NCBI RefSeq assembly: GCF_029589435.1
Contig: NZ_JARRAG010000001.1
Span: 1,540,808 to 1,604,807 of the forward strand
Direction of reading: 5' to 3'
Origin: Paludisphaera mucosa
Lineage (GTDB): Bacteria; Planctomycetota; Planctomycetia; Isosphaerales; Isosphaeraceae
DNA: 64,000 nt
In this document: one piece after another, positions 1 to 64,000 of the stretch
Numbering within the stretch: position 1 is the stretch's first letter
How the letters are laid out: each line of letters opens with the position of its first letter
Translations under genes and position numbers: made by a program
The notes under the pieces: generated by a model
The model's input: the letters and a program-made list of their open reading frames with translations, nothing else
Told to the model about the DNA's origin: nothing
The model's database searches: none

Positions 1-2
1 TC

Positions 3-980
3 AACGTCCTGGGCGTCGCCGTGATGGGGCTGGTGACGTTCCTGGCCTACCGCCGGATCGAGGTCGCGGGCCGGCTCCTGGTCGTCCTCTGGGTCGGCAT
101 GCTCTTCACCGTGGGCTGGGTGATCGCCACGGGCCTCTCCCACTTCGACGCCCGGCTGGCTTTCTCGTTCCCCGAACACGCGTGGGACGCGACGAGCGCC
201 AACGCGACCGGACTGGGCATGGCGCTCGCGATCGCGATGTACGACTTCCTGGGCTACTACCAGATCTGCTACCTGGGGGACGAGGTCGAGGACCCTTCGC
301 GGACGATCCCGCGGGCGATCCTGATCTCGGTCCTGGCCATCGCCGCCATCTACCTGACGATGAACGTGTGCATCCTCGGCGTGCTCCCCTGGCAGGACGC
401 CATGAGGTCGACGCACGTCGCCAGCGACATGATGGAACGCGTCCTGGGCTCCCGCGCCGCGGGCTTCCTGACGGTCATGATCATCTGGACGGCGCTCGCC
501 TCGACTTTCGCCGCGCTGCTCGGGTACAGCCGGGTCCCTTACGCGTCGGCCAAGGCCGGGCACTTTCCACGCTTCTTCGCGGCCACGCACGCCGAGGGCG
601 ACTTCCCCCACCGCTCGCTGATGCTGATCGGCGGCCTGGGGATGCTGGCCTGCCTGGCCGACCTGGGGACGGTGATCGCGGCGCTCCTGACCTCGCGGAT
701 CCTCGTGCAGTTCGTCGGCCAGATCGCCACCGTCTTCTGGCTTCGGCGCAACCCCGAGGTCATGGCCCGGCTCCGGTTCCGGATGCCCTTCTTCCCGATC
801 CCGGCGATCGTGGCGCTCGTGGGCTGGCTGTTCGTCTTCGGGACTTCCAAATGGATGATCATCGCTTACGGCCTGGGGTCGCTCGTCCTGGGCGTCGTCG
901 TCTTCATGATCTGGGACGCCTTTCGCCGCGACGACGGCGATCATCGGTCTCGCGACGAGCCGGCCGCGGCCCGAGGCTGA
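3..980 (+). CDS. APC-family amino acid permease, C-terminal part (5' end outside window)
   Basis: The reading frame is open from the left edge, so the start lies upstream. The visible 325 residues are a run of hydrophobic segments typical of the second half of an amino acid-polyamine-organocation permease. The segment YDFLGYYQICYLGDEVEDPS followed by RTIPRA matches the family loop in which a Gly/Glu-containing helix leads into a 'P-R-x-I-P-R' stretch, close to the centre of these 12-helix transporters. About seven further membrane helices follow, and the protein ends in a short charged tail. The protein should sit in the inner membrane and move an amino acid or amine; the substrate cannot be read from sequence. 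The next gene starts 12 bases downstream on the same strand, so the two may be co-transcribed. Confidence 0.85.
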   Translation, partial: NVLGVAVMGLVTFLAYRRIEVAGRLLVVLWVGMLFTVGWVIATGLSHFDARLAFSFPEHAWDATSANATGLGMALAIAMYDFLGYYQICYLGDEVEDPSRTIPRAILISVLAIAAIYLTMNVCILGVLPWQDAMRSTHVASDMMERVLGSRAAGFLTVMIIWTALASTFAALLGYSRVPYASAKAGHFPRFFAATHAEGDFPHRSLMLIGGLGMLACLADLGTVIAALLTSRILVQFVGQIATVFWLRRNPEVMARLRFRMPFFPIPAIVALVGWLFVFGTSKWMIIAYGLGSLVLGVVVFMIWDAFRRDDGDHRSRDEPAAARG

Positions 981-992
981 CGAGAATCCGCG

Positions 993-2936
993 ATGCGTGA
1001 CGCCGAGCCGGTCTCTCCACTTCCATCCGCCCCGCAGGGTCGCCCTTCCAGGGTCACTGCGGCCCTGCGGCGGCTCGCGACGTTCTGGGCGACGCCCGGC
1101 GTCGGCCGGGCCGGCCTTTGCAGCCCTGCCGTGGGCTTCGTCGCGGGGCTGGGTGCGGTGGGGTTTTTGCTCGCCCTGCAGTTCATGTACACGCACGTGC
1201 TCGGCGGCATGATGCATCTCGCGATGCCGCCGACGCCGGAAGGGGAGGCGCACGCCGTCGCTTATCCCTGGCCCTGGTGGATGGTGATCCTGATCCCGAC
1301 GATCGGCGGCCTGATTTCCGGATGGCTGGTCTTCACGTTCGCGCCCGAGGCCGAGGGCCACGGGACCGACGCGATGATTCGGGCGTTCCACGAGGGCGGC
1401 GGGCTCATCCGAACGCGGGTGCCGTTCATCAAGGCCATCGCGTCGATCGTGACGATCGGCACCGGAGGGTCGGCGGGGCAGGAAGGGCCCATCGCCCAGA
1501 TCGGCTCGGGATTCGGGTCGTTCCTGGCTCGGGTGCTCCGCCTGCCCACGGACGAGCGACGCATCCTGATGCTCGCCGGAGCGGCGGGCGGCGTCGGGGC
1601 CATCGTCCGCGCGCCGCTGGGCGGAGCCCTGTTCGCGGGCGAGGTCCTGTATTCCTCGACGGCCTTCGAATCCGCCGCGCTTCTGCCCTGCCTGGCGAGC
1701 GCCATCGTGGCCTATTCGACGTTCGCCCTGTTCGTGACGCCGCGGCCCGTCTTCGCCATGCCTCCTTTGGATTTCCAGGGCCTGGCCGACCTGCCGATGT
1801 ACGTGGGATTGACGATCCTCTGTGCGGCGGTCGGCTGGCTCTACACGAGGTCGTTCTACGGCCTACGCGATCGAGCCTTCAAGCCCTTGCCGATCCCCCG
1901 TCAGCTCAAGCCGGCCGTCGGCGGCGCGATGCTCGGCCTGCTGGCCCTGGCCTTCCCTCAGGTCATGGCGGGCGGCTACGGCTGGGTCCAGTGGGGGGCG
2001 ATCGGCGAGCCGCCGAATCTGCTGGGACGGGGCGAGTCGCCCTTCGTCCCCAACATGTCGATGGGCCTGTTGCTCGCCGTGGCGGTCGCGAAGATCGCGG
2101 CGACAGGCTTCACGATCAGCTCCGGGGGCAGCGGCGGCGTGTTCGGTCCGTCCATGTTGATCGGCGGCATGCTCGGCGGCGCTTACGGCCAGTTGATGCA
2201 CAGCCTGGGCATCGGCCTGGCGACCGAGCCGTCGGCCTTCGTGCTCGTCGGCATGGGAGGTTTCTTCGCGGGCGTTTCGAAGACGCCGCTCACGTCGATC
2301 GTCATGGTCAGCGAGATGACCGGATCGTACAGCCTGCTGGTCCCGCTGATGCTCGCCTGCGGTCTGAACATGGCGATCTCCCGGAGATGGACACTGTACG
2401 AGGAGCAGGTGCCCACGCCGATCGACAGCCCGGCGCACCAGGGCGATTTCCTGGTCGACGTCCTCTCGCGGATCAAGGTCGGCGCGGCCGGCGTCCGGAC
2501 GGTGGGAGTTGAACCTATGGTCGCCTCGCTCCCTTTCGAAAAGGTGGCCCGGAAGGTGGCGGGGTCCACGGAGAGCCTCTTCCCGGTCATCGACGACCAG
2601 GGTCGGCTGACCGGGGTCTTCACACTCCGCGACTTGCGACTGGCTTTGCTCGGTTCGAAATCATGGGGCCCGCTGGTCATCGCCGACGACCTGGCTTCCC
2701 GGCCGATCGCCACCGTGACGATCGAGGACGACCTGCACACGGCGCTCCGACGGATGACCGAATCGAACCTGGACGAGATCCCGGTGGTCGACCCGGCGGA
2801 CCCCTCGCGCCTCGTGGGCCTGCTGAGCCGCCGCGAGCTGACCTCGGCCTACTCGTCGCTGATCGAGACGCTCCGAACCGATCCGACGGGGCCGGCCGGG
2901 ACGGACGCGTCGGCCGATGCGGCCTCGCGAGCTTGA
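993..2936 (+). CDS. ClC-family chloride channel/transporter with C-terminal CBS pair
   Basis: This 647-residue protein has a ClC membrane domain (about residues 40-470) and two CBS domains (about 490-630) that usually bind adenine nucleotides. The ion-path motifs are GHGTD (122-126, in place of the usual GSGIP), GSAGQEGP (159-166, with gating glutamate E164) and GSGGVFGPSMLIGG in the second half. In the helix-H motif GALFAGEVLY (211-220), E217 aligns with E. coli E202, and the next residue is Val where E. coli has the proton glutamate E203. Known ClC channels carry Val here, whereas exchangers carry Glu. I infer passive, channel-like chloride conductance, or transport of another small anion. 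The gene starts 12 bases after the permease gene. Confidence 0.92.
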   Translation: MRDAEPVSPLPSAPQGRPSRVTAALRRLATFWATPGVGRAGLCSPAVGFVAGLGAVGFLLALQFMYTHVLGGMMHLAMPPTPEGEAHAVAYPWPWWMVILIPTIGGLISGWLVFTFAPEAEGHGTDAMIRAFHEGGGLIRTRVPFIKAIASIVTIGTGGSAGQEGPIAQIGSGFGSFLARVLRLPTDERRILMLAGAAGGVGAIVRAPLGGALFAGEVLYSSTAFESAALLPCLASAIVAYSTFALFVTPRPVFAMPPLDFQGLADLPMYVGLTILCAAVGWLYTRSFYGLRDRAFKPLPIPRQLKPAVGGAMLGLLALAFPQVMAGGYGWVQWGAIGEPPNLLGRGESPFVPNMSMGLLLAVAVAKIAATGFTISSGGSGGVFGPSMLIGGMLGGAYGQLMHSLGIGLATEPSAFVLVGMGGFFAGVSKTPLTSIVMVSEMTGSYSLLVPLMLACGLNMAISRRWTLYEEQVPTPIDSPAHQGDFLVDVLSRIKVGAAGVRTVGVEPMVASLPFEKVARKVAGSTESLFPVIDDQGRLTGVFTLRDLRLALLGSKSWGPLVIADDLASRPIATVTIEDDLHTALRRMTESNLDEIPVVDPADPSRLVGLLSRRELTSAYSSLIETLRTDPTGPAGTDASADAASRA

Positions 2937-2937
2937 C

Positions 2938-2966
2938 TTGCGTCGGGAGGGCGGGGGCGGTAAGAT
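2938..2966 (+). promoter_or_regulatory. Promoter of the small basic protein gene
   Basis: TTGCGT (2938-2943) and TAAGAT (2961-2966) are separated by exactly 17 bases, a good sigma-70-type pair. The predicted start of transcription is near 2973, about 50 bases before the ATG at 3026. The -35 box begins just after the stop codon of the ClC gene. The same -10 hexamer recurs at three other intergenic sites in this window. Confidence 0.5.
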
Positions 2967-3025
2967 TCGAGATTCAAAATCCCGGGAAACGGAAACGGGA
3001 CGGCAATGCTGTTGGAGTCGTTCGT

Positions 3026-3223
3026 ATGTCGATGGACAAGAGTCTCAAGAAGGCGAGCGGGCTGGCCGGTCAGCGCAACGTCTTGACCCGCGCCGAGCGC
3101 CTGGCCCTCCTGCAGGAAGACGAGCGTTGGGCTCCTGGCGGCGCGGTGTACAACCTGCCGAAGACGAAGTCGCGCCGCCTCGCCCCCGGCCAGTCGGGCC
3201 CGAAGCGTCCGGCGGCCAAGTAA
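3026..3223 (+). CDS. Small basic protein of the Planctomycetes/Verrucomicrobia/Chlamydiae type
   Basis: This 65-residue, strongly basic protein begins MSMDKSLKKASGL and carries the segments NVLTRAERLALL and YNLPKTKSRR. The order 'S-L-K ... R-x-V-L-x-R-x-E-R ... W ... LPK' is what I recall of the PVC-superphylum small basic protein family (TIGR04137), whose function is not established; an association with RNA or ribosomes has been suggested. The ATG at 3026 follows GGAG at a fair distance; a second Met two codons later is an alternative start. The gene has its own promoter upstream and a strong intrinsic terminator downstream, so it is probably an abundant monocistronic transcript, as expected for a nucleic-acid-binding protein. 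Confidence 0.8.
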   Translation: MSMDKSLKKASGLAGQRNVLTRAERLALLQEDERWAPGGAVYNLPKTKSRRLAPGQSGPKRPAAK

Positions 3224-3260
3224 GCGGACGTCCCCTTCGTTCGTCCCCTGCGTTCAGGCG

Positions 3261-3291
3261 ATCCCCGGCCCTCTGGTCGGGGATTTTGTTT
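3261..3291 (+). terminator. Rho-independent terminator after the small basic protein gene
   Basis: A 10-bp stem pairs ATCCCCGGCC (3261-3270) with GGTCGGGGAT (3275-3284), including one G-T pair, around a CTCT loop. It is followed immediately by TTTTGTTTG. It is the only hairpin I noticed here with a real T-tract, and it lies 38 bases after the stop codon. Confidence 0.85.
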
Positions 3292-3326
3292 GATCCTGCG
3301 CCCTCTCCCCGAGGCTCGAGCCCCCG

Positions 3327-4136
3327 ATGGCCATGCCCATCATCCTCACGGCGTATTGCGCCCTGATCGTCGCGGTGAGCTTGCTCGGGGGGCTGGCGCC
3401 GCTGGCCCTGGTCCTGACCCACACCCGGCTCCAGACCTACCTGAGCTTCTCGGCCGGCACCATGCTGGGTGCGGCCTTCTTCCACATGCTCCCCGAATCG
3501 GTCGAGATGGGGGGCCCGGGGACCGTCCGCTGGGCGGCCGTCGGCCTGCTCGCCCTCTTCCTGCTGGAGCGGTTCTTCTCGTATCACCAGCACGAGTCCG
3601 CCGAGGTCGACGGGCACGATCATTCACACCACGATCATGACGAGGTCGTCGGCCAGACCCTCTCGTGGGGGACGGCGACGTTCGGGCTGGCGGTCCATTC
3701 GCTGGTGGGCGGCGTGGCGCTGGCCAGCGCCGTCGTCGCGGACTACAAGGAACAGGGTCGCGTCGGGGGGATGGCCTGGGGCGTCTTCCTCGCCACGGTC
3801 CTGCACAAGCCGGCCGACGCCATGACCGTCGTCGCCCTGATGATCCGCGCCGGGGTGCCGGTCCGGCTCGCCCATCTCGTGAATCTGGGCTTCGCGCTCA
3901 TGATCCCGCTGGGAGCGGGACTCTTCTTCGTGGGCGTCGACCGACTCGCCCCTTCCAACGCCGAGGCGCTGACGGCCATCGCCCTGGCGTTCTCCGCGGG
4001 GACCTTCCTCTGCATCTCGCTGAGCGACCTGCTCCCCGAGCTGCAATTCCACTCGCACGACCGGCTGAAGCTCTCCGCGGCCCTCCTCTCAGGCTTCCTC
4101 CTGATGGCCGGGACGTCGACGCTCGAGATGCTTTGA
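3327..4136 (+). CDS. ZIP-family metal transporter-like membrane protein
   Basis: This is a 269-residue inner-membrane protein with about eight hydrophobic helices and a His-rich cytoplasmic loop (residues about 87-104, including HDHSHHDHDE), the layout of ZIP zinc/iron transporters. The helix IV motif reads HSLVGG (H124), where the family norm is HNxxDG. Helix V reads LHKPADA (H160), where the norm is HExPHE, so part of the usual metal ligands is replaced. It may be a diverged ZIP with another metal preference or weaker transport. The gene follows the terminator by 35 bases and probably has its own promoter, which I could not pick out. Confidence 0.8.
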   Translation: MAMPIILTAYCALIVAVSLLGGLAPLALVLTHTRLQTYLSFSAGTMLGAAFFHMLPESVEMGGPGTVRWAAVGLLALFLLERFFSYHQHESAEVDGHDHSHHDHDEVVGQTLSWGTATFGLAVHSLVGGVALASAVVADYKEQGRVGGMAWGVFLATVLHKPADAMTVVALMIRAGVPVRLAHLVNLGFALMIPLGAGLFFVGVDRLAPSNAEALTAIALAFSAGTFLCISLSDLLPELQFHSHDRLKLSAALLSGFLLMAGTSTLEML

Positions 4137-4247
4137 ACGAGAAGGATCATGACGGCTTCGGCTTCGTCGTCAAGCCGAGCGTAAGGCCCGTCGATCTCAT
4201 GATCACGGTCTCGGGCCCGATTCTTTCCTCATGCGAGCATCGAGTCA

Positions 4248-4739
4248 TGAAATCCGCAGTTCGTCCCGCTTGTAGGCCGGGTGCCGCCCATATCTTCATT
4301 TTGGGATGCATCATGATGGCATCGACGGGTTGCGCCGCACGCTCCGCCTCCAGCAGGGCCCCCGCCGCCAAGGGGACCACGATCGGCCGCGATCTCCGCG
4401 ACCTCCCCCCCGGTACGGTCGCGCCGGCGACCTCGCTCGGCGTGGATCTTGTGGGAGTCGCTCCGCGACAAGGATCGGACATCAGCGTCCGAGGTGTGGT
4501 GGCTTGAGAAGTCAAACCCAGTGGATTGGCGCTATGACGCGTCTGAGCTTCTCTCGATTTATGAAGAGTCTATCACTTTTCTCGTGAGTTGCGAATCGAG
4601 AGAAGTGGAAGGGATTCAAGGGTTTCGGCCGAGACGGCCCGGAGGAATCGGAATTATCGCTACAGACCGTCTATTCAACCGCCGATCTGAAGGAGAACAC
4701 ATCCGCCGTTGCGATTTCCTGGTGCCAGGAACGTCTTGA
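4248..4739 (+). pseudogene. Small lipoprotein gene, apparently frameshifted
   Basis: From ATG 4248 the frame gives a signal peptide ending in the lipobox ASTGC, then a Ser/Ala-rich stretch and GRDLRDLPPGTVAPATSLG. Near 4446-4450 the natural-looking sequence moves to another frame: WESLRDKDRTSASEVWWL continues from codons that would join as Val-Asp-Leu-Trp-Glu if one T of CTTG were missing. Unshifted, the first frame reads on for only about twenty residues to a stop at 4507; the second frame stays open to 4739, 26 bases before the porin start. After about 4560 the codon use is less GC-rich and the coding signal fades. It could be a decayed lipoprotein, a sequencing error in a live gene, or a chance overlap. 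Confidence 0.45.
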
Positions 4740-4765
4740 GAGCGGTCTCCGTGGAGGACACGAGG

Positions 4766-6472
4766 ATGATGCCCCGTCTTCAAAAGGGGAGGAATTCGGG
4801 TGTAATCCCGGCGTGCGTGACGTCGCTCGGGCTCTTCTTCGCCTCGAACGCCATGGCCCGGCAGGCCCCGACTCAGGAGGCCGTCGACGCGGCGGCCTCG
4901 ATTCCCACGGCGCCCGCGCCCGACCCGTCGGGGCCGGAGGCCGCCGTGGGCACCCCTCGCGAAGCCGCCCTCGAAGAGCGTGTCCGCCAGCTTGAACAGA
5001 TGGTGGAACGCCTATCCACCCGGATGCAGACCTTACCGGCTTCTGCGCCCGCTTCCGGAGCAACGGCGTCGGGTGTCGGCGTCGCTGGTGGCGCGATGGA
5101 ACCGGCCGGGGTCAGCAGCAGGCCGGGCACGGCGGCCCCGGACACGGGCGTGCCCGCGACCGTGACGGCCCCGTCGGCCTCCGGCGGCGTCTCGGCCCCG
5201 GGCCAGTCGCTGCCGCCGAACCCGCCCCCCTCGTCACGATTCGACGTCCCGGCGACGCTCGAGAGCAAGAAGGTCAACGTCAAGTTCGGCCCGGGTTTCG
5301 AGTTGCGGAGCGACGACGACGAGTACATCCTCCAGTTCCACAACCTCACCCAGTTCGAGTATCGCGGCTACGAACAGGGCGGCCACCAGACCGAGCGCGA
5401 CAGCTTCCTGATCCCTCGCCAGTGGTGGATGTTCAGCGGTCGAATGACCAAGCCGATCGGCTACTTCCTGTCGTTCGCCAACGGCTTCGACACGATTAGC
5501 ATGCTCGACGTCTTCCTCGACTTCGACTTCGATCCGAGATTCCGCGTCCGGGCCGGTCGTTTCAAGACGCCGTTCACCTATGAGTTCCTCGTCGACCCGA
5601 TCCAGGGCCTGATCCAGCCCGAACGCTCGGTCTTCTTCAACAACTTCGGCCAGAACCGCGACGAAGGCGTGATGGGCTTCGGCCGCCTCTTCAACAAGAC
5701 GGTCGACTACGCGGCCGGCGTCTTCAACGGCAATCGCAACGGCTACGTGGCCAACACCGACTCGAAGTTCGTCTCGGCCTTCATCAACTGGAAGCCGTTC
5801 AACAACGCCGAGGGATCGGCCCTCGAGAACTTCAACGTCGGCGGCTCGGTGTTCGGCGGGACGAACGACAACCTGCCGTTCCCCCAGGTCTTGCGGACGA
5901 TCGTGCCGACCTCGGGCAACTCGGTCGCGGGCGTTCCGTTCCTCGCGTTCAACAACAACGTCCGCGAGGTCGGCCCGATGACCTTCTGGGACCTGCACGC
6001 GGCCTGGTTCTATCGCCGGCTCGCGGTGATCGGCGAGTGGGCGAGCGGCACGCAAGACTACGCCCTCAACAACCGCCTGAGCTATCGCACGAGCCTGCCG
6101 ATCGATGCGTTTTACGTGCAGGCGGGGTATCTGCTCACCGGCGAGACCCGCAGCGGCCTGGGCATCGTCAAACCCCTGCATCCGTTCAACCTCAATCCGG
6201 ACAAGTTCGGCCTGGGCGCCTGGGAGCTCACCGGTCGCTACCAGCATCTCGACATCGGCCAGCAGGTCTTCAGCCAGGGCCTCTCCGACCCGAACCTCTG
6301 GGCCAACCGGCTGTTCATCACCGACCTCGGCTTCAACTGGCACGTCAACCAGTACGTGAAGTTCATGTTCGACTGGGAGCACTCGGAGTTCAACAACCCG
6401 GTCTTCACGAACGTCGGCCAGTCCAGCAAGACGAACGACCTGTTCCTGGCACGCATCCAGCTCTACTTCTAG
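4766..6472 (+). CDS. OprO/OprP-type outer-membrane porin
   Basis: The 568-residue product starts at ATG 4766, eight bases after a clear GGAGG (4753-4757); a longer TTG frame upstream has no such site. It has a signal peptide ending near NAMA, a short coiled coil (REAALEERVRQLEQMVERL), an Ala/Pro/Gly-rich linker of about 90 residues, and then a beta-barrel domain related to phosphate-selective porins O and P. Typical barrel segments are YILQFHNLTQFEYRGY, RFRVRAGRFKTPFTYEFL and GRYQHLDIGQQ. The protein ends in LYF with a terminal Phe, as outer-membrane proteins usually do. The coiled coil with linker suggests an N-terminal periplasmic trimer anchored to the cell wall. Whether it passes phosphate cannot be told. 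Confidence 0.9.
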   Translation: MMPRLQKGRNSGVIPACVTSLGLFFASNAMARQAPTQEAVDAAASIPTAPAPDPSGPEAAVGTPREAALEERVRQLEQMVERLSTRMQTLPASAPASGATASGVGVAGGAMEPAGVSSRPGTAAPDTGVPATVTAPSASGGVSAPGQSLPPNPPPSSRFDVPATLESKKVNVKFGPGFELRSDDDEYILQFHNLTQFEYRGYEQGGHQTERDSFLIPRQWWMFSGRMTKPIGYFLSFANGFDTISMLDVFLDFDFDPRFRVRAGRFKTPFTYEFLVDPIQGLIQPERSVFFNNFGQNRDEGVMGFGRLFNKTVDYAAGVFNGNRNGYVANTDSKFVSAFINWKPFNNAEGSALENFNVGGSVFGGTNDNLPFPQVLRTIVPTSGNSVAGVPFLAFNNNVREVGPMTFWDLHAAWFYRRLAVIGEWASGTQDYALNNRLSYRTSLPIDAFYVQAGYLLTGETRSGLGIVKPLHPFNLNPDKFGLGAWELTGRYQHLDIGQQVFSQGLSDPNLWANRLFITDLGFNWHVNQYVKFMFDWEHSEFNNPVFTNVGQSSKTNDLFLARIQLYF

Positions 6473-6483
6473 TCGCCGCCGCG

Positions 6484-6509
6484 GCCCCGTCCTCATGAAC
6501 GGACGGGGC
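6484..6509 (+). terminator. Hairpin terminator after the porin gene
   Basis: A perfect 9-bp stem joins GCCCCGTCC (6484-6492) to GGACGGGGC (6501-6509) around the loop TCATGAAC. It begins 12 bases after the porin stop codon. Only a short TTT follows, so this may be a terminator without a full U-tract. Confidence 0.55.
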
Positions 6510-6611
6510 GGCCTGGTTTCGATCAGCAAACTCAAGCTTGTCACCACGGGCGTCGGGCGCTACGCTGGCATGTGGCCGGGGACACGCGACCACATCTCCA
6601 GGAGACGTAGG

Positions 6612-8507
6612 TTGAACGCTCGATCGAGACGATGGCGAGACCGGTTCATGGCGTCGGCCGTGCTGTTGCTTGCGGCGACCGCCGCCGCGGCTGCGGGTGA
6701 CGACGCCTCGACGGACGTCCTGGCGAGAATCGGACGGCTCCAGGGGCTCGACGGGGCCTCCCTCGACCCGACCCCGCCGGCCGACGGTGCGACGGTGTTG
6801 GTCTTCTACTCGACCGAATGCCCGATCGCCAATGCGATCAATCCGGCGCTTAACCGGCTCTACGGCGAATTCGGCCCGCCTCGCGTCAAGTGGTTCGCCG
6901 TGTGCGTCGACCCCGACGTGAGCGCGGCGGACCTCGCGGCCCACGCCAAGGAATTCGGCCTGAAGGCCACGATCGCCGTCGACCGGAAGGGTCGGCTGGC
7001 GCGGCGGCTCGGCGCGAAGATCACGCCCGAGACGTTCGTCGTGGACGGTGGGGGCCGGCTTCGCTACCACGGGCGGATCGACGACCAGTTCGCCGCGCGC
7101 GGCGTCCGCAAGGCCGCCCCGGGCGAAGGCGAGCTACGACCGGCCCTGGCCGCGGTCCTGGCCGGCGGCGAGGTCAAGGCTCCGTTCGTCGAGGCGGTCG
7201 GCTGCCCTTTGCCCGAAGCGGCCGAGGCGCCGACCTACTCGAAGGACGTCGCCGCGATCCTGCAGAACAGCTGCCGCGAATGCCATCGCAAGGGTCAGCT
7301 CGGCCCCTTCGCGCTCGACACGTATGAACAGGCCCGCAAACGAGCGGGCGACCTGGCGAACGTCGTCGAGGACCGATCCATGCCGCCCTGGAAGGCTGCG
7401 CCCGGGGTCGGGCCGAAATTCCAGCACGACCGCTCCCTCTCGACGGCCGACGTGGAGACCATCTCCGCCTGGGCCGAGGCCGGCGCACCCGAGGGCGACC
7501 CCAAAGATCTCCCCGCCCCGCGGGCGTTCCCGGAGGAGTGGGCGATGGAAGGTGGGCCCGACCTGGTCCTCGACATCGGCGGCGACTTCCCGATCGCCGC
7601 CTCGGGTGACGACGTTTATCGCTGCTTCGTGCTCCGCACCGACCTGCCCGAGGACGTCTATGTGTCGGGAGTCGAGTACAAGCCGGGCAACGCCCGCGTC
7701 GTCCACCACATCCTGGGCTACGTCGACGTCTCCGGGGAGGCCCGCAAGCGCGACGAGGCCGAAGAGGGGCCGGGCTACACCAGCTTCTCCGGCCCCGGCG
7801 TCGAGATCATCGGCGACCTGGGCGGCTGGGCCCCCGGCGCTGCCCCGAGCATCCTCGCCGAGGGCGTCGGCCGCGCGCTGCCGAAGAAGGCCGACGTCAT
7901 CGTCCAGATCCATTATCATCCCTGCGGCAAGCCGGAGACCGACCGCAGCCGGCTCGGCCTCAAGTTCGCCCGCAAGCCGGTCAAGCAGACGCTCCACTGG
8001 AACGGGGCGTTCAACTACGGCCTCGACCTGCCGCCCGGCGAATCCAATATCGAGGTCCGCGCCAAGTGGACCGTCCCCGTCGACGCCGAGGCCCGCGCGG
8101 TCGCGCCGCACATGCACCTGCTCGGGAAGGACATGCACATGTTCGTGACCTTCCCCGACGGCCGTACTCGCGACCTCATCCGCATCGACGGTTGGGACTT
8201 CAACTGGCAGTCGCAGTACTACTTCGACGAGCCCATCGACCTGCCCAGGGGATCGGTCGTGCAGGCCGTGGCCCACTACGACAACTCGGCGTCGAACCCC
8301 CACAACCCGAACGCCAAAGATCCCCAGCGCGTCACGTGGGGCGAGGCGACCACCGACGAGATGTGCATCGGCTTCATCGCCGTCACCAAGAAGGGCCAGG
8401 ACCTGACCCGGCCCGGCGAGAAGGACGACCTGCACGACATCTTCACGAAGCAGCGCGAGGAAGCGATCGCGAAGATCAAGGCGGCCCGCGAGAAGGCCGG
8501 CCGCTGA
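6612..8507 (+). CDS. Secreted redoxin / cytochrome c / copper-monooxygenase-like fusion protein
   Basis: I place the start at TTG 6612 because AGGAG lies seven bases upstream and the next residues form a signal peptide (MNARSRRW then a hydrophobic run ending AAAAAG). The 631-residue protein has three parts. Residues about 35-185 are a redoxin/AhpC-like fold with a single cysteine in STECPIAN and no CXXC. Residues about 205-285 are a cytochrome c-like domain with heme motif CRECH (221-225) and MPPW (257-260), whose Met may be the axial ligand. The remainder resembles the C-terminal domains of copper type II monooxygenases, with His-rich motifs VVHHILGYV, QIHYHPCG and APHMHLLGKDMHM. It is presumably periplasmic and redox-active; the substrate is unknown. 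Similar fusions recur in planctomycetes and acidobacteria. Confidence 0.85.
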   Translation: MNARSRRWRDRFMASAVLLLAATAAAAAGDDASTDVLARIGRLQGLDGASLDPTPPADGATVLVFYSTECPIANAINPALNRLYGEFGPPRVKWFAVCVDPDVSAADLAAHAKEFGLKATIAVDRKGRLARRLGAKITPETFVVDGGGRLRYHGRIDDQFAARGVRKAAPGEGELRPALAAVLAGGEVKAPFVEAVGCPLPEAAEAPTYSKDVAAILQNSCRECHRKGQLGPFALDTYEQARKRAGDLANVVEDRSMPPWKAAPGVGPKFQHDRSLSTADVETISAWAEAGAPEGDPKDLPAPRAFPEEWAMEGGPDLVLDIGGDFPIAASGDDVYRCFVLRTDLPEDVYVSGVEYKPGNARVVHHILGYVDVSGEARKRDEAEEGPGYTSFSGPGVEIIGDLGGWAPGAAPSILAEGVGRALPKKADVIVQIHYHPCGKPETDRSRLGLKFARKPVKQTLHWNGAFNYGLDLPPGESNIEVRAKWTVPVDAEARAVAPHMHLLGKDMHMFVTFPDGRTRDLIRIDGWDFNWQSQYYFDEPIDLPRGSVVQAVAHYDNSASNPHNPNAKDPQRVTWGEATTDEMCIGFIAVTKKGQDLTRPGEKDDLHDIFTKQREEAIAKIKAAREKAGR

Positions 8508-8516
8508 GCGACCGAG

Positions 8517-8552
8517 GCGGCGTGCGACGCGGTTGATCCTGTCGCACGCCGC
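8517..8552. terminator. Bidirectional hairpin between convergent genes
   Basis: A perfect 12-bp inverted repeat (arms 8517-8528 and 8541-8552, core GGCGTGCGAC / GTCGCACGCC) with a 12-base loop fills the 50-base gap between two convergent genes. There is no T-tract. Its placement supports termination in both directions. Confidence 0.6.
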
Positions 8553-8557
8553 GCGTC

Positions 8558-9508
8558 TCAGTTCATCTCGGGCACGAGCGGGCCGGCGAGTTCCTGGACG
8601 TAGAACAGGCGGCCCGGCAGGGTGGGCATGAACGTGCTGGGGATCCAGGGATCGGGCCCGTAACGCAGGGTCATCCAGAGGCTCGCCCCCTGCCACTGCA
8701 TCCCGCGGCCGCAGATCCCCTCGGCGCCGCCGATGATCCGGTCGGCCTGGAGGAACAGGCCCGGGCCGATCGTGTTGGCGAAGGCCGGCACGAGCGTCGT
8801 CCGGCTCTTGAAGCTGGTGATCGCGTTCTGCTCGATGGTGAGCGGGTGCAGCCGAGCGCCCAGCCGGTGGGTGGCGGCCTTCCAGTCCTCGACGGAGGCG
8901 TATTCGGCCGCGAAGTGAGGCTCCCAGAAGGCGATGTGACACACGCGGCCGATGCCGAAGACCACGGTCAGCTCGGCGCCCTTCGCCTTCAGCGCGGCGA
9001 TGCGCTCGGCGAAGTGCGGCAGGCTGTCGGGCGTGGCGAACCAGCGTTGCGAGGTCGGCACCGTCAGCTCTCCCAGCGGGCCGTAGAACGCGGATTGCAT
9101 CGCGTTCTGGAACGCCCCGGGATCGTCGGCCGGCAGCGTCCGGCCGTCCTTGTCGCTCCATTCATCCATGTTGAAGCCGTGGACGTGGTCGCACGAGACC
9201 TTCCACTCCTTCAGGAAGTACACGGCCCAGCGGTACATGCCCATGGGCCCGACCGGGAGGATGAACGCGGCGGGCTTGCCGCGTTCGCGGGCGTCGCGAA
9301 TCGTCGAGGCGATCTCGTGGCCCATCATCACGTCGAAATCGGCCACGTCGCGGCACGAGATCGGCTCGAACCGAGGATGCCACCAGGGCTGACGGTCGGC
9401 GATCGAGGCGGCGGGTTGCGAGCAGCAGGCGTCGATCTTCGCGAGGTCCCAGCCGGCCGGGAGGAACCCCTCCATCAGGGAGCCGGCGTACGTCGTCAGC
9501 AGGTTCAT
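8558..9508 (-). CDS. NagB-like sugar-phosphate isomerase/deaminase family protein with altered active site
   Basis: This 316-residue protein belongs to the glucosamine-6-phosphate deaminase / 6-phosphogluconolactonase fold. GFNMDEW (111-117) matches the NagB segment with catalytic D72, and [14 protein letters not shown] (184-197) matches the motif that reads GVGNDGHIAFNEP in E. coli. His191 and Glu196 are kept, but the catalytic Asp141 position is Val189 and the following Gly is Cys. A standard deaminase reaction is therefore doubtful, and a different sugar phosphate or chemistry is possible. I chose ATG 9508 over a GTG 12 bases upstream because GAGGT lies at a good distance only for the ATG. 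The quinone reductase gene lies 70 bases upstream on the same strand. Confidence 0.75.
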
Positions 9509-9578
9509 CGGGCTTTGCACCTCGGTAGGGATTCGCAGGGCGTGTCGAACGGCGTCGTCGCGGCTGGTGCGGGAGGGC

Positions 9579-10574
9579 TCAATCGATCTGAAGGACGACT
9601 TTCCCGGTGAGCGTACCGGCCCCTCCCAGGGTGTTGGATTCGAGGAAGCGGTGGGCGTCGGCGGCCTGGTCGAGGGGGAAGACGCGGCCGACCAGCGGCC
9701 TGAGCCTGCCTTCCTCGATCCAGCGGACCATGTCCGAGGTGGCCGATTTCTGCTCCTCGGCGGAGGCGTTGAACATCGCGAAGCCGAGGAGCGAGCCGTC
9801 GCGCGGGTAGAACGAACCGAGCGGCAGCGCCGGCGTCGCCGAGCGTCCCGCCATGAGGATCATCCGCCCTCGCTTGCGGAGGAGTGGGACGCTCGTTTCG
9901 AGCTTCGGTTCGCGCTGAGTCTCGTACCAGACGTCGATCCCCTCGGGCGCGAAGTCGCGAAGGCCTGCGACCAGGTCGTCGGTCTTGTAGTTCAGGACGA
10001 GGTCGGCGCCGAGTTGCTTGCAGAGATCGATCTTCTCCGGGCCGCCCGCCGAGGTGGCGACCCGCGCCCCCGCGGCCTTCGCCATCTGGACGACCATCGA
10101 GCCCACGCCTCCGGAACCTCCCGGCACGTAGACCGACTCGCCCGGCTTCAGTCGACCGCGTTCGAAGAGCCCGAGGTGGGCCGTGATCCCAGCCATCGCC
10201 ATCGCCGCGGCGTCGGCGTCGGGGAGCCGGGCGGGGATGGGGTTGAGCCATTCCTCATCGATGGCGGCGAACTCGGCCGCGACGCCTTGCCGACCCATGA
10301 GACCCTGGTTCGAGCCCCAGACGCGGTCGCCGACCTGATGGCCCGTCGTCCCCGGCCCCATATCCTCGACGACGCCCGCGAAGTCGCTGGCGATCACGTA
10401 AGGGAACGTCATGGGCATGGCCACGACTCCCCCGCGCAGGTAGAGGTCGAACGGGTTGATCGCCACGGCCCGGACGCGCACGAGGACCTGGCCGGGGCCG
10501 GGCTCGGGGTTCGGCAGATCGCCGACCTGGATGACGTCGGGCGTCCCTGTCTTCTCGATGAATGCAGCCCGCAT
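9579..10574 (-). CDS. NADPH:quinone reductase-like medium-chain dehydrogenase (MDR family)
   Basis: This 331-residue protein has the layout of zinc-free quinone oxidoreductases. The GroES-like N-terminal domain begins [19 protein letters not shown] and contains [13 protein letters not shown] Rossmann domain carries the nucleotide motif [20 protein letters not shown]. The four-Cys structural zinc loop of zinc alcohol dehydrogenases is absent. It probably reduces quinones or alpha,beta-unsaturated carbonyls with NADPH in the cytoplasm. The ATG at 10574 fits the family start. It is divergent from the membrane protein gene at 10760 and lies upstream of the NagB-like gene, perhaps in one transcript. 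Confidence 0.88.
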
Positions 10575-10759
10575 GACGCGTCGACCTCGTTCCTGGGCGC
10601 GAACCTTCTCGACCGACAGGCCACCATGATAGCGGCTGACTCGGGGCGGGAGTACCCGCGGCCGCCCCGCCTAGTCTTGCAGGGGAGTGTCGGCCGCCGC
10701 ATGATATCGAGGAGGCGTTTCCGTCGCCTCCTTCCTCTCCGCCTAGCGAGATCGACGCC

Positions 10760-11623
10760 ATGAGCATCCCTCCCGAAGATCACGAGGCCGGCGGACCTAC
10801 GACGGCCTCTCCGTCACCGATCCCGGCGTCGACTTCGCGGGCGGTGACGGGGGCGACGATCGACGGTAGCGTGCGCGACCACGTGGAGGGCCTGAACAAC
10901 GAAATCGCCGGCGAGGAGGCCATCGATCGTCGCCTGGCCGACATCGAGATGCTGGGCGAGGAAGCCGCGATCGGATGGAAGCCCGCGACGCACGTGCCGC
11001 TCGCGCCCGAGGTCCGCTTCCTTCACATCTCGCGGACGATCCACCAGCTCGTCACCGATCGAAATCGGTCGGTGGGGATCTTCCTGGCGGTGGCGTCCAT
11101 CCTCGTCGCGGCGGCCACGGGGCTCCTGAACGTCAAGACCGACGTCGCCCCGATCATCCCGCTCCGCGTGGTCCAGTACTGGTGCCTTCCCGTCACGTTC
11201 ACGACGCTGGCGATCCTGGCCGTGTTCATCAGCTTCCTGCTGATCCGGGCCCGGATCGGCCTGATCTACGAAGTTACGAAGCTCAACGCCCTGCTGGGGC
11301 TGCCGGCGAAGCGCGTCGAGCGCGTCAATCCGCTCTCGATCTTCTACATCATGCACCTGCTCGTGGTCGTCCTCGGCGGGGCCTCGGCGGGGCTCGCGGC
11401 CGCAATGTTCGCCTACGGTCGGCTCGCCGTATCGACGGCCTCGACGCTGCCCACCGGCTCGCCCGACTCCCTCAACCCGGGCGAGGGCGGACCCGAGGTC
11501 GCGGTGCCGCTGGGCGTCGGGATCGGCGTCGCGCTGATCTACGTCATCGGTTTGCTGGCGCTCTATTACAGCACCGTCCTCCGCAACACGACCGACGCCA
11601 AGATGACCGCGGCCCGCTCGTAG
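10760..11623 (+). CDS. Unrecognised four-helix membrane protein
   Basis: I do not recognise this 287-residue protein. The first 100 residues are soluble, with a Pro/Ser/Thr-rich start and an acidic helical stretch (DHVEGLNNEIAGEEAIDRRL). Hydrophobic helices follow at about 110-125, 138-160, 195-222 and 248-270. The second and third helices are separated by a basic loop containing RARIGLIYEVTKLNALLGLP. It ends shortly after the last helix, so both termini may face the cytoplasm. The gene precedes the LOG-family gene by 25 bases on the same strand, which suggests an operon. A frame on the opposite strand is composed mainly of charged low-complexity residues and is a shadow. Confidence 0.7.
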   Translation: MSIPPEDHEAGGPTTASPSPIPASTSRAVTGATIDGSVRDHVEGLNNEIAGEEAIDRRLADIEMLGEEAAIGWKPATHVPLAPEVRFLHISRTIHQLVTDRNRSVGIFLAVASILVAAATGLLNVKTDVAPIIPLRVVQYWCLPVTFTTLAILAVFISFLLIRARIGLIYEVTKLNALLGLPAKRVERVNPLSIFYIMHLLVVVLGGASAGLAAAMFAYGRLAVSTASTLPTGSPDSLNPGEGGPEVAVPLGVGIGVALIYVIGLLALYYSTVLRNTTDAKMTAARS

Positions 11624-11648
11624 ATCGCCAAAGGAATCCGCTCGACCC

Positions 11649-12239
11649 ATGTCGGAACGTCCACGCATCTGCGTCTACTGCGGCTCCTCGTTCGGGCATT
11701 CGCCGGCCTTCCGGGAACAGGCCGTCCGGGTCGGCGAGGCCCTCGGTCGCCAGAAGATCGGCCTCGTCTACGGGGGCGGTCGGGTCGGTCTGATGGGCGT
11801 CGTGGCCGACGCGGCGCTCGCGGCCGGGGCGGAGGTCATCGGGGTGATCCCCGAGGGGCTGGCGACGCACGAGATCGCCCACCACGGCCTGACCGAGCTG
11901 CACGTCGTCCCCGGGATGCACGAGCGAAAGGCGCTCATGGCCGCCCTGTCCCAGGCGTTCCTGACCCTGCCCGGGGGCATCGGGACGTATGAGGAATTCT
12001 TCGAGATCCTGAGCTGGGCCGGCCTGGGCATCCACCACAAGCCCATGGGACTGCTCAACGTCGAGGGCTATTTCGACCCGCTCCTCGCCCTCCTCGAATT
12101 CGGGGCCGACGCCGGATTCATCCGCCGCCGTTTTCTCGACCCGCTGCTGGTCTCGACCGATCCCGAGGCGCTCGTGTCCGACCTCCTCGCGTACAGCCCG
12201 CCGGCCATGCCGCCGAAGATCTCAGCCGACGAGGCCTGA
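11649..12239 (+). CDS. LOG-family protein (nucleoside 5'-monophosphate phosphoribohydrolase type)
   Basis: This 196-residue Rossmann-fold protein has the two LOG signatures: GGGRVGLMG (42-50) and PGGIGTYEE (108-116), the latter forming the phosphate/ribose site with the catalytic glutamate region. Plant and bacterial LOG proteins cleave the base from cytokinin riboside monophosphates; bacterial relatives act more broadly on AMP-like nucleotides. The N-terminal RICVYCGSS is also characteristic. The length is normal for the short LOG class. It lies between a membrane protein and the ArsR/SdpI pair, but the ArsR pair has its own promoter. Confidence 0.92.
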   Translation: MSERPRICVYCGSSFGHSPAFREQAVRVGEALGRQKIGLVYGGGRVGLMGVVADAALAAGAEVIGVIPEGLATHEIAHHGLTELHVVPGMHERKALMAALSQAFLTLPGGIGTYEEFFEILSWAGLGIHHKPMGLLNVEGYFDPLLALLEFGADAGFIRRRFLDPLLVSTDPEALVSDLLAYSPPAMPPKISADEA

Positions 12240-12256
12240 GCCTTCACACGGCCGAC

Positions 12257-12285
12257 TTGACGTCCGCCGCCGGACGCCGGAGAAT
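12257..12285 (+). promoter_or_regulatory. Promoter of the ArsR-SdpI operon
   Basis: TTGACG (12257-12262) and GAGAAT (12280-12285) are 17 bases apart. The spacer itself contains an inverted repeat, CGTCCG-CCGC-CGGACG (12261-12276), which could be the end of the LOG transcript or a second protein-binding site. Transcription should start near 12292. Confidence 0.5.
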
Positions 12286-12300
12286 TAGACGTTGTTCTAA
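12285..12300 (+). promoter_or_regulatory. Probable operator of the ArsR-type repressor
   Basis: The inverted repeat TTAGA-N6-TCTAA spans the predicted transcription start, 40 bases before the repressor's own ATG. It is AT-rich in a GC-rich setting. A bound dimer there would block RNA polymerase, consistent with autorepression as known for SdpR. Confidence 0.55.
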
Positions 12301-12340
12301 ATACCCGCCCGTCGGCGACGAAGACACGGATGGGGATGAG

Positions 12341-12622
12341 ATGAACGAGGTATTCAAGGCGCTGTCCGACCCGTCGCGGAGGCGCATCCTCCAGCTCCTG
12401 GGCCGGGGCGAGATGACGGCGGGCGAACTGGCGACGCATTTCGACATGTCGAAGCCGTCGATGTCGCACCATTTCGCGGTCCTGAAGGACGCCGACCTGG
12501 TGACGAGCCGGCGGGACGGGCAGCAGATCTATTACGCGCTCAACACGACGGTCCTCCAGGACGTGATGGCCCGGATCTGGGACCTGTTCGGCGGCGACGA
12601 CTCGAAGGAGAGCGGACGATGA
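12341..12622 (+). CDS. ArsR/SmtB-family repressor, SdpR-like
   Basis: This is a 93-residue winged-helix protein. ALSDPSRRRILQLL opens the domain, and MSKPSMSHHFAVLKDADLV is the recognition helix region, followed by the wing RRDGQQIYYALN. It has no paired cysteines of the metal-sensing ArsR type, so it probably does not sense metals. The ATG at 12341 follows GGGGATGAG. Its stop codon overlaps the start of the next gene (ATGA), which encodes an SdpI-family membrane protein. In Bacillus subtilis the pair SdpR-SdpI is an autorepressor and a membrane immunity protein that can sequester it, and the same logic is plausible here. Confidence 0.9.
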   Translation: MNEVFKALSDPSRRRILQLLGRGEMTAGELATHFDMSKPSMSHHFAVLKDADLVTSRRDGQQIYYALNTTVLQDVMARIWDLFGGDDSKESGR

Positions 12623-13281
12623 CGCGGGGCTACTGGATCATCGCGATCGGCCTGACGGCCATGACCTGGGGGCTCTCGGCCTGGTATTACCCCAGCCTGC
12701 CCGCCTCCATCCCGACGCACTGGAACATCCACGGCGAGGTCGACGGATACGGCGGCCGGGCGACCGTCTTCCTCATTCCAGGCGTGGCGACGGCCCTCCT
12801 CGCCTTCTTCGCGGTGCTCCCGGCCCTGTCGCCCAAGCCGTTCGAGGTCGACTCGTTCCGATCCACCTATCTCTTCATCCTGGCCGCGATGGCGGGCTTG
12901 TTCGCCTATCTCCAGATCATCATCCTGGCCACGACGTTCCAGGACCTGGGGGGCGGACCGAAGCGGATCGACCTCGGCCGCGCCCTGATGGCGGGGATGT
13001 TCGTCTTCTTCGGCCTGATGGGGAACGTGATGGGCAAGGTACGCAAGAACTTCTACATCGGCATCCGCGTCCCCTGGACGCTCGCCAGCGACCGCGTCTG
13101 GAACGACACCCACCGGCTGGCGGCCTGGCTGATGGTCGCCGGCGCGGTTGTGGGGCTGGCGATCGTCGCGAGCGGAGCACCGCTGCCATTCGCGTTCGCC
13201 GTGCTCCTCGTCTCGGTCTTCATCCCGGTCGTCTACTCGTTCTTCCACTACAAGGCCCTGGAACGGCGAGGAACCCTGTAA
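12619..13281 (+). CDS. SdpI-family membrane protein (DUF1648 plus SdpI domain)
   Basis: This 220-residue protein has six hydrophobic helices. The N-terminal part matches DUF1648: SAWYYPSLPASIPTHWNIHG, with a soluble loop after helix 1. The C-terminal part matches the SdpI/YhfL region: NVMGKVRKNFYIGIRVPWTL, then WNDTHRLAAW. B. subtilis SdpI (about 207 residues) gives immunity to the SdpC toxin and relays toxin presence to SdpR. Here the gene overlaps the repressor gene by four bases, but no sdpC-like toxin or its maturation genes are nearby. It may defend against toxins of other cells or act as a general envelope-stress signal protein. Confidence 0.9.
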   Translation: MTRGYWIIAIGLTAMTWGLSAWYYPSLPASIPTHWNIHGEVDGYGGRATVFLIPGVATALLAFFAVLPALSPKPFEVDSFRSTYLFILAAMAGLFAYLQIIILATTFQDLGGGPKRIDLGRALMAGMFVFFGLMGNVMGKVRKNFYIGIRVPWTLASDRVWNDTHRLAAWLMVAGAVVGLAIVASGAPLPFAFAVLLVSVFIPVVYSFFHYKALERRGTL

Positions 13282-13288
13282 ATCCGGC

Positions 13289-15724
13289 TCATTCGCCCGC
13301 ATCGATCCAGCGGGCGAGGTCGACGGCCGGGATCGGGTCGGTGTCGAACTTCAAGGCGCCAGGACTGCCCGCGAGTTCGTAGGCGGCTTGCGGCCACTCC
13401 TGGGCGAACTCCTCACCCGGGCGAACGATCCGCAAAGGGGTGGGGGCGGACAGGGCCGCCGCGGCGCGGAGGCCGCCGAACTGATGCACACCCGGCAGGT
13501 CAATCGCCGCCGGGACGTTATCCGAGTAGTAGTCGTCGTCTCCGCCGCCGTCCAGGTCGACGACGGTTCGGGCCAGGTTGCCGAGCAACGGCCTGGCCAG
13601 CAGCGCCTGGCGTCCTGAGAGGCCCGAGGCTACCAGGGAGACCTCACGAACGTCGGGTTGGGAGCCGGCCCAGGTCAAAACCGTGGCCAGGTCCTGCATC
13701 TGGTCGGCGGCCACGGCCGGATTGTAAGTCAGGCCGTGGGCGACCAAAGGGCGGTGGCCGACCGGCCGATCGGCGTCGAGCGATTCGCCCACGAAGAGAG
13801 GGTCGAAGCCCACGACGGACTGCCCCCGGTCGAGCAGGGCGCGGACCAGGTCGGAGAGTTCTCCCGACTTCTTGACGAGCGCGAGCTTGCCGCGGTCGTC
13901 GGCGATCATGGTCAGTCGGCCGTTCGTGTGGGCTGGGGTTATGCGGACGACGGGGATCGCGTCGCCCTCGCCCCGCCTGCCGACCTGGGCGTGGACGATC
14001 GTCAGCCCTTCGCGGCTGATGCGCCGGACTTCGCGACCGAAGGTTTTCTCCGGGCTCGGGATCGCGACGCCGACTCGCACCCTGTGGCTCGTCGCCAGGA
14101 AGGGGCGGGCCGCTTGCCATACCGTCGGCCCGCGCTCCGGAGATAGGGCTTCGAGCTGAGCCCTGATCGTGTGAATCAGGTGGTCTTCGAGCTGCTGCGG
14201 GTTCTTGCGGTCGGGCGACGCGGGGTGCTGGGCGTCGAAGGTGAGGATGGCCTCCGGCTTCTCGACGGTCTGCTCGCCCTCTCGGGTGTCGACCGAGGGA
14301 TCGAGCCCCAGGAGCCAGCGACCCATGAACGCGTAGACGGCGTTGCGCGTCGTCTGGTTGTAGTTGTGGGGGAAGTCGAACACCGAGGCTTCGACGCGAT
14401 CGGGCGAGCCCACCAGCGAATAGGCCCCGCGGATGGCGGGGAAGGCGCGCGTCATCGTCTTCGCCGTCCAGTCGCCTGTCGCGCCGACGAGGACCATCGG
14501 TCGGGGGGCGCAGAGCGCGGCGAACTCGATGTTGTCGGTGCCGATCCGCAGCCCCGCGGCGTTCTCGCAGACGCAGCCCCCCTGGAACCACTCGGAGACC
14601 ATGACGACGGGTGCGGCGACCTTGATTCGATCGTCGAGCGCCGTGAGGATGAAGGTCTGCGTTCCCCCGCCCGACTCGCCCGTGCAGCCGATCCGGGCCG
14701 GGTCGACGTCCGGCAGGCTGGCGATCCAGTCGAGGGCCCGGATGCTGTTCCAGGTCTGGAGCGCGAAGAGGCTGAGGCCCCAGCGACGGAGTCGCTCGTT
14801 CAGGAATTCATGCGTGAACGGCCTCGAGTCGTTGTAGCCGACCATGTCGTACATGAAGACGACGGCGCCGAGCTTGGCCCAGCGGATGCAGCGGTGCTGG
14901 ACGTCGTCGCGCAGCCGGCCGTCTTCCCAGTGGCCGTGCGGGCAGAGGATGGCAGGGAGACTGCCGCCGGCCGCGACCGATTTGGGCCGGTAGAGGTTGC
15001 CGCTGAGCGTGAAGCCGGGGAGCGTCTCCAGGACGACCTTCTCGATCGTGTAGCCGTCGCGTTCGAGGCGGCCGTAGACTTGCGGGTTGAGCGGGGTCTT
15101 CGGGGGCTCGGGCCAAAGCCCGAGCGACACCTTCATCTGTTCGCGCAGGTGACGGCCCCGCTCGCGCCACTCCTCGACCGTCGCGGGTGCGTGGAAATTG
15201 GCGCCCTCCTTATTCGTGCGTGACTGTTCCCGGCGACGGTCGGGGGAGGGGGCCGTCGAATCGACGACGCCGCGTGCGATCTCGAGCAACCGCGCCGGGT
15301 CGCCCTTGGGATCGGGTTCGAAAACGATCAGCGCGGGCGCCGGCGGTGGCGGGGGCGTCTCGCCCTCCTTGGGCTTCGCGTCCGCGGAGACCGGACCGGC
15401 CACGACGAGCTTGATCGTTCCCTGGACCCTCCCGAGGTCCAACCAGCGCGGGGTCGCGTCGCCGGCGGCGGGGGAGGACTTCAAGGTTGCCAGATCGTCC
15501 TCGCGAGACAGCGTCCAGGCCTGATTCGACGGCGCCCAGACGCGCAGCGTCCTCTCGTCCCCGGCCGCGAGCGCGATGCCGTCGGCCAGTCGCGGCATGT
15601 CGCTCGCCGAGTAGACCATCGCGTCCGTTGCGTTTGGGGTATCCGCACAAAGGGCCGGCGGTTGGGGGCCGATCGCCAGGAACGCGAGGGCGTAGGACGC
15701 GGACGCGAGTGCGAGACGCTTCAT
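13289..15724 (-). CDS. Secreted two-domain alpha/beta-hydrolase (acetyl-xylan-esterase-like)
   Basis: This 811-residue protein has an N-terminal signal peptide (MKRLALASASYALAFLAIG to the ALCA site). The middle part is an alpha/beta hydrolase with ILCPHGHWEDGR near an oxyanion strand and the nucleophile elbow GCTGESGGGTQTF. This is the arrangement of planctomycete acetyl-xylan-esterase-like proteins, often linked to polysaccharide breakdown. The last 270 residues look like a second hydrolase fold, with LVASGLSGRQALL in the elbow position and a clear acid-containing strand. I chose ATG 15724 rather than a GTG nine bases upstream because GGAG lies eight bases before the ATG. The substrate is unproven. 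Confidence 0.82.
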   Translation of the reverse strand: MKRLALASASYALAFLAIGPQPPALCADTPNATDAMVYSASDMPRLADGIALAAGDERTLRVWAPSNQAWTLSREDDLATLKSSPAAGDATPRWLDLGRVQGTIKLVVAGPVSADAKPKEGETPPPPPAPALIVFEPDPKGDPARLLEIARGVVDSTAPSPDRRREQSRTNKEGANFHAPATVEEWRERGRHLREQMKVSLGLWPEPPKTPLNPQVYGRLERDGYTIEKVVLETLPGFTLSGNLYRPKSVAAGGSLPAILCPHGHWEDGRLRDDVQHRCIRWAKLGAVVFMYDMVGYNDSRPFTHEFLNERLRRWGLSLFALQTWNSIRALDWIASLPDVDPARIGCTGESGGGTQTFILTALDDRIKVAAPVVMVSEWFQGGCVCENAAGLRIGTDNIEFAALCAPRPMVLVGATGDWTAKTMTRAFPAIRGAYSLVGSPDRVEASVFDFPHNYNQTTRNAVYAFMGRWLLGLDPSVDTREGEQTVEKPEAILTFDAQHPASPDRKNPQQLEDHLIHTIRAQLEALSPERGPTVWQAARPFLATSHRVRVGVAIPSPEKTFGREVRRISREGLTIVHAQVGRRGEGDAIPVVRITPAHTNGRLTMIADDRGKLALVKKSGELSDLVRALLDRGQSVVGFDPLFVGESLDADRPVGHRPLVAHGLTYNPAVAADQMQDLATVLTWAGSQPDVREVSLVASGLSGRQALLARPLLGNLARTVVDLDGGGDDDYYSDNVPAAIDLPGVHQFGGLRAAAALSAPTPLRIVRPGEEFAQEWPQAAYELAGSPGALKFDTDPIPAVDLARWIDAGE
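13293..13317. terminator. Possible terminator hairpin at the convergent junction
   Basis: TCGCCCGC (13293-13300) pairs with GCGGGCGA (13310-13317) around a 9-base loop. It lies 11 bases beyond the SdpI stop and inside the last codons of the convergent esterase gene. There is no T-tract. Confidence 0.35.
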
Positions 15725-15860
15725 GGAGACCACTCCGCACCAGGGACGGGGACCGAGCCGTCGAGCGACGCCCGGGAGAGCCCCATCGTATCGGGCAGGT
15801 CGGCCGACTCAAGATGCCGACGCGTGCGGCGGTTCGCGTTTCCCGGAGAGGCCGGCCTGG

Positions 15861-16712
15861 CTAGCGGCCCAGCACCTTCACCCCGTTCACGAGGTCATCG
15901 ATGCCGATCGGCGAGCGCGCCGGAAAGCGGCAGTAGGTCGGATAAGGTTCCGTGCCGTCGATGATGAGCTGGCGGCGGTTCGCCTGCCGGTAACCATCGT
16001 CGCATGGCTGGTGGCCGGTGACGAACAGGTCGGCGTCGACCATCTCGGCGAAACGGTCGGCGGTCTCGTCCGCGGTGTCGCGGCCCCAGGTCAGGGCGTA
16101 AACCGCGCCCCGGCGCTTGAGCGCCTCCGGAGGCCAGGCTTCGGCGTCGAGGACGCCGAGGTCGAGGTCGTCGAGCCAGTCGCCGTCCGGGATCGTGTGG
16201 CAGACGAACACGCGATTCGGGGTGCGGACGGCGAGCGGCATGTCGGCGAAGAGCCGCAGATAGGCGTCGTAGATCTCGTCGGCCGCCTCGCCGTAGGAGC
16301 GGCGGATTCCCTGGCGGAACCGCTCGTTCAGCGTCCGCCCGTCCTTGCCGATCACCCGGCCGGTCAACTCGGAAAGCTCATGGTTGCCCAGGATGACGTG
16401 GACGCGATCGGGATACTGGCACTTGAGCGCGCTGACCACGTCGACCAACCTGTGCGAAAGGTCGGGGCGGTCGTCGTCGTCCTTGATGATCTCGTGGACC
16501 AGTTCCTGGAGCACCAGGTGCCGGCCCGGGTTGCGGTCGAGGGCCGACTCGGCCAGGACCCATTTGAAGGTCCTGAGGTTGCCGTGCAGGTCGCCGACGA
16601 CCATCACCTCATCGGCGTCGAGTCTTACGACCGAGCCGGCGCGGCCGGGCGTACGCCTCGACAGGTCGGCGGCCTTATGGACGGTGGCGAGGATCTTGTT
16701 GGGGTCGGCCAT
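15861..16712 (-). CDS. Metallophosphoesterase, PPP-phosphatase-like
   Basis: This is a 283-residue calcineurin-like phosphoesterase. GDLHGN (40-45) and GNHELSE (109-115) supply metal ligands, and later His residues occur in VFVCHTIPDG and TGHQPCDDG. The central GDxVDRG motif of Ser/Thr phosphatases is not present; the equivalent stretch reads LVLQELVHEIIKDDDD, so one metal site is altered. It is probably cytosolic, and the substrate is unknown. ATG 16712 is preferred to an upstream TTG. The gene begins five bases after the stop of the lipoprotein-like gene, so they are co-transcribed. Confidence 0.8.
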   Translation of the reverse strand: MADPNKILATVHKAADLSRRTPGRAGSVVRLDADEVMVVGDLHGNLRTFKWVLAESALDRNPGRHLVLQELVHEIIKDDDDRPDLSHRLVDVVSALKCQYPDRVHVILGNHELSELTGRVIGKDGRTLNERFRQGIRRSYGEAADEIYDAYLRLFADMPLAVRTPNRVFVCHTIPDGDWLDDLDLGVLDAEAWPPEALKRRGAVYALTWGRDTADETADRFAEMVDADLFVTGHQPCDDGYRQANRRQLIIDGTEPYPTYCRFPARSPIGIDDLVNGVKVLGR

Positions 16713-16717
16713 AAAAA

Positions 16718-17275
16718 TCAAGGATGGAAAGTGGCTGATCGGATCTCGCAGCGCGGTTCCCGCCCCGATCGGCGTCGTGGCCAGGCGAATCGTCCGAGGA
16801 GCATACCGACGCCGACCGCCGCGGCGAAGGAACCGACTTCTTTATACCAGACCGTCCAGGGTTCTTGAGACGCGACGCGTCTCAGCAGCACTCCGTTGCT
16901 GGACTCCACCTCGACGACGAAATCGTCATCGGAATGACCGGCGATTTCCTCAGCCAGAGGGATCGGTCTGATTTGGTCGACGCCGCTTCGGTCGATGAAC
17001 GAGAGTTTGAAGATTCCTGTATCGGAGAGCGCATGGCGACCCACCCGACAATCAAGAATCTGCACGTCTGCTTCATCCATGTCATTCAGTGCGATGCTCT
17101 GGTCGATTCCGGGCGGACCGTGGAACAACCTGAGCGACTTCAGCGGCCCGCCCGAGGTGTTGACGATCAGCAGACGACCCTCGAAAAGCTGGGCCGCCAG
17201 GCATCCGGGAAGCAGGATCGAGGCGGCGGCTGCGATTAAACCGAAGTGACGGGAATGAGATACGTCGACGCTCAT
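16718..17275 (-). CDS. Unrecognised lipoprotein-like protein with C-terminal membrane helix
   Basis: I do not recognise this 185-residue protein. An N-terminal hydrophobic segment ends in the lipobox-like LLPGC (about residue 25). A soluble domain of about 110 residues follows, with RLLIVNTSGGPLKSLRLF, and then a predicted helix near EVGSFAAAVGVGMLLGRFA and a basic tail. Base composition is less GC-rich than its neighbours, a mild hint of recent acquisition or weak selection. It ends five bases before the phosphatase start, so the phosphatase may act on the same process. Confidence 0.62.
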   Translation of the reverse strand: MSVDVSHSRHFGLIAAAASILLPGCLAAQLFEGRLLIVNTSGGPLKSLRLFHGPPGIDQSIALNDMDEADVQILDCRVGRHALSDTGIFKLSFIDRSGVDQIRPIPLAEEIAGHSDDDFVVEVESSNGVLLRRVASQEPWTVWYKEVGSFAAAVGVGMLLGRFAWPRRRSGREPRCEIRSATFHP

Positions 17276-17324
17276 GGCCCGCCTCCCGTCGACGGTTCGA
17301 CTCTGTCGGCGACCTCCAGAGACC

Positions 17325-19244
17325 TCACCATTCCGACTCGATCGCGAACTCCCAGTGCTGGAAGAGGGTTTCCAGCTTCTCCTTCAGCTCGACGTGGCGG
17401 TCCTGCACGCGCACCGCCGTGCCCGGGTCGCGCCAGGTGGCCGGCTGGCCCAGCTTGTCCTCAAGATCGGCGACCTCGGCCTCGGTCTGGGCGATCTCCT
17501 TCTCCAGCTCGACCGCCGGCCGGTAGGAGAACTTCTTCTTGTTCTTCGACTTGCCGTTGGCGGCGGCCGGCGCGGGCCGCGGAGTCGGCGGCGGGGGCGG
17601 GGCGGCCGCCGCGGGCTTGGCCTTCTCGGCCTCCTTGCCCCGCTGCATGAGGGCCTGATAAGCCTCGTAGTCGCCCTCGATCACCTTCACCTTGCCGTCG
17701 GCCACGACGAGGATCCGATCCGCCACCTTGTTCAGGAAATAACGGTCGTGGCTGACCACCAGGACCGTTCCCTCGAAATCGCGGATCGAGCGTTCGAGGG
17801 CGTCGCACGACCAGATGTCGAGGTGGTTCGTCGGCTCGTCCATGACGAGCAGGTTCGCGCCGGTCGCGCACAGGCGGGCGAGCGCGGCCTTGGCCTTCTC
17901 GCCGCCCGAGAGCTTGCCGACCTTGCGGAAGGCCTGATCGCCGGTGAGGCCGAAACGGGCCAGGAGCGACCGGACGTCGCCCTCGACCCAGTCGGTGTCG
18001 TCTTCCGGCCAGACCGCGCGGATGACCGTCGTGTCGTAATCCAGCGACTGCAGCCCTTGGTCGTGATAGCCGACCGAGACGCGGTGGCCGAGCTTGACCT
18101 CGCCCGAGTCGGGCAGCTCGCGGCCGATCAAGGTCTTCAAAAGCGTCGTCTTGCCGGCGCCGTTGGGCCCGATGACGCCCACGCACTGGCCACGCTCGAC
18201 CGACAGGTTGAGGCCCGAGAACAGGGGCTTGTCGTAAGCCTTGGACAGCTCGCGGGCCTGGATGACGATGTCGCCCGAGCGGTCGACCTCCTCGAATTTC
18301 ATCACCGGGCCGACGATGTCGCGGATGGTCTCGACCTTCTCGGCCTGGAGCTTGTCGAGCTTCCGCTCGCGGTCGTGGGCCTGCTTGGCGCGCTGGCCCG
18401 CCCCGTATTTGCGGATGTAGGCTTCGAGCTTCTCGGTCTTCTCCTCGAATCGCTCGGCCTGGCGTTCGAGGACCTTGGCCCGCTCGGCCCGCAGGTTCCA
18501 GTACTGCGTGTAGTTGCCCGGATAGCTCTCGAGCGTACCCTCGTTCAGCTCCCAGATCTTGGTGACGATCTTGTCGAGGAAGTACCGGTCGTGGCTGACC
18601 ACGATCATCGCGACGGGCTGGCGCGAGAGGTAGTTCTCGAGCCACTCGGTGGTTTCGATGTCGAGGTGGTTAGACGGCTCGTCCAGGAGCATCAGGTCGG
18701 GGCTCTCCAGCAATAGCTTGGCGAGCATGAGCCGCGATTGCTGGCCGCCGGAGAAGGTCAATGCGGGCCGATCGTGGTCGGCCGCTACGAATCCCAGGCC
18801 CGAGAGGATCTCCTCGACCCGGTAGTCGACGTCGTAGGCGTCCTGGTGGATGATCTGCTCGTGGATCTGGTCGTAGCGGAGGCCGGCCCGCTGGCGGTCG
18901 GCCTCGTCCTCGGCCTCGGCCATCTCCTGGGCGGCCTCTTCCAGTTCGCGCTGGAGGTCCAGCAGCGAGGCCAGGCCCTGGCGTGCGACGTCCATCAAGG
19001 TCTGATCCGGGGCGAAATCGGGCTGCTGGCGGAGCAGGCTGACCCGGACGCCCGCCCGAGTGTGGACCTGGCCGTACTCCGGCTGCTCGGTGCGGTCGAG
19101 CAACTTCATGAGCGTCGTCTTGCCCGCGCCGTTGGGGCCGACCAGGCCGATGCGCTCGCCCGCGCGGACCTCGAACGCGAGGTCGGTGAAGATCGGGTCG
19201 CCGGCGTACTGTCGACCCAGGCCCTGGGCGGAGATCAGGATCAT
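17325..19244 (-). CDS. ABC-F family ATPase (Uup-like)
   Basis: This 639-residue soluble protein has two ABC ATPase domains and no membrane domain. Walker A motifs are GPNGAGKT (36-43) and again GPNGAGKTT in the second domain. Signature motifs are FSGGQQSRLMLAKL and LSGGEKAKAALARL. The linker has the long charged helix with RAKQAHDRERKLDKL typical of ABC-F proteins. The C-terminal 70 residues form a coiled coil (LEKEIAQTEAEVADLEDKL) as in Uup. ABC-F proteins act on ribosomes, or for Uup on DNA or ribosome intermediates. I start at MILISAQGLGRQY, the normal family start; 41 upstream codons look like noncoding sequence. Confidence 0.9.
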   Translation of the reverse strand: MILISAQGLGRQYAGDPIFTDLAFEVRAGERIGLVGPNGAGKTTLMKLLDRTEQPEYGQVHTRAGVRVSLLRQQPDFAPDQTLMDVARQGLASLLDLQRELEEAAQEMAEAEDEADRQRAGLRYDQIHEQIIHQDAYDVDYRVEEILSGLGFVAADHDRPALTFSGGQQSRLMLAKLLLESPDLMLLDEPSNHLDIETTEWLENYLSRQPVAMIVVSHDRYFLDKIVTKIWELNEGTLESYPGNYTQYWNLRAERAKVLERQAERFEEKTEKLEAYIRKYGAGQRAKQAHDRERKLDKLQAEKVETIRDIVGPVMKFEEVDRSGDIVIQARELSKAYDKPLFSGLNLSVERGQCVGVIGPNGAGKTTLLKTLIGRELPDSGEVKLGHRVSVGYHDQGLQSLDYDTTVIRAVWPEDDTDWVEGDVRSLLARFGLTGDQAFRKVGKLSGGEKAKAALARLCATGANLLVMDEPTNHLDIWSCDALERSIRDFEGTVLVVSHDRYFLNKVADRILVVADGKVKVIEGDYEAYQALMQRGKEAEKAKPAAAAPPPPPTPRPAPAAANGKSKNKKKFSYRPAVELEKEIAQTEAEVADLEDKLGQPATWRDPGTAVRVQDRHVELKEKLETLFQHWEFAIESEW

Positions 19245-19622
19245 GTCATCGATCGTGTGGGAGGAACGCCGCGAGACCCCGTTCAGGGCGTCGGCGGGCC
19301 GGCGCGGGGGGCCGGCGTCGAGAGGGTCGCCGCCGAGACGATTCGGCTCCGCGACAGGCTCGATCATACCCCGGCGACGGCCGAGATGACCAGTCGGAAC
19401 GCGGGCCGGAGCCGGGACGCGGAGCGGGCTCCCCCTGGCGTCGGCGGGGTGAGCCGTTTACGATGACCATCGATCTTCGACGCCGGCCAAAAGGCCCGCG
19501 CCGCGATCGCTCCCACGTCGTCGTCCCGTCGCGAAGATGCGGGCGCGACGCGACCGGCCGCTCGGCCGGTCCCATTCGCACCGGGCCCGGACGACCGGGC
19601 CGATTCGCTGCAGACCCCCGCC
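19245..19622. promoter_or_regulatory. Divergent intergenic region upstream of the nuo operon with two tandem GC hairpins
   Basis: This 378-base space separates the ABC-F gene (minus) from nuoBCD (plus). Two hairpins stand in a row near the nuo start: GACCGGCCG (19552-19560) with CGGCCGGTC (19563-19571), and GGCCCGG (19584-19590) with CCGGGCC (19595-19601) around ACGA. The second ends 21 bases before the nuoBCD ATG, which has no Shine-Dalgarno sequence. I found no convincing -35/-10 pair here. The hairpins may set translation or transcript stability. Confidence 0.4.
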
Positions 19623-22178
19623 ATGACGAATTCGCCCATCGTCCGCCCCGAGTGGACGTCGACCATCGATCCGATCCTCCAGAAAGAGCTGGAGCGTTAC
19701 GTCCTCGTGACCAACTGGGACGGCCTGCTGGGGATGGTCGACACGGTCTACAACTGGGGCCGGCGTTCGAGCCTCTGGCCGCTGGGCTTCGGCCTGGCCT
19801 GCTGCGCCATCGAGATGATCTGCACGGCGTCGAGCCGATTCGACCTCGCCCGGTTCGGCGCCGAGGTCTTCCGGGGCTCGCCCCGCCAGGCCGACCTGAT
19901 GATCGTCTCGGGGACCGTCACCAAGACGATGATGCCCCAGATCGTCCGGCTCTACGACCAGATGCCCGAGCCCAAATACGTCATGGCGATGGGCGCTTGC
20001 GCCTCGGGCGGGGGCCCGTTCAAGGAGGGGTACAACGTCGTCTCGGGCGTGGACAAGTTCCTGCCCGTCAACGTCTACGTGCCGGGCTGCCCGCCGACGC
20101 CCCAGGCGCTCATCAACGGCATCATCGCCCTCCAGAAGAAGATCGACGGCGAGACCATCGTCCAGGCGCCCTGGTATCGCGGCGACGTCGAGCGCGACAT
20201 GCCGATCCCGGCTCTGGGGCCGGACCTCGTCGACCTCCGGACCGTCGAGCTGGCGGCCGAACGCACCGCCCAGGGTCTGATGGAGAAGCGTGAGGCGGGG
20301 CTCCCCAAACCCTCGAAAATCCCCGCCCTCCGAGGCGGCGTCGGAGTCGCGGAACCCGCCCCCGCACCCGGCGCCAAGCCTGCCAAGAAGGTCAAACAGG
20401 CGATCGCCCGGCCCAGCGCCGTCTGGCTCGGCGACGGCCTGCTGGCCGAGTTGGCCGATCGCCTGAACGCCGAGATCGGCGCGGGGACGGCCGAGATCGT
20501 CCAGGCCGGCCTTCTGATCCCGGCCGACAGGATCGTTGCCGCGGCCCTTTTCCTTCGCGACCGGAACGCCATCCGCTTCGACTACTTGGTGAGCCTCCAA
20601 AGCGTCCATTACGAGGACTGCATCGAGGTCAACTACCACCTCGACTGCACGGGCAGGCCCGGCTCGCTGGTCCTGCTCCGCGTCCGCATCGCCGAGGCCG
20701 AGGGGGTTGGCGAGGTCCCCTCGCTCTACCAGGTCTACCGCGGGGCCGACTTCCAGGAGCGGGAAGTCTACGACATGATGGGCGTCCGGTTCGCCGGCCA
20801 CCCCGAGCTGAAGCGGATCCTGATGTGGGACGGCTTCGCCTACTACCCGCTCCGAAAAGACTACCTGGAGCCGTATTACGAGGCTCCCACGAAGGTCTTC
20901 CCCAGCCGCGTCGACGAGGGTTTCGGCCGACATTTCCGGTCCGAGGAGATCAACCCCCACGGCACGAACTTCAAGGTCCCGCAAGCCTTCACGGACTGGG
21001 CGAGCCTGTCGAGTAGCTACGATCCCAAGGGCGAGGCCGTCCCGCCGGGGGGCGTGCAGGTCGAGGAGTTGGAGTCCGACCAGTTCGTCGTCAGCATGGG
21101 CCCGCAGCATCCCAGCACCCACGGCGTCTTCCGGATGAACGTCCGGGTCGACGGCGAGACGATCGTCGGCCTCAAGCCGGTGATGGGCTACCTGCATCGG
21201 AACCACGAGAAGATCGGCGAGCGGAACACGTTCCTGATGAACATGCCGTTCACCGACCGGCTCGACTACTTGACCAGCATGGGCAACAACTTCGGCTACG
21301 CCCTGGCCGTCGAACAGCTCATGGGCGACGAGGCGAAGCCCCCGGAACGCGCCGAGTACATCCGGGTCATCATGGCCGAGTTGACACGCGTCGCCAGCCA
21401 CATGTGGTCGGTCGGATTCCTGCTCAACGACCTCGGCGCCTTCTTCACCCCGGCGCTCTACGCGATCGAGGAGCGCGAGCTGATCCTCGACCTCTTCGAG
21501 TGGGCCTCCGGCAGCCGGATGATGTGCAACTACTTCCGGTTCGGCGGCCTCGCTGCCGACCTCCCGCCGGGCTGGATCGAGCGCTGTCGGGCGATCGTCG
21601 AGGACCGCATCGACCGCCGGATCGACGAGCTCGATCGCTACCTCTCGGGGAACGAGATCCTCCTGGATCGGACCAAGGGGGTCGGGATCCTGAGCCCGGA
21701 AGACGCCGTGAACTACTCGACGTCCGGACCCGTCCTGCGCGCGTCGAACGTCCCCTATGACGTCCGCCGGGCGGCGCCCTACGGCATCTACGACCGTTTC
21801 GAGTTCGCGATCCCGACGGGTCGCCGGGGCGACCTTTACGATCGGTATTACATCCGCATCCTGGAGATGCGCGAGAGCGTCAAGATCCTCAAGCAGGCGG
21901 TGCGACAGATCCCCGAGGGGCCGATCATGGCCGGCAAGAAGAGCTACCAGATCAAGGTGCCCGCGGGCGAGGCCTACGGCCGCGTCGAGAACCCCAAGGG
22001 CGAGCTGGGGTTCTACGTCGTGTCGGACGGGACCAGCACGGCCTACCGCTATCACGTCCGCAGCCCGAGCTTCATCAACCTGACGGCCCTGGAGCGCATG
22101 TGCCTGGGCCACACGATCGCGGACGTCGTCGGCATCCTGGGCAGCCTCGACATCGTCCTGGGCGAGGTCGATCGGTAG
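19623..22178 (+). CDS. nuoBCD: NADH-quinone oxidoreductase (complex I) subunit B/C/D fusion
   Basis: One 851-residue frame joins three complex I subunits of the peripheral arm. Residues 1 to about 180 are NuoB, with cysteines C60, C61, C126 and C156 for cluster N2 ([22 protein letters not shown]). A Pro/Ala/Lys-rich linker (about 200-270) follows. Residues about 275-425 are NuoC, with [17 protein letters not shown]. Residues about 481-851 are NuoD, with [15 protein letters not shown] near the quinone site and a complete C-terminus. NuoCD fusions are common; a B/C/D fusion is much rarer. It is the first gene of the operon, and nuoI follows 16 bases later. Fusion fixes a 1:1:1 ratio around cluster N2 and the quinone pocket. 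Confidence 0.96.
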
Positions 22179-22194
22179 GGAAGGGCGGAGTTCC

Positions 22195-22899
22195 ATGTCC
22201 ATAGGTCAAGGGGTGCTCCGGGGCCACTGGGTCACCCTCAGTCGATTCATACTCACGTTCACGAGGGACTTCCGCGACGGCTTCGCCTTCAAGCGTCGGG
22301 CGGGCGGGAGCCTGCTCGTCGACTTCTTCCAGGCCCCGGCGCGGGGCGAGGAGAGGGTCGTCCGACAGGACGCGGCGACCGACGGCCTGTTCACCGTCGA
22401 GTATCCGGAGGAGCGTCTCCCCGTCTACGAGCGGTTCCGGATGCTGCCCGTACTCGTGTACGACGACGAGGACGGCAACGTCCGCTGCACGTCGTGCAAC
22501 ATCTGCGCGAAGGTCTGCCCGCCCCAGTGCATCTGGATGTCGCAGGCGAAGAGCCCCAAGGGGACCGTCGTCCCGCTCCCCGAGGACTTTTTCATCGACA
22601 TGGACGTCTGCATGAACTGCGGCCTGTGCGCCGAGTATTGCCCGTTCGACGCGATCAAGATGGATCAGAATTTCGAGCTGGCCAACTACGAGCGGCATCA
22701 GACCCACATTTTCAGCCTCCAGGACCTCCTCGTCTCGAGCGCCTATTACTCCAAGACGCATCCCGAAGCGTGGTCCGGGGCCGAGGAGACGGCCGAGCGC
22801 GCCAAGGTCGCGAAGAAGAAGGACCAGCGGCTGCAGAAGGCCCTCGGAGGCGTCGCCAGGACGGCGGCCAAGGCGTCCCCGCAAGCCGTCGAGGCGTGA
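22195..22899 (+). CDS. nuoI: NADH-quinone oxidoreductase subunit I
   Basis: This 234-residue ferredoxin-like subunit carries clusters N6a and N6b of the peripheral arm. The first cluster motif has C98, C101, C104 and C108 (CTSCNICAKVC), and the second C139, C142, C145 and C149 (CMNCGLCAEYC). Both are intact. The N-terminal 90 residues are longer than in many NuoI proteins, and the C-terminus has a Lys/Ala-rich extension (KVAKKKDQRLQKAL). The ATG at 22195 lies 16 bases after nuoBCD. It passes electrons toward NuoB cluster N2. Confidence 0.95.
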   Translation: MSIGQGVLRGHWVTLSRFILTFTRDFRDGFAFKRRAGGSLLVDFFQAPARGEERVVRQDAATDGLFTVEYPEERLPVYERFRMLPVLVYDDEDGNVRCTSCNICAKVCPPQCIWMSQAKSPKGTVVPLPEDFFIDMDVCMNCGLCAEYCPFDAIKMDQNFELANYERHQTHIFSLQDLLVSSAYYSKTHPEAWSGAEETAERAKVAKKKDQRLQKALGGVARTAAKASPQAVEA

Positions 22900-22921
22900 C
22901 CGATCGACGCGCGGGAGGGCC

Positions 22922-22950
22922 TTGTCGCGACGAGTCCTCTCCCTTAAGAT
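22922..22950 (+). promoter_or_regulatory. Internal promoter in the nuo operon
   Basis: TTGTCG (22922-22927) and TAAGAT (22945-22950) are 17 bases apart, in the 166-base gap between nuoI and the 89-residue protein gene. Transcription would start near 22957. It could drive the membrane-arm genes apart from nuoBCD and nuoI. Confidence 0.42.
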
Positions 22951-23065
22951 CAGGCGACGGGCGCATCACGAGGCCCCGTCACGTCGGCATCGCGGGGGCC
23001 GGCCGATTCCTCGCACCCGCACCTCCCTCCGCGGCGCGAGCCGCCATCGCAAGCGACATCCCGAC

Positions 23066-23335
23066 ATGATCCCCATCCGCACCCCCAAGTACACGCCCGG
23101 CGCGTCGGTCCGCGTGGTCCAGTTCGTCCGGGTCGGCCATCGCCGCTGGAAGACGCAGTTCGAAGGGGTCGTCGAGCGCGAAGGCCGCCGCCCCGTCGGC
23201 GGCATCGAGATGGGTGGCAAGGCGTCGGCCTGCCATCAGGGGACCCTCCAAATCCGCCGGGCCGACGGCGAGATCACCGTCGTCGCCCTCGACGAGAACA
23301 CTGAAGTCGACGTGCTCTCCCCGGGCGCCGTCTGA
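23066..23335 (+). CDS. Unrecognised 89-residue protein inside the nuo operon
   Basis: I do not recognise this protein. From ATG 23066 it reads MIPIRTPKYTPGASVRVVQF, then a compact run with VGHRRWKTQFEGVVEREGRR and VVALDENTEVDVL at the end. The alternation of short charged and hydrophobic stretches suggests a small beta-barrel, SH3-like or OB-like. The sequence is free of membrane segments and cysteine clusters (one Cys). It lies between nuoI and nuoA, 37 bases before the nuoA ATG, with an internal promoter upstream. Its position suggests a role in complex I assembly or regulation, but that is inference only. An upstream in-frame extension is Arg-rich and looks noncoding. Confidence 0.7.
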   Translation: MIPIRTPKYTPGASVRVVQFVRVGHRRWKTQFEGVVEREGRRPVGGIEMGGKASACHQGTLQIRRADGEITVVALDENTEVDVLSPGAV

Positions 23336-23372
23336 GCGGAAGTCCGTGATCGGGCGAAAGGTCGCGTCGAGC

Positions 23373-23732
23373 ATGGTCGCCACCAACTACGTCTTCGTCG
23401 GGCTCCTGCTGCTGGTTGCGACCGGGTTCGCGACGGCCCCGCTGGCGATCGTCGCCCTGGTCGCGCCGCGTAAGCGGTCGTTGACCAAGGCGGACACGTA
23501 CGAGTGCGGCGTGCGGACGCACGGCGAGACCTGGGTCCGCTTTCGGATCCAGTATTACATCTACGCCATCATGTTCGTCGTCTTCGACGTAGAGACGGTG
23601 TTCCTATACCCCTGGGCGGTCGCATACGGGTCGCTGGGCCCGTTCGCCCTGGTGGAGATGGCGGTCTTCCTCGCCCTGCTGTTCGCGGGCCTGGCTTACG
23701 CCTGGGCCAAGGGCGCGCTTCGCTGGGTCTGA
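23373..23732 (+). CDS. nuoA: NADH-quinone oxidoreductase subunit A
   Basis: This is a 119-residue membrane subunit with three helices, the usual size. The conserved loop TYECGVRTHGETWVRFRIQY contains the Cys that reports the quinone-site conformation in complex I, and helix 2 has the acidic FDVETVFLYPWA. ATG 23373 fits the family N-terminus; GTG 23346 is an alternative. In most bacteria nuoA is the first gene of the operon, but here it stands third, after nuoI and a small gene. It contacts NuoH and NuoB/D near the quinone cavity. Confidence 0.93.
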   Translation: MVATNYVFVGLLLLVATGFATAPLAIVALVAPRKRSLTKADTYECGVRTHGETWVRFRIQYYIYAIMFVVFDVETVFLYPWAVAYGSLGPFALVEMAVFLALLFAGLAYAWAKGALRWV

Positions 23733-23792
23733 GCCGCGCGGATCGCGCGAGGGGTCGCCGTCGACGAGGACGGCAGGAAAGGAAGGGCGGGC

Positions 23793-25049
23793 GTGGACGT
23801 CGGGAAGCTCGGGGACGGGACGGCCTTGATCGCCCAGTCGCATCGCGTCGACCTGAGCCTGAGTACCGCATTGATCTGGACGGCCTGGCTGCTGATCGGC
23901 TTCGTCGCGGTCTTCCCGGGAATCGTGGCCTACATGGTCTGGCTCGAGCGCAAGGTCGCCGCGCGGTTCCAGGACCGGATCGGCCCCAATCGCGTCGGCC
24001 CGCTGGGCCTCCTGCAGCCGATCGCCGACGCCATCAAGCTGATCATCAAGGAGAGCCTAGTCCCGCGATCGGCCGACAAGGTCGTCCACCTACTGGCTCC
24101 CGTCATGGTCCTGGTCTCGGCTTTCCTCACGCTGGCGGTCGTCCCCTTCGCGGTCGGGCTCGTCCCCATCGACCCGCCCTCGGCCCTGATATACCTGATC
24201 GCGGTTTCGAGCATCAGCCCGCTGGGCCTCTTCCTGGCCGGCTGGTCGAGTCGCAACAAGTACTCGCTCCTGGGAGCGATGCGGTCGGTCGCCCAGCTCG
24301 TCTCGTACGAGATCCCGCAGGTGCTGTCCACCATCCCGATCGTGCTCTGGGCGGGGAGTCTGAGTCTCGTCTCGATCTTCGACCATCAGACGAGGTTCGG
24401 CTGGAACGCCTTCAATCCGCCCGGCCTGCTGGCCTTGATGATCTACTTCATCGCGAGCCTCGCCGAGGTCAACCGCGCGCCGTTCGACCTGCCCGAGGCC
24501 GAGTCGGAGATCGTCGCCGGCTACCACACCGAGTATTCGGGCATGCGCTTCGGGCTCTTCTTCCTGGCCGAATACCTGAGCCTCTTCTCCATCAGCTGCG
24601 TGGGGACCGTTCTCTTCCTGGGGGGCGGGACGCCCTTGCCGTTCTCCTCGTTCCCGGTGAATCTCCTCACCGGTTCGGTCGCCTCGTACCTGTTCGTCGA
24701 CGCGATCCTCCTGGCCGTGTTCCTGCTCAAGGTCCTGATGTTCATCACCACGATGTTCTGGGTGCGGGCGACCTTGCCGCGGCTCCGGATCGACCGGCTG
24801 ATGAACTTCGCATGGAAATACCTCGTCCCGCTCAGCGTTCTCAACGTCGTGTTCGCGGCCGTCTGGTATGAGCTGGTCGTGCGTCCCGGCGGGCCGACTG
24901 CGACGAACTGGGCGCTGGGGATGACGGCGACCGGCGTGCTCGTGGTCGCCGCCGTGCAACTCGTCTTCTGGTCGAATCGCAGGCTCGCCGCCGCCGGCCC
25001 GATCGACGCCGACTGGCCGAAACTCGGCGCGGCCGAAGCCGCCCGCTGA
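23793..25049 (+). CDS. nuoH: NADH-quinone oxidoreductase subunit H
   Basis: This 418-residue membrane subunit forms the floor of the quinone chamber. Typical segments are LERKVAARFQDRIGPNRVGP, QLVSYEIPQVLS, RAPFDLPEAESEIVAGYHTE and EYSGMRFGLFFLAEY, carrying the conserved acidic residues of the E-channel. A GTG start at 23793 follows the purine-rich GGAAAGGAAGGGCGGGC. It has eight to nine helices and is somewhat longer than E. coli NuoH (325) because of extra N- and C-terminal residues. nuoJ follows after 29 bases; no nuoG lies upstream. Confidence 0.95.
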   Translation: MDVGKLGDGTALIAQSHRVDLSLSTALIWTAWLLIGFVAVFPGIVAYMVWLERKVAARFQDRIGPNRVGPLGLLQPIADAIKLIIKESLVPRSADKVVHLLAPVMVLVSAFLTLAVVPFAVGLVPIDPPSALIYLIAVSSISPLGLFLAGWSSRNKYSLLGAMRSVAQLVSYEIPQVLSTIPIVLWAGSLSLVSIFDHQTRFGWNAFNPPGLLALMIYFIASLAEVNRAPFDLPEAESEIVAGYHTEYSGMRFGLFFLAEYLSLFSISCVGTVLFLGGGTPLPFSSFPVNLLTGSVASYLFVDAILLAVFLLKVLMFITTMFWVRATLPRLRIDRLMNFAWKYLVPLSVLNVVFAAVWYELVVRPGGPTATNWALGMTATGVLVVAAVQLVFWSNRRLAAAGPIDADWPKLGAAEAAR

Positions 25050-25078
25050 AGTGGAATTCGTCGCGGCGAAATCGCCGC

Positions 25079-25735
25079 ATGGGAGTCGCCGTCGTGGCCC
25101 GGATCCTGTTTCTGGCGATCGCCGCCCTGGGACTTCTCGCCGCGCTGGGGACGGTCCTCTCCCGCAACCTGGTCCACGCCGCGATCCACCTGGTCGGCTT
25201 CTTCCTGTGCGTCGCCGGCCTCTTCGTGATGCTCGAAGCCGAGTTCCTGGCCGCCGTGCAGGTGCTGGTCTACGTCGGCGCCGTGGCGATCCTGCTGATG
25301 TTCGGGATCATGCTCACGCGGAACACGAGGGGCGACGACGCGAGCAGCCTCTCGGGCCCCTGGCGGACGCCGGGACTGCTGGCCGGCCTTTGCGTCTTCG
25401 CCGTACTCGTCTTCGGGATCAACAACGCCGTCTCGCCGGCGGGGAAGGGCCTCTGGGTCGAGACCACCACTCGACCGGCCCTCGTCCCGCGAGACGATGA
25501 ACCGGCCTGGGAATCAGAGCGGCGACGGGCGATCGACGACATGGCGCGGGTGGTGGGCGTGGAATTCATGACCCGCTATGCGATGGCGTTCGAGCTGGCC
25601 GGCTTGTTGCTCACGGCCGCCCTCGTCGGCGCCGTGGCCCTGGCTCATCGCGACGAGCATCCGTCGGCGAGCGGCTCGGAGGACGATTCTCGCGAGGAGA
25701 CCGTCGAGGAACCCGTCGGTTCGGCCCCTTCGTGA
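25079..25735 (+). CDS. nuoJ: NADH-quinone oxidoreductase subunit J
   Basis: This is a 218-residue membrane subunit of complex I. The helix 3 region LAAVQVLVYVGAVAILLMFGIML is the family signature and includes the pi-bulge stretch implicated in coupling. The C-terminal 30 residues (after the last helix) are acidic and variable, as is usual. The ATG at 25079 has a weak ribosome-binding site, perhaps because of translational coupling to nuoH. The order H-J-K lacks nuoI between H and J, since nuoI moved to the front of the operon. Confidence 0.93.
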   Translation: MGVAVVARILFLAIAALGLLAALGTVLSRNLVHAAIHLVGFFLCVAGLFVMLEAEFLAAVQVLVYVGAVAILLMFGIMLTRNTRGDDASSLSGPWRTPGLLAGLCVFAVLVFGINNAVSPAGKGLWVETTTRPALVPRDDEPAWESERRRAIDDMARVVGVEFMTRYAMAFELAGLLLTAALVGAVALAHRDEHPSASGSEDDSREETVEEPVGSAPS

Positions 25736-25796
25736 GCGTGAAGCGATCCGTCCGAATCCATTACGACGAAGCCTGTGAGACGACCCTGAAGGCGAC

Positions 25797-26126
25797 ATGG
25801 CGAACGACATCCCCCTGAGCTGGTTCCTCTATTTCGCGGCGGCCGCTTTCGCGACCGGGCTGGTCGGCGTGCTGCTGCGCCGCAATGCGATCGCCGTGCT
25901 GATGGCGATCGAGATCATGCTGAACGCCGCGAACGTCAACCTCGTGGCCTTCTGGCGCTACGGCACGCCCGCCGCCGGCTCGGGCCCCTTGCCCGGGGTG
26001 ATCATCGCCCTGCTCGTCATCACCATCGCCGCCGCCGAGGTGGCCGTCGGACTCGGCCTCATCTTGCTCTGCTATCGCCGCTGGCGGGCGGTGGACGTCG
26101 ACCGCTACGACTCGATGTCGGGCTGA
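25797..26126 (+). CDS. nuoK: NADH-quinone oxidoreductase subunit K
   Basis: This is a 109-residue, three-helix subunit homologous to MrpC. Conserved acidic residues appear in NAIAVLMAIEIMLNAANVN (the Glu of helix 2) and AAAEVAVGLGLILLCYRR (the Glu of helix 3), both part of the proton path. Normal length is about 100. The next gene is nuoN, 34 bases downstream; in the standard operon nuoL and nuoM stand between K and N, and they are absent here. Confidence 0.95.
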   Translation: MANDIPLSWFLYFAAAAFATGLVGVLLRRNAIAVLMAIEIMLNAANVNLVAFWRYGTPAAGSGPLPGVIIALLVITIAAAEVAVGLGLILLCYRRWRAVDVDRYDSMSG

Positions 26127-26160
26127 AGCGACCCGCCCCCTGGACGCTCGAAGGACGACC

Positions 26161-27858
26161 GTGAACGTTTACCTCCTGGATTACCGAGACTTCTGGTGCG
26201 TCGCCCCGGCCCTCGCGTTGGCCTTCTGGGGCTTCGTCGTCGTCGCCGCCGACCTGGCCCGATTCCATCGTCTCGACGCAGCGGCCCGACGGCTCGCCCT
26301 CGGCCGATTGACGCTGACGGGCGTCGGAATCGCGCTGGGGTTCGCGTCGATCCTCCTCGGGATCGACTCGCTGGCCCAGTCGGACTCCCCTCGACTCGAG
26401 TGGATCTTCGGGCCTTCGCTCGGGACGTATTTCGCCCGGACGGACGGGTTGATCTTCGTGGGAACCCTGGCGCGGGGGCTGCCCACCGACGTCCTCAACG
26501 TCCTGTTCCTGGTCCTGCTGGGGATGGTCGTCTGGATGTCGACCGCTTACGCGTTCACGGACGACCTGGGCGAATACTTCGCGCTCCTGCTCTGGGCCAC
26601 GGTCGGCATGATGCTGCTGGCCGCCTCGGAGGAGTTGGCGACCCTGTTCATCGCGCTCGAGACGATGACGATCTGCCTCTATCTCATGGCCGGCTTCGAG
26701 AAGACGAGGCGACGCTCGCCCGAAGCGGGGCTCAAGTATTTCGTGTACGGCTCGGTCTCCTCGGCCCTCTTCCTCTACGGTTTGAGCTTCGTCTACGGCC
26801 TGACCGGGACGACCTATTTCGACGCCGTCGGCCGTGTTTTGATGTCCGGCCCCAGCCCCGCGGGCCTGGCGGGGAACCTGGTCGGCGGGGCGGCGCTGCT
26901 ACTGATGCTGGTCGGCTTCGGCTTCAAGATTGCGGCCGTGCCGTTCCACTCGTGGGCCCCGGACGTCTATGAAGGGGCGCCGGCACCGGTGGCGGCCTGG
27001 ATCGCCACGGGCTCGAAGATCGCCAGCTTCGTCGCCCTGTTGAAGGTCTTCCTCCACGCCCTGGGCGGCTGGTCGCACCCGTCGAAGGAAGTGATGGGTC
27101 CCGGCTGGCTGGGGGTCGTGATCGTGATGGCCGCGGCGACGATGACCTACGGCAACTTCGCGGCCCTCGCACAGAAGAACTTCAAAAGGATGCTCGCCTA
27201 CTCGTCGATCGCGCACGCCGGATACCTGCTCGTGGGCGTCGCGGCGGCGAGCGTCTCGGCCGAAGGGCCCTCGGCGGCCGGGGCCGTCCTTTACTACCTG
27301 GTGGTCTACGCCTTCGCGAACGTCGGCGCGTTCGCGGTCGCGGCCTGGCTGGCCCGCGATCGCGGCGACGATACGATCGGCGACCTCGACGGATTGAGTC
27401 GTCGGTCGCCCATCCTGGCGCTTTGCATCGTGGTGCTGATGCTCTCGCTTATCGGAGTGCCGCCGTTCGGAGGGTTCTTCGGCAAGCTCTACATCTTCAT
27501 GGAGGCGCTCCGCCAGGGGCCGTCCGGCAGCCGGATCGTGCTGACCTGGCTGGTCGCCCTGGGCCTGTTCAACTCGGTGGTCTCGGCCTTTTATTACGTC
27601 CGGGTGCTGAAAGCGATCTATCTGCGTGAGCCGAAGGGCAAGCCCCTCCAACCGGCTGAAGCAGCACTGGCCTGGCCGATCGCGCTGTCGGCCGTCGTCG
27701 TGACCGCGTTGGGAGTCGCGCCTGGGCCGCTGGTCGACGTCATGAAATCGATCGCCCAGCCGATGCTGACCGCGGCGAGACTTGAGACCCCGGCCGCGGC
27801 GGCCGCCGACGTCCGACCACGACCCGTCGCCTGGGCCCCCCCATCACGAACCGAATGA
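26161..27858 (+). CDS. nuoN: NADH-quinone oxidoreductase subunit N
   Basis: This is a 565-residue antiporter-like proton-pumping subunit with about 14 helices. Key segments are EELATLFIALETMTICLYLM (helix 5 Glu), GFGFKIAAVPFHSWAPDVYE (helix 7 Lys and the discontinuous helix), NFKRMLAYSSIAHAGYLL (helix 8-9) and GVPPFGGFFGKLYIF (helix 12 Lys). These features point to NuoN rather than NuoL or NuoM. A GTG start at 26161 follows GAAGGA at a good distance. Because nuoL and nuoM are missing from the locus, two of the three antiporter-like pumps must be encoded elsewhere or be absent. Confidence 0.94.
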   Translation: MNVYLLDYRDFWCVAPALALAFWGFVVVAADLARFHRLDAAARRLALGRLTLTGVGIALGFASILLGIDSLAQSDSPRLEWIFGPSLGTYFARTDGLIFVGTLARGLPTDVLNVLFLVLLGMVVWMSTAYAFTDDLGEYFALLLWATVGMMLLAASEELATLFIALETMTICLYLMAGFEKTRRRSPEAGLKYFVYGSVSSALFLYGLSFVYGLTGTTYFDAVGRVLMSGPSPAGLAGNLVGGAALLLMLVGFGFKIAAVPFHSWAPDVYEGAPAPVAAWIATGSKIASFVALLKVFLHALGGWSHPSKEVMGPGWLGVVIVMAAATMTYGNFAALAQKNFKRMLAYSSIAHAGYLLVGVAAASVSAEGPSAAGAVLYYLVVYAFANVGAFAVAAWLARDRGDDTIGDLDGLSRRSPILALCIVVLMLSLIGVPPFGGFFGKLYIFMEALRQGPSGSRIVLTWLVALGLFNSVVSAFYYVRVLKAIYLREPKGKPLQPAEAALAWPIALSAVVVTALGVAPGPLVDVMKSIAQPMLTAARLETPAAAAADVRPRPVAWAPPSRTE

Positions 27859-27870
27859 GACGTCGCGGCC

Positions 27871-28275
27871 ATGGCCATCATCAACACGTTCCAGAAATGC
27901 CTGGAGAGTCCTTACCTCGTTGCGGATCCCGAGGCCTCGGCGCGAATCGGCGAGCTGCTGGCCAAGGCCGCCGACCGACTCGAAGCCGCGGCGAACATCC
28001 ACGAATCGGGGCAGGGCGATCCGGCCGACGTGCTCTTCTTCAGTTATGAGTCCATGTTCTGCTGTCTGCGCGCCTTGGTCTATGCCAGGGGGTATCGCGA
28101 GATGGGCCTGCGCTGCCTGCTGCTGGCGTGCGAGTCGCTCTACGTCGAGTCGGGCGACCTGGACGCCGAGCATCTGCGGCGGTTCGAACAGGCCCAGCGG
28201 CTGAAGCCGACGCCCGCCGAGGCCGTGGCGTACGCATCGGCCTTCGTGAAGCGCGTCCTCGAACTGATAGGCTGA
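27871..28275 (+). CDS. Small all-helical protein at the end of the nuo operon, HEPN-like
   Basis: This 134-residue protein is predicted to be entirely alpha-helical. The central helices read FFSYESMFCCLRALVYARGY and GLRCLLLACESLYVESGDL, which recall the HEPN four-helix bundle, but the RxxxxH catalytic motif of RNase-type HEPN proteins is not seen. It has four cysteines, two adjacent. It starts 12 bases after nuoN, so it should be co-transcribed with complex I genes. The function is unknown, and the HEPN assignment is tentative. Confidence 0.65.
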   Translation: MAIINTFQKCLESPYLVADPEASARIGELLAKAADRLEAAANIHESGQGDPADVLFFSYESMFCCLRALVYARGYREMGLRCLLLACESLYVESGDLDAEHLRRFEQAQRLKPTPAEAVAYASAFVKRVLELIG

Positions 28276-28290
28276 GCTGGGATTGCTCAG
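28272..28290. terminator. Small hairpin across the convergent stop codons
   Basis: CTGAGC (28272-28277) pairs with GCTCAG (28285-28290) around a 7-base loop. It overlaps both the stop of the 134-aa gene and the stop of the minus-strand oxidoreductase gene, which are only 11 bases apart. The stem is only six base pairs, so it is a weak candidate. Confidence 0.3.
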
Positions 28291-29450
28291 GAAACCGGCG
28301 TATGACCGGCCGTTTCGTCGATCGTCACGAGCCGACCTTCGTCGACGGCCTTTCGGACGAGCAGCCCGGTGAGCGTGGCGGCGCGGGCCTCCTGGAGCGT
28401 GACCGGCGGCGGAGTGGGGCCATCGGAGCGGACGGCGGCCAGGAAGGCCTCGATGGCAAGCCTCGTGTCGTTGCGAGCGCCGGGCTGGATGGCCCGGCGA
28501 GGGCGGTCGCGATCACGATAAGTGAGCGCGCCGGAACCGAAGTCGAAGCCGCCGTCGACGCCCAGCACGCGGAGGTGGGAGCCGGTGAAGTTCTCGTCGG
28601 CCGGGGCGATGTAGCTCTGCACGAACGAGGCCCGGAAGCCGTCGGCCCATGCGAGTTCGACCCCGTAATGGTCGGTGACGTCGCGCCCGGGGTCTTGTCT
28701 GGCGAAAAGCCCGCGTCGGCCCCAGCCGGAGGCCGAGACCGGGGGCGAGCCGTGGATCCAGTTCAAGACGTCCCAGATGTGGACGGCCTGCTCGACCATG
28801 AAGTCGCCCGAGCGGCGGCGGCTGCCGAGCCAGCCGTCGTGGCCGGTGAGCGGGCCGTTGCTGCTCGTCCAGGAGGCTCGGGCCTCGATCAAGGGTCCTA
28901 GTCCGCCGGACCGGATCAGGGCGACGCCTTCTTGAAACCGTGGGTTCGACCGTCGCTGAAAGCCGACATGCACGACGACGCCCGTAGCCCGGCCGGATTC
29001 CGCGATCAGGCGATCGCAGCCCTCCACGGTGATCGCCAGCGGCTTTTCGGCGTAGAGATGCTTGTTGGCCTTGATGGCCTCGGTCGAGATTCTCTCGTGG
29101 AGGTCGCACGGCACGGCCACGACGATCGCATCGACGTCGCCTCGCTCCAGGACCCGCGCGGGGTCGGCGACGGATTCCGGTCGGCGGCCCGAGGCTTTTT
29201 CGACGACGCCCTCGCCGCGAGCCCGGTGACGGGACTCGGGATCGCAGACGACCGGCACGACAACCCCTGGGAGTTCGAGGAGCGTACGCAGCAGGGTCGT
29301 TCCGCGGCCTCCGACGCCGATCAGCCCCACGCGGATCGGCCCGACCGCTGAGCCCGCGGCCGCGGCCTGCGCCGCCGGCCCCTGAGTCAGGGCCAGGCTG
29401 GCCGCCGAGCAGCCGAGGAATCGGCGCCGATTGAGGGCGATCGGGGGCAT
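28287..29450 (-). CDS. Gfo/Idh/MocA-family oxidoreductase, Tat-exported
   Basis: This 387-residue NAD(P)-dependent oxidoreductase carries a twin-arginine signal (NRRRFLGCSAASLALTQG). The Rossmann domain begins IRVGLIGVGGRGTTLL, and the EKP motif (YAEKPLAI) contains the active-site Lys. The C-terminal alpha/beta domain has the usual substrate sheet, with GDFMVEQAVHIWDVLNW. Tat export suggests it acts in the periplasm with a tightly bound cofactor on sugars or cyclitols, a class that is very numerous in planctomycetes. I use ATG 29450 since GGAG lies ten bases upstream. It is convergent with the nuo operon. Confidence 0.9.
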   Translation of the reverse strand: MPPIALNRRRFLGCSAASLALTQGPAAQAAAAGSAVGPIRVGLIGVGGRGTTLLRTLLELPGVVVPVVCDPESRHRARGEGVVEKASGRRPESVADPARVLERGDVDAIVVAVPCDLHERISTEAIKANKHLYAEKPLAITVEGCDRLIAESGRATGVVVHVGFQRRSNPRFQEGVALIRSGGLGPLIEARASWTSSNGPLTGHDGWLGSRRRSGDFMVEQAVHIWDVLNWIHGSPPVSASGWGRRGLFARQDPGRDVTDHYGVELAWADGFRASFVQSYIAPADENFTGSHLRVLGVDGGFDFGSGALTYRDRDRPRRAIQPGARNDTRLAIEAFLAAVRSDGPTPPPVTLQEARAATLTGLLVRKAVDEGRLVTIDETAGHTPVS

Positions 29451-29544
29451 GAGGCGCAAACTCCGGTCGGGATCGGGGACTTGAAGCGACTCAGCTCATT
29501 CTATCCCTCGCACGCCGTATCCGCGAACCATTCCCGCTTTCGGC

Positions 29545-30042
29545 TCAGCGGTTCAACCAGAAGATCGCCCCGTTCAGGCTGCCGGCGTACGTCACCCAGA
29601 GTAGGTAAGGGGCCATCAGAACGGCGGCAACCCGGTCGATCCTCACGAAGGCGACGAGCGTGGCGAGGATCACGAGCCACATCGAGATCAACTCGACGAA
29701 CGCCAGGCCGGTGTCGTGCATCCCGAAGAAGAGCCAGGACCAGGCCGCGTTGAGCAGGAGTTGGAAGAGCCAGCAGCCCAGTGCGTTCTTCCGCGCTTCG
29801 GGATCGGCGTCGACTCGTCTCCACACCCGCCAGGCCGCGACCGACATCAGCAGGTAGAGGGTCGTCCAGGCCGGCCCGAAGACCCAGTTGGGCGGGGTCC
29901 AGGAGGGTTTGCGGACTTGGGCGTACCAGGAATCAATGTTCGGGATCGTCGCCCACGAACCGATCCCCGCCGCCGCGGCCGTGAGGGCCAGGAAGCCCAG
30001 CAGTCCTAGGAATTGGACGACCAGCGATCGTTTCCCCGACAC
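29545..30042 (-). CDS. tspO: TspO/MBR family protein
   Basis: This is a 165-residue five-helix membrane protein of the translocator-protein family. Hallmarks are IPNIDSWYAQVRKPSWTPPN (the loop after helix 1), FGPAWTTLYLLMSVAAW, and LLNAAWSWLFFGMHD. These proteins bind porphyrins, and in some bacteria they modulate photosynthesis or stress gene expression. I choose GTG 30042 because GGGGAG stands seven bases upstream and the length then equals the family norm; an extension upstream to 30159 is Arg-rich and unlikely. It lies between the oxidoreductase and pseudouridine synthase genes. Confidence 0.93.
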   Translation of the reverse strand: MSGKRSLVVQFLGLLGFLALTAAAAGIGSWATIPNIDSWYAQVRKPSWTPPNWVFGPAWTTLYLLMSVAAWRVWRRVDADPEARKNALGCWLFQLLLNAAWSWLFFGMHDTGLAFVELISMWLVILATLVAFVRIDRVAAVLMAPYLLWVTYAGSLNGAIFWLNR

Positions 30043-30183
30043 GACTCGTCTCCCCGTTTTTGCGTATCCGGGCCGCCATCGCCCGCCTCGCCGATGGGCG
30101 ATCATCGGTCGCCCGTCACGCGGCGTCAAGCCAGACGAAGCCCAGGTCCTCCTCGCCACGGGTCCTGGAAGTCGGCGACGATC

Positions 30184-31209
30184 TCAGCGCAGTCGCCTCG
30201 TCGGGATTTCCGGCTGCCGGTGGAGGCGAAGTGCGTCGAGGGTCCGGGCCATGTCGGGGGGTAGGGGAGCGCACAGTTCGACGGCGGCTTCGGTCATCGG
30301 ATGGGCGAATCGGAGGGCGTGGGCGTGGAGGGCCTGTCGGTCGATCAGTAGCGAGGCCGGGTCGTCGGCGACGGCGCCGGCAACTTCCAGGTCGGCCAGG
30401 GTGAGACGGTCGCGGCCCGAATACGGCTTGTCGGCGACGATCGGGTGGCCGATGCTGGCCAGGTGGACGCGGATCTGGTGAGTGCGTCCGGTCCTCGGCT
30501 TACAGCGCACCAGGGCGTAACCCCGGAACCGTTCGACGACCTCATAGAACGTAGCGGCCTCGCGACCGCCGTCTTCGATCGTGCGGACGGCCATCCTCTC
30601 GCGGACGATGGGGTGGAAGCCGATGGGGCGCTCGATGTAATCGCTGTCGCGTTCGGGGACGCCGTAGACGATCGCCAGGTATTCCTTGTTGACGGTGCGA
30701 TGCTCGAACTGGAGAGCCAGCCGGCGATGGGCCAGGTCGTTCTTGACAACGACGAGCAGACCGGTGGTGTCGCGATCGAGGCGGTGGACGATGCCCGGCC
30801 GATCCTCACCGGCGACGGTCGAGAGCTGGTCGAAGTGGAACTGGATCGCGTTGACCAGCGTGCCCCGCCAATTGCCGCGCGAGGGATGGGTCACCATGTC
30901 GGCCGGCTTGTTGACGACCGTCAGGTGCTCGTCCTCATAGACGACCTCGATCGGGATTTCTTCGGCCGTCGGGGTCGTGTCATGCAACGGCGGCAGCGAG
31001 AGCTTGACGCGATCGCCGGCCCGGATCTTGTAAGAGGCCCGCACGACGCGGCCGTTGACCTCGACCGCCCCCGCCTCGATGATCCGCTGCAAGACGCTCC
31101 GGGAGTAGTCGATGAATCGGCTGGCCAGGTAGGCGTCGATCCGCTTGCCGTCGGTGCGCGGCTTGACCTCGAACTCCTGGGGCGTCTCCGAAAGCGGCGT
31201 CTCCGTCAT
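30184..31209 (-). CDS. RluA/RluD-family pseudouridine synthase
   Basis: This is a 341-residue RNA-modifying enzyme. An N-terminal S4 RNA-binding domain (RIDAYLASRFIDYSRSVLQR to about residue 80) precedes the catalytic domain. HRLDRDTTGLLVV contains the catalytic Asp. RTGRTHQIRVHLASIGHPIV is the second family motif. The domain order and length match RluD, which makes pseudouridines in helix 69 of 23S rRNA, but target choice cannot be read from sequence. ATG 31209 is preferred over a GTG 18 bases upstream. The membrane protein gene at 31282 lies just upstream on the same strand. Confidence 0.92.
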   Translation of the reverse strand: MTETPLSETPQEFEVKPRTDGKRIDAYLASRFIDYSRSVLQRIIEAGAVEVNGRVVRASYKIRAGDRVKLSLPPLHDTTPTAEEIPIEVVYEDEHLTVVNKPADMVTHPSRGNWRGTLVNAIQFHFDQLSTVAGEDRPGIVHRLDRDTTGLLVVVKNDLAHRRLALQFEHRTVNKEYLAIVYGVPERDSDYIERPIGFHPIVRERMAVRTIEDGGREAATFYEVVERFRGYALVRCKPRTGRTHQIRVHLASIGHPIVADKPYSGRDRLTLADLEVAGAVADDPASLLIDRQALHAHALRFAHPMTEAAVELCAPLPPDMARTLDALRLHRQPEIPTRRLR

Positions 31210-31281
31210 GGTCGGGCCGTGGATCACTCGAAAGAGGCGACGTCGGAGGGATCACGCGAAGCGTGGGCGGGCGGGAAGGGC

Positions 31282-31560
31282 TCAGGACTTCGGAGCCTCG
31301 GGCTTGGGCGCTTCGGCCGGCGCGGGGGCCGGAGCCGCTTCGGCCTTGGGCGCTTCGGACGGCGCTGGGGTCGTTTCCGGCTTGGGAGCCTCGGCCGGGG
31401 CCGCCGGTTCCGGCTTGGGGGCTTCCGACTTGGGTTCCTCGGGCTTTGCGGGCTCGGCCTTGGGCTCCTCGACCTTCGGCGCGGCTTTCGGCTCCTCGGG
31501 CTTCGGCGCGTCCGCCTTGGGGGCCTCGGGCTTGGCGGCGTCCGACGGCGGCGGGGGGAT
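31282..31560 (-). repeat. Low-complexity Pro/Ala/Lys/Glu codon repeats
   Basis: The 3' end of the membrane protein gene repeats short units encoding variants of E-A-P-K-P-E about fifteen times. The units differ in codon choice, so this is an old repeat under protein-level selection and not a recent DNA expansion. Confidence 0.7.
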
Positions 31561-32334
31561 CACCAGCGAGCCGGGAGACACGGCGTCGGTGGGGGGAGCC
31601 GGGACGACGGCCGGGAAGTCGAGCGACTCGGACCCGCCGGGCGGCAAAGATACCTTTGTGGGCTTGTATGCGTACAATTGCTTGTAGAAGTCGGCCGCGT
31701 CGGGCTTCTGGAGGGCGGCGGCGAGCTTCTTCGCCTCGACGGCTTCAGCGGAGTCGGGCCAGGTGTCAGCGACGAACTTGTACTGGTCGACGGCCTTGGG
31801 GAGCTCGTTGCGAGCTTCCAGGGCGCGGGCCTTGCCGAAGGCGGCGGCGACGGCGATCGGCGAATCCTTCGGCTCGCTCTTGCCGAGCTGATCGAATAGA
31901 TCCAGCGCCTTCTTCAGCGTCGGCAGCGCCGCGTCGGAGTTGCTGGGGAGGTCCGAGACGCCCGACGTATAGAGTCGCGAAGCGGCCTGGAGCAGGGCCC
32001 AGGGGGCGGCCGGCGACTGGGGGTTCGCCTTGGCGACCTCGATCTCGTCGTCGGCGGTCCGGGCCTCGTCGAGCTTGCCCCAGACGTTGTTCTGCACGCC
32101 GGTCCGAGCCGCGAAGAGGTTCACGACGACCACAAGGGCGAGGACCGCGGCCGTCACGCCGCCGACCCATCCCCAGAAGCGGGCCGGGTCCTGCATCGCC
32201 CGGTGCACCCAGCGGGCCAGGAGCATCATGTCCTGTTCCGGGTCGTGGATGACCGTCGGCGTCGCGTGCTCGAATTGGTGGCGGGCGGGCGACGCGGCGC
32301 CGGGATTATGATGCGGGGTCGGTTCGTTCTTCAT
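31282..32334 (-). CDS. Membrane-anchored TPR-like protein with Pro/Lys/Glu-rich tail
   Basis: This 350-residue protein has a short cytoplasmic start, one membrane helix (about 53-75), a helical domain with TPR-like periodicity (about 86-215; AFGKARALEARNELPKAVDQYKF) and a 100-residue tail made of variants of EAPKPE. The domain resembles the tetratricopeptide proteins of the YfgM type that sit beside chaperones in other bacteria. The tail could span the periplasm, as in TonB. ATG 32334 follows GAGGTG. It has its own promoter upstream (32408-32437) and lies 72 bases before the RluD-like gene. The function is unknown. Confidence 0.75.
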   Translation of the reverse strand: MKNEPTPHHNPGAASPARHQFEHATPTVIHDPEQDMMLLARWVHRAMQDPARFWGWVGGVTAAVLALVVVVNLFAARTGVQNNVWGKLDEARTADDEIEVAKANPQSPAAPWALLQAASRLYTSGVSDLPSNSDAALPTLKKALDLFDQLGKSEPKDSPIAVAAAFGKARALEARNELPKAVDQYKFVADTWPDSAEAVEAKKLAAALQKPDAADFYKQLYAYKPTKVSLPPGGSESLDFPAVVPAPPTDAVSPGSLVIPPPPSDAAKPEAPKADAPKPEEPKAAPKVEEPKAEPAKPEEPKSEAPKPEPAAPAEAPKPETTPAPSEAPKAEAAPAPAPAEAPKPEAPKS

Positions 32335-32407
32335 CCTGCTCACCTCGCGCCACGGCTCGCGGTCCCCGCGAGACGGACTCCCTCGTTCGGACCTTAAATC
32401 AAACAGA

Positions 32408-32437
32408 ATCTTAGTGTTTCGCCGGCCGGGCGGTCAA
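32408..32437 (-). promoter_or_regulatory. Promoter of the membrane TPR-like gene
   Basis: On the minus strand TTGACC (32437-32432) and TAAGAT (32413-32408) are 18 bases apart. Transcription would start near 32401, about 67 bases before the ATG at 32334. The patch is AT-rich compared with its surroundings. Confidence 0.5.
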
Positions 32438-32579
32438 GCGGACTGCGACCTGGCGCGCAAGTCCGTCGGTCGTGCGGGAAGGAGCCGAACCGGGTTCGAG
32501 GCCGCGTCGGAGATCGTGCAGGAACCGCCGGAAACGTGAAAATTCGGGCTTCCGCTTCGAATCCCCGGGAGACGCCTCT

Positions 32580-34667
32580 ATGATTAGTCGAACCGGGCGT
32601 GCCCAGCGTCTTCTCCCACCCCTTGCGCCGAGGGCGGCCATGATCGTCGCGATACTCTTCAGCGCAGCTGTGGTCCTGCAGCCGACCGACGGCCATGGTC
32701 CCACCGCCGGGGATCTCCAGGACTACCGCGAATCCGCCGCCGAACTAGGCCGCGACGCCGACGCCCATGTGAGGCTGGCCCTCTGGTGCGAGTCCCGCGG
32801 CCTCGCCGCCGAGCGGCTCAAGCACCTGACCAGGGCCGTGCTGATCGATCCCGAGAACCAGGCCGCCCGCGGCCTTCTGGGGATGATCGCCCGCGACGGG
32901 AAATGGGTGCGCCCCGAGGACGTCCGATCTAAACTGGAAAACGACCCCCGCGCCCAAGCGTTGCTGCGAGAATACCTGGAACGCCGGACTTCTTCCCCCG
33001 ATACGGCCGAAGCCCACCACCGTTTGGCCCGATGGTGCAACCAGAACGGGCTCGACGCCCAGGCCTCGGCGCACTACCAGGCGGTGGTGCGGCTGGAGCC
33101 CACGCGCGAATCGGTCTGGAAGAAACTCGGCTACCGACGATCCGACGGGCGTTGGGCGCGTCCGGAAGACTTGAGGGTTGAGAAGGCCGAGGCCGAGGCT
33201 CGCCGCCTCGCCGTCCGCCGCTGGAAGCCGATCCTGGAGAAGCTCCGCGACCAGTGCACGGCCAAGGATCCGCAAACTCGTGCGAAGGCCGCTTCGGCCC
33301 TCGACGCGATCGCCGAAGCGTCCGCCGTGCCGACGCTCTGGGCCGTGTTCGTCCGCGACGACGCCCGCCTTCAGCGTCGCCTCGCCGAGACCCTCGCTCG
33401 GATCGACGGCCGTTCGGCCTCGCTCGCCCTCGCCGAGCTGGCCGTCTTCAGCCCCATCGCCGAGGTTCGCGGCCTGGCGGCCCAACTGCTCGACCGCCGC
33501 GACCCCCGCGATTACCTCGACCCGCTGCTGGACCTGATCCACAAGCCATTCAAGTATACGGTCAACCCGATCGTCGGGAGCGGTACGCGGGGAGGGCTTT
33601 TCGCGGAGGGCGAGAGCTTTAACATCGAACGCATCTACAACCTTCCCGCGATCGACCCCGCGCGGATGCCGCGGCGCATCTTCACGGATGACATCCCGCT
33701 GCAAGCGGCCGCCCTGCCGTTCCTCCCGGAGGCTCTTTCCTGGGCGTCGGCGGTTCAGGCCCCCACGCCACCGCCGGCCCTGCCTGCCATACCGGGACTC
33801 TCCGGCCCCGCCGCCGGACTCTTGGCCCCCGCCCTCGTCCCCAAGCCCTCGCCGCTGGCTGATCCGCTGGTCCAGTCGGCCGTTCAGCAAGACCAGCAAA
33901 TCGCGATCGCGCTGGAGGAGGATCGCGCCCGTGTCGAGCAGGCCCGACAGCGACTCAGCGAAGACGTCGCGTCGATCGAGCGGCGCAACCGGGCCATCGT
34001 GGACCTCAACGATCGCATCCTCCCGCTGGTGAAAAAGGCCACGGGTCAGGACTTCGGGGACGCCGGCGACTCGTGGAAGGGGTGGTGGTCCGACCAGCTC
34101 GGCTACGCATACCGTTCGTCGCAGTCCGAGACGAAGCCGACCTACACCGAGGTGATCGCTTACGAAGTGCCGAGGCTGACGGTCCAGACGGGATCCTGCT
34201 TCGTCGCCGGAACGCCCGTCCACACGATGGCCGGTCTGGTCCCGATCGAGGCCGTCCGGGTGGGCGACCTCGTGCTCTCTCAGGACGTCCGGACTGGCGC
34301 AGTGACCTACAAGCCGGTCCTGGTCACGCACCACAATCCGCCGGCGGCGACGGTGAAGCTGACGATCGGGGCCGAGACCGTCACGGCGACCGGCATCCAC
34401 CGTTTCTGGCGTGCGAGCTGGGGCTGGACCATGGCGCGCGACCTCAGGGTCGGGGACGTGGTGCGGGTGATGGGGGGAACGCAGCTCGTCGCGGCGATCG
34501 AACCCGGCTTGGCAAGGCCGGTCTACAATCTGGACGTCGCCGACAACCTCGATTTCTTCGTCGGCCGCAACGGTTTCCTCGTCCACGACTTCAGCATCGT
34601 CCGCGAGCCCACCCGCCCGTTCGACGCGGTCGGCGCGACGGGACTTGAGGTCGCCAGCGGGCGCTGA
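32580..34667 (+). CDS. Exported protein with C-terminal HINT (hedgehog/intein) domain
   Basis: This 695-residue protein starts at ATG 32580 (GGGAG upstream) with a membrane-targeting segment (MIVAILFSAAVVL). The N-terminal half is helical with HEAT/TPR-like repeats (CESRGLAAERLKHLTRAVL; later VPTLWAVFVRDDARLQRRLAETL). A Pro-rich middle and a coiled coil (EDRARVEQARQRLSEDVAS) follow. From C540 onwards a HINT domain begins GSCFVAGTPVHTMAG, has the TxxH block TGIHRFW, and ends GRNGFLVHD. HINT domains autocleave in inteins and pre-toxins. Here only about 25 residues follow and the usual terminal Asn is Asp, so release of a toxin is unlikely; self-processing or cholesterol-type ligation remains open. 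Confidence 0.82.
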   Translation: MISRTGRAQRLLPPLAPRAAMIVAILFSAAVVLQPTDGHGPTAGDLQDYRESAAELGRDADAHVRLALWCESRGLAAERLKHLTRAVLIDPENQAARGLLGMIARDGKWVRPEDVRSKLENDPRAQALLREYLERRTSSPDTAEAHHRLARWCNQNGLDAQASAHYQAVVRLEPTRESVWKKLGYRRSDGRWARPEDLRVEKAEAEARRLAVRRWKPILEKLRDQCTAKDPQTRAKAASALDAIAEASAVPTLWAVFVRDDARLQRRLAETLARIDGRSASLALAELAVFSPIAEVRGLAAQLLDRRDPRDYLDPLLDLIHKPFKYTVNPIVGSGTRGGLFAEGESFNIERIYNLPAIDPARMPRRIFTDDIPLQAAALPFLPEALSWASAVQAPTPPPALPAIPGLSGPAAGLLAPALVPKPSPLADPLVQSAVQQDQQIAIALEEDRARVEQARQRLSEDVASIERRNRAIVDLNDRILPLVKKATGQDFGDAGDSWKGWWSDQLGYAYRSSQSETKPTYTEVIAYEVPRLTVQTGSCFVAGTPVHTMAGLVPIEAVRVGDLVLSQDVRTGAVTYKPVLVTHHNPPAATVKLTIGAETVTATGIHRFWRASWGWTMARDLRVGDVVRVMGGTQLVAAIEPGLARPVYNLDVADNLDFFVGRNGFLVHDFSIVREPTRPFDAVGATGLEVASGR

Positions 34668-34752
34668 GGGACGGTGAAATTGACGAGGCGGACGCCGTCG
34701 ACATTGGAGTCGCGGCAGTCCGGGCGCGGGAGAGCCCCCGGGGCCCATCGAG

Positions 34753-37515
34753 ATGAAGACCGAGGCATCGATGCAGAGTACCGAGCCGAACGGCGAGGCG
34801 ATCGCACGCCCCGCGATCGCCGCCGCTCATCTCCGCGCCCTCTTCGACAACCGGCTCATCGGCGCGGACCTCGTAGACGCCGAAGGCCGCTGGGTCGACG
34901 TCAACGGCCGGCTCTGCGAACTGCTGGGGATGCCCCGCGAACAGCTGGTGGGGCGGCTCGTCGAGGACTTCAGTCATCCCGACGACGCCGAGGCCGATCG
35001 GGTGCTGTTCCGGCGCGTGCTCGACGGCGAGTCGTCGCACTACGGGATGCAGAAAAGGCTCCTCCGCAACGACGGCCGATGGTTCCGTGTCGAGATCGAC
35101 GTCTCGCTCGTCGACCGAGGCGAGGCCGAGCCCTGGCGGGCCTCCGTGGTCCTGCCGATCGCCGACCGAAGCGAGGAGGCCGACGAGGCCGCCCGTTATC
35201 GCGCCCTGATGGGGCAGTCGCCGCTGAGCGTCGTCGTGGTCGACCCACAGACGGAGACGTTCCTCGATTTCAACGACGCCGCCTGCGATGCGCTGGGGTA
35301 CACGCGGCCGGAGTTCGCCGGTTTGTGCCTCACCGACGTCTACGCCGCGGGAGAGGGCGATGCGATCCGGATGCGGATCGACCTCGTCATGGAGCAGGGG
35401 CAGGGGCGATTCGAGGCCCGACACCGCACGAAGCAAGGCGAGGTCCGCCAGGTCACGGTGCACTCGCGTCGAATCCGCTCCGAGGGCCGGAGCGTCGTGC
35501 AATCGATCTGGCAGGACGTCACACCCTTGCGGAAGGCGGCCGAGGACAAGGCCCGTCACGACGCCCTGGTCCGGCAGATCCTCCATTGCGCCCCGCTGCC
35601 GATGGGGATCGTCGAGCTGGCGACGGACGACCGCGACGTCCTTCACGTCCTCGACAATCCCGCGACCTGCCGTTCGCTCGAACTCGACCTGGGCGCCACC
35701 GCCGGCCGTTGGGACGGCGCCGATTTCGGCGTCTCGCGGTCGACCCTGGACACGTGGATCGCCGCCTACCGCGCCAGCCAGCGGCTGGGACACGCTGTCC
35801 ACTTCGAGGACTGCCACGACCAGGGAGGCGGGCCCCGCTGGCTGGGGGTCGTCGTGTCGCACGTGGGCCCGGGCGCCGGGGGCCGCGAGCGGTTCTGCTA
35901 CATCGCCGAGGACATCACCGAACGGAAGCGGGCCGAGGAGGAGATCCTCCGCCTTAACCGTTCGCTCGAACGTCAGGCCGCCGAGTTGCAGACGGTGTTC
36001 GAGGTTCTGCCCATCGGCATCGGCATCGCCGACGATCCCGAATGTCGCTCGATCCGCGCCAATCCCACCCTCTCGGAGATGCTGCGTCGGCCGACGGGCG
36101 CGAACGTCTCGATGTCGGCGCCTGAGCCCGAGCGCCCCACCTCGTTCCGGCTCTTCCGCGACGGCCGCGAGCTGACGACCGACGAGCTGCCCATGCAGGT
36201 CTCGGCCCGGGACGGGGCCAACCTCCGCAACGTTGGAATCGACGTACGCTTCGACGACGGCCGGGTGGTCCACCTGCTGGAGCACGTCGCCCCCCTGTTC
36301 GACGAGCGGGGGAACCCGCGCGGCAGCGTCGGGGCCTTCCTCGACGTCACCGAGCGCCGGCTCGCCGAGCAGGAGCGAGAGCGGTTGCTGATGGACTTAC
36401 GCGACGCCGACCGCCGCAAGGACGAGTTCCTGGCGATGCTGGCCCACGAGTTGCGAAGCCCGCTCTCCGCGGCCGGCAACGCCGCCCAGATCCTCCTGAT
36501 GAAGGGGCAGGAGGATCCCGACGTCCTCTGGTGCAGCGAGGTCATCCAGCGCCAGACTCGCAGGCTGGCCCGACTTCTGGACGACCTGCTCGACGTATCG
36601 CGGATCTCGCGGGGCAAGATCGTCCTGCGGCGTGAGCCGGTCGACCTTCGCGGCGTCGTCGAGCGGGCCGTTGAGACGACCCGGCCGATGGTGGAGGAGA
36701 AGCGGCATCGCGTGGAGGTCCGCCTCCCGGACGATCCGCTGGCGGTCGTCGCCGACCCTGCGCGCATGGAGCAGGTGGTCGTGAACCTCCTCGGAAACGC
36801 GGCCAAGTACAGCGAAGAAGGTCGGACGATCGCGATCGTCGTCGGCCGCGAAGGCGGCGAAGCCATGGTCCGCGTCGAGGATCAGGGAGTCGGCATGACG
36901 CCCGAGGTGCTCGCCCGGGTTTTCGACATGTACGCCCAGGCCGAGAGCTCGATCGACCGCTCTCAGGGGGGGCTCGGGATCGGCCTGACGATCTGCAAGT
37001 CTCTCGTCGAGATGCACGGCGGGTCGATCGCCGCCACCAGCCCCGGGCCCGGCCGCGGCAGCGTCTTCACCGTCCGCCTGCCGGCGTTCGACCGGCCTCA
37101 TCCGATGTCGAACGCGTCGTGGCAGCCGACCGTATCGTCGGTGAAGCCGCGCCGGGTCGTCGTCGTGGACGACAACGTCGACGCGGTCGAGTCGCTCGGC
37201 CGGATGCTGCGCCTGGCGGGTCACGAGGTCCGGACGGCCTCTAACGGGCCCGGGGCCCTCGACGCCGTGGCCGAATTCCGGCCCGACGTCGTGTTCCTCG
37301 ACTTGGGCCTCCCCGGCTTGGACGGTTACGAGGTCGCGACCCGACTTCGCGGCTTCCCCGAGGGCCGCGCCGCCTTGATCGTCGCCCTGACCGGGTATGG
37401 ACGCGAAGTCGATCGCCGCCGCGCCTTCGACGCAGGGTTCGATCGCCACATGATCAAGCCCGTGGACTTTCAGGCGATCCTGGCCGCGATCGAATCCGCC
37501 TCGGCCGACGCGTGA
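34753..37515 (+). CDS. Multi-PAS hybrid sensor histidine kinase with receiver domain
   Basis: This is a 920-residue soluble sensor. Four PAS-like segments (about 25-145, 150-265, 275-400 and 415-540) are joined by short coiled coils. The HisKA domain contains FLAMLAHELRSPL with phospho-His H565. The ATPase domain has NLLGNAAKY, DQGVGM and GGLGIGL. A C-terminal receiver (about 790-920) has acidic DDN, acceptor D850 in FLDLGLPG and Lys in KPVD. There is no membrane helix, so the signal is cytoplasmic (redox, light or small ligand). No response regulator or target operon is adjacent. An ATG at codon 7 is an alternative start. Confidence 0.93.
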   Translation: MKTEASMQSTEPNGEAIARPAIAAAHLRALFDNRLIGADLVDAEGRWVDVNGRLCELLGMPREQLVGRLVEDFSHPDDAEADRVLFRRVLDGESSHYGMQKRLLRNDGRWFRVEIDVSLVDRGEAEPWRASVVLPIADRSEEADEAARYRALMGQSPLSVVVVDPQTETFLDFNDAACDALGYTRPEFAGLCLTDVYAAGEGDAIRMRIDLVMEQGQGRFEARHRTKQGEVRQVTVHSRRIRSEGRSVVQSIWQDVTPLRKAAEDKARHDALVRQILHCAPLPMGIVELATDDRDVLHVLDNPATCRSLELDLGATAGRWDGADFGVSRSTLDTWIAAYRASQRLGHAVHFEDCHDQGGGPRWLGVVVSHVGPGAGGRERFCYIAEDITERKRAEEEILRLNRSLERQAAELQTVFEVLPIGIGIADDPECRSIRANPTLSEMLRRPTGANVSMSAPEPERPTSFRLFRDGRELTTDELPMQVSARDGANLRNVGIDVRFDDGRVVHLLEHVAPLFDERGNPRGSVGAFLDVTERRLAEQERERLLMDLRDADRRKDEFLAMLAHELRSPLSAAGNAAQILLMKGQEDPDVLWCSEVIQRQTRRLARLLDDLLDVSRISRGKIVLRREPVDLRGVVERAVETTRPMVEEKRHRVEVRLPDDPLAVVADPARMEQVVVNLLGNAAKYSEEGRTIAIVVGREGGEAMVRVEDQGVGMTPEVLARVFDMYAQAESSIDRSQGGLGIGLTICKSLVEMHGGSIAATSPGPGRGSVFTVRLPAFDRPHPMSNASWQPTVSSVKPRRVVVVDDNVDAVESLGRMLRLAGHEVRTASNGPGALDAVAEFRPDVVFLDLGLPGLDGYEVATRLRGFPEGRAALIVALTGYGREVDRRRAFDAGFDRHMIKPVDFQAILAAIESASADA

Positions 37516-37539
37516 GCCTTCCGCCCGGCCTCTGAGAAA

Positions 37540-39267
37540 TCAGGGATCAGCGAAGCCGAGGATCCGCCGGACCTCGTCGATCGTGTCCCGGTTGTAGTAG
37601 ATGTCGGAATGCGTCGCTCGGACGTGATGCTCGGAGACGGCCTCATCAAGATGGGCGCTGGTTAGGGGCACGACCAGGTCGCCGCGACCCCGACCGGATT
37701 CGGGGGAGTGCAGTCCGGTGCCGGCGATCGTGTGGATCGTCACTTCGGGGTTGATGGTCAGCCGGCGGATCGCCGGCAGCAGCGGGCTATAAGACGCCAG
37801 CGTATCGACGCTGCTGGGGAGGTCGCGAAGGCCGGGCTTGAGTGCGCCGGGGTTGGCGTTTTCGATCTCGGTGACGAGCTGGCGCGTGTCGGCCGGCCGC
37901 TGGATGATCCGGGTCGCCAGCCAGCTCGCCACCGCGATCTCCGGCGAGGCGCCGTCGTGGGGCGTGGCGATGAAGACGGCTCTTTTGACACGCGGCGAAG
38001 GCTCGAAGAAGAACAGGTTGCGGACCGTCTTCCGCGCGTCGTCGGACATCGTCAGGCCGTCGACGGGCCGGTTCGACACCACGTTCCACACGGCGTCGTC
38101 GCTCCACGAGATCTGGAGCCTTGTCAGGAGCCCACCCATGCTGTAGCCGAGCAGCGTCCAGTCGGACATGGCTGGATCCGCGGCCCCCGGGTCGACCGCA
38201 GCGGAAATCTCTTCGATCTTTGCCCGGAGGATCGACGCGCTGCGAATGAAGGTGACGCCTGTCGGATAGCGGAAGACCCAGATCTGGTGGCGGTCGAGAA
38301 ACCCCGGCGTCCGCTGCAAGGCCACGATCATGTCGTTGAACAGGAACGGGTCGTCGAGCAGTCCGTGGATCAACAGGATCGGCGATCTGCCTTTCTGGTA
38401 GGGCTCCAGCATCCGGATGTCGGCCTTGTCGAGCATCAACTCGGGCCGGGCGAAGCCGGCGAGGGCGAACGGCCCACGCTCCTCCTGGATCGCCCTCGCC
38501 TGGGCGCTGGCGACGCCCAGGTCCGCCCGCAACGGAAGGGCGGGGTCCGCGCCGAAGGCGACGGACCGGGTTCGCAAGGGGTCATGAAATTCCAGAACGT
38601 CCGATGGGGCCCGCCGAGTCGGTCCCATTAACCAGGTGTCCAAATCGGGTCGCAAGATGGCCGTGGTGTTGAAGACCGCGATCCGTGGCAAAAAGTCGTC
38701 CGGCCTGTCTCGCTTCGGATTGGGGCGCTCGACGGCTAGATTCGCTCCGAGGCCTGGGAAATCGGCCGGAGCGTGAGCATTCGGATTCGGTGGAACCGCG
38801 GCGGGATCCACGACCTGGCCGAAATCATCCACCTTCCAGACGAAGCCGCTGTGCCTGATCGGGATGGACTGGGAGCCCGCCGGCGTATTGACGACCAGCG
38901 ACGTCTTGGGGTCGAGTCGGCCGAACTTCTGCCCGGCCCGCAGACAGTCGCCGAGGCAGCCGTTGTAGAGATCTCGGATCCGTGTGAATTCTTCGGTGTC
39001 GACCGAACCCACCGCCGACGTCGCAGCGAGGGCCGCCGCCGCGTAGACGGTCGCCTCATAAAAGCGGTCGACGCTGGCGTCATCTCCCTTTCGCTCGAGC
39101 TTCCGTCCCTCTCGGCGGGCCTTGCAGGCGCGGGGGACGAGCGACTCGCCCGTTGGGATCGAACTGGCCGATGGCGTGATCATCGGCCCCACGTCGACCG
39201 CGCGGCAACCGCAGACGAACAGGACGGCGACGACGAGGAATCGTCGGCCGATGCGCGGAACGGGCAT
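37540..39267 (-). CDS. Lipase-like alpha/beta-hydrolase, probable lipoprotein
   Basis: This 575-residue protein starts MPVPRIGRRFLVVAVLFV followed by CGC, consistent with a signal peptide and lipobox. The hydrolase core holds PILLIHGLLDDPFLFNDM (oxyanion region), LLGYSMGGLL (nucleophile Ser) and a His in the final 80 residues (near EHHVRATHSDIY). It resembles lipases of the PGAP1/class 2 type. A long N-terminal region (about 60-260) carries no motif I recognise. It should be anchored to the outer or inner membrane facing the periplasm. The 35 codons upstream of this start look noncoding. Confidence 0.8.
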   Translation of the reverse strand: MPVPRIGRRFLVVAVLFVCGCRAVDVGPMITPSASSIPTGESLVPRACKARREGRKLERKGDDASVDRFYEATVYAAAALAATSAVGSVDTEEFTRIRDLYNGCLGDCLRAGQKFGRLDPKTSLVVNTPAGSQSIPIRHSGFVWKVDDFGQVVDPAAVPPNPNAHAPADFPGLGANLAVERPNPKRDRPDDFLPRIAVFNTTAILRPDLDTWLMGPTRRAPSDVLEFHDPLRTRSVAFGADPALPLRADLGVASAQARAIQEERGPFALAGFARPELMLDKADIRMLEPYQKGRSPILLIHGLLDDPFLFNDMIVALQRTPGFLDRHQIWVFRYPTGVTFIRSASILRAKIEEISAAVDPGAADPAMSDWTLLGYSMGGLLTRLQISWSDDAVWNVVSNRPVDGLTMSDDARKTVRNLFFFEPSPRVKRAVFIATPHDGASPEIAVASWLATRIIQRPADTRQLVTEIENANPGALKPGLRDLPSSVDTLASYSPLLPAIRRLTINPEVTIHTIAGTGLHSPESGRGRGDLVVPLTSAHLDEAVSEHHVRATHSDIYYNRDTIDEVRRILGFADP

Positions 39268-39447
39268 GGGCGACTGGAGCCGGGAAGCTCCAGGGATGCC
39301 GATCAAGGTGGACCTCGGTGCTCGTCTGGGGGGTGCGTCGAGTCGGTCGATACGATGGTTCACTTCTCCCATCGGCCGGCGACGTCGCGAGCATGAGCCC
39401 CATTTTCGAGGCGTCCGGGCCCAGTCTGAACGACCGTTGCGACCGTT

Positions 39448-39897
39448 TCAGGAGAACAGGCGGCGCAGCGATTCCTGGACCGAGGGGAGCGTCAATGCGA
39501 CGCCGGTTCCGATCAATCCCGCCCCCAGCAGGGTCAAGGGCCTGACCGGCTCCTTCAAGATGACGAATCCGAGGAACATGGCAATGAGGAAGCTCAGCTT
39601 GTCGATCGGAGCCACGCCCGAGATCGGCCCACTCTTGAGCGCCGCAAAATAGAAAAGCCACGACGCGCCCGTCGCGAGACCCGAGGCGACCAGCGCCAGC
39701 CAGTCGCGGCCGGCCAGCGACCTGAGGCCGCGGATCTCGCCTGTCGAGGCCACGATCGCCGACGCGAAGGCGACCACGACGATCGTCCGGATCAGCGTCG
39801 CCAGGTTCGAGGATACGTCGGCCACTCCGATCTTCGCCAGGATCGCCGTCAGGCCCGCAAAGAAGGCCGAGAACAAGGCGTAGTGGACCCAGGTCAT
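39448..39897 (-). CDS. Single-domain EamA-family membrane protein
   Basis: This is a 149-residue protein of five hydrophobic helices equal to one EamA unit. It begins MTWVHYALFSAFFAGLTAIL, includes ATGASWLFYFAALKSGPIS and ends with the helix LGAGLIGTGVALTL. Single-unit members usually dimerise to form a drug/metabolite exporter; several are annotated as undecaprenyl-phosphate aminotransferase-associated or YdcZ-like proteins. The substrate is unknown. It is divergent from the CbiX-like gene by about 90 bases. Confidence 0.85.
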   Translation of the reverse strand: MTWVHYALFSAFFAGLTAILAKIGVADVSSNLATLIRTIVVVAFASAIVASTGEIRGLRSLAGRDWLALVASGLATGASWLFYFAALKSGPISGVAPIDKLSFLIAMFLGFVILKEPVRPLTLLGAGLIGTGVALTLPSVQESLRRLFS

Positions 39898-39983
39898 GAG
39901 GTTCGCCCCCGCCGCCGTTCGTTCGATCGGGATCGTTCGCTAGAATGGTCGTCGTCAGCTCACACCCGCCCGAGGATACCGCA

Positions 39984-40511
39984 TTGAACGACCCCCGCGA
40001 CACGACGGCCGTCCTCCTCATCGCGCACGGCAGCCGGAGGGAGGAGGCCAACGCCGACCTCCGCGACCTGGCCGAGCGGCTCGCGGCCGGAGGCCGGCAC
40101 TGCATCGTCGAAGCCTGCTTCCTGGAACTGGCGGAGCCCGACATCTCGTCGGGCGGGGCCCGGTGCGTGGCCCGAGGCGCGATGCGTGTCTTCCTGATCC
40201 CCTATTTCCTGTCGGCGGGAGTTCACCTGCTGCGAGACCTCACGGCGGCTCGCGACGACCTTGCATCGCGACATCCCGGGATCGTCTTCGTTCTCGGCCC
40301 GCCCCTGGGCCCGCACCCGCTGCTGGATCTCCTGGTCGACGCCCGCGTCCAGGAGCTGTGGAGCGGCGTCGGCGCCGTGGAGGTTGCCTCCGCGGAGGCG
40401 GCGGACCGCTTTCGCCCGATGGAAAACTGGGCCGGTCGCGCCAGATCGGGAGGTCAGGGCGTTCGCCGGGAGGCGGCGGAACGGCTTGACGAAAATTCAG
40501 GGAAGGGATAG
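39984..40511 (+). CDS. CbiX/SirB-like sirohydrochlorin chelatase domain protein
   Basis: This is a 175-residue protein with one CbiX domain. VLLIAHGSRREEAN holds the metal-binding His, and VEACFLELAEPDISSG and IPYFLSAGVHLLRDL are family segments, the second His being in the latter. Such short forms act as homodimers to insert Co or Fe into sirohydrochlorin, or serve other uses. I prefer TTG 39984, which has CGAGGA at the right distance, over ATG 39945, which has none. The last 30 residues are not conserved in character. No other cobalamin or siroheme genes are nearby. Confidence 0.82.
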   Translation: MNDPRDTTAVLLIAHGSRREEANADLRDLAERLAAGGRHCIVEACFLELAEPDISSGGARCVARGAMRVFLIPYFLSAGVHLLRDLTAARDDLASRHPGIVFVLGPPLGPHPLLDLLVDARVQELWSGVGAVEVASAEAADRFRPMENWAGRARSGGQGVRREAAERLDENSGKG

Positions 40512-40514
40512 AAG
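40486..40514 (+). promoter_or_regulatory. Promoter for the DegT aminotransferase gene
   Basis: TTGACG (40486-40491) and TAGAAG (40509-40514) are 17 bases apart, inside the last codons of the CbiX-like gene and just past them. Transcription would begin near 40521, leaving a 100-base leader before ATG 40620. Confidence 0.4.
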
Positions 40515-40619
40515 ACTTCCGCCGATCTACTCCAAGGAGGGAGACGCCCCCTCGAGTGCATTTCGCACGCGCGTGCCCCCAGGGCGCGAACGCACAGGGC
40601 GTTGAAGGAGTGACTAGTG

Positions 40620-41798
40620 ATGGCCGTTGCCTACGAACCGATGGGGGTTCCTGCGCTCAACCTGCGCGCCCAGTACCGAACGATCCGCGACGAGATCGAG
40701 CCGGTCGTCCGCGAAGTCCTGGAAAGCCAGGGGTTCGTGATGGGGCCCGAGGTCGGCAGCCTGGAGGCCGAGATCGCCGAGTACTGCGGGGCCTCGCACG
40801 CGATCGGCTGCGCCTCGGGGACCGACGCTCTGCTGCTCCCCTTGATGGCGATCGACCTCGGCGCCGGCGACGAGGTGATCACCAGCCCATACACGTTCTT
40901 CGCCACCGGCGGGTCGATCTGGCGGACCGGAGCGAAGCCGGTCTTCGTCGACATCGAGCCCGACACCTACAACATCGACCCGGCCAAGATCGAGGCCGCG
41001 ATCACGCCGGCCACCCGGGCGATCATCCCCGTCCATCTCTACGGCCAGACCGCGGACATGGCCCCGATCCGCGAGATCGCCGAGCGCCACGGCCTCATGG
41101 TCCTGGAGGACGCGGCCCAGGCCATCGGCGCGGCCTACCAGGGCGCCCGGGCCGGCACTCTGGGGACCGCCTCGGCCTTCAGCTTCTATCCTTCGAAAAA
41201 TCTGGGCGGCTTCGGCGACGGCGGCATGGTGACCACCGACGATCCGGTCCTGGCCCGCCGCATCGCCCGGATCCGCGTCCACGGTATGGAGCCCAAGTAC
41301 CACCACCACGAGGTCGGGCTCAACTCGCGACTCGACGCCCTGCAGGCGGCCGTCCTGCGAGTCAAGCTCCGGCATTTGGACGACTGGACCGCCGCCCGCC
41401 GCGACGTGGCCGACCGCTACCGCGATCTCTTCGCCTCGCACGGGCTCGACGAGATGGTGCAGCTGCCGATCGAGCGACCCGGCAACTTCCACGTCTACAA
41501 CCAGTTCGTCGTCCGGGTCCCCGGGACGATCCGCGACGAGCTTCGGCAGCACATGATGGACCGCAAGATCGGGACCGAGATCTACTATCCGATCCCGCTC
41601 CACCTCCAGCCCTGCTTCGCCTCGCTCGGCTACAAGTACGGCGACTTCCCCCAGTCCGAGTCGGCCGCCCGCGAGACCGTCGCGCTGCCGATCTACCCCG
41701 AGCTTTCCGAGGCCGAGCAGCGGTTCGTCGTCGGCTCGATGAATCAGTTCCTCCACGATCGCGCGTATCCGTCGCTTTTCACGGACCGCGCGGCCTGA
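40620..41798 (+). CDS. DegT/DnrJ/EryC1-family sugar aminotransferase
   Basis: This is a 392-residue PLP enzyme of the family that aminates nucleotide-linked keto-sugars. The family opening VPALNLRAQYRTIRDEI, the acidic D164 in VLEDAAQAIGA and the PLP lysine K193 in FYPSKNLGGFGDGG are all present. ATG 40620 follows AAGGAG by nine bases. The amino sugar product may be a precursor for cell-surface polysaccharide or antibiotic-like glycosides, but no sugar dehydratase or glycosyltransferase is adjacent, so the pathway cannot be named. A large hairpin follows. Confidence 0.94.
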   Translation: MAVAYEPMGVPALNLRAQYRTIRDEIEPVVREVLESQGFVMGPEVGSLEAEIAEYCGASHAIGCASGTDALLLPLMAIDLGAGDEVITSPYTFFATGGSIWRTGAKPVFVDIEPDTYNIDPAKIEAAITPATRAIIPVHLYGQTADMAPIREIAERHGLMVLEDAAQAIGAAYQGARAGTLGTASAFSFYPSKNLGGFGDGGMVTTDDPVLARRIARIRVHGMEPKYHHHEVGLNSRLDALQAAVLRVKLRHLDDWTAARRDVADRYRDLFASHGLDEMVQLPIERPGNFHVYNQFVVRVPGTIRDELRQHMMDRKIGTEIYYPIPLHLQPCFASLGYKYGDFPQSESAARETVALPIYPELSEAEQRFVVGSMNQFLHDRAYPSLFTDRAA

Positions 41799-41824
41799 TC
41801 TCGCGATCAACCTGGCTGCCAATT

Positions 41825-41872
41825 CGACGGGCCCGGCGGAAGCGATCAAGGTCGCATCCGCCGGGCCCGTCG
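41825..41872. terminator. Large bidirectional hairpin between convergent genes
   Basis: A perfect 16-bp repeat, CGACGGGCCCGGCGGA (41825-41840) and TCCGCCGGGCCCGTCG (41857-41872), has four more pairs inside the loop (GCGA/TCGC). It lies between the aminotransferase gene and the convergent sigma factor gene. There is no T-run on either side. Confidence 0.68.
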
Positions 41873-41893
41873 TCGCCAAAGCGACAGGGCTGA

Positions 41894-42667
41894 TCAAATC
41901 GCGACGAGCAGGCGTCTCCTCTCGCGAGGCTTGACGACGCGTCGGCCTCCCTCGCGGGTCTGGTCGATGCGGTCGAGGGTTTCGCGGTGAAGGCGGCACA
42001 TCGAGGCCTTCGAGCATCCCAGAAGCTCGGCGGCTTCCTCCTGCGTCTTTCCGTCGAGGTAGATGTGGCGGAAGGCGGCGGCGTGGCGCGAGGGGAGCCT
42101 GCGGAGGCAATGTTCGAGGGAGTCCTGCTCTTCCAGGCGGGCCCCGACGGGCTGGTCGGGGTGGGTGCCGACGACGCGGCCTCGGACCTCGGAATCGGGC
42201 GCCAGCGGTTGGAACTTGGGGGCGAATTCGGCCGATCCCCTCCAGCCGTCCGAGAAAAACCCGCGCTGGGCGTTGATCAAGGCCCCGCGGATCCGATGGC
42301 GGGCGAAGGTCGCAAAATCGACCCCCTTCGACTCGTCGAATGACTGCGCCGCCTCGACCAGGGCCAGGCAAGCGGTCGCCCGGTAGTCGTCGCCGCCGGC
42401 GGGCCAGGATTTGGCGAAGCCCTGCGCCATGGAACGGGCCAGTGGCACGTACCGGGCCGCCAGTTCTCGCTGGGGGTCGCTCAACGGAGGCTTCGGCGGG
42501 TTCGGGTTGCACTTCGCCGGGTAGCACGCCTCACCACGGCGCGGCATCGGTGCGGAGGCGGAGCCCGGGGCGGCCGGCGGCCGCATGGGGTTGGTGCGGC
42601 TCGGGAACGACGGGGCCTGGCGAGTACGGTCGGCCGAGAAATTTCGGCGCATCGGGATCGTGTCCAT
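41894..42667 (-). CDS. RNA polymerase sigma factor (sigma-70 family, two-domain)
   Basis: This is a 257-residue sigma factor. After a 65-residue Pro/Arg-rich N-terminal extension come region 2 (about 68-135; RYVPLARSMAQGFAKSWPAG, then SFDESKGVDFATFARHRIRG) and region 4 (about 195-245; DGKTQEEAAELLGCSKASM as the helix-turn-helix). Regions 1.1 and 3 are missing, so it is an alternative sigma of the SigB/F/WhiG or ECF-like grade. ATG 42667 follows GAGG at good distance; a Met two codons earlier overlaps that site. A small gene lies 62 bases upstream on the same strand, and the two share a consensus promoter. No anti-sigma gene of known type is adjacent. Confidence 0.88.
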   Translation of the reverse strand: MDTIPMRRNFSADRTRQAPSFPSRTNPMRPPAAPGSASAPMPRRGEACYPAKCNPNPPKPPLSDPQRELAARYVPLARSMAQGFAKSWPAGGDDYRATACLALVEAAQSFDESKGVDFATFARHRIRGALINAQRGFFSDGWRGSAEFAPKFQPLAPDSEVRGRVVGTHPDQPVGARLEEQDSLEHCLRRLPSRHAAAFRHIYLDGKTQEEAAELLGCSKASMCRLHRETLDRIDQTREGGRRVVKPRERRRLLVAI

Positions 42668-42729
42668 GGTCATCCACCTCGCTCTATCCTGGTTGCCGGC
42701 TCGGAAGTGTGCGGGAAGGGGACGGCTCG

Positions 42730-43137
42730 TCAGCCGCCGACGGCGCGACGGAAGGGTCGCTCCGATGCGACCCGAGTCCGCTCCTCGCACTCGTGGGCGA
42801 GGGCGAGGGCCAACTCCTGGTCGACCTGCGCGGCGATGATGCACGCGTCTCGTTTCTCGAGGAGCCCGGCCAGGTGCGCCTCGGCAAGCTGGGGGCGAGC
42901 CGGTAAGCTCGCCAGTTGACGCCGCGCCGACGCGATCGCGTCGCGAAGCGCGTCCAGCGTCTGGAGTCGCTTCGCATTCCGGGTCCAGGCCTGGACGAGC
43001 CGATCGGCCAGCTCAAAATAGGATAGAGCCTGAAGCTCATCCGGTGTCGGCGACGTCGCCTGGTGGGAGTCGCGTTCGGAGGGAGAACCCACGGAGGCCG
43101 GCGCAAGGCGGCGCGCCGGCATGATCATCGGATTCAT
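42730..43137 (-). CDS. Unrecognised 135-residue helical protein upstream of the sigma factor
   Basis: I do not recognise this protein. It is predicted to be helical and soluble, with LSYFELADRLVQAWTRNAKR and LAGLLEKRDACIIAAQVDQE, and it ends in a basic tail. ATG 43137 has AGGA eight bases upstream; Met codons at 43146 and 43128 are alternatives. It is transcribed with the sigma factor gene from one promoter. Small helical partners beside alternative sigma factors are often anti-sigma or anti-anti-sigma factors, but no such domain is visible, so this is only a context guess. Confidence 0.62.
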   Translation of the reverse strand: MNPMIMPARRLAPASVGSPSERDSHQATSPTPDELQALSYFELADRLVQAWTRNAKRLQTLDALRDAIASARRQLASLPARPQLAEAHLAGLLEKRDACIIAAQVDQELALALAHECEERTRVASERPFRRAVGG

Positions 43138-43313
43138 GACATCCATCCTGATAGGTCGTGAATGTGTAGATGAAGTTCGTGGCGGCGAGTCGACTCGGAT
43201 TCGAGGCGAAATCCTCAAAGGGTCGTCCGCTCGATGAGTCTGACCGATGCCGTCGAGGCTTGGAGGGCGTTGCGTTTGCGGGATTTCTTGGGAGCAATCA
43301 TCCCGCCAATGCA

Positions 43314-43341
43314 AATTTAGCAAGCACATAGTGGATGTCAA
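43314..43341 (-). promoter_or_regulatory. Consensus-type promoter for the helical protein-sigma factor operon
   Basis: On the minus strand, TTGACA (43341-43336) and TAAATT (43319-43314) are 16 bases apart. This is the best housekeeping-type promoter I saw in the window, and it stands in an AT-rich island. Transcription should start near 43307, giving a leader of about 170 bases before the ATG at 43137. Confidence 0.65.
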
Positions 43342-43541
43342 CAGTTGAAAGGAAAAATTTGGCGACATTCAGTGGCTTTTCCAGGCTTGGCGGCTTATGG
43401 TTTCCCTCCCCGTCTATTTTCAACAATGGGACAACTCGCTCGTTTTCGAACGACAGTCGTGAGTGAGCCGAGAAGTTTCCTGATCCGGCCGTAAGTCGTA
43501 ATTAAACCTGGGGCTGATCGAGCTTGTCGGGAGCGGGGATT
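43342..43541. other. AT-rich intergenic island before mutY
   Basis: This stretch has clearly more A+T than its surroundings. It holds no credible gene on either strand. It probably contains the mutY promoter, but I could not choose a single -35/-10 pair. Confidence 0.45.
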
Positions 43542-44687
43542 ATGAGTCGCGTTTTGGATCCAGAGTGCACGGAGATGATCCGAGAGCGGCTGCTGGACTG
43601 GTTCGACTCCGAGAAACGCTCGCTGCCCTGGCGGACGGATCGCGATCCCTACCGCATCCTGGTGTCGGAGATGATGTTGGTGCAGACCACGGTCGCGGCC
43701 GTGGTGCCGTTCTTCGAGCGTTTTCTGGACGCGTTCCCCGACTTTGCGTCCCTGGCGGCGGCGAACGAGGATCGCGTCCTCAAGGCCTGGGAGGGGCTCG
43801 GCTATTATAGGCGTGCTCGGCAGCTGCACGCGGCGGCGAAAACGATCGTGGTGCAGCATGGCGGCATGATGCCAGACGACGCCGACGCCGTGCGGGCTCT
43901 CCCGGGGGTTGGCCGTTATATGGCGGGAGCGATCCTTTCTCAGGCGTTCGATCGGCCCGAGCCGATCGTCGAGGCCAACTCCCGTCGCGTCTTGGCCCGT
44001 TTGCTCGCTTGCACCGACGACCTAACGTCAAGGGACGCCCAGGGGCGTCTCTGGAATGCCGCGGCCCGCCTGGTTCCTCCTCGTCAGGCTGGCGATTTCA
44101 ACCAGGCGATGATGGAACTTGGCGCCTTAGTATGCTCGCCGCGGACGCCGCGTTGTCTCATCTGCCCGCTCGCCGCAATATGCGAGGCCCGGCGCCTCGG
44201 GGTGCAGGACCAGATCCCCCGGGCAACTCCCAAAGCCGCGCCGCTCGCCGTGGTGGAAGCCTGCGCCGTTGTGGCCTGCGGACGCCGACTCCTCCTGGTG
44301 CGGCGAGGCTCCCCCGGCCTCTGGTCGGGATTTTGGGAATTCCCGACGATCCACCTTGAAGGCCCAGACCCGGCGGGACGGTCGTTCGGCGTCCCGGTGG
44401 GGCTCGAGGAGGGGGTGAAGCGGCTCGCCGGGGTGCCGATCACGGCCGTCGGCCTGATCAGGTCGCTCACTTACGGAGTGACTCGCTACCGCGTGAGACT
44501 CGACGCCTTCGCCGCGGCGCCGCGATCAAAGAAGTCGCGGGCCAAGCCGAAGCCTGGGCCGGGGATGTCGGAGGCGGCCTGGGTGGAGGCGACGCAACTG
44601 GGCGATCTCACCCTGAGCGCGGCGGGACGGCGACTGGCCGCGGCGATCCTCGCCGAGCCGGCGTCGTGGGGCCGCTCCCCGGGCTGA
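43542..44687 (+). CDS. mutY: A/G-specific adenine glycosylase
   Basis: This 381-residue DNA repair enzyme removes adenine opposite 8-oxoguanine. E43 in SEMMLVQTTVAAV is the catalytic acid of helix 2. The helix-hairpin-helix is near LPGVGRYMAGAIL. Four cysteines in CSPRTPRCLICPLAAIC bind the 4Fe-4S cluster. The C-terminal third is the NUDIX-like 8-oxoG recognition domain (SPGLWSGFWEFPTIHLE). The position of catalytic Asp138 (LDGNVKRV in E. coli) reads VEANSRRV, with Glu144 instead. Whether this lowers activity is unknown; it may be lineage-typical. ATG 43542 follows GGAG by eight bases. Confidence 0.92.
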   Translation: MSRVLDPECTEMIRERLLDWFDSEKRSLPWRTDRDPYRILVSEMMLVQTTVAAVVPFFERFLDAFPDFASLAAANEDRVLKAWEGLGYYRRARQLHAAAKTIVVQHGGMMPDDADAVRALPGVGRYMAGAILSQAFDRPEPIVEANSRRVLARLLACTDDLTSRDAQGRLWNAAARLVPPRQAGDFNQAMMELGALVCSPRTPRCLICPLAAICEARRLGVQDQIPRATPKAAPLAVVEACAVVACGRRLLLVRRGSPGLWSGFWEFPTIHLEGPDPAGRSFGVPVGLEEGVKRLAGVPITAVGLIRSLTYGVTRYRVRLDAFAAAPRSKKSRAKPKPGPGMSEAAWVEATQLGDLTLSAAGRRLAAAILAEPASWGRSPG

Positions 44688-44782
44688 CCGAGATTCGTGG
44701 GCCTGTATGCGGCGGGCGGATTGATCCAACCGCTAGGATCTGTGTGCAGGGAGTCGCGGGAGCGAGGGTTTCGCGAGCGGAC

Positions 44783-44811
44783 TTGCTTGGACCGGAAGGG
44801 CGCTCTAAAAT
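44783..44811 (+). promoter_or_regulatory. Promoter of clpX
   Basis: TTGCTT (44783-44788) and TAAAAT (44806-44811) are exactly 17 bases apart, in the 420-base space between mutY and clpX. Transcription would begin near 44818, leaving a leader of about 290 bases. Confidence 0.52.
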
Positions 44812-44851
44812 AGGGAAGCTGGGGGCGGTCCGCCACAGGGAAGGGCGGGCG

Positions 44852-45107
44852 ATGAGCATCTGGTTCCTCCCACGTTCCGTTCCTCCCGTTCTTTCGTCGG
44901 TGATGATGTCGATCGTCGCCGACGGCTTGACGGCCCCTGGCCGGTCGCGGCCGCGGGCTCTCTCTCCTCTTCTGGAAAATACCTCGCGGACGACGGCGAC
45001 GTCGATCACGGAAGTCGGTGGGGCGTACTCGGCTCTCGGTTCAGCGTCGGCGACGGTCGCGGTGTGGATGCGGCTTGATCCCTCGACTAGGGATGAAAGG
45101 GCTTGGT

Positions 45108-45121
<14 letters not shown>
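44852..45121 (+). other. Possible 89-codon leader frame overlapping the clpX start
   Basis: An open frame from ATG 44852 has a fine ribosome-binding site (GGAAGGGCGGGC) and ends 14 bases inside clpX. Its product (MSIWFLPRSVPPVLSSV and onwards) matches nothing I recognise, and its third-codon GC is lower than in neighbouring genes. It could be a regulatory leader or a chance frame. Confidence 0.22.
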
Positions 45122-46461
<1,340 letters not shown>

Positions 46462-46469
<8 letters not shown>

Positions 46470-46489
46470 GCGTCTGCTCGCTCAGGCGC
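46462..46489. terminator. Bidirectional hairpin over both stop codons of clpX and the aminotransferase
   Basis: A perfect 10-bp repeat (GCGCCTGAGC 46462-46471, GCTCAGGCGC 46480-46489, loop of 8) covers the clpX stop and the opposing stop codon, only 12 bases apart. Coding and terminator functions share the same bases. Confidence 0.62.
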
Positions 46490-47606
46490 AGCCGCGGATC
46501 GCCAGGCCGCGGAGGATCTCGAGGCCCCGATCCAGCACGTCGTCGGCCACCGCGTACGAGACCCGGAAGTGGGTGTCGCGGCGGCTGAAGACGTTGCCGG
46601 GGATGATCAGCAGCTCGCGCGCGATCGCCGCGGCGACGAACTGGGAGGCCGTCCCCCACGGAGCCCGGGGGAAGGCGTAGAACGCCCCCTCGGGACGGGG
46701 CAGGTCGTAGAGGCCGTCGAGCGCCTCGACGACGCGGTCACGCTTTCGCTCATATTCCGCCATCTGCCCGCTGAGGTCGATCGTGTGCTTCGCGAGCACG
46801 CGGGCGAGCCCGACTTGCAGGGGGGTCGGCGCGCAGACGAAGGTGAACTGCTGGAGCTTGGTCATCTCCTGGATGAGCCGGCCCGGCCCGTGCGCGAAAC
46901 CGAGCCGCCAGCCGGTCATGCCGAACGACTTGCTGAAGCCGTCGACCACCAGGACGTCCTCGCTCCACTCGGCGGGCGAATGGAACTCGCCGTCGAAGGC
47001 GAAAGCGTTGTAGACCTCGTCGCTGATGAGCAAGACGCCTCTCTCGCGGCAGAGGAGGGCGAGGTCTTTCAACTCTTCGGCCGAGGCGACGACGCCCGTC
47101 GGGTTGTTCGGGCTGTTCACGATCACCGCCTTGGTGCGCGGGGTGATCGCGGCGGCGACCTTGGCGACGTCGATGCGGAAGTCGGGATAGGTGTCGATCA
47201 GGAACGTCTCGCCCCCCGCCAGGGTGACCTGGTGGTTGTACATGACGAAGTAGGGGTCGAAGACGATCACCTGGTCGCCGGGGTTCACCACCGCGCTCAG
47301 CGCCAGCATCAGGCCGCCGGCCGTCCCCGAGGTCACCAGCACCTCGCGGTCGGCGTGGCCGTAATCCTGCAACGACTCCCGGATCGCGTCGCGAAGCTCG
47401 GGGACGCCCTGGGTGACGGAGTACTGGTTCAACCCCTCGTCGACGGCCTCGCGGACGGCCTGCTTGATTGACGGGTCGACGTCGAAGTGGGGCATCCCGA
47501 TCGACAGGTTGATCGGGTCCTTCATCGCCTTGGCCATCTCGAAGGCCTTGCGGATGCCCGAGGCGTCGATGCGACTCATCCGTTCGGCGATCCAGCGCTC
47601 GTTCAC
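46482..47606 (-). CDS. Class I/II pyridoxal-phosphate aminotransferase
   Basis: This is a 374-residue fold-type I aminotransferase of the aspartate/alanine group. SGTAGGLMLAL (PLP phosphate), NSPNNPTGVV (N168 region), SDEVYNAFAF and the lysine K226 in DGFSKSFGMTGWRLGF are in the normal order. The motif SRIDASGIRKAFEMA near the start is common in archaeal-type aminotransferases of this group. The GTG at 47606 is taken as start; ATG 47579 is possible. It follows apt by 43 bases in the same direction. The substrate is not predictable. Confidence 0.9.
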   Translation of the reverse strand: MNERWIAERMSRIDASGIRKAFEMAKAMKDPINLSIGMPHFDVDPSIKQAVREAVDEGLNQYSVTQGVPELRDAIRESLQDYGHADREVLVTSGTAGGLMLALSAVVNPGDQVIVFDPYFVMYNHQVTLAGGETFLIDTYPDFRIDVAKVAAAITPRTKAVIVNSPNNPTGVVASAEELKDLALLCRERGVLLISDEVYNAFAFDGEFHSPAEWSEDVLVVDGFSKSFGMTGWRLGFAHGPGRLIQEMTKLQQFTFVCAPTPLQVGLARVLAKHTIDLSGQMAEYERKRDRVVEALDGLYDLPRPEGAFYAFPRAPWGTASQFVAAAIARELLIIPGNVFSRRDTHFRVSYAVADDVLDRGLEILRGLAIRGCA

Positions 47607-47649
47607 GATCGAATTCCGTGGAGGGGGTGAGAATTGCGGACGGGTGCGG

Positions 47650-48180
47650 TCAGTACGTGACGAGGCTGAAGATCTCGCAGGGCTCCAGCTTCGACCGGCC
47701 GCCGAGGAACGACAACTCGATCACGAAGGCGCAGGCGACGAGGTCGGCGCCCGTCGACCGGACGAGGTCGCGGCAGGCGCACATCGTGCCGCCGGTCGCC
47801 AAGACATCGTCGATCAACAAAACGCGACGGCCGGGCGCCAGTGCATCGGAATGCACTTCGAGCCGGTCGTTGCCGTACTCGAGAGCGTACTCCTGGGCGA
47901 TCGTCGCGTAGGGGAGCTTGCCCGGCTTTCGGATCGGCACGAAGCCGGCGTTCATTTTCATGGCCAGCGGCGCGCCGAAGATGAACCCGCGAGCCTCGGC
48001 GGCGGCGATCACCTCGATCCCCTTGTGCCGGAATTCGGCCTCCAGAAGGTCGATGGACGTCCGGAAGGCTTCCGCGTGCCCGAGCAGGGGGGTGATGTCC
48101 TTGAACTGGATACCCGGCTTCGGGAAGTCGGGGATATCGCGGATCCAGTTCCGAAGGTCCACGGGCGCGGACGCTGACAT
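47650..48180 (-). CDS. apt: Adenine phosphoribosyltransferase
   Basis: This is a 176-residue purine salvage enzyme making AMP from adenine and PRPP. The N-terminal motif [20 protein letters not shown] and the PRPP loop [13 protein letters not shown] (120-132) are exact family features. ATG 48180 is chosen; the frame continues upstream but that stretch is Arg/Pro-rich noncoding sequence. The length is normal (about 170-180). It is in a minus-strand run behind the lipoprotein gene. Confidence 0.95.
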
Positions 48181-48326
48181 GATACGCGTGCTCCAGGCTC
48201 GACGGAGGGCGGGGCTGGCGGTCGCGGTCCGCGCAGGGGGGGCCGCGGATCCGGCCGGACCACGACCACTATGCGGCATCGGCCCCGCCGTTGTCCAGAC
48301 GCGGGTGCGGCACACGGCGGCCGGGC

Positions 48327-49109
48327 TCAGGGCGAGAACGAGTCGATGTCGGTGGTCGTCGCCGAAGGGGGGAGGGGGGGCGGCACGGCCTCGGTGCCCC
48401 GTGTGCCGTCGGAGTCGGGAGCGGGCTGACCGACGAGGCCGCCGGTCAGGTCGTGGGCGACGGGGATCTTCATGCCGCTGAACTCGGTGCTCTTGCGGAT
48501 CGTGCCGCTCTGAATCGGGCCGACGCCGCCGACGTAGACGTCCTTGGCGTTCGACTTGGTCTGCGAGGTGCCCGACGTCCAAACGAGCTGACCCGAGGCG
48601 CGGTCGTAGGCGAAGAGCGCCATCTTCACGACCCCGTGCTGGTCGGTCCGTTTGGCCAGCGACATCTCGGGGATCGTACCGGCGGGGAGCCCGGTGATGG
48701 TCATCGGGATGGTGGTCTGGGGGATGCCGAAGAGCAGCTCGTACTGGTCCGTGCCGTAGGCCCCGACTCGAGCCTCGACGACCCACTGGGCCTGTTCGGC
48801 CTTGGTGCGGAGCAGCACGCCCTGCTGGAGCATGGCCTGCTTGAGGCTCGAGACGACCCAGCCCAGGTCGACGGCCGTGACGTTGGTCGTGTCGAGGTAG
48901 CAGGGAACTCCGGTCAGGGGTCGGAAGTCGATGCGCGCGAGGGCGGCGTCCCAGGCGTCGGTCAGCAGGAGCTGCTCCGTGCCGGTACGCGCCGTATTCG
49001 TCGTCTTGACGGTCCCGCAGCCCGCGAGCGTCGCCGCGAGGGCGAGGCCGAGGCCGAAGAGGCCCAAGGTGCGGGGCGAGGACGGGTATGGCCGGGCGGA
49101 CTTCGTCAT
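48327..49109 (-). CDS. Lipoprotein resembling the DUF6655 family
   Basis: This is a 260-residue lipoprotein with signal peptide and lipobox LAGC (about residue 31). The mature start [20 protein letters not shown] is followed by [40 protein letters not shown] and a [20 protein letters not shown] segment. These resemble what I recall of the planctomycete DUF6655 group, which has no known function. The C-terminus is Pro/Ser/Thr-rich. It follows the PPIase gene by about 100 bases on the same strand, which fits an envelope role. Confidence 0.72.
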
Positions 49110-49210
49110 TCGCTTCGATCACCGCGAGGTAAGCGATCAGGAAAGTCCGACGGCGCGACGCCCGCCCCCGGCGCGGGGCCGGGGAGCGGGGTCGGTGCGA
49201 ATCGGTCGGG

Positions 49211-50566
49211 TCAGCGGGGCGAGCCGGGCGTCGGCGTGACCGGCGAAGGCGCGGTCGGCGTCTGCACCTTCTTCGTCTCCTTGAGCTTCTCGAATTGCGC
49301 GGCGGCCTCGGCCGAGACGCCGGCGGGGGTCACCGACTTGCGGGCCGTCGGGGCGGATCCGGAACCATTGCCGGCCGCCTGGCCCGAGGTCTCGGGCGTG
49401 TTCGACTCGGGGTTGCTCATCAGCTTGACCTTGTCGTCGACCCGGAAGTCGGGCTGCTGCTCCTCGTTGGCCATCTTCATGGTGCCGACGAGCTTGTTCT
49501 CGATGGCCGACTTCTTCATCATCTCCTCGAAGACCACGCCCATGGTCTCCTTGAGCTTGACCTCGTAGACGATCTCCTGGAGCCGCTTGCGGATCGCCTC
49601 GTCCTTGATCGAGACGTTCGGCATGGCCGGGATGACCCCTTCGCGGCGGAGGATCAGCCAGGCCCCCTCGGTGGCCTGGATCGGCCCGGTGATGTCGCCG
49701 TCCTTGGGCTTGTGCGCGGGGTCCTTGTCGGCGGGATCGCCGTCGAGGAGCTGGCTGAACGCCGACGACGCGACGTTGGCCGGCTGGAAGTTGCGGGTGA
49801 TCGGCTCGCCGATCAGGCCGCCCAGCGATCGCGAGGCCAGGTCCATCGACTGCTCCTGGGCCATCTTCTCGAACCCGCCCGGGTTCTTGCGGAGCGCCTC
49901 CCAGATGTCCTGGGCCTTCGCCAGCTTGTCGACCATGATCAGGCGGCAGCGGAGCTTGTCGCCGTACTGGGCGTCGAACGCCTGCTTAAGGTCTTCGTCG
50001 GTCACTTGCACCCGGCCCTCGCAGAGCTTGCGCATGGCCAGGGCGGGGTAGATGACGTCGCGGGCGTACTGGAACGGGCTGATCCCGCGCTCCTTGTCGA
50101 GCGTGCGGAGCCAGGCCTCGCGGCCGATGCCGAAGCGGACGGCGACGGTGTCGATCTCCTGGTCGATCTCGGCGGCGGTCACTTCCTTCTTCTGGGCCTT
50201 GAGGGCCTGCTCGATCAGCGACCGGTTGATCAGCGTCTCGAGGATCTCCTTACCCTTCCGCGCGACGCACTCGTCGGCGAGCTGCTGACGGGAGATGACC
50301 TGGTCGTTGACGATGGCGATGGCGTCGGTCGGGTTGACCGGGATCGCCGTCTCCTTCATCGGCGGGACTTCGATCTGGTCCCGACGGACCGAGGGGGCGT
50401 CGTCCTTGCCGACCGTCGCCTTGCCGGCCGGGGCCTTGGCGGCTGACGCCGCGGACTTGCCGCGTGGGGCTTGCTGACCGAAGGCGGGGGCGGTCGTCGC
50501 GGCCCCCAGAAGCGTCAGGCCCACCACCCAAGCGTGGGCGGTCCGACCGCCATCCTTTGCGATCAT
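49211..50566 (-). CDS. SurA-type periplasmic peptidyl-prolyl isomerase/chaperone
   Basis: This 451-residue protein has a signal peptide (ending near TAPAFGQ), a Lys/Ala-rich linker, a SurA N-domain ([38 protein letters not shown]) and a parvulin-type rotamase region ([20 protein letters not shown] to [10 protein letters not shown]). It ends in a Pro/Thr/Ser-rich tail. SurA-like proteins escort outer-membrane proteins, and this genome region encodes an OprO/P porin and several lipoproteins as possible clients. The parvulin part has diverged enough that isomerase activity is uncertain. ATG 50566 follows GGGAG. Confidence 0.85.
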
Positions 50567-50823
50567 CGTGTTGCGTCTCCCATTCCGTAGGTTCGTTTGC
50601 GAGATCGACTCAAGTCCCCGGACGAAACGGCCGAGAATCTATTAGTTACCCCCTGATCGGTCAACCTCAGATCCCGCGCCGACTCGCCACGCGAATTCGA
50701 CGCCTCCCGCGGTTTCCTTCGATCCCCCCTTGGCGGGCCCCCTCCGGTCGGCTACGTCTGGTTATTCAAGAATTGTGCGACACTCACGCGCACGCCCGAC
50801 GAAGTCACCCCGGAGAACGAACC

Positions 50824-51822
50824 ATGAAGCGGTTGCTTCCTGCCCTTGTGGCGATCCTGCTCGCGTCCTCGTCGCTGAACGCCCCGGCCCGCGGCGAGGA
50901 GACCGGGACGCTCATGGCCGAGACGGCCCGCCGCTTCCTGGGCTCGCTCGACGACGCCCAGCGCGACAAGGCGACCTTCGGTTTTGACGACCCCGAACGC
51001 CTGAACTGGCACTGGATCCCCCGGCCCCGCAAGGGCCTGCCGATCAAGGAGTTGGCCTCCGACCAGCGCGTCCTGGCCTTCGCCCTGCTCAACACCGGCC
51101 TTTCGAACCGCGGCATGGTCACGGCCGCCACGACGATGAGCTACGAAGAGATCATCCGCGAGGAGGAGCACGAGAACGGCACGGTCCGCAACCCCGAGTT
51201 GTATTTCATCAGCGTCTTCGGCACCCCCGGAGAGGGTTCGTGGGGCTGGCGGTGGGAGGGCCATCACCTGGCGCTGAACTTCACGCTCAGCGGGGACAAG
51301 GTCGTCTCGGCGACGCCGTTCATGCTCGGGGCCAACCCCGCCAAGGTCGCCTCGGGGCCGAGGAAGGGGCTGCGGAACCTGGCCGCCATCCAGGATCCGA
51401 TCTACGCCCTCGTCGCCTCGCTCGACGAGGGCCAGCGCAAGGCGGCCATCGTCTCGGAGGAGGTCCCCGACGTCACCACCACGCCGAACGCGCCCAAGCC
51501 ACCGGCCCCTGAAGCGCTCGGCATCGACATCGGCCGGCTCAACCCCGAACAGCACAAGCTCCTCGGCGAGGCGCTGAAGGCCTATCTCGAAACTTTCCCC
51601 GCGGAGATCGGCGGGCTGATCATGGAGCAGCTCCACGCGGGCGGCAAGCCTGAGGCCCACCTGGCCTGGTACGGCCCCATCGATCCCTCGAAGGCCCACG
51701 CCTTCCGGATCCAGGGGCCGACCGTGTTGATCGACTTCAACGATAAGCAGAACGGCGCGAACCACATCCACACGTTCTTCCGGACGGCGAGCGGAGATTT
51801 CGGCCTGCCCGCCGCCAAGTGA
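50824..51822 (+). CDS. Secreted DUF3500-family protein
   Basis: This is a 332-residue protein with a signal peptide (MKRLLPALVAILLASSSLNAP). Family segments include KATFGFDDPERLNWHWIPRP, KGLPIKELASDQRVLAFALL and GWRWEGHHLALNFTL, with a His-containing stretch NHIHTFFRTASGDFG near the end. DUF3500 proteins have no proven function; conserved Trp/His patches suggest binding of a small ligand or metal. The start at ATG 50824 is supported by GGAGAACGAACC upstream. It is followed by a 28-bp palindrome and the gamma-glutamyltransferase gene. Confidence 0.85.
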   Translation: MKRLLPALVAILLASSSLNAPARGEETGTLMAETARRFLGSLDDAQRDKATFGFDDPERLNWHWIPRPRKGLPIKELASDQRVLAFALLNTGLSNRGMVTAATTMSYEEIIREEEHENGTVRNPELYFISVFGTPGEGSWGWRWEGHHLALNFTLSGDKVVSATPFMLGANPAKVASGPRKGLRNLAAIQDPIYALVASLDEGQRKAAIVSEEVPDVTTTPNAPKPPAPEALGIDIGRLNPEQHKLLGEALKAYLETFPAEIGGLIMEQLHAGGKPEAHLAWYGPIDPSKAHAFRIQGPTVLIDFNDKQNGANHIHTFFRTASGDFGLPAAK

Positions 51823-51872
51823 GGGTGCCGGCCCGAATCCGAAGTTGTTAAGCTGTCTCCCCTGGGAGCATA

Positions 51873-51900
51873 ACCGTCGCGGCCGGCCGGCCGCGACGGT
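51873..51900. repeat. Perfect 28-bp palindrome
   Basis: Half-site ACCGTCGCGGCCGG is followed at once by its exact reverse complement. It stands between the DUF3500 gene stop and the gamma-glutamyltransferase start (51951). As RNA it folds into a 12-bp stem with a four-base loop; there is no T-tract. It may be a terminator or a protein-binding site. Confidence 0.75.
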
Positions 51901-51950
51901 CGACGACGCCTGATGACGAACGGCACCCTCAGGGCGAGACGGACGAGCCG

Positions 51951-53717
51951 ATGGTGAATCTCGGGAATCGTTGCCGCCCCGTCGCACGCGCGACGGGCTG
52001 GCTCTTGCTGACGGCCCTCCCGGCCGCGGCTTTCGGACAGGGCGGGACGTTCTCCAAGTATGTCGTATCCGCCCAGGAGGCGCACGCGGCCGACGTCGGC
52101 CGCGACGCCCTGCGCGCCGGCGGCAACGCGATCGACGCGGCGGTGGCCACGGCGTTCGCCCTGGCCGTGACCCTGCCCGAGGCCGGCAACCTCGGCGGCG
52201 GCGGGTTCATCGTCGCCTACCTGCCGGGTTCTCGCGAGGTCGTCACCCTCGACTTCCGCGAGACCGCGCCGGGGTCCGCGACGCCCCGCATGTACCTCGA
52301 TCCCGAGGGCAAACTTCGGCCTCGCCATCGCGCGGGAGCCTGGGCGGCCGGAGTCCCCGGGACCGTTCGCGGCCTGGGCGACGCGCATGCGAAATGGGGC
52401 AAGCTCCCCTGGCGCGACCTCGTGAAGCCCGCCGCGAGGCTGGCCCGCGAGGGCTTCCCGCTCTCCGAGGAGCTGGCTTCGGCGCTCAACGGCCAGCTCC
52501 GACCGCGCAACCCTGACGCCCCCACCGGGACGCCGGGCCGGCCGGCGTTCCAGAACCGTCTCGTCGATTTCCCCGAATCGGTCGCCGCCTACGGCAAGCC
52601 CGACGGTCAACCCTGGAAGGGCGGCGAGCGACTCGTCCAGGCGGATCTGGCGGCGACCCTCGATCGGATCGCCGCGAACGGGGCCGACGAATTCTATACC
52701 GGGCGGACCGCCGACCTGATCGCCGGCTACATGTTCGAGAACGGCGGCAGCGTGACCCACAAGGACCTGGCCGATTACGGCGCAAAGGAGCGGTCTCCGG
52801 TCCATACGACCTTCCGCGGCTGCGACGTCTACGGCATCGGTCCGGCGTCCTCGGGGGGGATCGTCCTCTGCCAGATGCTCAACATCCTGGAGCGTTACGA
52901 CCTCAAGGCCGACGGCCCCAAATCGCCCCGGACCCTGCATCGCGTGACCGAGGCCATGCGACGGGCGTATTACACCCGGTCGACCCGGATCGGCGACCCC
53001 GACTTCGTCGACGTCCCCTTCGCCGAGCTGGCTTCCAAGGCGACGGCCGACGAGCTGGCGAAGTCGATCGACGACTCGCGCGCGACCCCGAGCGCCGAGC
53101 TGGCGCCGTTCCCGATCATGGCGACCGAGCCCGATCACACGACGCATTTCTCGGTGGTCGACGGCGACGGCGGCGCGGTGGCGATGACCTACACGCTGGA
53201 GGACAGCTACGGAGCCAAGGCCGTGGTCAAGGGCGCGGGCTTCCTGCTCAACAACGAGATGGGCGACTTCAACCTGCGGCCGGGCCGGACCGACGACGCG
53301 GGGTCGATCGGCACGTATCCCAACCAGATCGCCCCCGGCAAGCGGATGCTCAGCTCGCAGTGCCCGACGCTCGTCCTCAAAGACGGGAAGGTCCGGTTGG
53401 TCACCGGGTCCCCGGGCGGGCGGACGATCCCCAATACGACGCTCTGGGTCGTGCTCAACGTGCTGGAGTTCGGCCTCGAGCCCCAGGCCGCCGTCGACGC
53501 CCCCCGCACGCACCATCAGTGGTTCCCGGACGTCCTCGTCCTTGAAGGACGGGACTGGCCCGTGGAAACCTTGAAGGCGCTCTCCGACATGGGCCACAAG
53601 TGGCGGATCGCCGACCGCCAGGGGGATGCGAACTCGGTCGTCGTCGACCTGGCCGACGGTCGGCTGTTCGGAGCCCCCGACGCGCGCCGTGCGACGGTCA
53701 AGGCCTCTGGCGACTGA
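51951..53717 (+). CDS. ggt: Gamma-glutamyltransferase (Ntn hydrolase)
   Basis: This is a 588-residue secreted protein with a signal peptide ending near AAAFGQ. The large-subunit start SAQEAHAADVGRDALRAGGN and NLGGGGFIVAYL are typical. The autoprocessing site and nucleophile Thr are in DHTTHFSVVDGDGG, which starts the small subunit. Later motifs MLSSQCPTLVLKDG and GSPGGRTIPNT bind the gamma-glutamyl group. It hydrolyses or transfers gamma-glutamyl groups of glutathione-like compounds in the periplasm. All catalytic parts look intact. ATG 51951 begins shortly after GGACGAGCCG. Confidence 0.94.
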   Translation: MVNLGNRCRPVARATGWLLLTALPAAAFGQGGTFSKYVVSAQEAHAADVGRDALRAGGNAIDAAVATAFALAVTLPEAGNLGGGGFIVAYLPGSREVVTLDFRETAPGSATPRMYLDPEGKLRPRHRAGAWAAGVPGTVRGLGDAHAKWGKLPWRDLVKPAARLAREGFPLSEELASALNGQLRPRNPDAPTGTPGRPAFQNRLVDFPESVAAYGKPDGQPWKGGERLVQADLAATLDRIAANGADEFYTGRTADLIAGYMFENGGSVTHKDLADYGAKERSPVHTTFRGCDVYGIGPASSGGIVLCQMLNILERYDLKADGPKSPRTLHRVTEAMRRAYYTRSTRIGDPDFVDVPFAELASKATADELAKSIDDSRATPSAELAPFPIMATEPDHTTHFSVVDGDGGAVAMTYTLEDSYGAKAVVKGAGFLLNNEMGDFNLRPGRTDDAGSIGTYPNQIAPGKRMLSSQCPTLVLKDGKVRLVTGSPGGRTIPNTTLWVVLNVLEFGLEPQAAVDAPRTHHQWFPDVLVLEGRDWPVETLKALSDMGHKWRIADRQGDANSVVVDLADGRLFGAPDARRATVKASGD

Positions 53718-53788
53718 GCCGCCGCTCGGCCGCTTATCTCGGACCGGGCCCTCGGCGTTCGTCGGGGGCAGTCCGAACGATCGAGGGA

Positions 53789-54043
53789 TCAGGGAGTGGT
53801 GACGACGTCGTCCCTCTCGGTGGGCTGGTACGCCAGGATCGAAAGGAGTTGGCGGGTCACGCCCAAGAAACCCAGGATCGCCCCAGCCGCGGGCGCCGCC
53901 AGGCCGAACCGGCCCATCGCCAGATAGGCTACGGCTTCGCCCAGCAGGGCGAGCAGCAGGATCACGCCCGTCGCGAAGAGGATGAACTTGGCCCAGAGGA
54001 TGTACTTCACTCCGGATCGAACTTCGATGAACATGGGTCTCAT
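53789..54043 (-). CDS. Unrecognised small two-helix membrane protein
   Basis: This 84-residue protein has two hydrophobic helices (about 15-37, AKFILFATGVILLLALLGEA, and 48-68, GLAAPAAGAILGFLGVTRQL) and a short acidic tail. I do not recognise the family. ATG 54043 and an ATG three codons later are both possible starts. It is convergent with the gamma-glutamyltransferase gene and has no clear partner. The composition is protein-like, with membrane segments on this strand only. Confidence 0.55.
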   Translation of the reverse strand: MRPMFIEVRSGVKYILWAKFILFATGVILLLALLGEAVAYLAMGRFGLAAPAAGAILGFLGVTRQLLSILAYQPTERDDVVTTP

Positions 54044-54557
54044 GTCAGGCTCCCGAGTCTCGTCGCCGATCGATGGGACGCGATTTGCTCCGCCGTCCCG
54101 TCGTGGCAGGGGGTATTCGTCGTGGGCCGCCCCGGATTCGCGGAAATCGGCCGCGGGCCCGCTACTCCACGATTCTGACGAACGTCGTCGCGGATTCCTA
54201 GCGATCGTCCCTCATTCATGCCCTTGTGAGGATTCCAGATCGAATTTTGTGTTTGATCGTTGCAGGAAAATGATATCCTTGGTACACCCATTAAGACGTG
54301 GGCGCTGAATAACGGCCCGCGGCCATTCCTTAGTATGCACGATTCCGCCCGTGTGACGACCCGTGACGGCATCAGGGGCCGAAGATCGACAGGTGTCGTC
54401 GGATCTGGCCCGCCCGGGCCCTCGAAGAATCGAGCGTCAAGGTCGCGCGTCGAGGCGCGAAACGGTCGAGCTCGGCCGCGGCTCCGGATTTGCAAGCCGA
54501 GGTCCAGTGAGCGGATTCGTTTTGGGGGTCCCTCCGAAGTCGGTAGGAGTTCCGCCC
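54044..54557. other. Intergenic region upstream of the response regulator
   Basis: This is a 514-base space with no credible gene on either strand. An AT-rich patch lies at about 54236-54300 and includes TTGATC followed 15 bases later by TATCCT, which could be a weak promoter. The remainder shows nothing I can name. Confidence 0.4.
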
Positions 54558-54953
54558 ATGAAGAGCCTAGAGCCCACCGGAGTTTCGCGCGTCCTGATCG
54601 TCGAGGATAACCGCGACACCGCCGACACCACGGCCATGCTCCTTCGTATGCACGGCTTCGACGTTGCGGTCGCGTACGACGGGAAGACGGCGCTCAGGAC
54701 GGCCAAGGGCTACGACCCCGACGTCGTGCTCCTCGACCTCTCGCTGCCCGATATCGACGGCTACGCCGTGGCCGAGAGCCTGCGGAAAGAGGGCCTCGAC
54801 CGCGCCTCCTTCATCGCGGTCTCCGGTCACGCGCCCGACGAGGAGGCCTGGGCTAACACCTGCTTCTCGGACCACCTGGTCAAGCCGGTGGGCAAGGACG
54901 CCCTGGTCTCGCTGCTCGCGCGGGTCCAGGTCGAGAAGTCCTGCTCGCGCTGA
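54558..54953 (+). CDS. Single-domain response regulator (receiver only)
   Basis: This is a 131-residue CheY-like receiver: VLIVEDNRDTADTTAMLL opens it, D60 in VLLDLSLPDIDGY is the phospho-acceptor, and FIAVSGHAP and HLVKPVGKDAL supply the Thr/Ser and Lys positions. No output domain follows. ATG 54558 has AGGAG eight bases upstream, so an in-frame upstream extension is not used. It lacks an adjacent kinase and probably takes part in a phosphorelay with a distant kinase such as a hybrid one. Confidence 0.92.
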   Translation: MKSLEPTGVSRVLIVEDNRDTADTTAMLLRMHGFDVAVAYDGKTALRTAKGYDPDVVLLDLSLPDIDGYAVAESLRKEGLDRASFIAVSGHAPDEEAWANTCFSDHLVKPVGKDALVSLLARVQVEKSCSR

Positions 54954-54977
54954 GCCTTCTGACGACGCCCGGGCGCG

Positions 54978-57900
54978 TCACCAGGCGACGTAGAGGTCGC
55001 TCACTTCCAGGTCGCCGGCGTCGACGTCGCTGTTCAGGCCGACGCTGATCTTCCGCACCAGGCCCCGGTCCAGCTTGCTGTTCGGATCGGGGGCGTTGGC
55101 GTTGCTGCGATCGAGGGCGTCGAGGTCCAGTCGGGTGACGTGCCACTCGCCGTCCGCGGGGATCAGGCTCGTCCCGTTGATGTAGCCGACGCCCGTTTCG
55201 CCCTCCCATAGGAAGAAGCGAACGTCGCCCGGGCGTTTGCTGCGGGCGCGGACGACGAGCGCCTGGGCCCCGATCAGGTCGACCGAATTGGGCAGGCGGA
55301 AATAGGGATAGACCCACCGATCGGCCTTCGGTGCGTGCTCGCAGACCAGGTGCCAGCCGGCGGGCTTTGCGGCCTCCATTCGCATCTTGCCCCCCTGGCC
55401 GATATTGTCGGACCAGCGGTCGAGATCCTCGATCGGAAGCCTCTCCGAGCGGCCGAGATGGGCGAGCGCTTGTTCGAGCTTGGGCTCGCCGAGGAACGCA
55501 AGCGAGAGCCGGTCGCGTTCGGACTTCTCGCTTCGGGCCGTCACGAAGACGCGTAGGGGCGCGAAATCGGCGAACGCCCCCGCCGCGTCGACCTTCCATT
55601 CCACATCGACCTCCGAGCGAGGTCCGACCTGGACACGGCGGATTGGATCTCCGGAGTTCTTAGGACGCCCGATCTTCAGGCTGACGTCGAGCGTCTCGGT
55701 CGCGTCGCCCAGGTTGATCACCTCGACGACCACCGGCAGCACCGTAACGCCCGCCTTGAGGTGATAACCCATCGAAGTCGGCGTTGCGACCGCTGGGTCG
55801 AACCGGTGGCGGAGCACGATCGGCGAAGGCTCGGCCCTGGCCACCCTGACGAGCCCCGGGTTGAGCCCCTTCGCCCGGGACTGCGGTTCGATCAGGGGGG
55901 CGATCGTCGCGGCGTCGAACCAGGCGAAAGCAAGGCCGTCATCGAGCGAGAAACGCCCGTCGCGGATCGGCGTGGCGCGGCCGTCGGCGGCCTCGACGCG
56001 GCTCGGGACCGCATCCAGCCGGATCGGCTCGCGCAGCTCGGCTTCAGGGGCGGTGGAGTAGAGGACCGCGACGGCCCGCGCGTTGTCGGCGAAGACCCGG
56101 GCGCGGGTGAGGCGCGGGTCGTCGCGGCGGAGGTCGCCGCGGTAGGACAGGCCCTTGAGTGCGTGGATCGCCTGGGCGTAGGCGGCCACGCTGCGCAGAG
56201 GGGTCGCGCAGCGGTCCATGACGCTGAAGTTGCTCGTGTTCTCCTCGTAAAACGGGTAGACGAACGTGAAGAACCGCTCGACGCCGCAGGCTCGCGCCTC
56301 GACGGCCTTCATGACGATCTGCGAGGCGCTCCCGCGGTCCTGGTCGGCCGGCGGACGTTCCGGTCCGCGCTTCCAGGGCCAGCCGCATTCCGTGATCCAG
56401 AGCGGCATGTCGCCGTGTCCCGAGGCCCGAAGCCACTCCCGGAAGCGAGCGTTGACGTCCTCGAAGGCCAGCGCAGGGCCGTAGTCGTGGAAGCTGAAAG
56501 CGTCGACGCGCTCCAGCATGCCGGACTCGACGCAAGTCCGCAGGAATTCCGGAGTGTAGTGCGACATTACGCCGCCCACGATCGGCGCGTGCGTCCCGGC
56601 CCTGCGGAGGCCGAACGAGACCGCCTTGCCATAGGCCGTGTACTGGTCGCCCGGCATATCCGCACCGAAGCTGATCTCCGGCTCATTCCAGATCTCGACC
56701 CCGCCCCAAAACCGGTCCCAGCGGCGGCCGACCGCCTGCCAGGCGGCGGCCGTCGCCGGCAGGTCGCGGGGATACTTGCCGACGCGCCCCGCCCACGCGG
56801 GGGCGTCGTGGCTGATCTCCAGGATCGGAATTCCGGCGCGATGATACGACTCGCGGAGCCTCTCGAACCGCGCGCCCGATTGCCAATCCCAGCGATCGAC
56901 GGCGGGCTCGATCGCCCCCCACGTCAGGCGCTCGCGCATCATGGCGAAGCCGGCTCCCTTTGCGAACGCGACCAGCTCATCGCGGGCCTCATCGTCCTGG
57001 ACGAGCCACGACAGTCCGGCGTCCATCGCGAAGAATGGGTCGGGCGTCCCGTCGGGCTTCGGAAGCGCGAGCACCCCGAACCGCTGCGAGGTCGACGGAA
57101 ATTCGATCTCGTGATACCCCTGTGGGAAGGCCCGCTCGATGCGGACGCCCCCCGCCGCGGCCACGGCCTTCCCTTCCGTCTCCTCGGAGCCCCGATAATC
57201 GCGGACCCGGTAATCCAGAGGCTCCCCGGCGAGCGTTCCCGATCGTTTCCATTCGAGGGTCGCCGGCGCATCGGGCGCGACGTGGAAGGTGCTCGGGGCG
57301 ACCGGTTCCAGCGAGGGGGCTTCGAGGGGAACCGCAAGGAGGGCCGTCGACATCAGGAGGAGGAAGGTCATGGCGTCTCGGGGGTTGAAGGAGCGAGCGG
57401 GGAGGTGAAGCGAGGTCCTCGTTCTTCGAGGCGGGATCGGGATGGCGGCTTGCGAAGTTCGCTCGCCACGGACGACCTTCGCTCCCTCACCGGTCAGGCG
57501 GTTATACCAGTCGGAAGGGAGGCCTTCGAACGTCAGGAAACGGCCTGGGCGGGGCGGTTCGTTGGTCACCTTGTAGACAGCCGTCCCCTCGTCCACCTCG
57601 TCGAACATTGCAACGCAAGCACTCGACGCACCGAGGCCTGCAAGCTGGTGGAATTGCTTCCAGTAGAACGCCCCGCCGCGGCCGGGGATCGACGACGAGC
57701 CCGAGGGCCGACGCGTCAGGTTGTCCCAGCCGAATCCAGGGTAGACGACAGGAAGCCAGAAAACGCCGTGGGCCTCGCACAATGCCTTGTCGTCCCGCCA
57801 CCAGCCGGTGGAGGCGTGCACCAGGCCGTCCTCGTCCCGGCTCCAGTTTCCGATGTTCCAGGGCGAATAGGCGTCGAACCGCAGAACGAAAGCCCGCCAG

Positions 57901-58685
57901 TCGGCCGGCGCTTCGCGCCAGTTCCAGTCGCCGCCTCCCATAAGATAGGCCTGAAGAGGGCCCTCGGCCTTGAAGAAGTCGATCAGGCGGTCGGCCCACG
58001 AGGGCGTCATACGGTTGCTCGCGTTGTCGCGGTAGAAGCCCCAGACCTGGACGACCGGCTTCCCGGCTTCATGCAGGTAACCCGGGCGTTCGACGACGCG
58101 CTCGGCGACGAGCCGCCTCCATTCGGTCGTCAGCAAGTCGAAGATTGCGTCGGCGGGCATGCCGGCGAGGTCGAAGGAAATGGCCCAGCCGCGACCTGTT
58201 TTCTCGGCGGCTTTCGCGACCGACTCCAGCACCCGTCGTCGCGACGCTTCTCGGTCGGCGAAGGGACCGCCAGGCAGGTCGACGAAGAAATGTTGGAGAA
58301 ACGCGCCATCGATCCCGTAGGTCCGCATCCACTCGAAATGTCGTAGCACGGTCCGAGGGGTCGCAGCGCTGAAAAGCCTAGACGGCTTGCCGTCGGGAAG
58401 GACGAAGCCGGGCGCCGCAGAGGTCGCCTCGCCGCCGAGTTCGGCGACGTCGGGCCACATCTCGAAGGTCAGATCCTGCTCGTCGAGCCGGTCGACCCGA
58501 CGACTCCAATGAACCCAACCGCCACCGTCGGCGTCGCCTGGACAGCGGAACCATCCCTGATAACCGCAGAAGACCTTGCCCCGGATGGTCGAGGCGTCGA
58601 CGGGAGTAGCGACGGGCTCTTCGGCCCGAGAAGCGGTCGAGAACAGAGACAGGGCGAGGACCGCCACGAGGCGCTTGGTCCGCAC
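54978..58685 (-). CDS. Double glycosidase: GH71/99-like domain fused to a GH clan-A domain
   Basis: This is one 1235-residue frame. From GTG 58685 (AAGGAT eight bases upstream) a signal peptide leads into a GH71/99-like domain (residues about 30-405; GKVFCGYQGWFRCPGD, then YGIDGAFLQHFF). Residues about 406-438 are Arg/Pro-rich and look like translated spacer DNA. At Met439 a second hydrophobic signal-like segment begins (MTFLLLMSTALLAVPL), followed by a clan-A barrel with E668 in EIWNEPEIS and E766 in WITECGWPW, then a beta-rich C-terminal half. Both parts look secreted. The simplest reading is two adjacent genes that lost the stop between them; a real fusion is also possible. Confidence 0.78.
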   Translation of the reverse strand: MRTKRLVAVLALSLFSTASRAEEPVATPVDASTIRGKVFCGYQGWFRCPGDADGGGWVHWSRRVDRLDEQDLTFEMWPDVAELGGEATSAAPGFVLPDGKPSRLFSAATPRTVLRHFEWMRTYGIDGAFLQHFFVDLPGGPFADREASRRRVLESVAKAAEKTGRGWAISFDLAGMPADAIFDLLTTEWRRLVAERVVERPGYLHEAGKPVVQVWGFYRDNASNRMTPSWADRLIDFFKAEGPLQAYLMGGGDWNWREAPADWRAFVLRFDAYSPWNIGNWSRDEDGLVHASTGWWRDDKALCEAHGVFWLPVVYPGFGWDNLTRRPSGSSSIPGRGGAFYWKQFHQLAGLGASSACVAMFDEVDEGTAVYKVTNEPPRPGRFLTFEGLPSDWYNRLTGEGAKVVRGERTSQAAIPIPPRRTRTSLHLPARSFNPRDAMTFLLLMSTALLAVPLEAPSLEPVAPSTFHVAPDAPATLEWKRSGTLAGEPLDYRVRDYRGSEETEGKAVAAAGGVRIERAFPQGYHEIEFPSTSQRFGVLALPKPDGTPDPFFAMDAGLSWLVQDDEARDELVAFAKGAGFAMMRERLTWGAIEPAVDRWDWQSGARFERLRESYHRAGIPILEISHDAPAWAGRVGKYPRDLPATAAAWQAVGRRWDRFWGGVEIWNEPEISFGADMPGDQYTAYGKAVSFGLRRAGTHAPIVGGVMSHYTPEFLRTCVESGMLERVDAFSFHDYGPALAFEDVNARFREWLRASGHGDMPLWITECGWPWKRGPERPPADQDRGSASQIVMKAVEARACGVERFFTFVYPFYEENTSNFSVMDRCATPLRSVAAYAQAIHALKGLSYRGDLRRDDPRLTRARVFADNARAVAVLYSTAPEAELREPIRLDAVPSRVEAADGRATPIRDGRFSLDDGLAFAWFDAATIAPLIEPQSRAKGLNPGLVRVARAEPSPIVLRHRFDPAVATPTSMGYHLKAGVTVLPVVVEVINLGDATETLDVSLKIGRPKNSGDPIRRVQVGPRSEVDVEWKVDAAGAFADFAPLRVFVTARSEKSERDRLSLAFLGEPKLEQALAHLGRSERLPIEDLDRWSDNIGQGGKMRMEAAKPAGWHLVCEHAPKADRWVYPYFRLPNSVDLIGAQALVVRARSKRPGDVRFFLWEGETGVGYINGTSLIPADGEWHVTRLDLDALDRSNANAPDPNSKLDRGLVRKISVGLNSDVDAGDLEVSDLYVAW

Positions 58686-58826
58686 GACGAGATCCTTAGC
58701 GATCCGGCGGTCGCGGCACCCTTATCGAGGAGGCTCGAGCCACGCCCCGCGGCCCGCATCGTAAGTCCGGCCGGGGGGCGGGGCAAGCGTGTCCCGGCTC
58801 ACGCGAGCCTAGCCGACTTCCTGCGC

Positions 58827-58856
58827 TTGATGCGTAACGGAGGCCCAGCCTAAGAT
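58827..58856 (+). promoter_or_regulatory. Promoter of the ABM-alcohol dehydrogenase operon
   Basis: TTGATG (58827-58832) and TAAGAT (58851-58856) are 18 bases apart, ending 36 bases before the ATG at 58893. The -10 hexamer is the one seen at three other sites here. Confidence 0.45.
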
Positions 58857-58892
58857 ATCCGCCTGATCCTTGATGTCTCGGGAGCGCCGTCC

Positions 58893-59198
58893 ATGTTCGT
58901 CGTGATCGCCAACATCCAGGTGAAGCCCGAATCCATCGAGGCCTTCCGCGAGGCGTGCGTCGAGAACTCGCGAGGGAGCATCCAGGAGCCGGGCTGCCTG
59001 CAGTTCGACGTCCTGCAACAGCAGGACGACCCCACGAAGTTCGCCCTGTTCGAGATCTACCGTGGGCCCGACGATTTCGCCGCTCACAAAGAAACGTCGC
59101 ACTACGCCGCGTGGGCCGAGAAGGCCGCCGCGATGCAGGCAGGCTCGCGATCCTCTGCGAAATTCCACAAGGTCTTCCCCGTCAACGCCGCCTTATGA
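58893..59198 (+). CDS. Antibiotic-biosynthesis-monooxygenase (ABM) domain protein
   Basis: This is a 101-residue ferredoxin-like dimeric fold. MFVVIANIQVKPESIEAFRE opens the domain; EPGCLQFDVLQQQDDPTKF and HYAAWAEKAA are standard parts, with the His of the active-site cleft. Related proteins (LsrG, YgiN) act on quinones or on signalling compounds without cofactors. ATG 58893 follows GGGAG by eight bases. The stop overlaps the start of the alcohol dehydrogenase gene (ATGA), so the two proteins are translationally coupled and probably work on the same compound. Confidence 0.88.
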   Translation: MFVVIANIQVKPESIEAFREACVENSRGSIQEPGCLQFDVLQQQDDPTKFALFEIYRGPDDFAAHKETSHYAAWAEKAAAMQAGSRSSAKFHKVFPVNAAL

Positions 59199-60349
59199 AC
59201 TTCGAGTTCGCGACAGCCGGCCGGATCCTTTTCGGATGGGGGGCGTTCGAACAGACGCCCGCCCTGGCGAGGTCACTCGGCCGCACGGCTCTGCTCGTCC
59301 TGGGTCGAGAGGGCCGGCACGGCGAAGCCCTGGCCGGCCTGCTCGCGGGGCGAGGCGTCCGCAGCTTCAGCTTCCACGTCGACGGCGAGCCCAAGGTGCG
59401 GACCGTCGAGACCGCGGTGGGCCTGGCCCGGGCCGAAGGCTGCGACCTGGTCGTCGCCGTCGGCGGCGGCAGCGTCATCGATGCCGGCAAGGCCGCGGCC
59501 GGAATGGCGATGCAGCCCGGGAACGTCCTCGAATACCTGGAGGTCGTCGGCGACGGACATCCCCTGACCGCCCCTGCGTTGCCGTTCATCGCCGTCCCCA
59601 CGACGGCCGGCACCGGGGCCGAGGTGACGCGCAACGCCGTCCTCGACGTCCCTGAGCGCCGTGTGAAAGTGAGTCTCCGGCACCCGAGCCTGCTCCCCCG
59701 CGTCGCGGTCGTCGACCCGGCCCTGACGCTGACCCTTCCGCCCGAGATCACCGCGTTCACCGGGATGGACGCGCTGACGCAGCTCATCGAACCTTTCGTC
59801 GGCCTCGCCGCCAATCCGATGACCGACGGCTTCTGTCGCGAGGGGATCGCCCGTGCGGCGCGGTCGCTGGTCGTCGCCTACCACGACGGCTCGAATCGTG
59901 ATGCGCGTGAAGACATGGCGGCGGCCTCGCTGCTGGGGGGCCTGGCGCTCGCCAACGCCAAGCTCGGGGCCGTTCACGGCCTGGCGGGGGTTCTGGGCGG
60001 AACCTTCGGCCTCCCACACGGGGCCATCTGCGCCCGGCTTTTGCCGTTCGTCATGGACGCGAACATCACGCAACTCGAACGGGGATCAACCGATACGACG
60101 ACGCTGGAGCGTTACCGCGAAGTGGCGCGAATGCTCACCGGCGACTCTGGGGCCGGACCTCGGGACGGAGTCGAATGGGTGCGAAGTCTTTGCGCGGAGC
60201 TAGCCATTCCGCGTCTTGCCCTGGAAGACGCGGCCGAAGCGGATCTCGACTCCGTGATCGCCGGCGCCCAGCGAGCGAGCAGCATGAAGGGGAACCCGGT
60301 CGCCCTGTCGGACGACGACCTACGGGCGATCCTCCGATCCGCCGACTAA
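59195..60349 (+). CDS. Iron-containing alcohol dehydrogenase family protein
   Basis: This is a 384-residue group III dehydrogenase. NAD(P) is bound at GGGSVIDAGKAAA. PTTAGTGAEVTRNAV and GMDALTQLIEPF are conserved, and metal ligands lie in VHGLAGVLGGTFGLPHG. The His usually found in DALTH is Gln here, a feature of one subgroup that I recall. It may reduce an aldehyde or a maleylacetate-type compound produced by its ABM partner; no aromatic degradation genes are near. The gene overlaps the previous one by four bases. Confidence 0.9.
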   Translation: MNFEFATAGRILFGWGAFEQTPALARSLGRTALLVLGREGRHGEALAGLLAGRGVRSFSFHVDGEPKVRTVETAVGLARAEGCDLVVAVGGGSVIDAGKAAAGMAMQPGNVLEYLEVVGDGHPLTAPALPFIAVPTTAGTGAEVTRNAVLDVPERRVKVSLRHPSLLPRVAVVDPALTLTLPPEITAFTGMDALTQLIEPFVGLAANPMTDGFCREGIARAARSLVVAYHDGSNRDAREDMAAASLLGGLALANAKLGAVHGLAGVLGGTFGLPHGAICARLLPFVMDANITQLERGSTDTTTLERYREVARMLTGDSGAGPRDGVEWVRSLCAELAIPRLALEDAAEADLDSVIAGAQRASSMKGNPVALSDDDLRAILRSAD

Positions 60350-60458
60350 CGGATCGGACCGCGCCGGCGGCCGATTCAAGGCTTACGCCCCCTGCATCCG
60401 ATCTAGAGCTTACGTTGCATAAAAGCGCTGGATCCCCAACCCTGCGCGGTGCGCATGG

Positions 60459-62942
60459 ATGCGGAGGTGGGCGTTGGCGAGTGGGAAGCGCAGGATCGGG
60501 GCGGAACTCGCAATGGTCGCCCTCATCGTGGCGAGCCTGGGCGGGACCCTGCACCTCGTGGTCGTCATCCATCGGCGCAGCCTGAGTGCGGCGCGACTGG
60601 CGAAGGCGCTGGAGGTTGCGGCGCGGCCTGTCGTCGAGACGGCCCCCGCGCCGGCTCCAGAGCCGCCGAAAGTCGTCGCGGCGACGCTGAAGGCGGTGGA
60701 AAAACCGAAGCCCCCGCCTCCTCAGGCACCGGCGGAAGATCCGACGCCGAAGGCCCTGGCGCAGCTCAACGAGGCGGCGGCCCACGAGGCCGAGGAGGCC
60801 CGGCGACTGGATCGCGAGGTCGGCAGCCTGGAACAGGCTCGGCTGGCGGCGTCCGCCGAGGCCGAGAAGTGGCGGCGGCGGGAGATGCTGGTCAAGCAGC
60901 AGGTCGCCTTGCTCGACAGGCAGGCCCAGAAGATCGCCCGCGACGTCGACGCCTACGCGGCCCAGCGCGACGTCTTGGCCCGCGAACGCGACGCCCTCAA
61001 GGCGGCGGTCGCCAACGCCCCGGGGGAGGGGAGCTACGCCGTCTTGCCCTATCAGGGGGAAAACGGCACCTGGAAACGGCCGATCGTGATCGAGTGCAAC
61101 GCCGGCTCCGTCACGATCCGCCCCGACGGCCCGACGTTCAGCCTGCTCGACCTCTCGGGTCTCATCAATCCCCGGTCGAGCCCGGTCGTCGTGGCGATCG
61201 CTCGCGAGCTGCTGAAGATCCAGACGTCCGCATCCCCGGACGGATCGCCCGTTACGCCTTACTTCGTCTTCCTCGTCCGGCCCGACGGCATCCGCGCCTA
61301 CTACGAGGCGCGCGCCCGGCTGGAACCCCTGGGGATCGCCTTCGGCTACGAACTGGTCGAGAAGGACCTCAAAATCCACGTCCCCAACTTCGACGACGTG
61401 GACACCTGGGACGGCTCGCCCTCGATCGGCGTCAAGCCGTCCGGGCTGGTCGGCGCTGGTGCCGGACCAACTGGCGGGGGGAACGATAAGCCCGGAGGCT
61501 CTCCGCTTGCGAGTGGCGGGTTGTCATGGCCGGGTAGCGGCACGAGCCCCGGGCAAGGTGGGAACGACCGAGGCGGGGTGCTTGCGGGCGCATTCGACCT
61601 GCGCCGAGGTCAGGGAGCAGGGGATGGCGGCGGAGATGGAGTAGGCGGTGAAGGCGGGTCGCCCGATGAGTTCGTCTGGCCGTCGGGTCGCCCAGGGGCC
61701 GGCCCTGCCGGGTCTCCCGAGCACGGCGGCGGGTCGGCGGGCGGCGGAGGGCGTGGCAGGGCCGCTCTAGGCTCTGCAAGCGGTGGGCGGGGGTCGTTGA
61801 ACCCAGGTCGTCGCCCAGGATCCGGTACGGGATCAGGGGGATCCGCGCCGAATGGCGACGGGGCCGCGTTGGGCTCGGTCCTCGACCGACTGCCGGATTT
61901 CGAGCGATCCGGTGGCGGAGCCGATACGGGTGACGTCATTGGAGCCAAGCCCGGTGCCAACGAGCTAGGCGAGGGGGCCGGCACCGGCAACCTGCTCGGC
62001 GACGCCAGCGGCGGCCGCAGGCCGATCCGATCGACAGATGCGACGGGCGGCTCTCCGATTTCGGGCGGGACCGTCCCGGGACGATCCTGGAAGTCTGACG
62101 GCACCGGAAGGAGGTCGACAGGCGGGGCGGGCTCGCTCCCGACGGATCTCCAGCCCGCGCCACTGGCTGCGGCCCCTGCGACAGGGGCGGGAGGGGCCGG
62201 GGGCCTGATGTGGGGCGGCAGTGGCGGCGACGCTCCAACCGGTCCGCGAACGCCTCAGGAGGCCTCCGTGTCGGGCGTGAACGACGCATCGGCCGCGGGT
62301 GGCGCGGAGACGAGGGCGACCGGTGACGGCCCGGCCGGGAAACCGACGGGAGCGAAGGGGATAGTGCCGTCGTCACCCGCAGCGATCGCCGCGGCGAAGG
62401 CCGCCGCGAGATTGGGGATCGGCTCGTCTTCGTCATCTTCGGCCTCCACGACGAACGGGGCGGCTTCGCCAGGCCTGATGCTGGGGGCGGACCCGGACGC
62501 GGGGAGCCATGGCGGCGGTTCGGGGTCGGGCGGCGCGGCCCCGAAGTCGCCCTCGGACAAGGTGGAGATGGAGCCGCTGATCAAGGACCCGGACAAGAAA
62601 CGTCCGACGGCGATCGAGGTCCCGTTCGAGATCGTCCTGGCCTGCGGCGCCGACGGGGTGACGATTCAGCCGGGGGGTTACCGGATCACCAGCCAGGCGC
62701 TTAAAGACCGCAAGGGCGAGGACCTGCTGGTCCGCAACCTGGAGGCCGTCGCCTTGAAGCGAGCCGAGGTCGATCCCCTCATCCGGCCCAGGCCGCGGGT
62801 CAAGTTCCTGGTGGAGGACGACGGCGCGCCGAACTTCTGGGAGGCGCGTCGGCAGGTCCTGTTCTCGGGCCTCAACTGGCCGATGACGCTCCAGGTCGCG
62901 GGGGTCCAGAATCCCCGGCCCCTGGAACGGGGGACATGGTGA
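60459..62942 (+). CDS. Membrane-anchored Gly-rich protein with two copies of an unrecognised domain
   Basis: I do not recognise this 827-residue protein. A single membrane helix (about 14-38) is followed by a Pro/Ala stretch and a coiled coil (about 95-185). Domain copy 1 (207-310) holds RPIVIECNAGSVTIRPDG and FVFLVRPDGIRAYYEARARL. A linker of nearly 400 residues is rich in Gly, Ser, Pro and Asp. Domain copy 2 (about 713-827) holds FEIVLACGADGVTIQPGG and VKFLVEDDGAPNFWEARRQ. The copies share the pattern 'hydrophobic strand, Ala-Gly, V-T-I, P-x-G' and 'F-L-V, D-G, aromatic-E-A-R'. The domain should be outside the cytoplasm. Its stop codon overlaps the next gene's start. Confidence 0.8.
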   Translation: MRRWALASGKRRIGAELAMVALIVASLGGTLHLVVVIHRRSLSAARLAKALEVAARPVVETAPAPAPEPPKVVAATLKAVEKPKPPPPQAPAEDPTPKALAQLNEAAAHEAEEARRLDREVGSLEQARLAASAEAEKWRRREMLVKQQVALLDRQAQKIARDVDAYAAQRDVLARERDALKAAVANAPGEGSYAVLPYQGENGTWKRPIVIECNAGSVTIRPDGPTFSLLDLSGLINPRSSPVVVAIARELLKIQTSASPDGSPVTPYFVFLVRPDGIRAYYEARARLEPLGIAFGYELVEKDLKIHVPNFDDVDTWDGSPSIGVKPSGLVGAGAGPTGGGNDKPGGSPLASGGLSWPGSGTSPGQGGNDRGGVLAGAFDLRRGQGAGDGGGDGVGGEGGSPDEFVWPSGRPGAGPAGSPEHGGGSAGGGGRGRAALGSASGGRGSLNPGRRPGSGTGSGGSAPNGDGAALGSVLDRLPDFERSGGGADTGDVIGAKPGANELGEGAGTGNLLGDASGGRRPIRSTDATGGSPISGGTVPGRSWKSDGTGRRSTGGAGSLPTDLQPAPLAAAPATGAGGAGGLMWGGSGGDAPTGPRTPQEASVSGVNDASAAGGAETRATGDGPAGKPTGAKGIVPSSPAAIAAAKAAARLGIGSSSSSSASTTNGAASPGLMLGADPDAGSHGGGSGSGGAAPKSPSDKVEMEPLIKDPDKKRPTAIEVPFEIVLACGADGVTIQPGGYRITSQALKDRKGEDLLVRNLEAVALKRAEVDPLIRPRPRVKFLVEDDGAPNFWEARRQVLFSGLNWPMTLQVAGVQNPRPLERGTW
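61430..62560 (+). repeat. Gly/Ser-rich low-complexity linker coding region
   Basis: Codons for Gly, Ser, Ala, Pro and Asp dominate about 375 codons, in non-identical short runs such as GSGGSAPNGDG. There is no exact tandem repeat. It separates the two domain copies and is probably a flexible, surface-exposed spacer. Confidence 0.65.
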
Positions 62943-64000
62943 TGACGTCGAAATTTCGACAGGCGCTGCCGATCCCCAGCGTGCTCGCCGGGATCCTCCT
63001 TCTGATCTTCCTCGTCGATCGGTCGCGGGTCGCCAGGCCGGTCTCGGTCACGCCGACGCCGATCCCGGCGGCCGCCCCGCAGCCGGCTCCGCTGGCCCCC
63101 GCGGCGACGGAAGTTGCGGAAGCCGCGGCTGAGCCGGCACCCGAGCCGGCCGTCGAGTCGCCGTCCCCGCCGCCGGTGCTGGATCGCGCGGCGGTCGCGA
63201 AGGCCGAGGCCGACCTCGATTCCGCCAGCCGCGACCGGGCCCGCGCCGAGGCTCGCGCGGCCGAGGCGAAGCGGGCCCTGGCGGCGTCGGCCAACCAGGC
63301 GGCGCTGGAGGCGTCCAAGGCGCGCAAGCTGGCCTTCCGGGTCCGCGACCCCTCGGCGCAGATCGCCCGCGTGTCGGCGAAGGGCGGGTTCCTCAAGGCC
63401 GATCGCGACAAGCTGGCGAGCGAGGTCGCCGCCCTCCGCAGCCTGCCGCTGCCCAAGGCGACTTCGATCCTGTCCAAGAACCCGGTCGCCCGGCCCGCGA
63501 AGGCCGACGAGTTCCACTTCGAGCTGCGTCACGATCGGATCAGCTTCATCGACCTGGACCGGCTCCTGGAGCTGGCCAAGTCCGATGCACAGGTCAAGCT
63601 CCGCATGGCCGACCGGACGGGCGTGCTCTCGTCCCAGGTCGGGCCGGTCGGCTGGTTCTCGCTCAGCTACGTCCTGGGCCGGGCTCAGTCGAGCATCGAG
63701 GAGCTGTTGGAGCGACACAGCATCCGCTTCGACCTGCGAGGCTGGGAGGTCGTGCCGACCGTTGAATCGCGCGGCGAGACCTACGACGCGACCCGCAACC
63801 CGATCTCCGAATACGCCCGCGCCATCAACCGCCTCAGTCCCGGGCGGGTGGTGGTGACGATGTGGGTCTATCCCGACAGCTTCGGGCTCTTCCGCAGGCT
63901 CCGCGACGAGTTGAACGACCGCGGCTACAGCGTCGCGGCGCGACCGTTGCCCGAGGGGATGACGATCCGCGGCAGCCCGCTCGGCTCGCTCTCGGCGAGC
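62942..64000 (+). CDS. Paralogous membrane-anchored coiled-coil protein, C-terminus outside window
   Basis: The frame opens at ATG 62942, sharing one base with the preceding stop (TGATG), and is still open at the right edge (353 codons visible). It begins with a membrane helix (LPIPSVLAGILLLIFLVDRS), then a Pro/Ala-rich stretch and a coiled coil (SRDRARAEARAAEAKRALAA). A globular part resembles the domain of the upstream gene: FHFELRHDRISFIDLDRLL matches its first half, and VVVTMWVYPDSFGLFRRLRD with an LNDRGYSV helix-strand matches its second. The two genes thus look like tandem relatives that act together at the membrane. The function is unknown. Confidence 0.75.
   Translation, partial: MTSKFRQALPIPSVLAGILLLIFLVDRSRVARPVSVTPTPIPAAAPQPAPLAPAATEVAEAAAEPAPEPAVESPSPPPVLDRAAVAKAEADLDSASRDRARAEARAAEAKRALAASANQAALEASKARKLAFRVRDPSAQIARVSAKGGFLKADRDKLASEVAALRSLPLPKATSILSKNPVARPAKADEFHFELRHDRISFIDLDRLLELAKSDAQVKLRMADRTGVLSSQVGPVGWFSLSYVLGRAQSSIEELLERHSIRFDLRGWEVVPTVESRGETYDATRNPISEYARAINRLSPGRVVVTMWVYPDSFGLFRRLRDELNDRGYSVAARPLPEGMTIRGSPLGSLSAS

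Follow-up and report, generated by a model that had tools for sequence, protein, structure and literature searches.

Two overlapping genes at the right edge of the window, the 64,000-nucleotide stretch of the Paludisphaera mucosa genome analyzed here, raise the question of what a conserved pair of membrane-anchored proteins (A and B; Table 1) does in the family Isosphaeraceae. The initial annotation described the first product as an 827-residue protein with one N-terminal helix, a coiled coil, and a long Gly/Ser spacer, and this layout is confirmed: the open reading frame is present, a second one begins inside its end, and the AlphaFold model of A has the N-terminal helix, a further long helix, and a disordered spacer. 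The reported one-base overlap between the genes, whose junction reads GGGGGACATGGTGATGACG, holds if B begins at the ATG at 62942, while the ATG at 62936, the choice of the ORF tool, would make it seven bases; B ends 6 bases past the window edge (L003:3744-4814). Homologous A and B genes are adjacent and in the same orientation in 21 of 21 neighborhoods, and conservation of the pair across Isosphaeraceae, which had been proposed as a check, is likewise seen, with B present in 35 of 37 genomes (not found in G032 and G033).

Table 1. Positions of the features of the A-B locus in the window
Feature	Positions	Strand	Content or basis
Ring-gene site of other families, here intergenic	60350..60458	+	After dehydrogenase-like ORF (function by eye)
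Gene A, 827 aa	60459..62942	+	TM helix, coiled coil, predicted ExbD-like domain 1, Gly/Ser linker, predicted ExbD-like domain 2
A residues 10-54, N-terminal helix including TM	60486..60620	+	AlphaFold
A residues 95-186, long helix, probably coiled coil	60741..61016	+	AlphaFold
A residues 205-299, domain copy 1	61071..61355	+	hhalign and shuffles, AlphaFold
A residues 323-709, disordered Gly/Ser-rich linker	61425..62585	+	pLDDT <50 almost throughout
A residues 719-813, domain copy 2	62613..62897	+	AlphaFold; ExbD (8p9r) Z 7.6, 72/74 residues
Gene B, 356 aa	62936 or 62942 to 64006 (window stops at 64000)	+	TM helix, then coiled coil and a diverged domain that has extra strands
B residues 13-32, TM helix without the Asp of non-Isosphaeraceae relatives	62972..63031	+	Model, B alignment
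B residues 84-169, long helices, probably coiled coil	63185..63442	+	Predicted structure
B residues 191-337, periplasmic domain	63506..63946	+	Predicted structure, alignment

The 827-residue product does contain two copies of one domain, as had been claimed. Residues 192-312 of A aligned to residues 705-827 with an hhalign probability of 98.3% (E 1.7e-14, 89 columns) and, when only non-Isosphaeraceae rows were used, of 97.5% (E 5.8e-12); none of 40 column shuffles was as good, the probabilities reaching at most 7.4% (all rows) and 2.8% (non-family rows), and reversed profiles gave 1.3% and 0.4%, respectively. In the AlphaFold model, both copies have an identical order of strands and helices (ten-residue pLDDT means of 75-97 for residues 205-299 and 86-96 for the inner blocks of residues 719-813). 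The diverged third copy assigned to B survives in a weak form and against the C-terminal domain of A only (31.9%, E 4.9e-4, with all rows and 11.3%, E 0.0027, once Isosphaeraceae rows were removed; no shuffle of 40 equaled either), the match of the N-terminal domain to B being at chance level (equaled by 2 and 3 of 40 shuffles). The predicted B domain has extra strands inserted, and its T-x-W-V-Y-x-D-x-F and R-P motifs are invariant over 74 aligned rows; the alignments (A3 and A4) omit truncated, extended, or near-duplicate sequences, which removed 7 of the 80 B loci and 10 of the 66 A proteins. The membrane helices also resemble each other, with A aligning on B at 59.5% (FLA aligned to FLD; 0 of 40 shuffles as good), and among 80 loci the A and B profiles matched each other across the TM helix and coiled coil in 22 A and 21 B ORFs (by eye); we do not take the shared coiled coil as evidence of homology, since similar scores are common among unrelated coiled coils. 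The initial picture of two envelope-anchored proteins that share a repeated domain is borne out.

Neither protein matches a Pfam or NCBIfam family above the cut-off, and the sub-threshold matches are mostly to coiled coil (e.g., UPF0242, E 2.4e-5, on the TM helix and coil of one relative's A). PF02472 (ExbD/TolR) did not match window A, window B, or the scanned relatives, the two proteins are not among the 7 ExbD matches of their own genome, and hhalign of A and B to a profile of 48 ExbD sequences, which replaced a first version of five, gave only 0.3 to 0.8%. No TonB or TolA match appeared in the family scan of A and B, neither window protein matched a vWA domain even at a threshold of E 10, profile searches of the PDB gave sub-threshold, mostly coiled-coil matches among their top 60 rows (of 440 for the B alignment and 465 for the A alignment), and Foldseek returned nothing at E ≤0.001 for either model. 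The nearest solved folds to the predicted C-terminal domain of A are nonetheless periplasmic domains of ExbD and TolR, qualifying the earlier view that the domain is unlike any named one: five of the top eight structural rows are ExbD or TolR (Z 6.9-7.6), although the top score is middling, pantothenate kinase chains tie with it, ribosomal proteins score near, two of the five rows (5by4 and 8pek) span pieces of both A domains, and the comparison says little about the N-terminal copy. No ExbD row was listed for the B model, which we do not take as proof of a different fold. Several signals against ExbD were dropped as chance, namely, B-TM to ExbD-TM (3 of 40 shuffles as good, though the alignment places Asp on Asp) and both B and the A C-terminal domain to ExbD (1 of 40 each), and that of the A N-terminal domain was left unused (0 of 40, yet a probability of only 0.8%). 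We infer that A and B may be divergent axle proteins of the ExbD/TolR/MotB type, related by descent to ExbD.

The genes beside A and B in other families speak to this assignment. There, the gene directly upstream encodes a ring protein of the MotA/TolQ/ExbB family (PF01618, E 2.7e-12 and 5.3e-12); it occupies this place in 12 of 12 other-family neighborhoods versus 0 of 9 in Isosphaeraceae and in 47 of 48 scorable named loci outside Isosphaeraceae versus 0 of 14 inside (scorable meaning enough upstream DNA; the two sets overlap in genomes). Contig ends or a cut A made 18 of the 80 named loci unscorable (4 of the family and 14 others), including L118, a short contig on which a ring gene follows B in opposite orientation. 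Outside the family, L164 is the only scorable locus without a ring gene nearby, and both its B and its A protein carry Asp. All non-family genomes with a strong B also hold the ring gene (15 of 15 and 36 of 36 in overlapping samples), and the best ring-profile match in 45 Isosphaeraceae genomes scores 105 bits versus 238 to 596 bits for the ring gene in 15 other-family genomes. The ring gene is missing from the A-B locus in Isosphaeraceae. An ExbB/TolQ-like partner, which the initial annotation had sought downstream, does exist, upstream of A and outside Isosphaeraceae only; downstream there is none. At the other end of the locus, a functional tie to the dehydrogenase-like gene upstream was set aside, as only 3 of the 21 loci, each from the genus of the window, have that gene.

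The membrane helix of B differs between the same groups. An Asp is present in 67 of 67 distinct B sequences outside Isosphaeraceae and in 0 of 35 distinct Isosphaeraceae sequences, window B included, with two more gapped at the column; these counts come from 123 sequences (74 from alignment A3, 20 from neighborhoods, and 29 from genome loci) reduced to 104 distinct ones. The flanks of the lost Asp persist in Isosphaeraceae (e.g., ESYLGILGNLVGLL or ESYLSVLANLGSVL), and its loss from B in this family is clear. The equivalent residue of A is Ala in 52 of the 56 relatives that have the motif. Where a TM helix is visible in Isosphaeraceae A, a Glu sits near its start (20 of 20, by eye; A proteins without a visible helix, 1 of the family and 3 others, were counted apart), a few Isosphaeraceae B proteins (L104-L106) have a Glu one turn past the Asp site, and either residue could carry protons. 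An unlikely alternative at this point is that A and B never belonged to a motor and form a general envelope scaffold that in many genomes sits after a ring gene by coincidence, the ExbD likeness being an arrangement common to actin-like and RNase-H-like folds. The lack of a sequence relation to ExbD, the ties of the A scores with unrelated kinases and their nearness to those of ribosomal proteins, and the unmatched B fold would all fit, but the near-constant adjacency to the ring gene, the strict co-occurrence with it, and the uniform Asp of B are what is expected of a motor axle, and the likeness of the two TM helices also speaks against this alternative.

Despite these losses, A and B in Isosphaeraceae are still constrained by purifying selection, with pairwise dN/dS of 0.12 to 0.41 (against L095, 0.39 for A and 0.35 for B; against P. 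soli, 0.27 for B; between L105 and L106, 0.41 for A; within Singulisphaera, 0.15 for A and 0.12 for B). In a B tree built by a quick method, the Isosphaeraceae loci make up one side of a starred branch (SH-aLRT 97). The family labels of loci L094-L111 had been given before the tree, from organism names, similarity, and ring-gene absence, and the tree then grouped these loci with those coded as Isosphaeraceae (f1, a code identified through contigs shared with Paludisphaera soli, L094, and Singulisphaera acidiphila, L100). Named and unnamed samples have genomes in common, and their counts are not additive.

Downstream, the partner genes expected just past the right edge are replaced by a convergent gene with a vWA domain, which is separate from A and B and begins with a signal-peptide-like stretch (by eye). 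An opposite-strand vWA gene lies downstream in 8 of 9 Isosphaeraceae neighborhoods, directly next to B in 6 and 4.5 to 5.7 kb away in 2, and one was detected at 7 of the 18 named Isosphaeraceae loci, where several contigs end early and some genomes are those of the neighborhood set. No secretion gene was recognized in ~14 kb downstream of B among ORFs read by eye, the family scan having covered only a relative of the vWA gene. The initial reading of a scaffold or export assembly with downstream partners can draw on the anchoring helix, the coiled coil, and the long linker; with a convergent vWA gene in the partners' place and no secretion gene in view, we regard it as very unlikely. Its scaffold part is our best functional guess for Isosphaeraceae, and we found no evidence for export.

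The Isosphaeraceae pair has probably become either unpowered or re-wired, and the second outcome must be weighed against a ring gene specific to this family, m2 (G000:C2:984530-986056). It was found in 29 of 31 Isosphaeraceae loci scanned and gave no match above 65 bits in 22 other-family genomes, so that m2 occurs where the old ring gene is missing. Such a family-specific ring gene elsewhere makes re-wiring conceivable: the ring gene of the A-B locus (c2) would have moved and diverged into m2, with A, bearing its Glu near the TM start, and B still rotating, or being rotated, in that ring from a split locus. Consistent with this, m2 aligns over most of the ring profile, tail included, in many loci, and a clade of c2 and m2 is not rejected (p-AU 0.337), so relocation of the ring gene, as opposed to its loss, may have taken place; m2 may be a plain ortholog of the lost gene, a reading that we do not adopt. 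Set against this, m2 adjoins a partner of its own, p2, that is without a match in the 22 other-family genomes and whose helix EDSFVAVVVTKLTGALLFIL is identical in 23 of 23 loci. A careful ring tree further places m2 with other ring types and not with c2 (starred branch, 96/97; a long m2 stem, a bootstrap that had not settled, and 16 of 29 m2 rows used), the corresponding clade fits no worse (p-AU 0.677), m2 mostly scores higher on the other type than on c2 in other-family genomes with both ring kinds, and neither the 9 neighborhoods nor the 14 scorable loci of Isosphaeraceae hold a c2-type ring gene. We consider a re-wired motor doubtful, though a good deal less so than a scaffold that was never a motor.

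ExbB-ExbD of the Ton system and TolQ-TolR of the Tol-Pal system are proton-driven motors. Outside Isosphaeraceae, the A-B system is like them in having a PF01618 ring gene beside proteins that have a single membrane helix, in one of them bearing an Asp, and in the ExbD/TolR-like periplasmic fold predicted for A. It differs from them in its two unlike axle genes, its long coiled coils, the absence of a PF02472 sequence match, and the two predicted ExbD-like domains of A, separated in this genome by a linker of ~390 residues; the Isosphaeraceae differ further in having neither the Asp nor a ring gene at this locus. One ring gene with two axle genes also recalls the AglR-AglQ-AglS gliding motor of Myxococcus xanthus, in which, according to excerpts of PMC9389320, the conserved Asp is predicted for AglQ as well as AglS, whereas here B has the Asp and A mostly has Ala. 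Section 8 of PMC12204202 reports tolQ-like genes with heterologous tolR-like pairs in PVC bacteria, naming Planctomycetes, and proposes vWA transpore-helix proteins of these bacteria as force transducers; it describes no ring-less members, and unlike those transducers, window A and B have no vWA match, the neighboring vWA gene being separate and convergent. The main text of a Planctopirus essential-gene paper (PMC10632474) has no mention of ExbB, MotA, TolQ, Tol-Pal, proton channel, or biopolymer. A Zorya-like defense system, with a ZorA ring and a ZorB axle, reduced to its axle appears extremely improbable: the ring protein of other families has weak similarity to ZorA2 models, with E 2.1e-10 for the strongest, and a sequence search at E 0.01 links it to a single solved structure, 8vvi, annotated as a MotA/TolQ/ExbB channel protein, but window A and B match no PADLOC defense model at E 0.1, and A-B is a near-universal single-copy trait of its families, unlike patchy defense genes.

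On balance, we lean toward the reading that window A and B represent the axle portion of an ExbBD/TolQR-like motor whose ring was lost and that they now serve as an unpowered envelope tether. Both proteins would follow one axle plan, with a single N-terminal membrane helix, a coiled coil, and one or more ExbD-like periplasmic domains, and in several other families of Planctomycetia the ring, A, and B would form a proton-driven motor by analogy with known 5:2 motors. The axle of such a motor would combine two unlike subunits, B bearing the proton-binding Asp and A usually Ala at that place. In Isosphaeraceae, the ring gene would have gone from the locus and the Asp from B, with A and B kept; as the pair is still under purifying selection after both losses, an unpowered tether anchored in the inner membrane is its most likely present job. 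The coiled coils would hold A to B, and the Gly/Ser linker could carry the second ExbD-like domain of A far into the periplasm, where candidate ligands are peptidoglycan, an outer-membrane protein, or the putatively periplasmic vWA protein of the convergent neighbor; we infer the pairing of A with B, its stoichiometry and topology, and the bound ligand as parts of this model.

A broader joint reading, which we put forward tentatively, is that Planctomycetia have proton-driven envelope motors with an asymmetric axle, in which B supplies the Asp and A normally has Ala and a second, far-reaching ExbD-like domain; that Isosphaeraceae dismantled theirs, the ring gene leaving and the Asp decaying while the axle stayed under selection; and that the constant Glu in the pore helix of m2, together with the Ala of p2 at the Asp site and the Lys in its helix, would suggest a motor in which the charges of ring and axle are swapped. 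The system bears on a mechanistic question, namely, by what mechanism an axle Asp powers 5:2 motors and whether it is required in each of the two axle helices, for which it offers natural variants: an axle gene that usually has no Asp, and a family in which the ring gene and the Asp are both gone and the axle is kept. More generally, A-B points to an envelope system of Planctomycetota for which neither A nor B has a Pfam or NCBIfam family above the cut-off.

Genes A and B at the right end of the window encode predicted membrane proteins with a transmembrane (TM) helix, a probable coiled coil and putative periplasmic domains, and in other families of the class Planctomycetia they accompany a MotA/TolQ/ExbB-type ring gene (c2), which lay directly upstream on the same strand in all 12 neighbourhoods from those families and was absent from all nine Isosphaeraceae neighbourhoods in which it was sought. 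Of 59 genomes, 50 contain a relative of B (35 of 37 Isosphaeraceae and 15 of 22 from other families), and A and B adjoin in all 21 neighbourhoods read; the closest named relative by B sequence is Paludisphaera soli (90%, 173 columns). The later ATG of B, preceded by GGGGGAC, is more likely its start. A gene encoding a von Willebrand factor A (vWA) domain is convergent to the pair in 8 of 9 Isosphaeraceae neighbourhoods and directly adjoins it in 6; the product beside A-B has a signal-peptide-like N-terminus, and a same-genus relative matched VWA_3 at 1.2e-6.

Features in and around the window (G000:C1:1540808-1604807, in a genome of 8.2 Mb)
Feature	Coordinates	Description
ORF upstream of A	end at 60349	iron-type dehydrogenase-like (by eye)
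Gene A	60459-62942	827 aa
Gene B	ATG at 62936 or 62942; end 6 bases beyond window	
vWA-domain gene	L003:4828-5634	268 aa; opposite strand to A-B, directly downstream, just past window
m2 and p2	G000:C2:984530-986896 (L215:4531-6897)	ring gene and adjoining partner, outside window

The assignment of c2 is based on PF01618 MotA_ExbB matches in the two proteins scanned (2.7e-12 and 5.3e-12) and on its sole PDB match at E 0.01, the MotA/TolQ/ExbB channel protein 8vvi (2.8e-6). Its profile scored 238 to 596 bits against the ring gene of 15 B-bearing genomes from other families, and the best match across 45 Isosphaeraceae genomes reached only 105 bits. B was present at 245 bits or more in 38 of 244 genomes of the phylum; the 36 that are not Isosphaeraceae all carried c2 at 218 bits or more, and the two Isosphaeraceae (the window's genome and G018) had no c2 at 218 bits. 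One genome, G253, has c2 with B at merely 61 bits. Among 80 named loci (18 unscorable), c2 was directly upstream in 47 of 48 outside Isosphaeraceae versus 0 of 14 inside, the single outside exception being L164 (L164:4884-8771). In one unscorable locus (L118:585-3086), B is followed by a ring gene of opposite orientation.

The difference extends to a residue within the TM helix of B. Outside Isosphaeraceae the N-terminal motif of B resembles GSDSFLDIVANIVGILIIL, and all 67 distinct sequences carry the second Asp of DSFLD; none of 35 Isosphaeraceae sequences does, the site being occupied by R in 17, G in 8, K in 5, S in 2 and Q, W or A in one each, with a gap in two more. Remnants of the motif persist in some Isosphaeraceae B proteins (ESYLGILGNLVGLL in L100, ESYRGIMVNLVGLL in L101 and ESYLSVLANLGSVL in L016), and those of L104 to L106 have a Glu one turn beyond the site. 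In known motors the proton site is an Asp in the MotB helix, and an Asp is also predicted for TolR, AglQ and AglS (PMC9389320). At the matching site, motif-bearing A proteins of other families have Ala in 52 of 56, Asp in 2 and Thr in 2, leaving out one protein with a TM helix but no motif and three without a visible TM helix; the A proteins of L164 (FLDALICTMG) and L172 have Asp. The A and B TM segments aligned at 59.5% with FLA opposite FLD, and 0 of 40 shuffles did equally well. Isosphaeraceae A proteins are without the motif; all 20 whose TM helix is visible have a Glu close to its start (by eye; 60486-60560 in the window), a position outside the motif of the other A proteins.

The two periplasmic domains of A are clearly related to each other (residues 192-312 versus 705-827; hhalign 98.3%, E 1.7e-14, 89 columns; 97.5%, E 5.8e-12 with non-Isosphaeraceae rows only), and shuffled and reversed control profiles reached at most 7.4%. 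The C-terminal domain of A matched B at 31.9%, falling to 11.3% once Isosphaeraceae rows were removed, with 0 of 40 equally good shuffles in either case; the comparison of the N-terminal domain with B stayed within the noise of shuffled controls. In the AlphaFold models, both A domains are confident and run strand-strand-strand-helix-strand-helix-strand; B (mean pLDDT 82.1) resembles them at its start and end and has additional strands in the middle. The disordered linker of about 390 residues lowers the mean pLDDT of A to 63.1. Neither protein matched a Pfam or NCBIfam family at its cut-off or a PADLOC model at E 0.1. The best VIA match of A was the periplasmic domain of Escherichia coli ExbD (8p9r; Z 7.6, rmsd 2.7, 72/74 residues), with 8vgd, 5by4 (TolR), 8vgc and 8pek also among the first eight; these fall on the C-terminal copy, 5by4 and 8pek being aligned across pieces of both copies. 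Foldseek aligned A to 8vgd with a target TM-score of 0.73 (E 0.18). Pantothenate kinases tie with ExbD (Z 7.4 to 7.6), so fold alone leaves the homology of A to ExbD unproven. Structure searches with B gave no convincing match.

Pairwise dN/dS values (Nei-Gojobori) do not look like those of decaying genes: 0.27 (window versus P. soli) and 0.35 (window versus L095) for B, 0.39 (window versus L095) and 0.41 (L105 versus L106) for A, and 0.15 for A and 0.12 for B between two Singulisphaera. In a B tree built by a quick method, a starred branch (SH-aLRT 97) separates the Isosphaeraceae loci from the others. Because this tree is unrooted, loss over gain rests on the motif remnants and on parsimony, as the other families possessing B have both the ring gene and the Asp.

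The window genome encodes six PF01618 proteins above cut-off and seven PF02472 proteins, six of the latter placed by position in three ExbB-ExbD-ExbD sets. One ring gene, m2, was found in 29 of 31 Isosphaeraceae loci scanned, with a Glu in its pore-helix motif GTVEGI in 29 of 29; c2, zinc-ribbon-type rings, short rings and ExbB are hydrophobic there in all rows with the motif found. The helix of its partner p2, EDSFVAVVVTKLTGALLFIL, is identical in 23 of 23 loci, with a Lys present and Ala at the Asp site, and m2/p2 is possibly a charge-swapped ring/axle pair. Among 22 other-family genomes m2 found nothing above 65 bits and p2 no match; both matched strongly in 4 of 4 Isosphaeraceae genomes. 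The ring may have been moved from the A-B locus and rebuilt as m2: a c2+m2 clade is unrejected (p-AU 0.337), but a careful ring tree sets m2 apart from c2, and therefore both histories stand. We consider loss of the ring about twice as likely, because A-B is without the Asp, m2 has a partner of its own, and m2 mostly scores better with other ring types than with c2. Two ring-gene relatives (L216:4101-5393 and L050:11234-12715) gave no match to GFLGTV, the usual pore motif.

PVC bacteria are reported to have tolQ-like genes with heterologous tolR-like gene pairs and vWA transducers (PMC12204202); in a search at the level of listings beyond the cited papers, PMC12505986 and PMC2754498, we recognised no description of the A-B pair or of ring-less axle genes. 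Further three-gene sets of the phylum (L209 to L214, L217 and L218) consist of a ring protein whose N-terminus looks zinc-ribbon-like by eye, a short A-like protein whose TM helix reads SLFPFLSILAC or a variant of it, and a B-like protein with a TM helix like DSLLDTMTNVVGIL and the Asp, the B-like gene going undetected in L217. At L221:4167-6130 (G006), a ring gene precedes a protein that, judged by eye, joins an axle-like TM helix (FMDVIFCALGGVL) to a coiled coil and a vWA-like region. Two loci look mislabelled: L173 ("Candidatus Kuenenia"), with A and B equal in size to those of L169, and L156 ("Singulisphaera sp. GP187"), a MAG with a ring gene and a B unlike that of Isosphaeraceae.

Outside Isosphaeraceae, analogy with known motors suggests a ring plus an A-B axle that protons would turn via the Asp of B, with a presumed ring:A:B stoichiometry, and with ExbD-like domains that may act on periplasmic targets over a reach extended by the linker of A. 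Within Isosphaeraceae, A-B would instead be a tether without power and of unchanged geometry, for which the convergently encoded vWA protein is a candidate partner.
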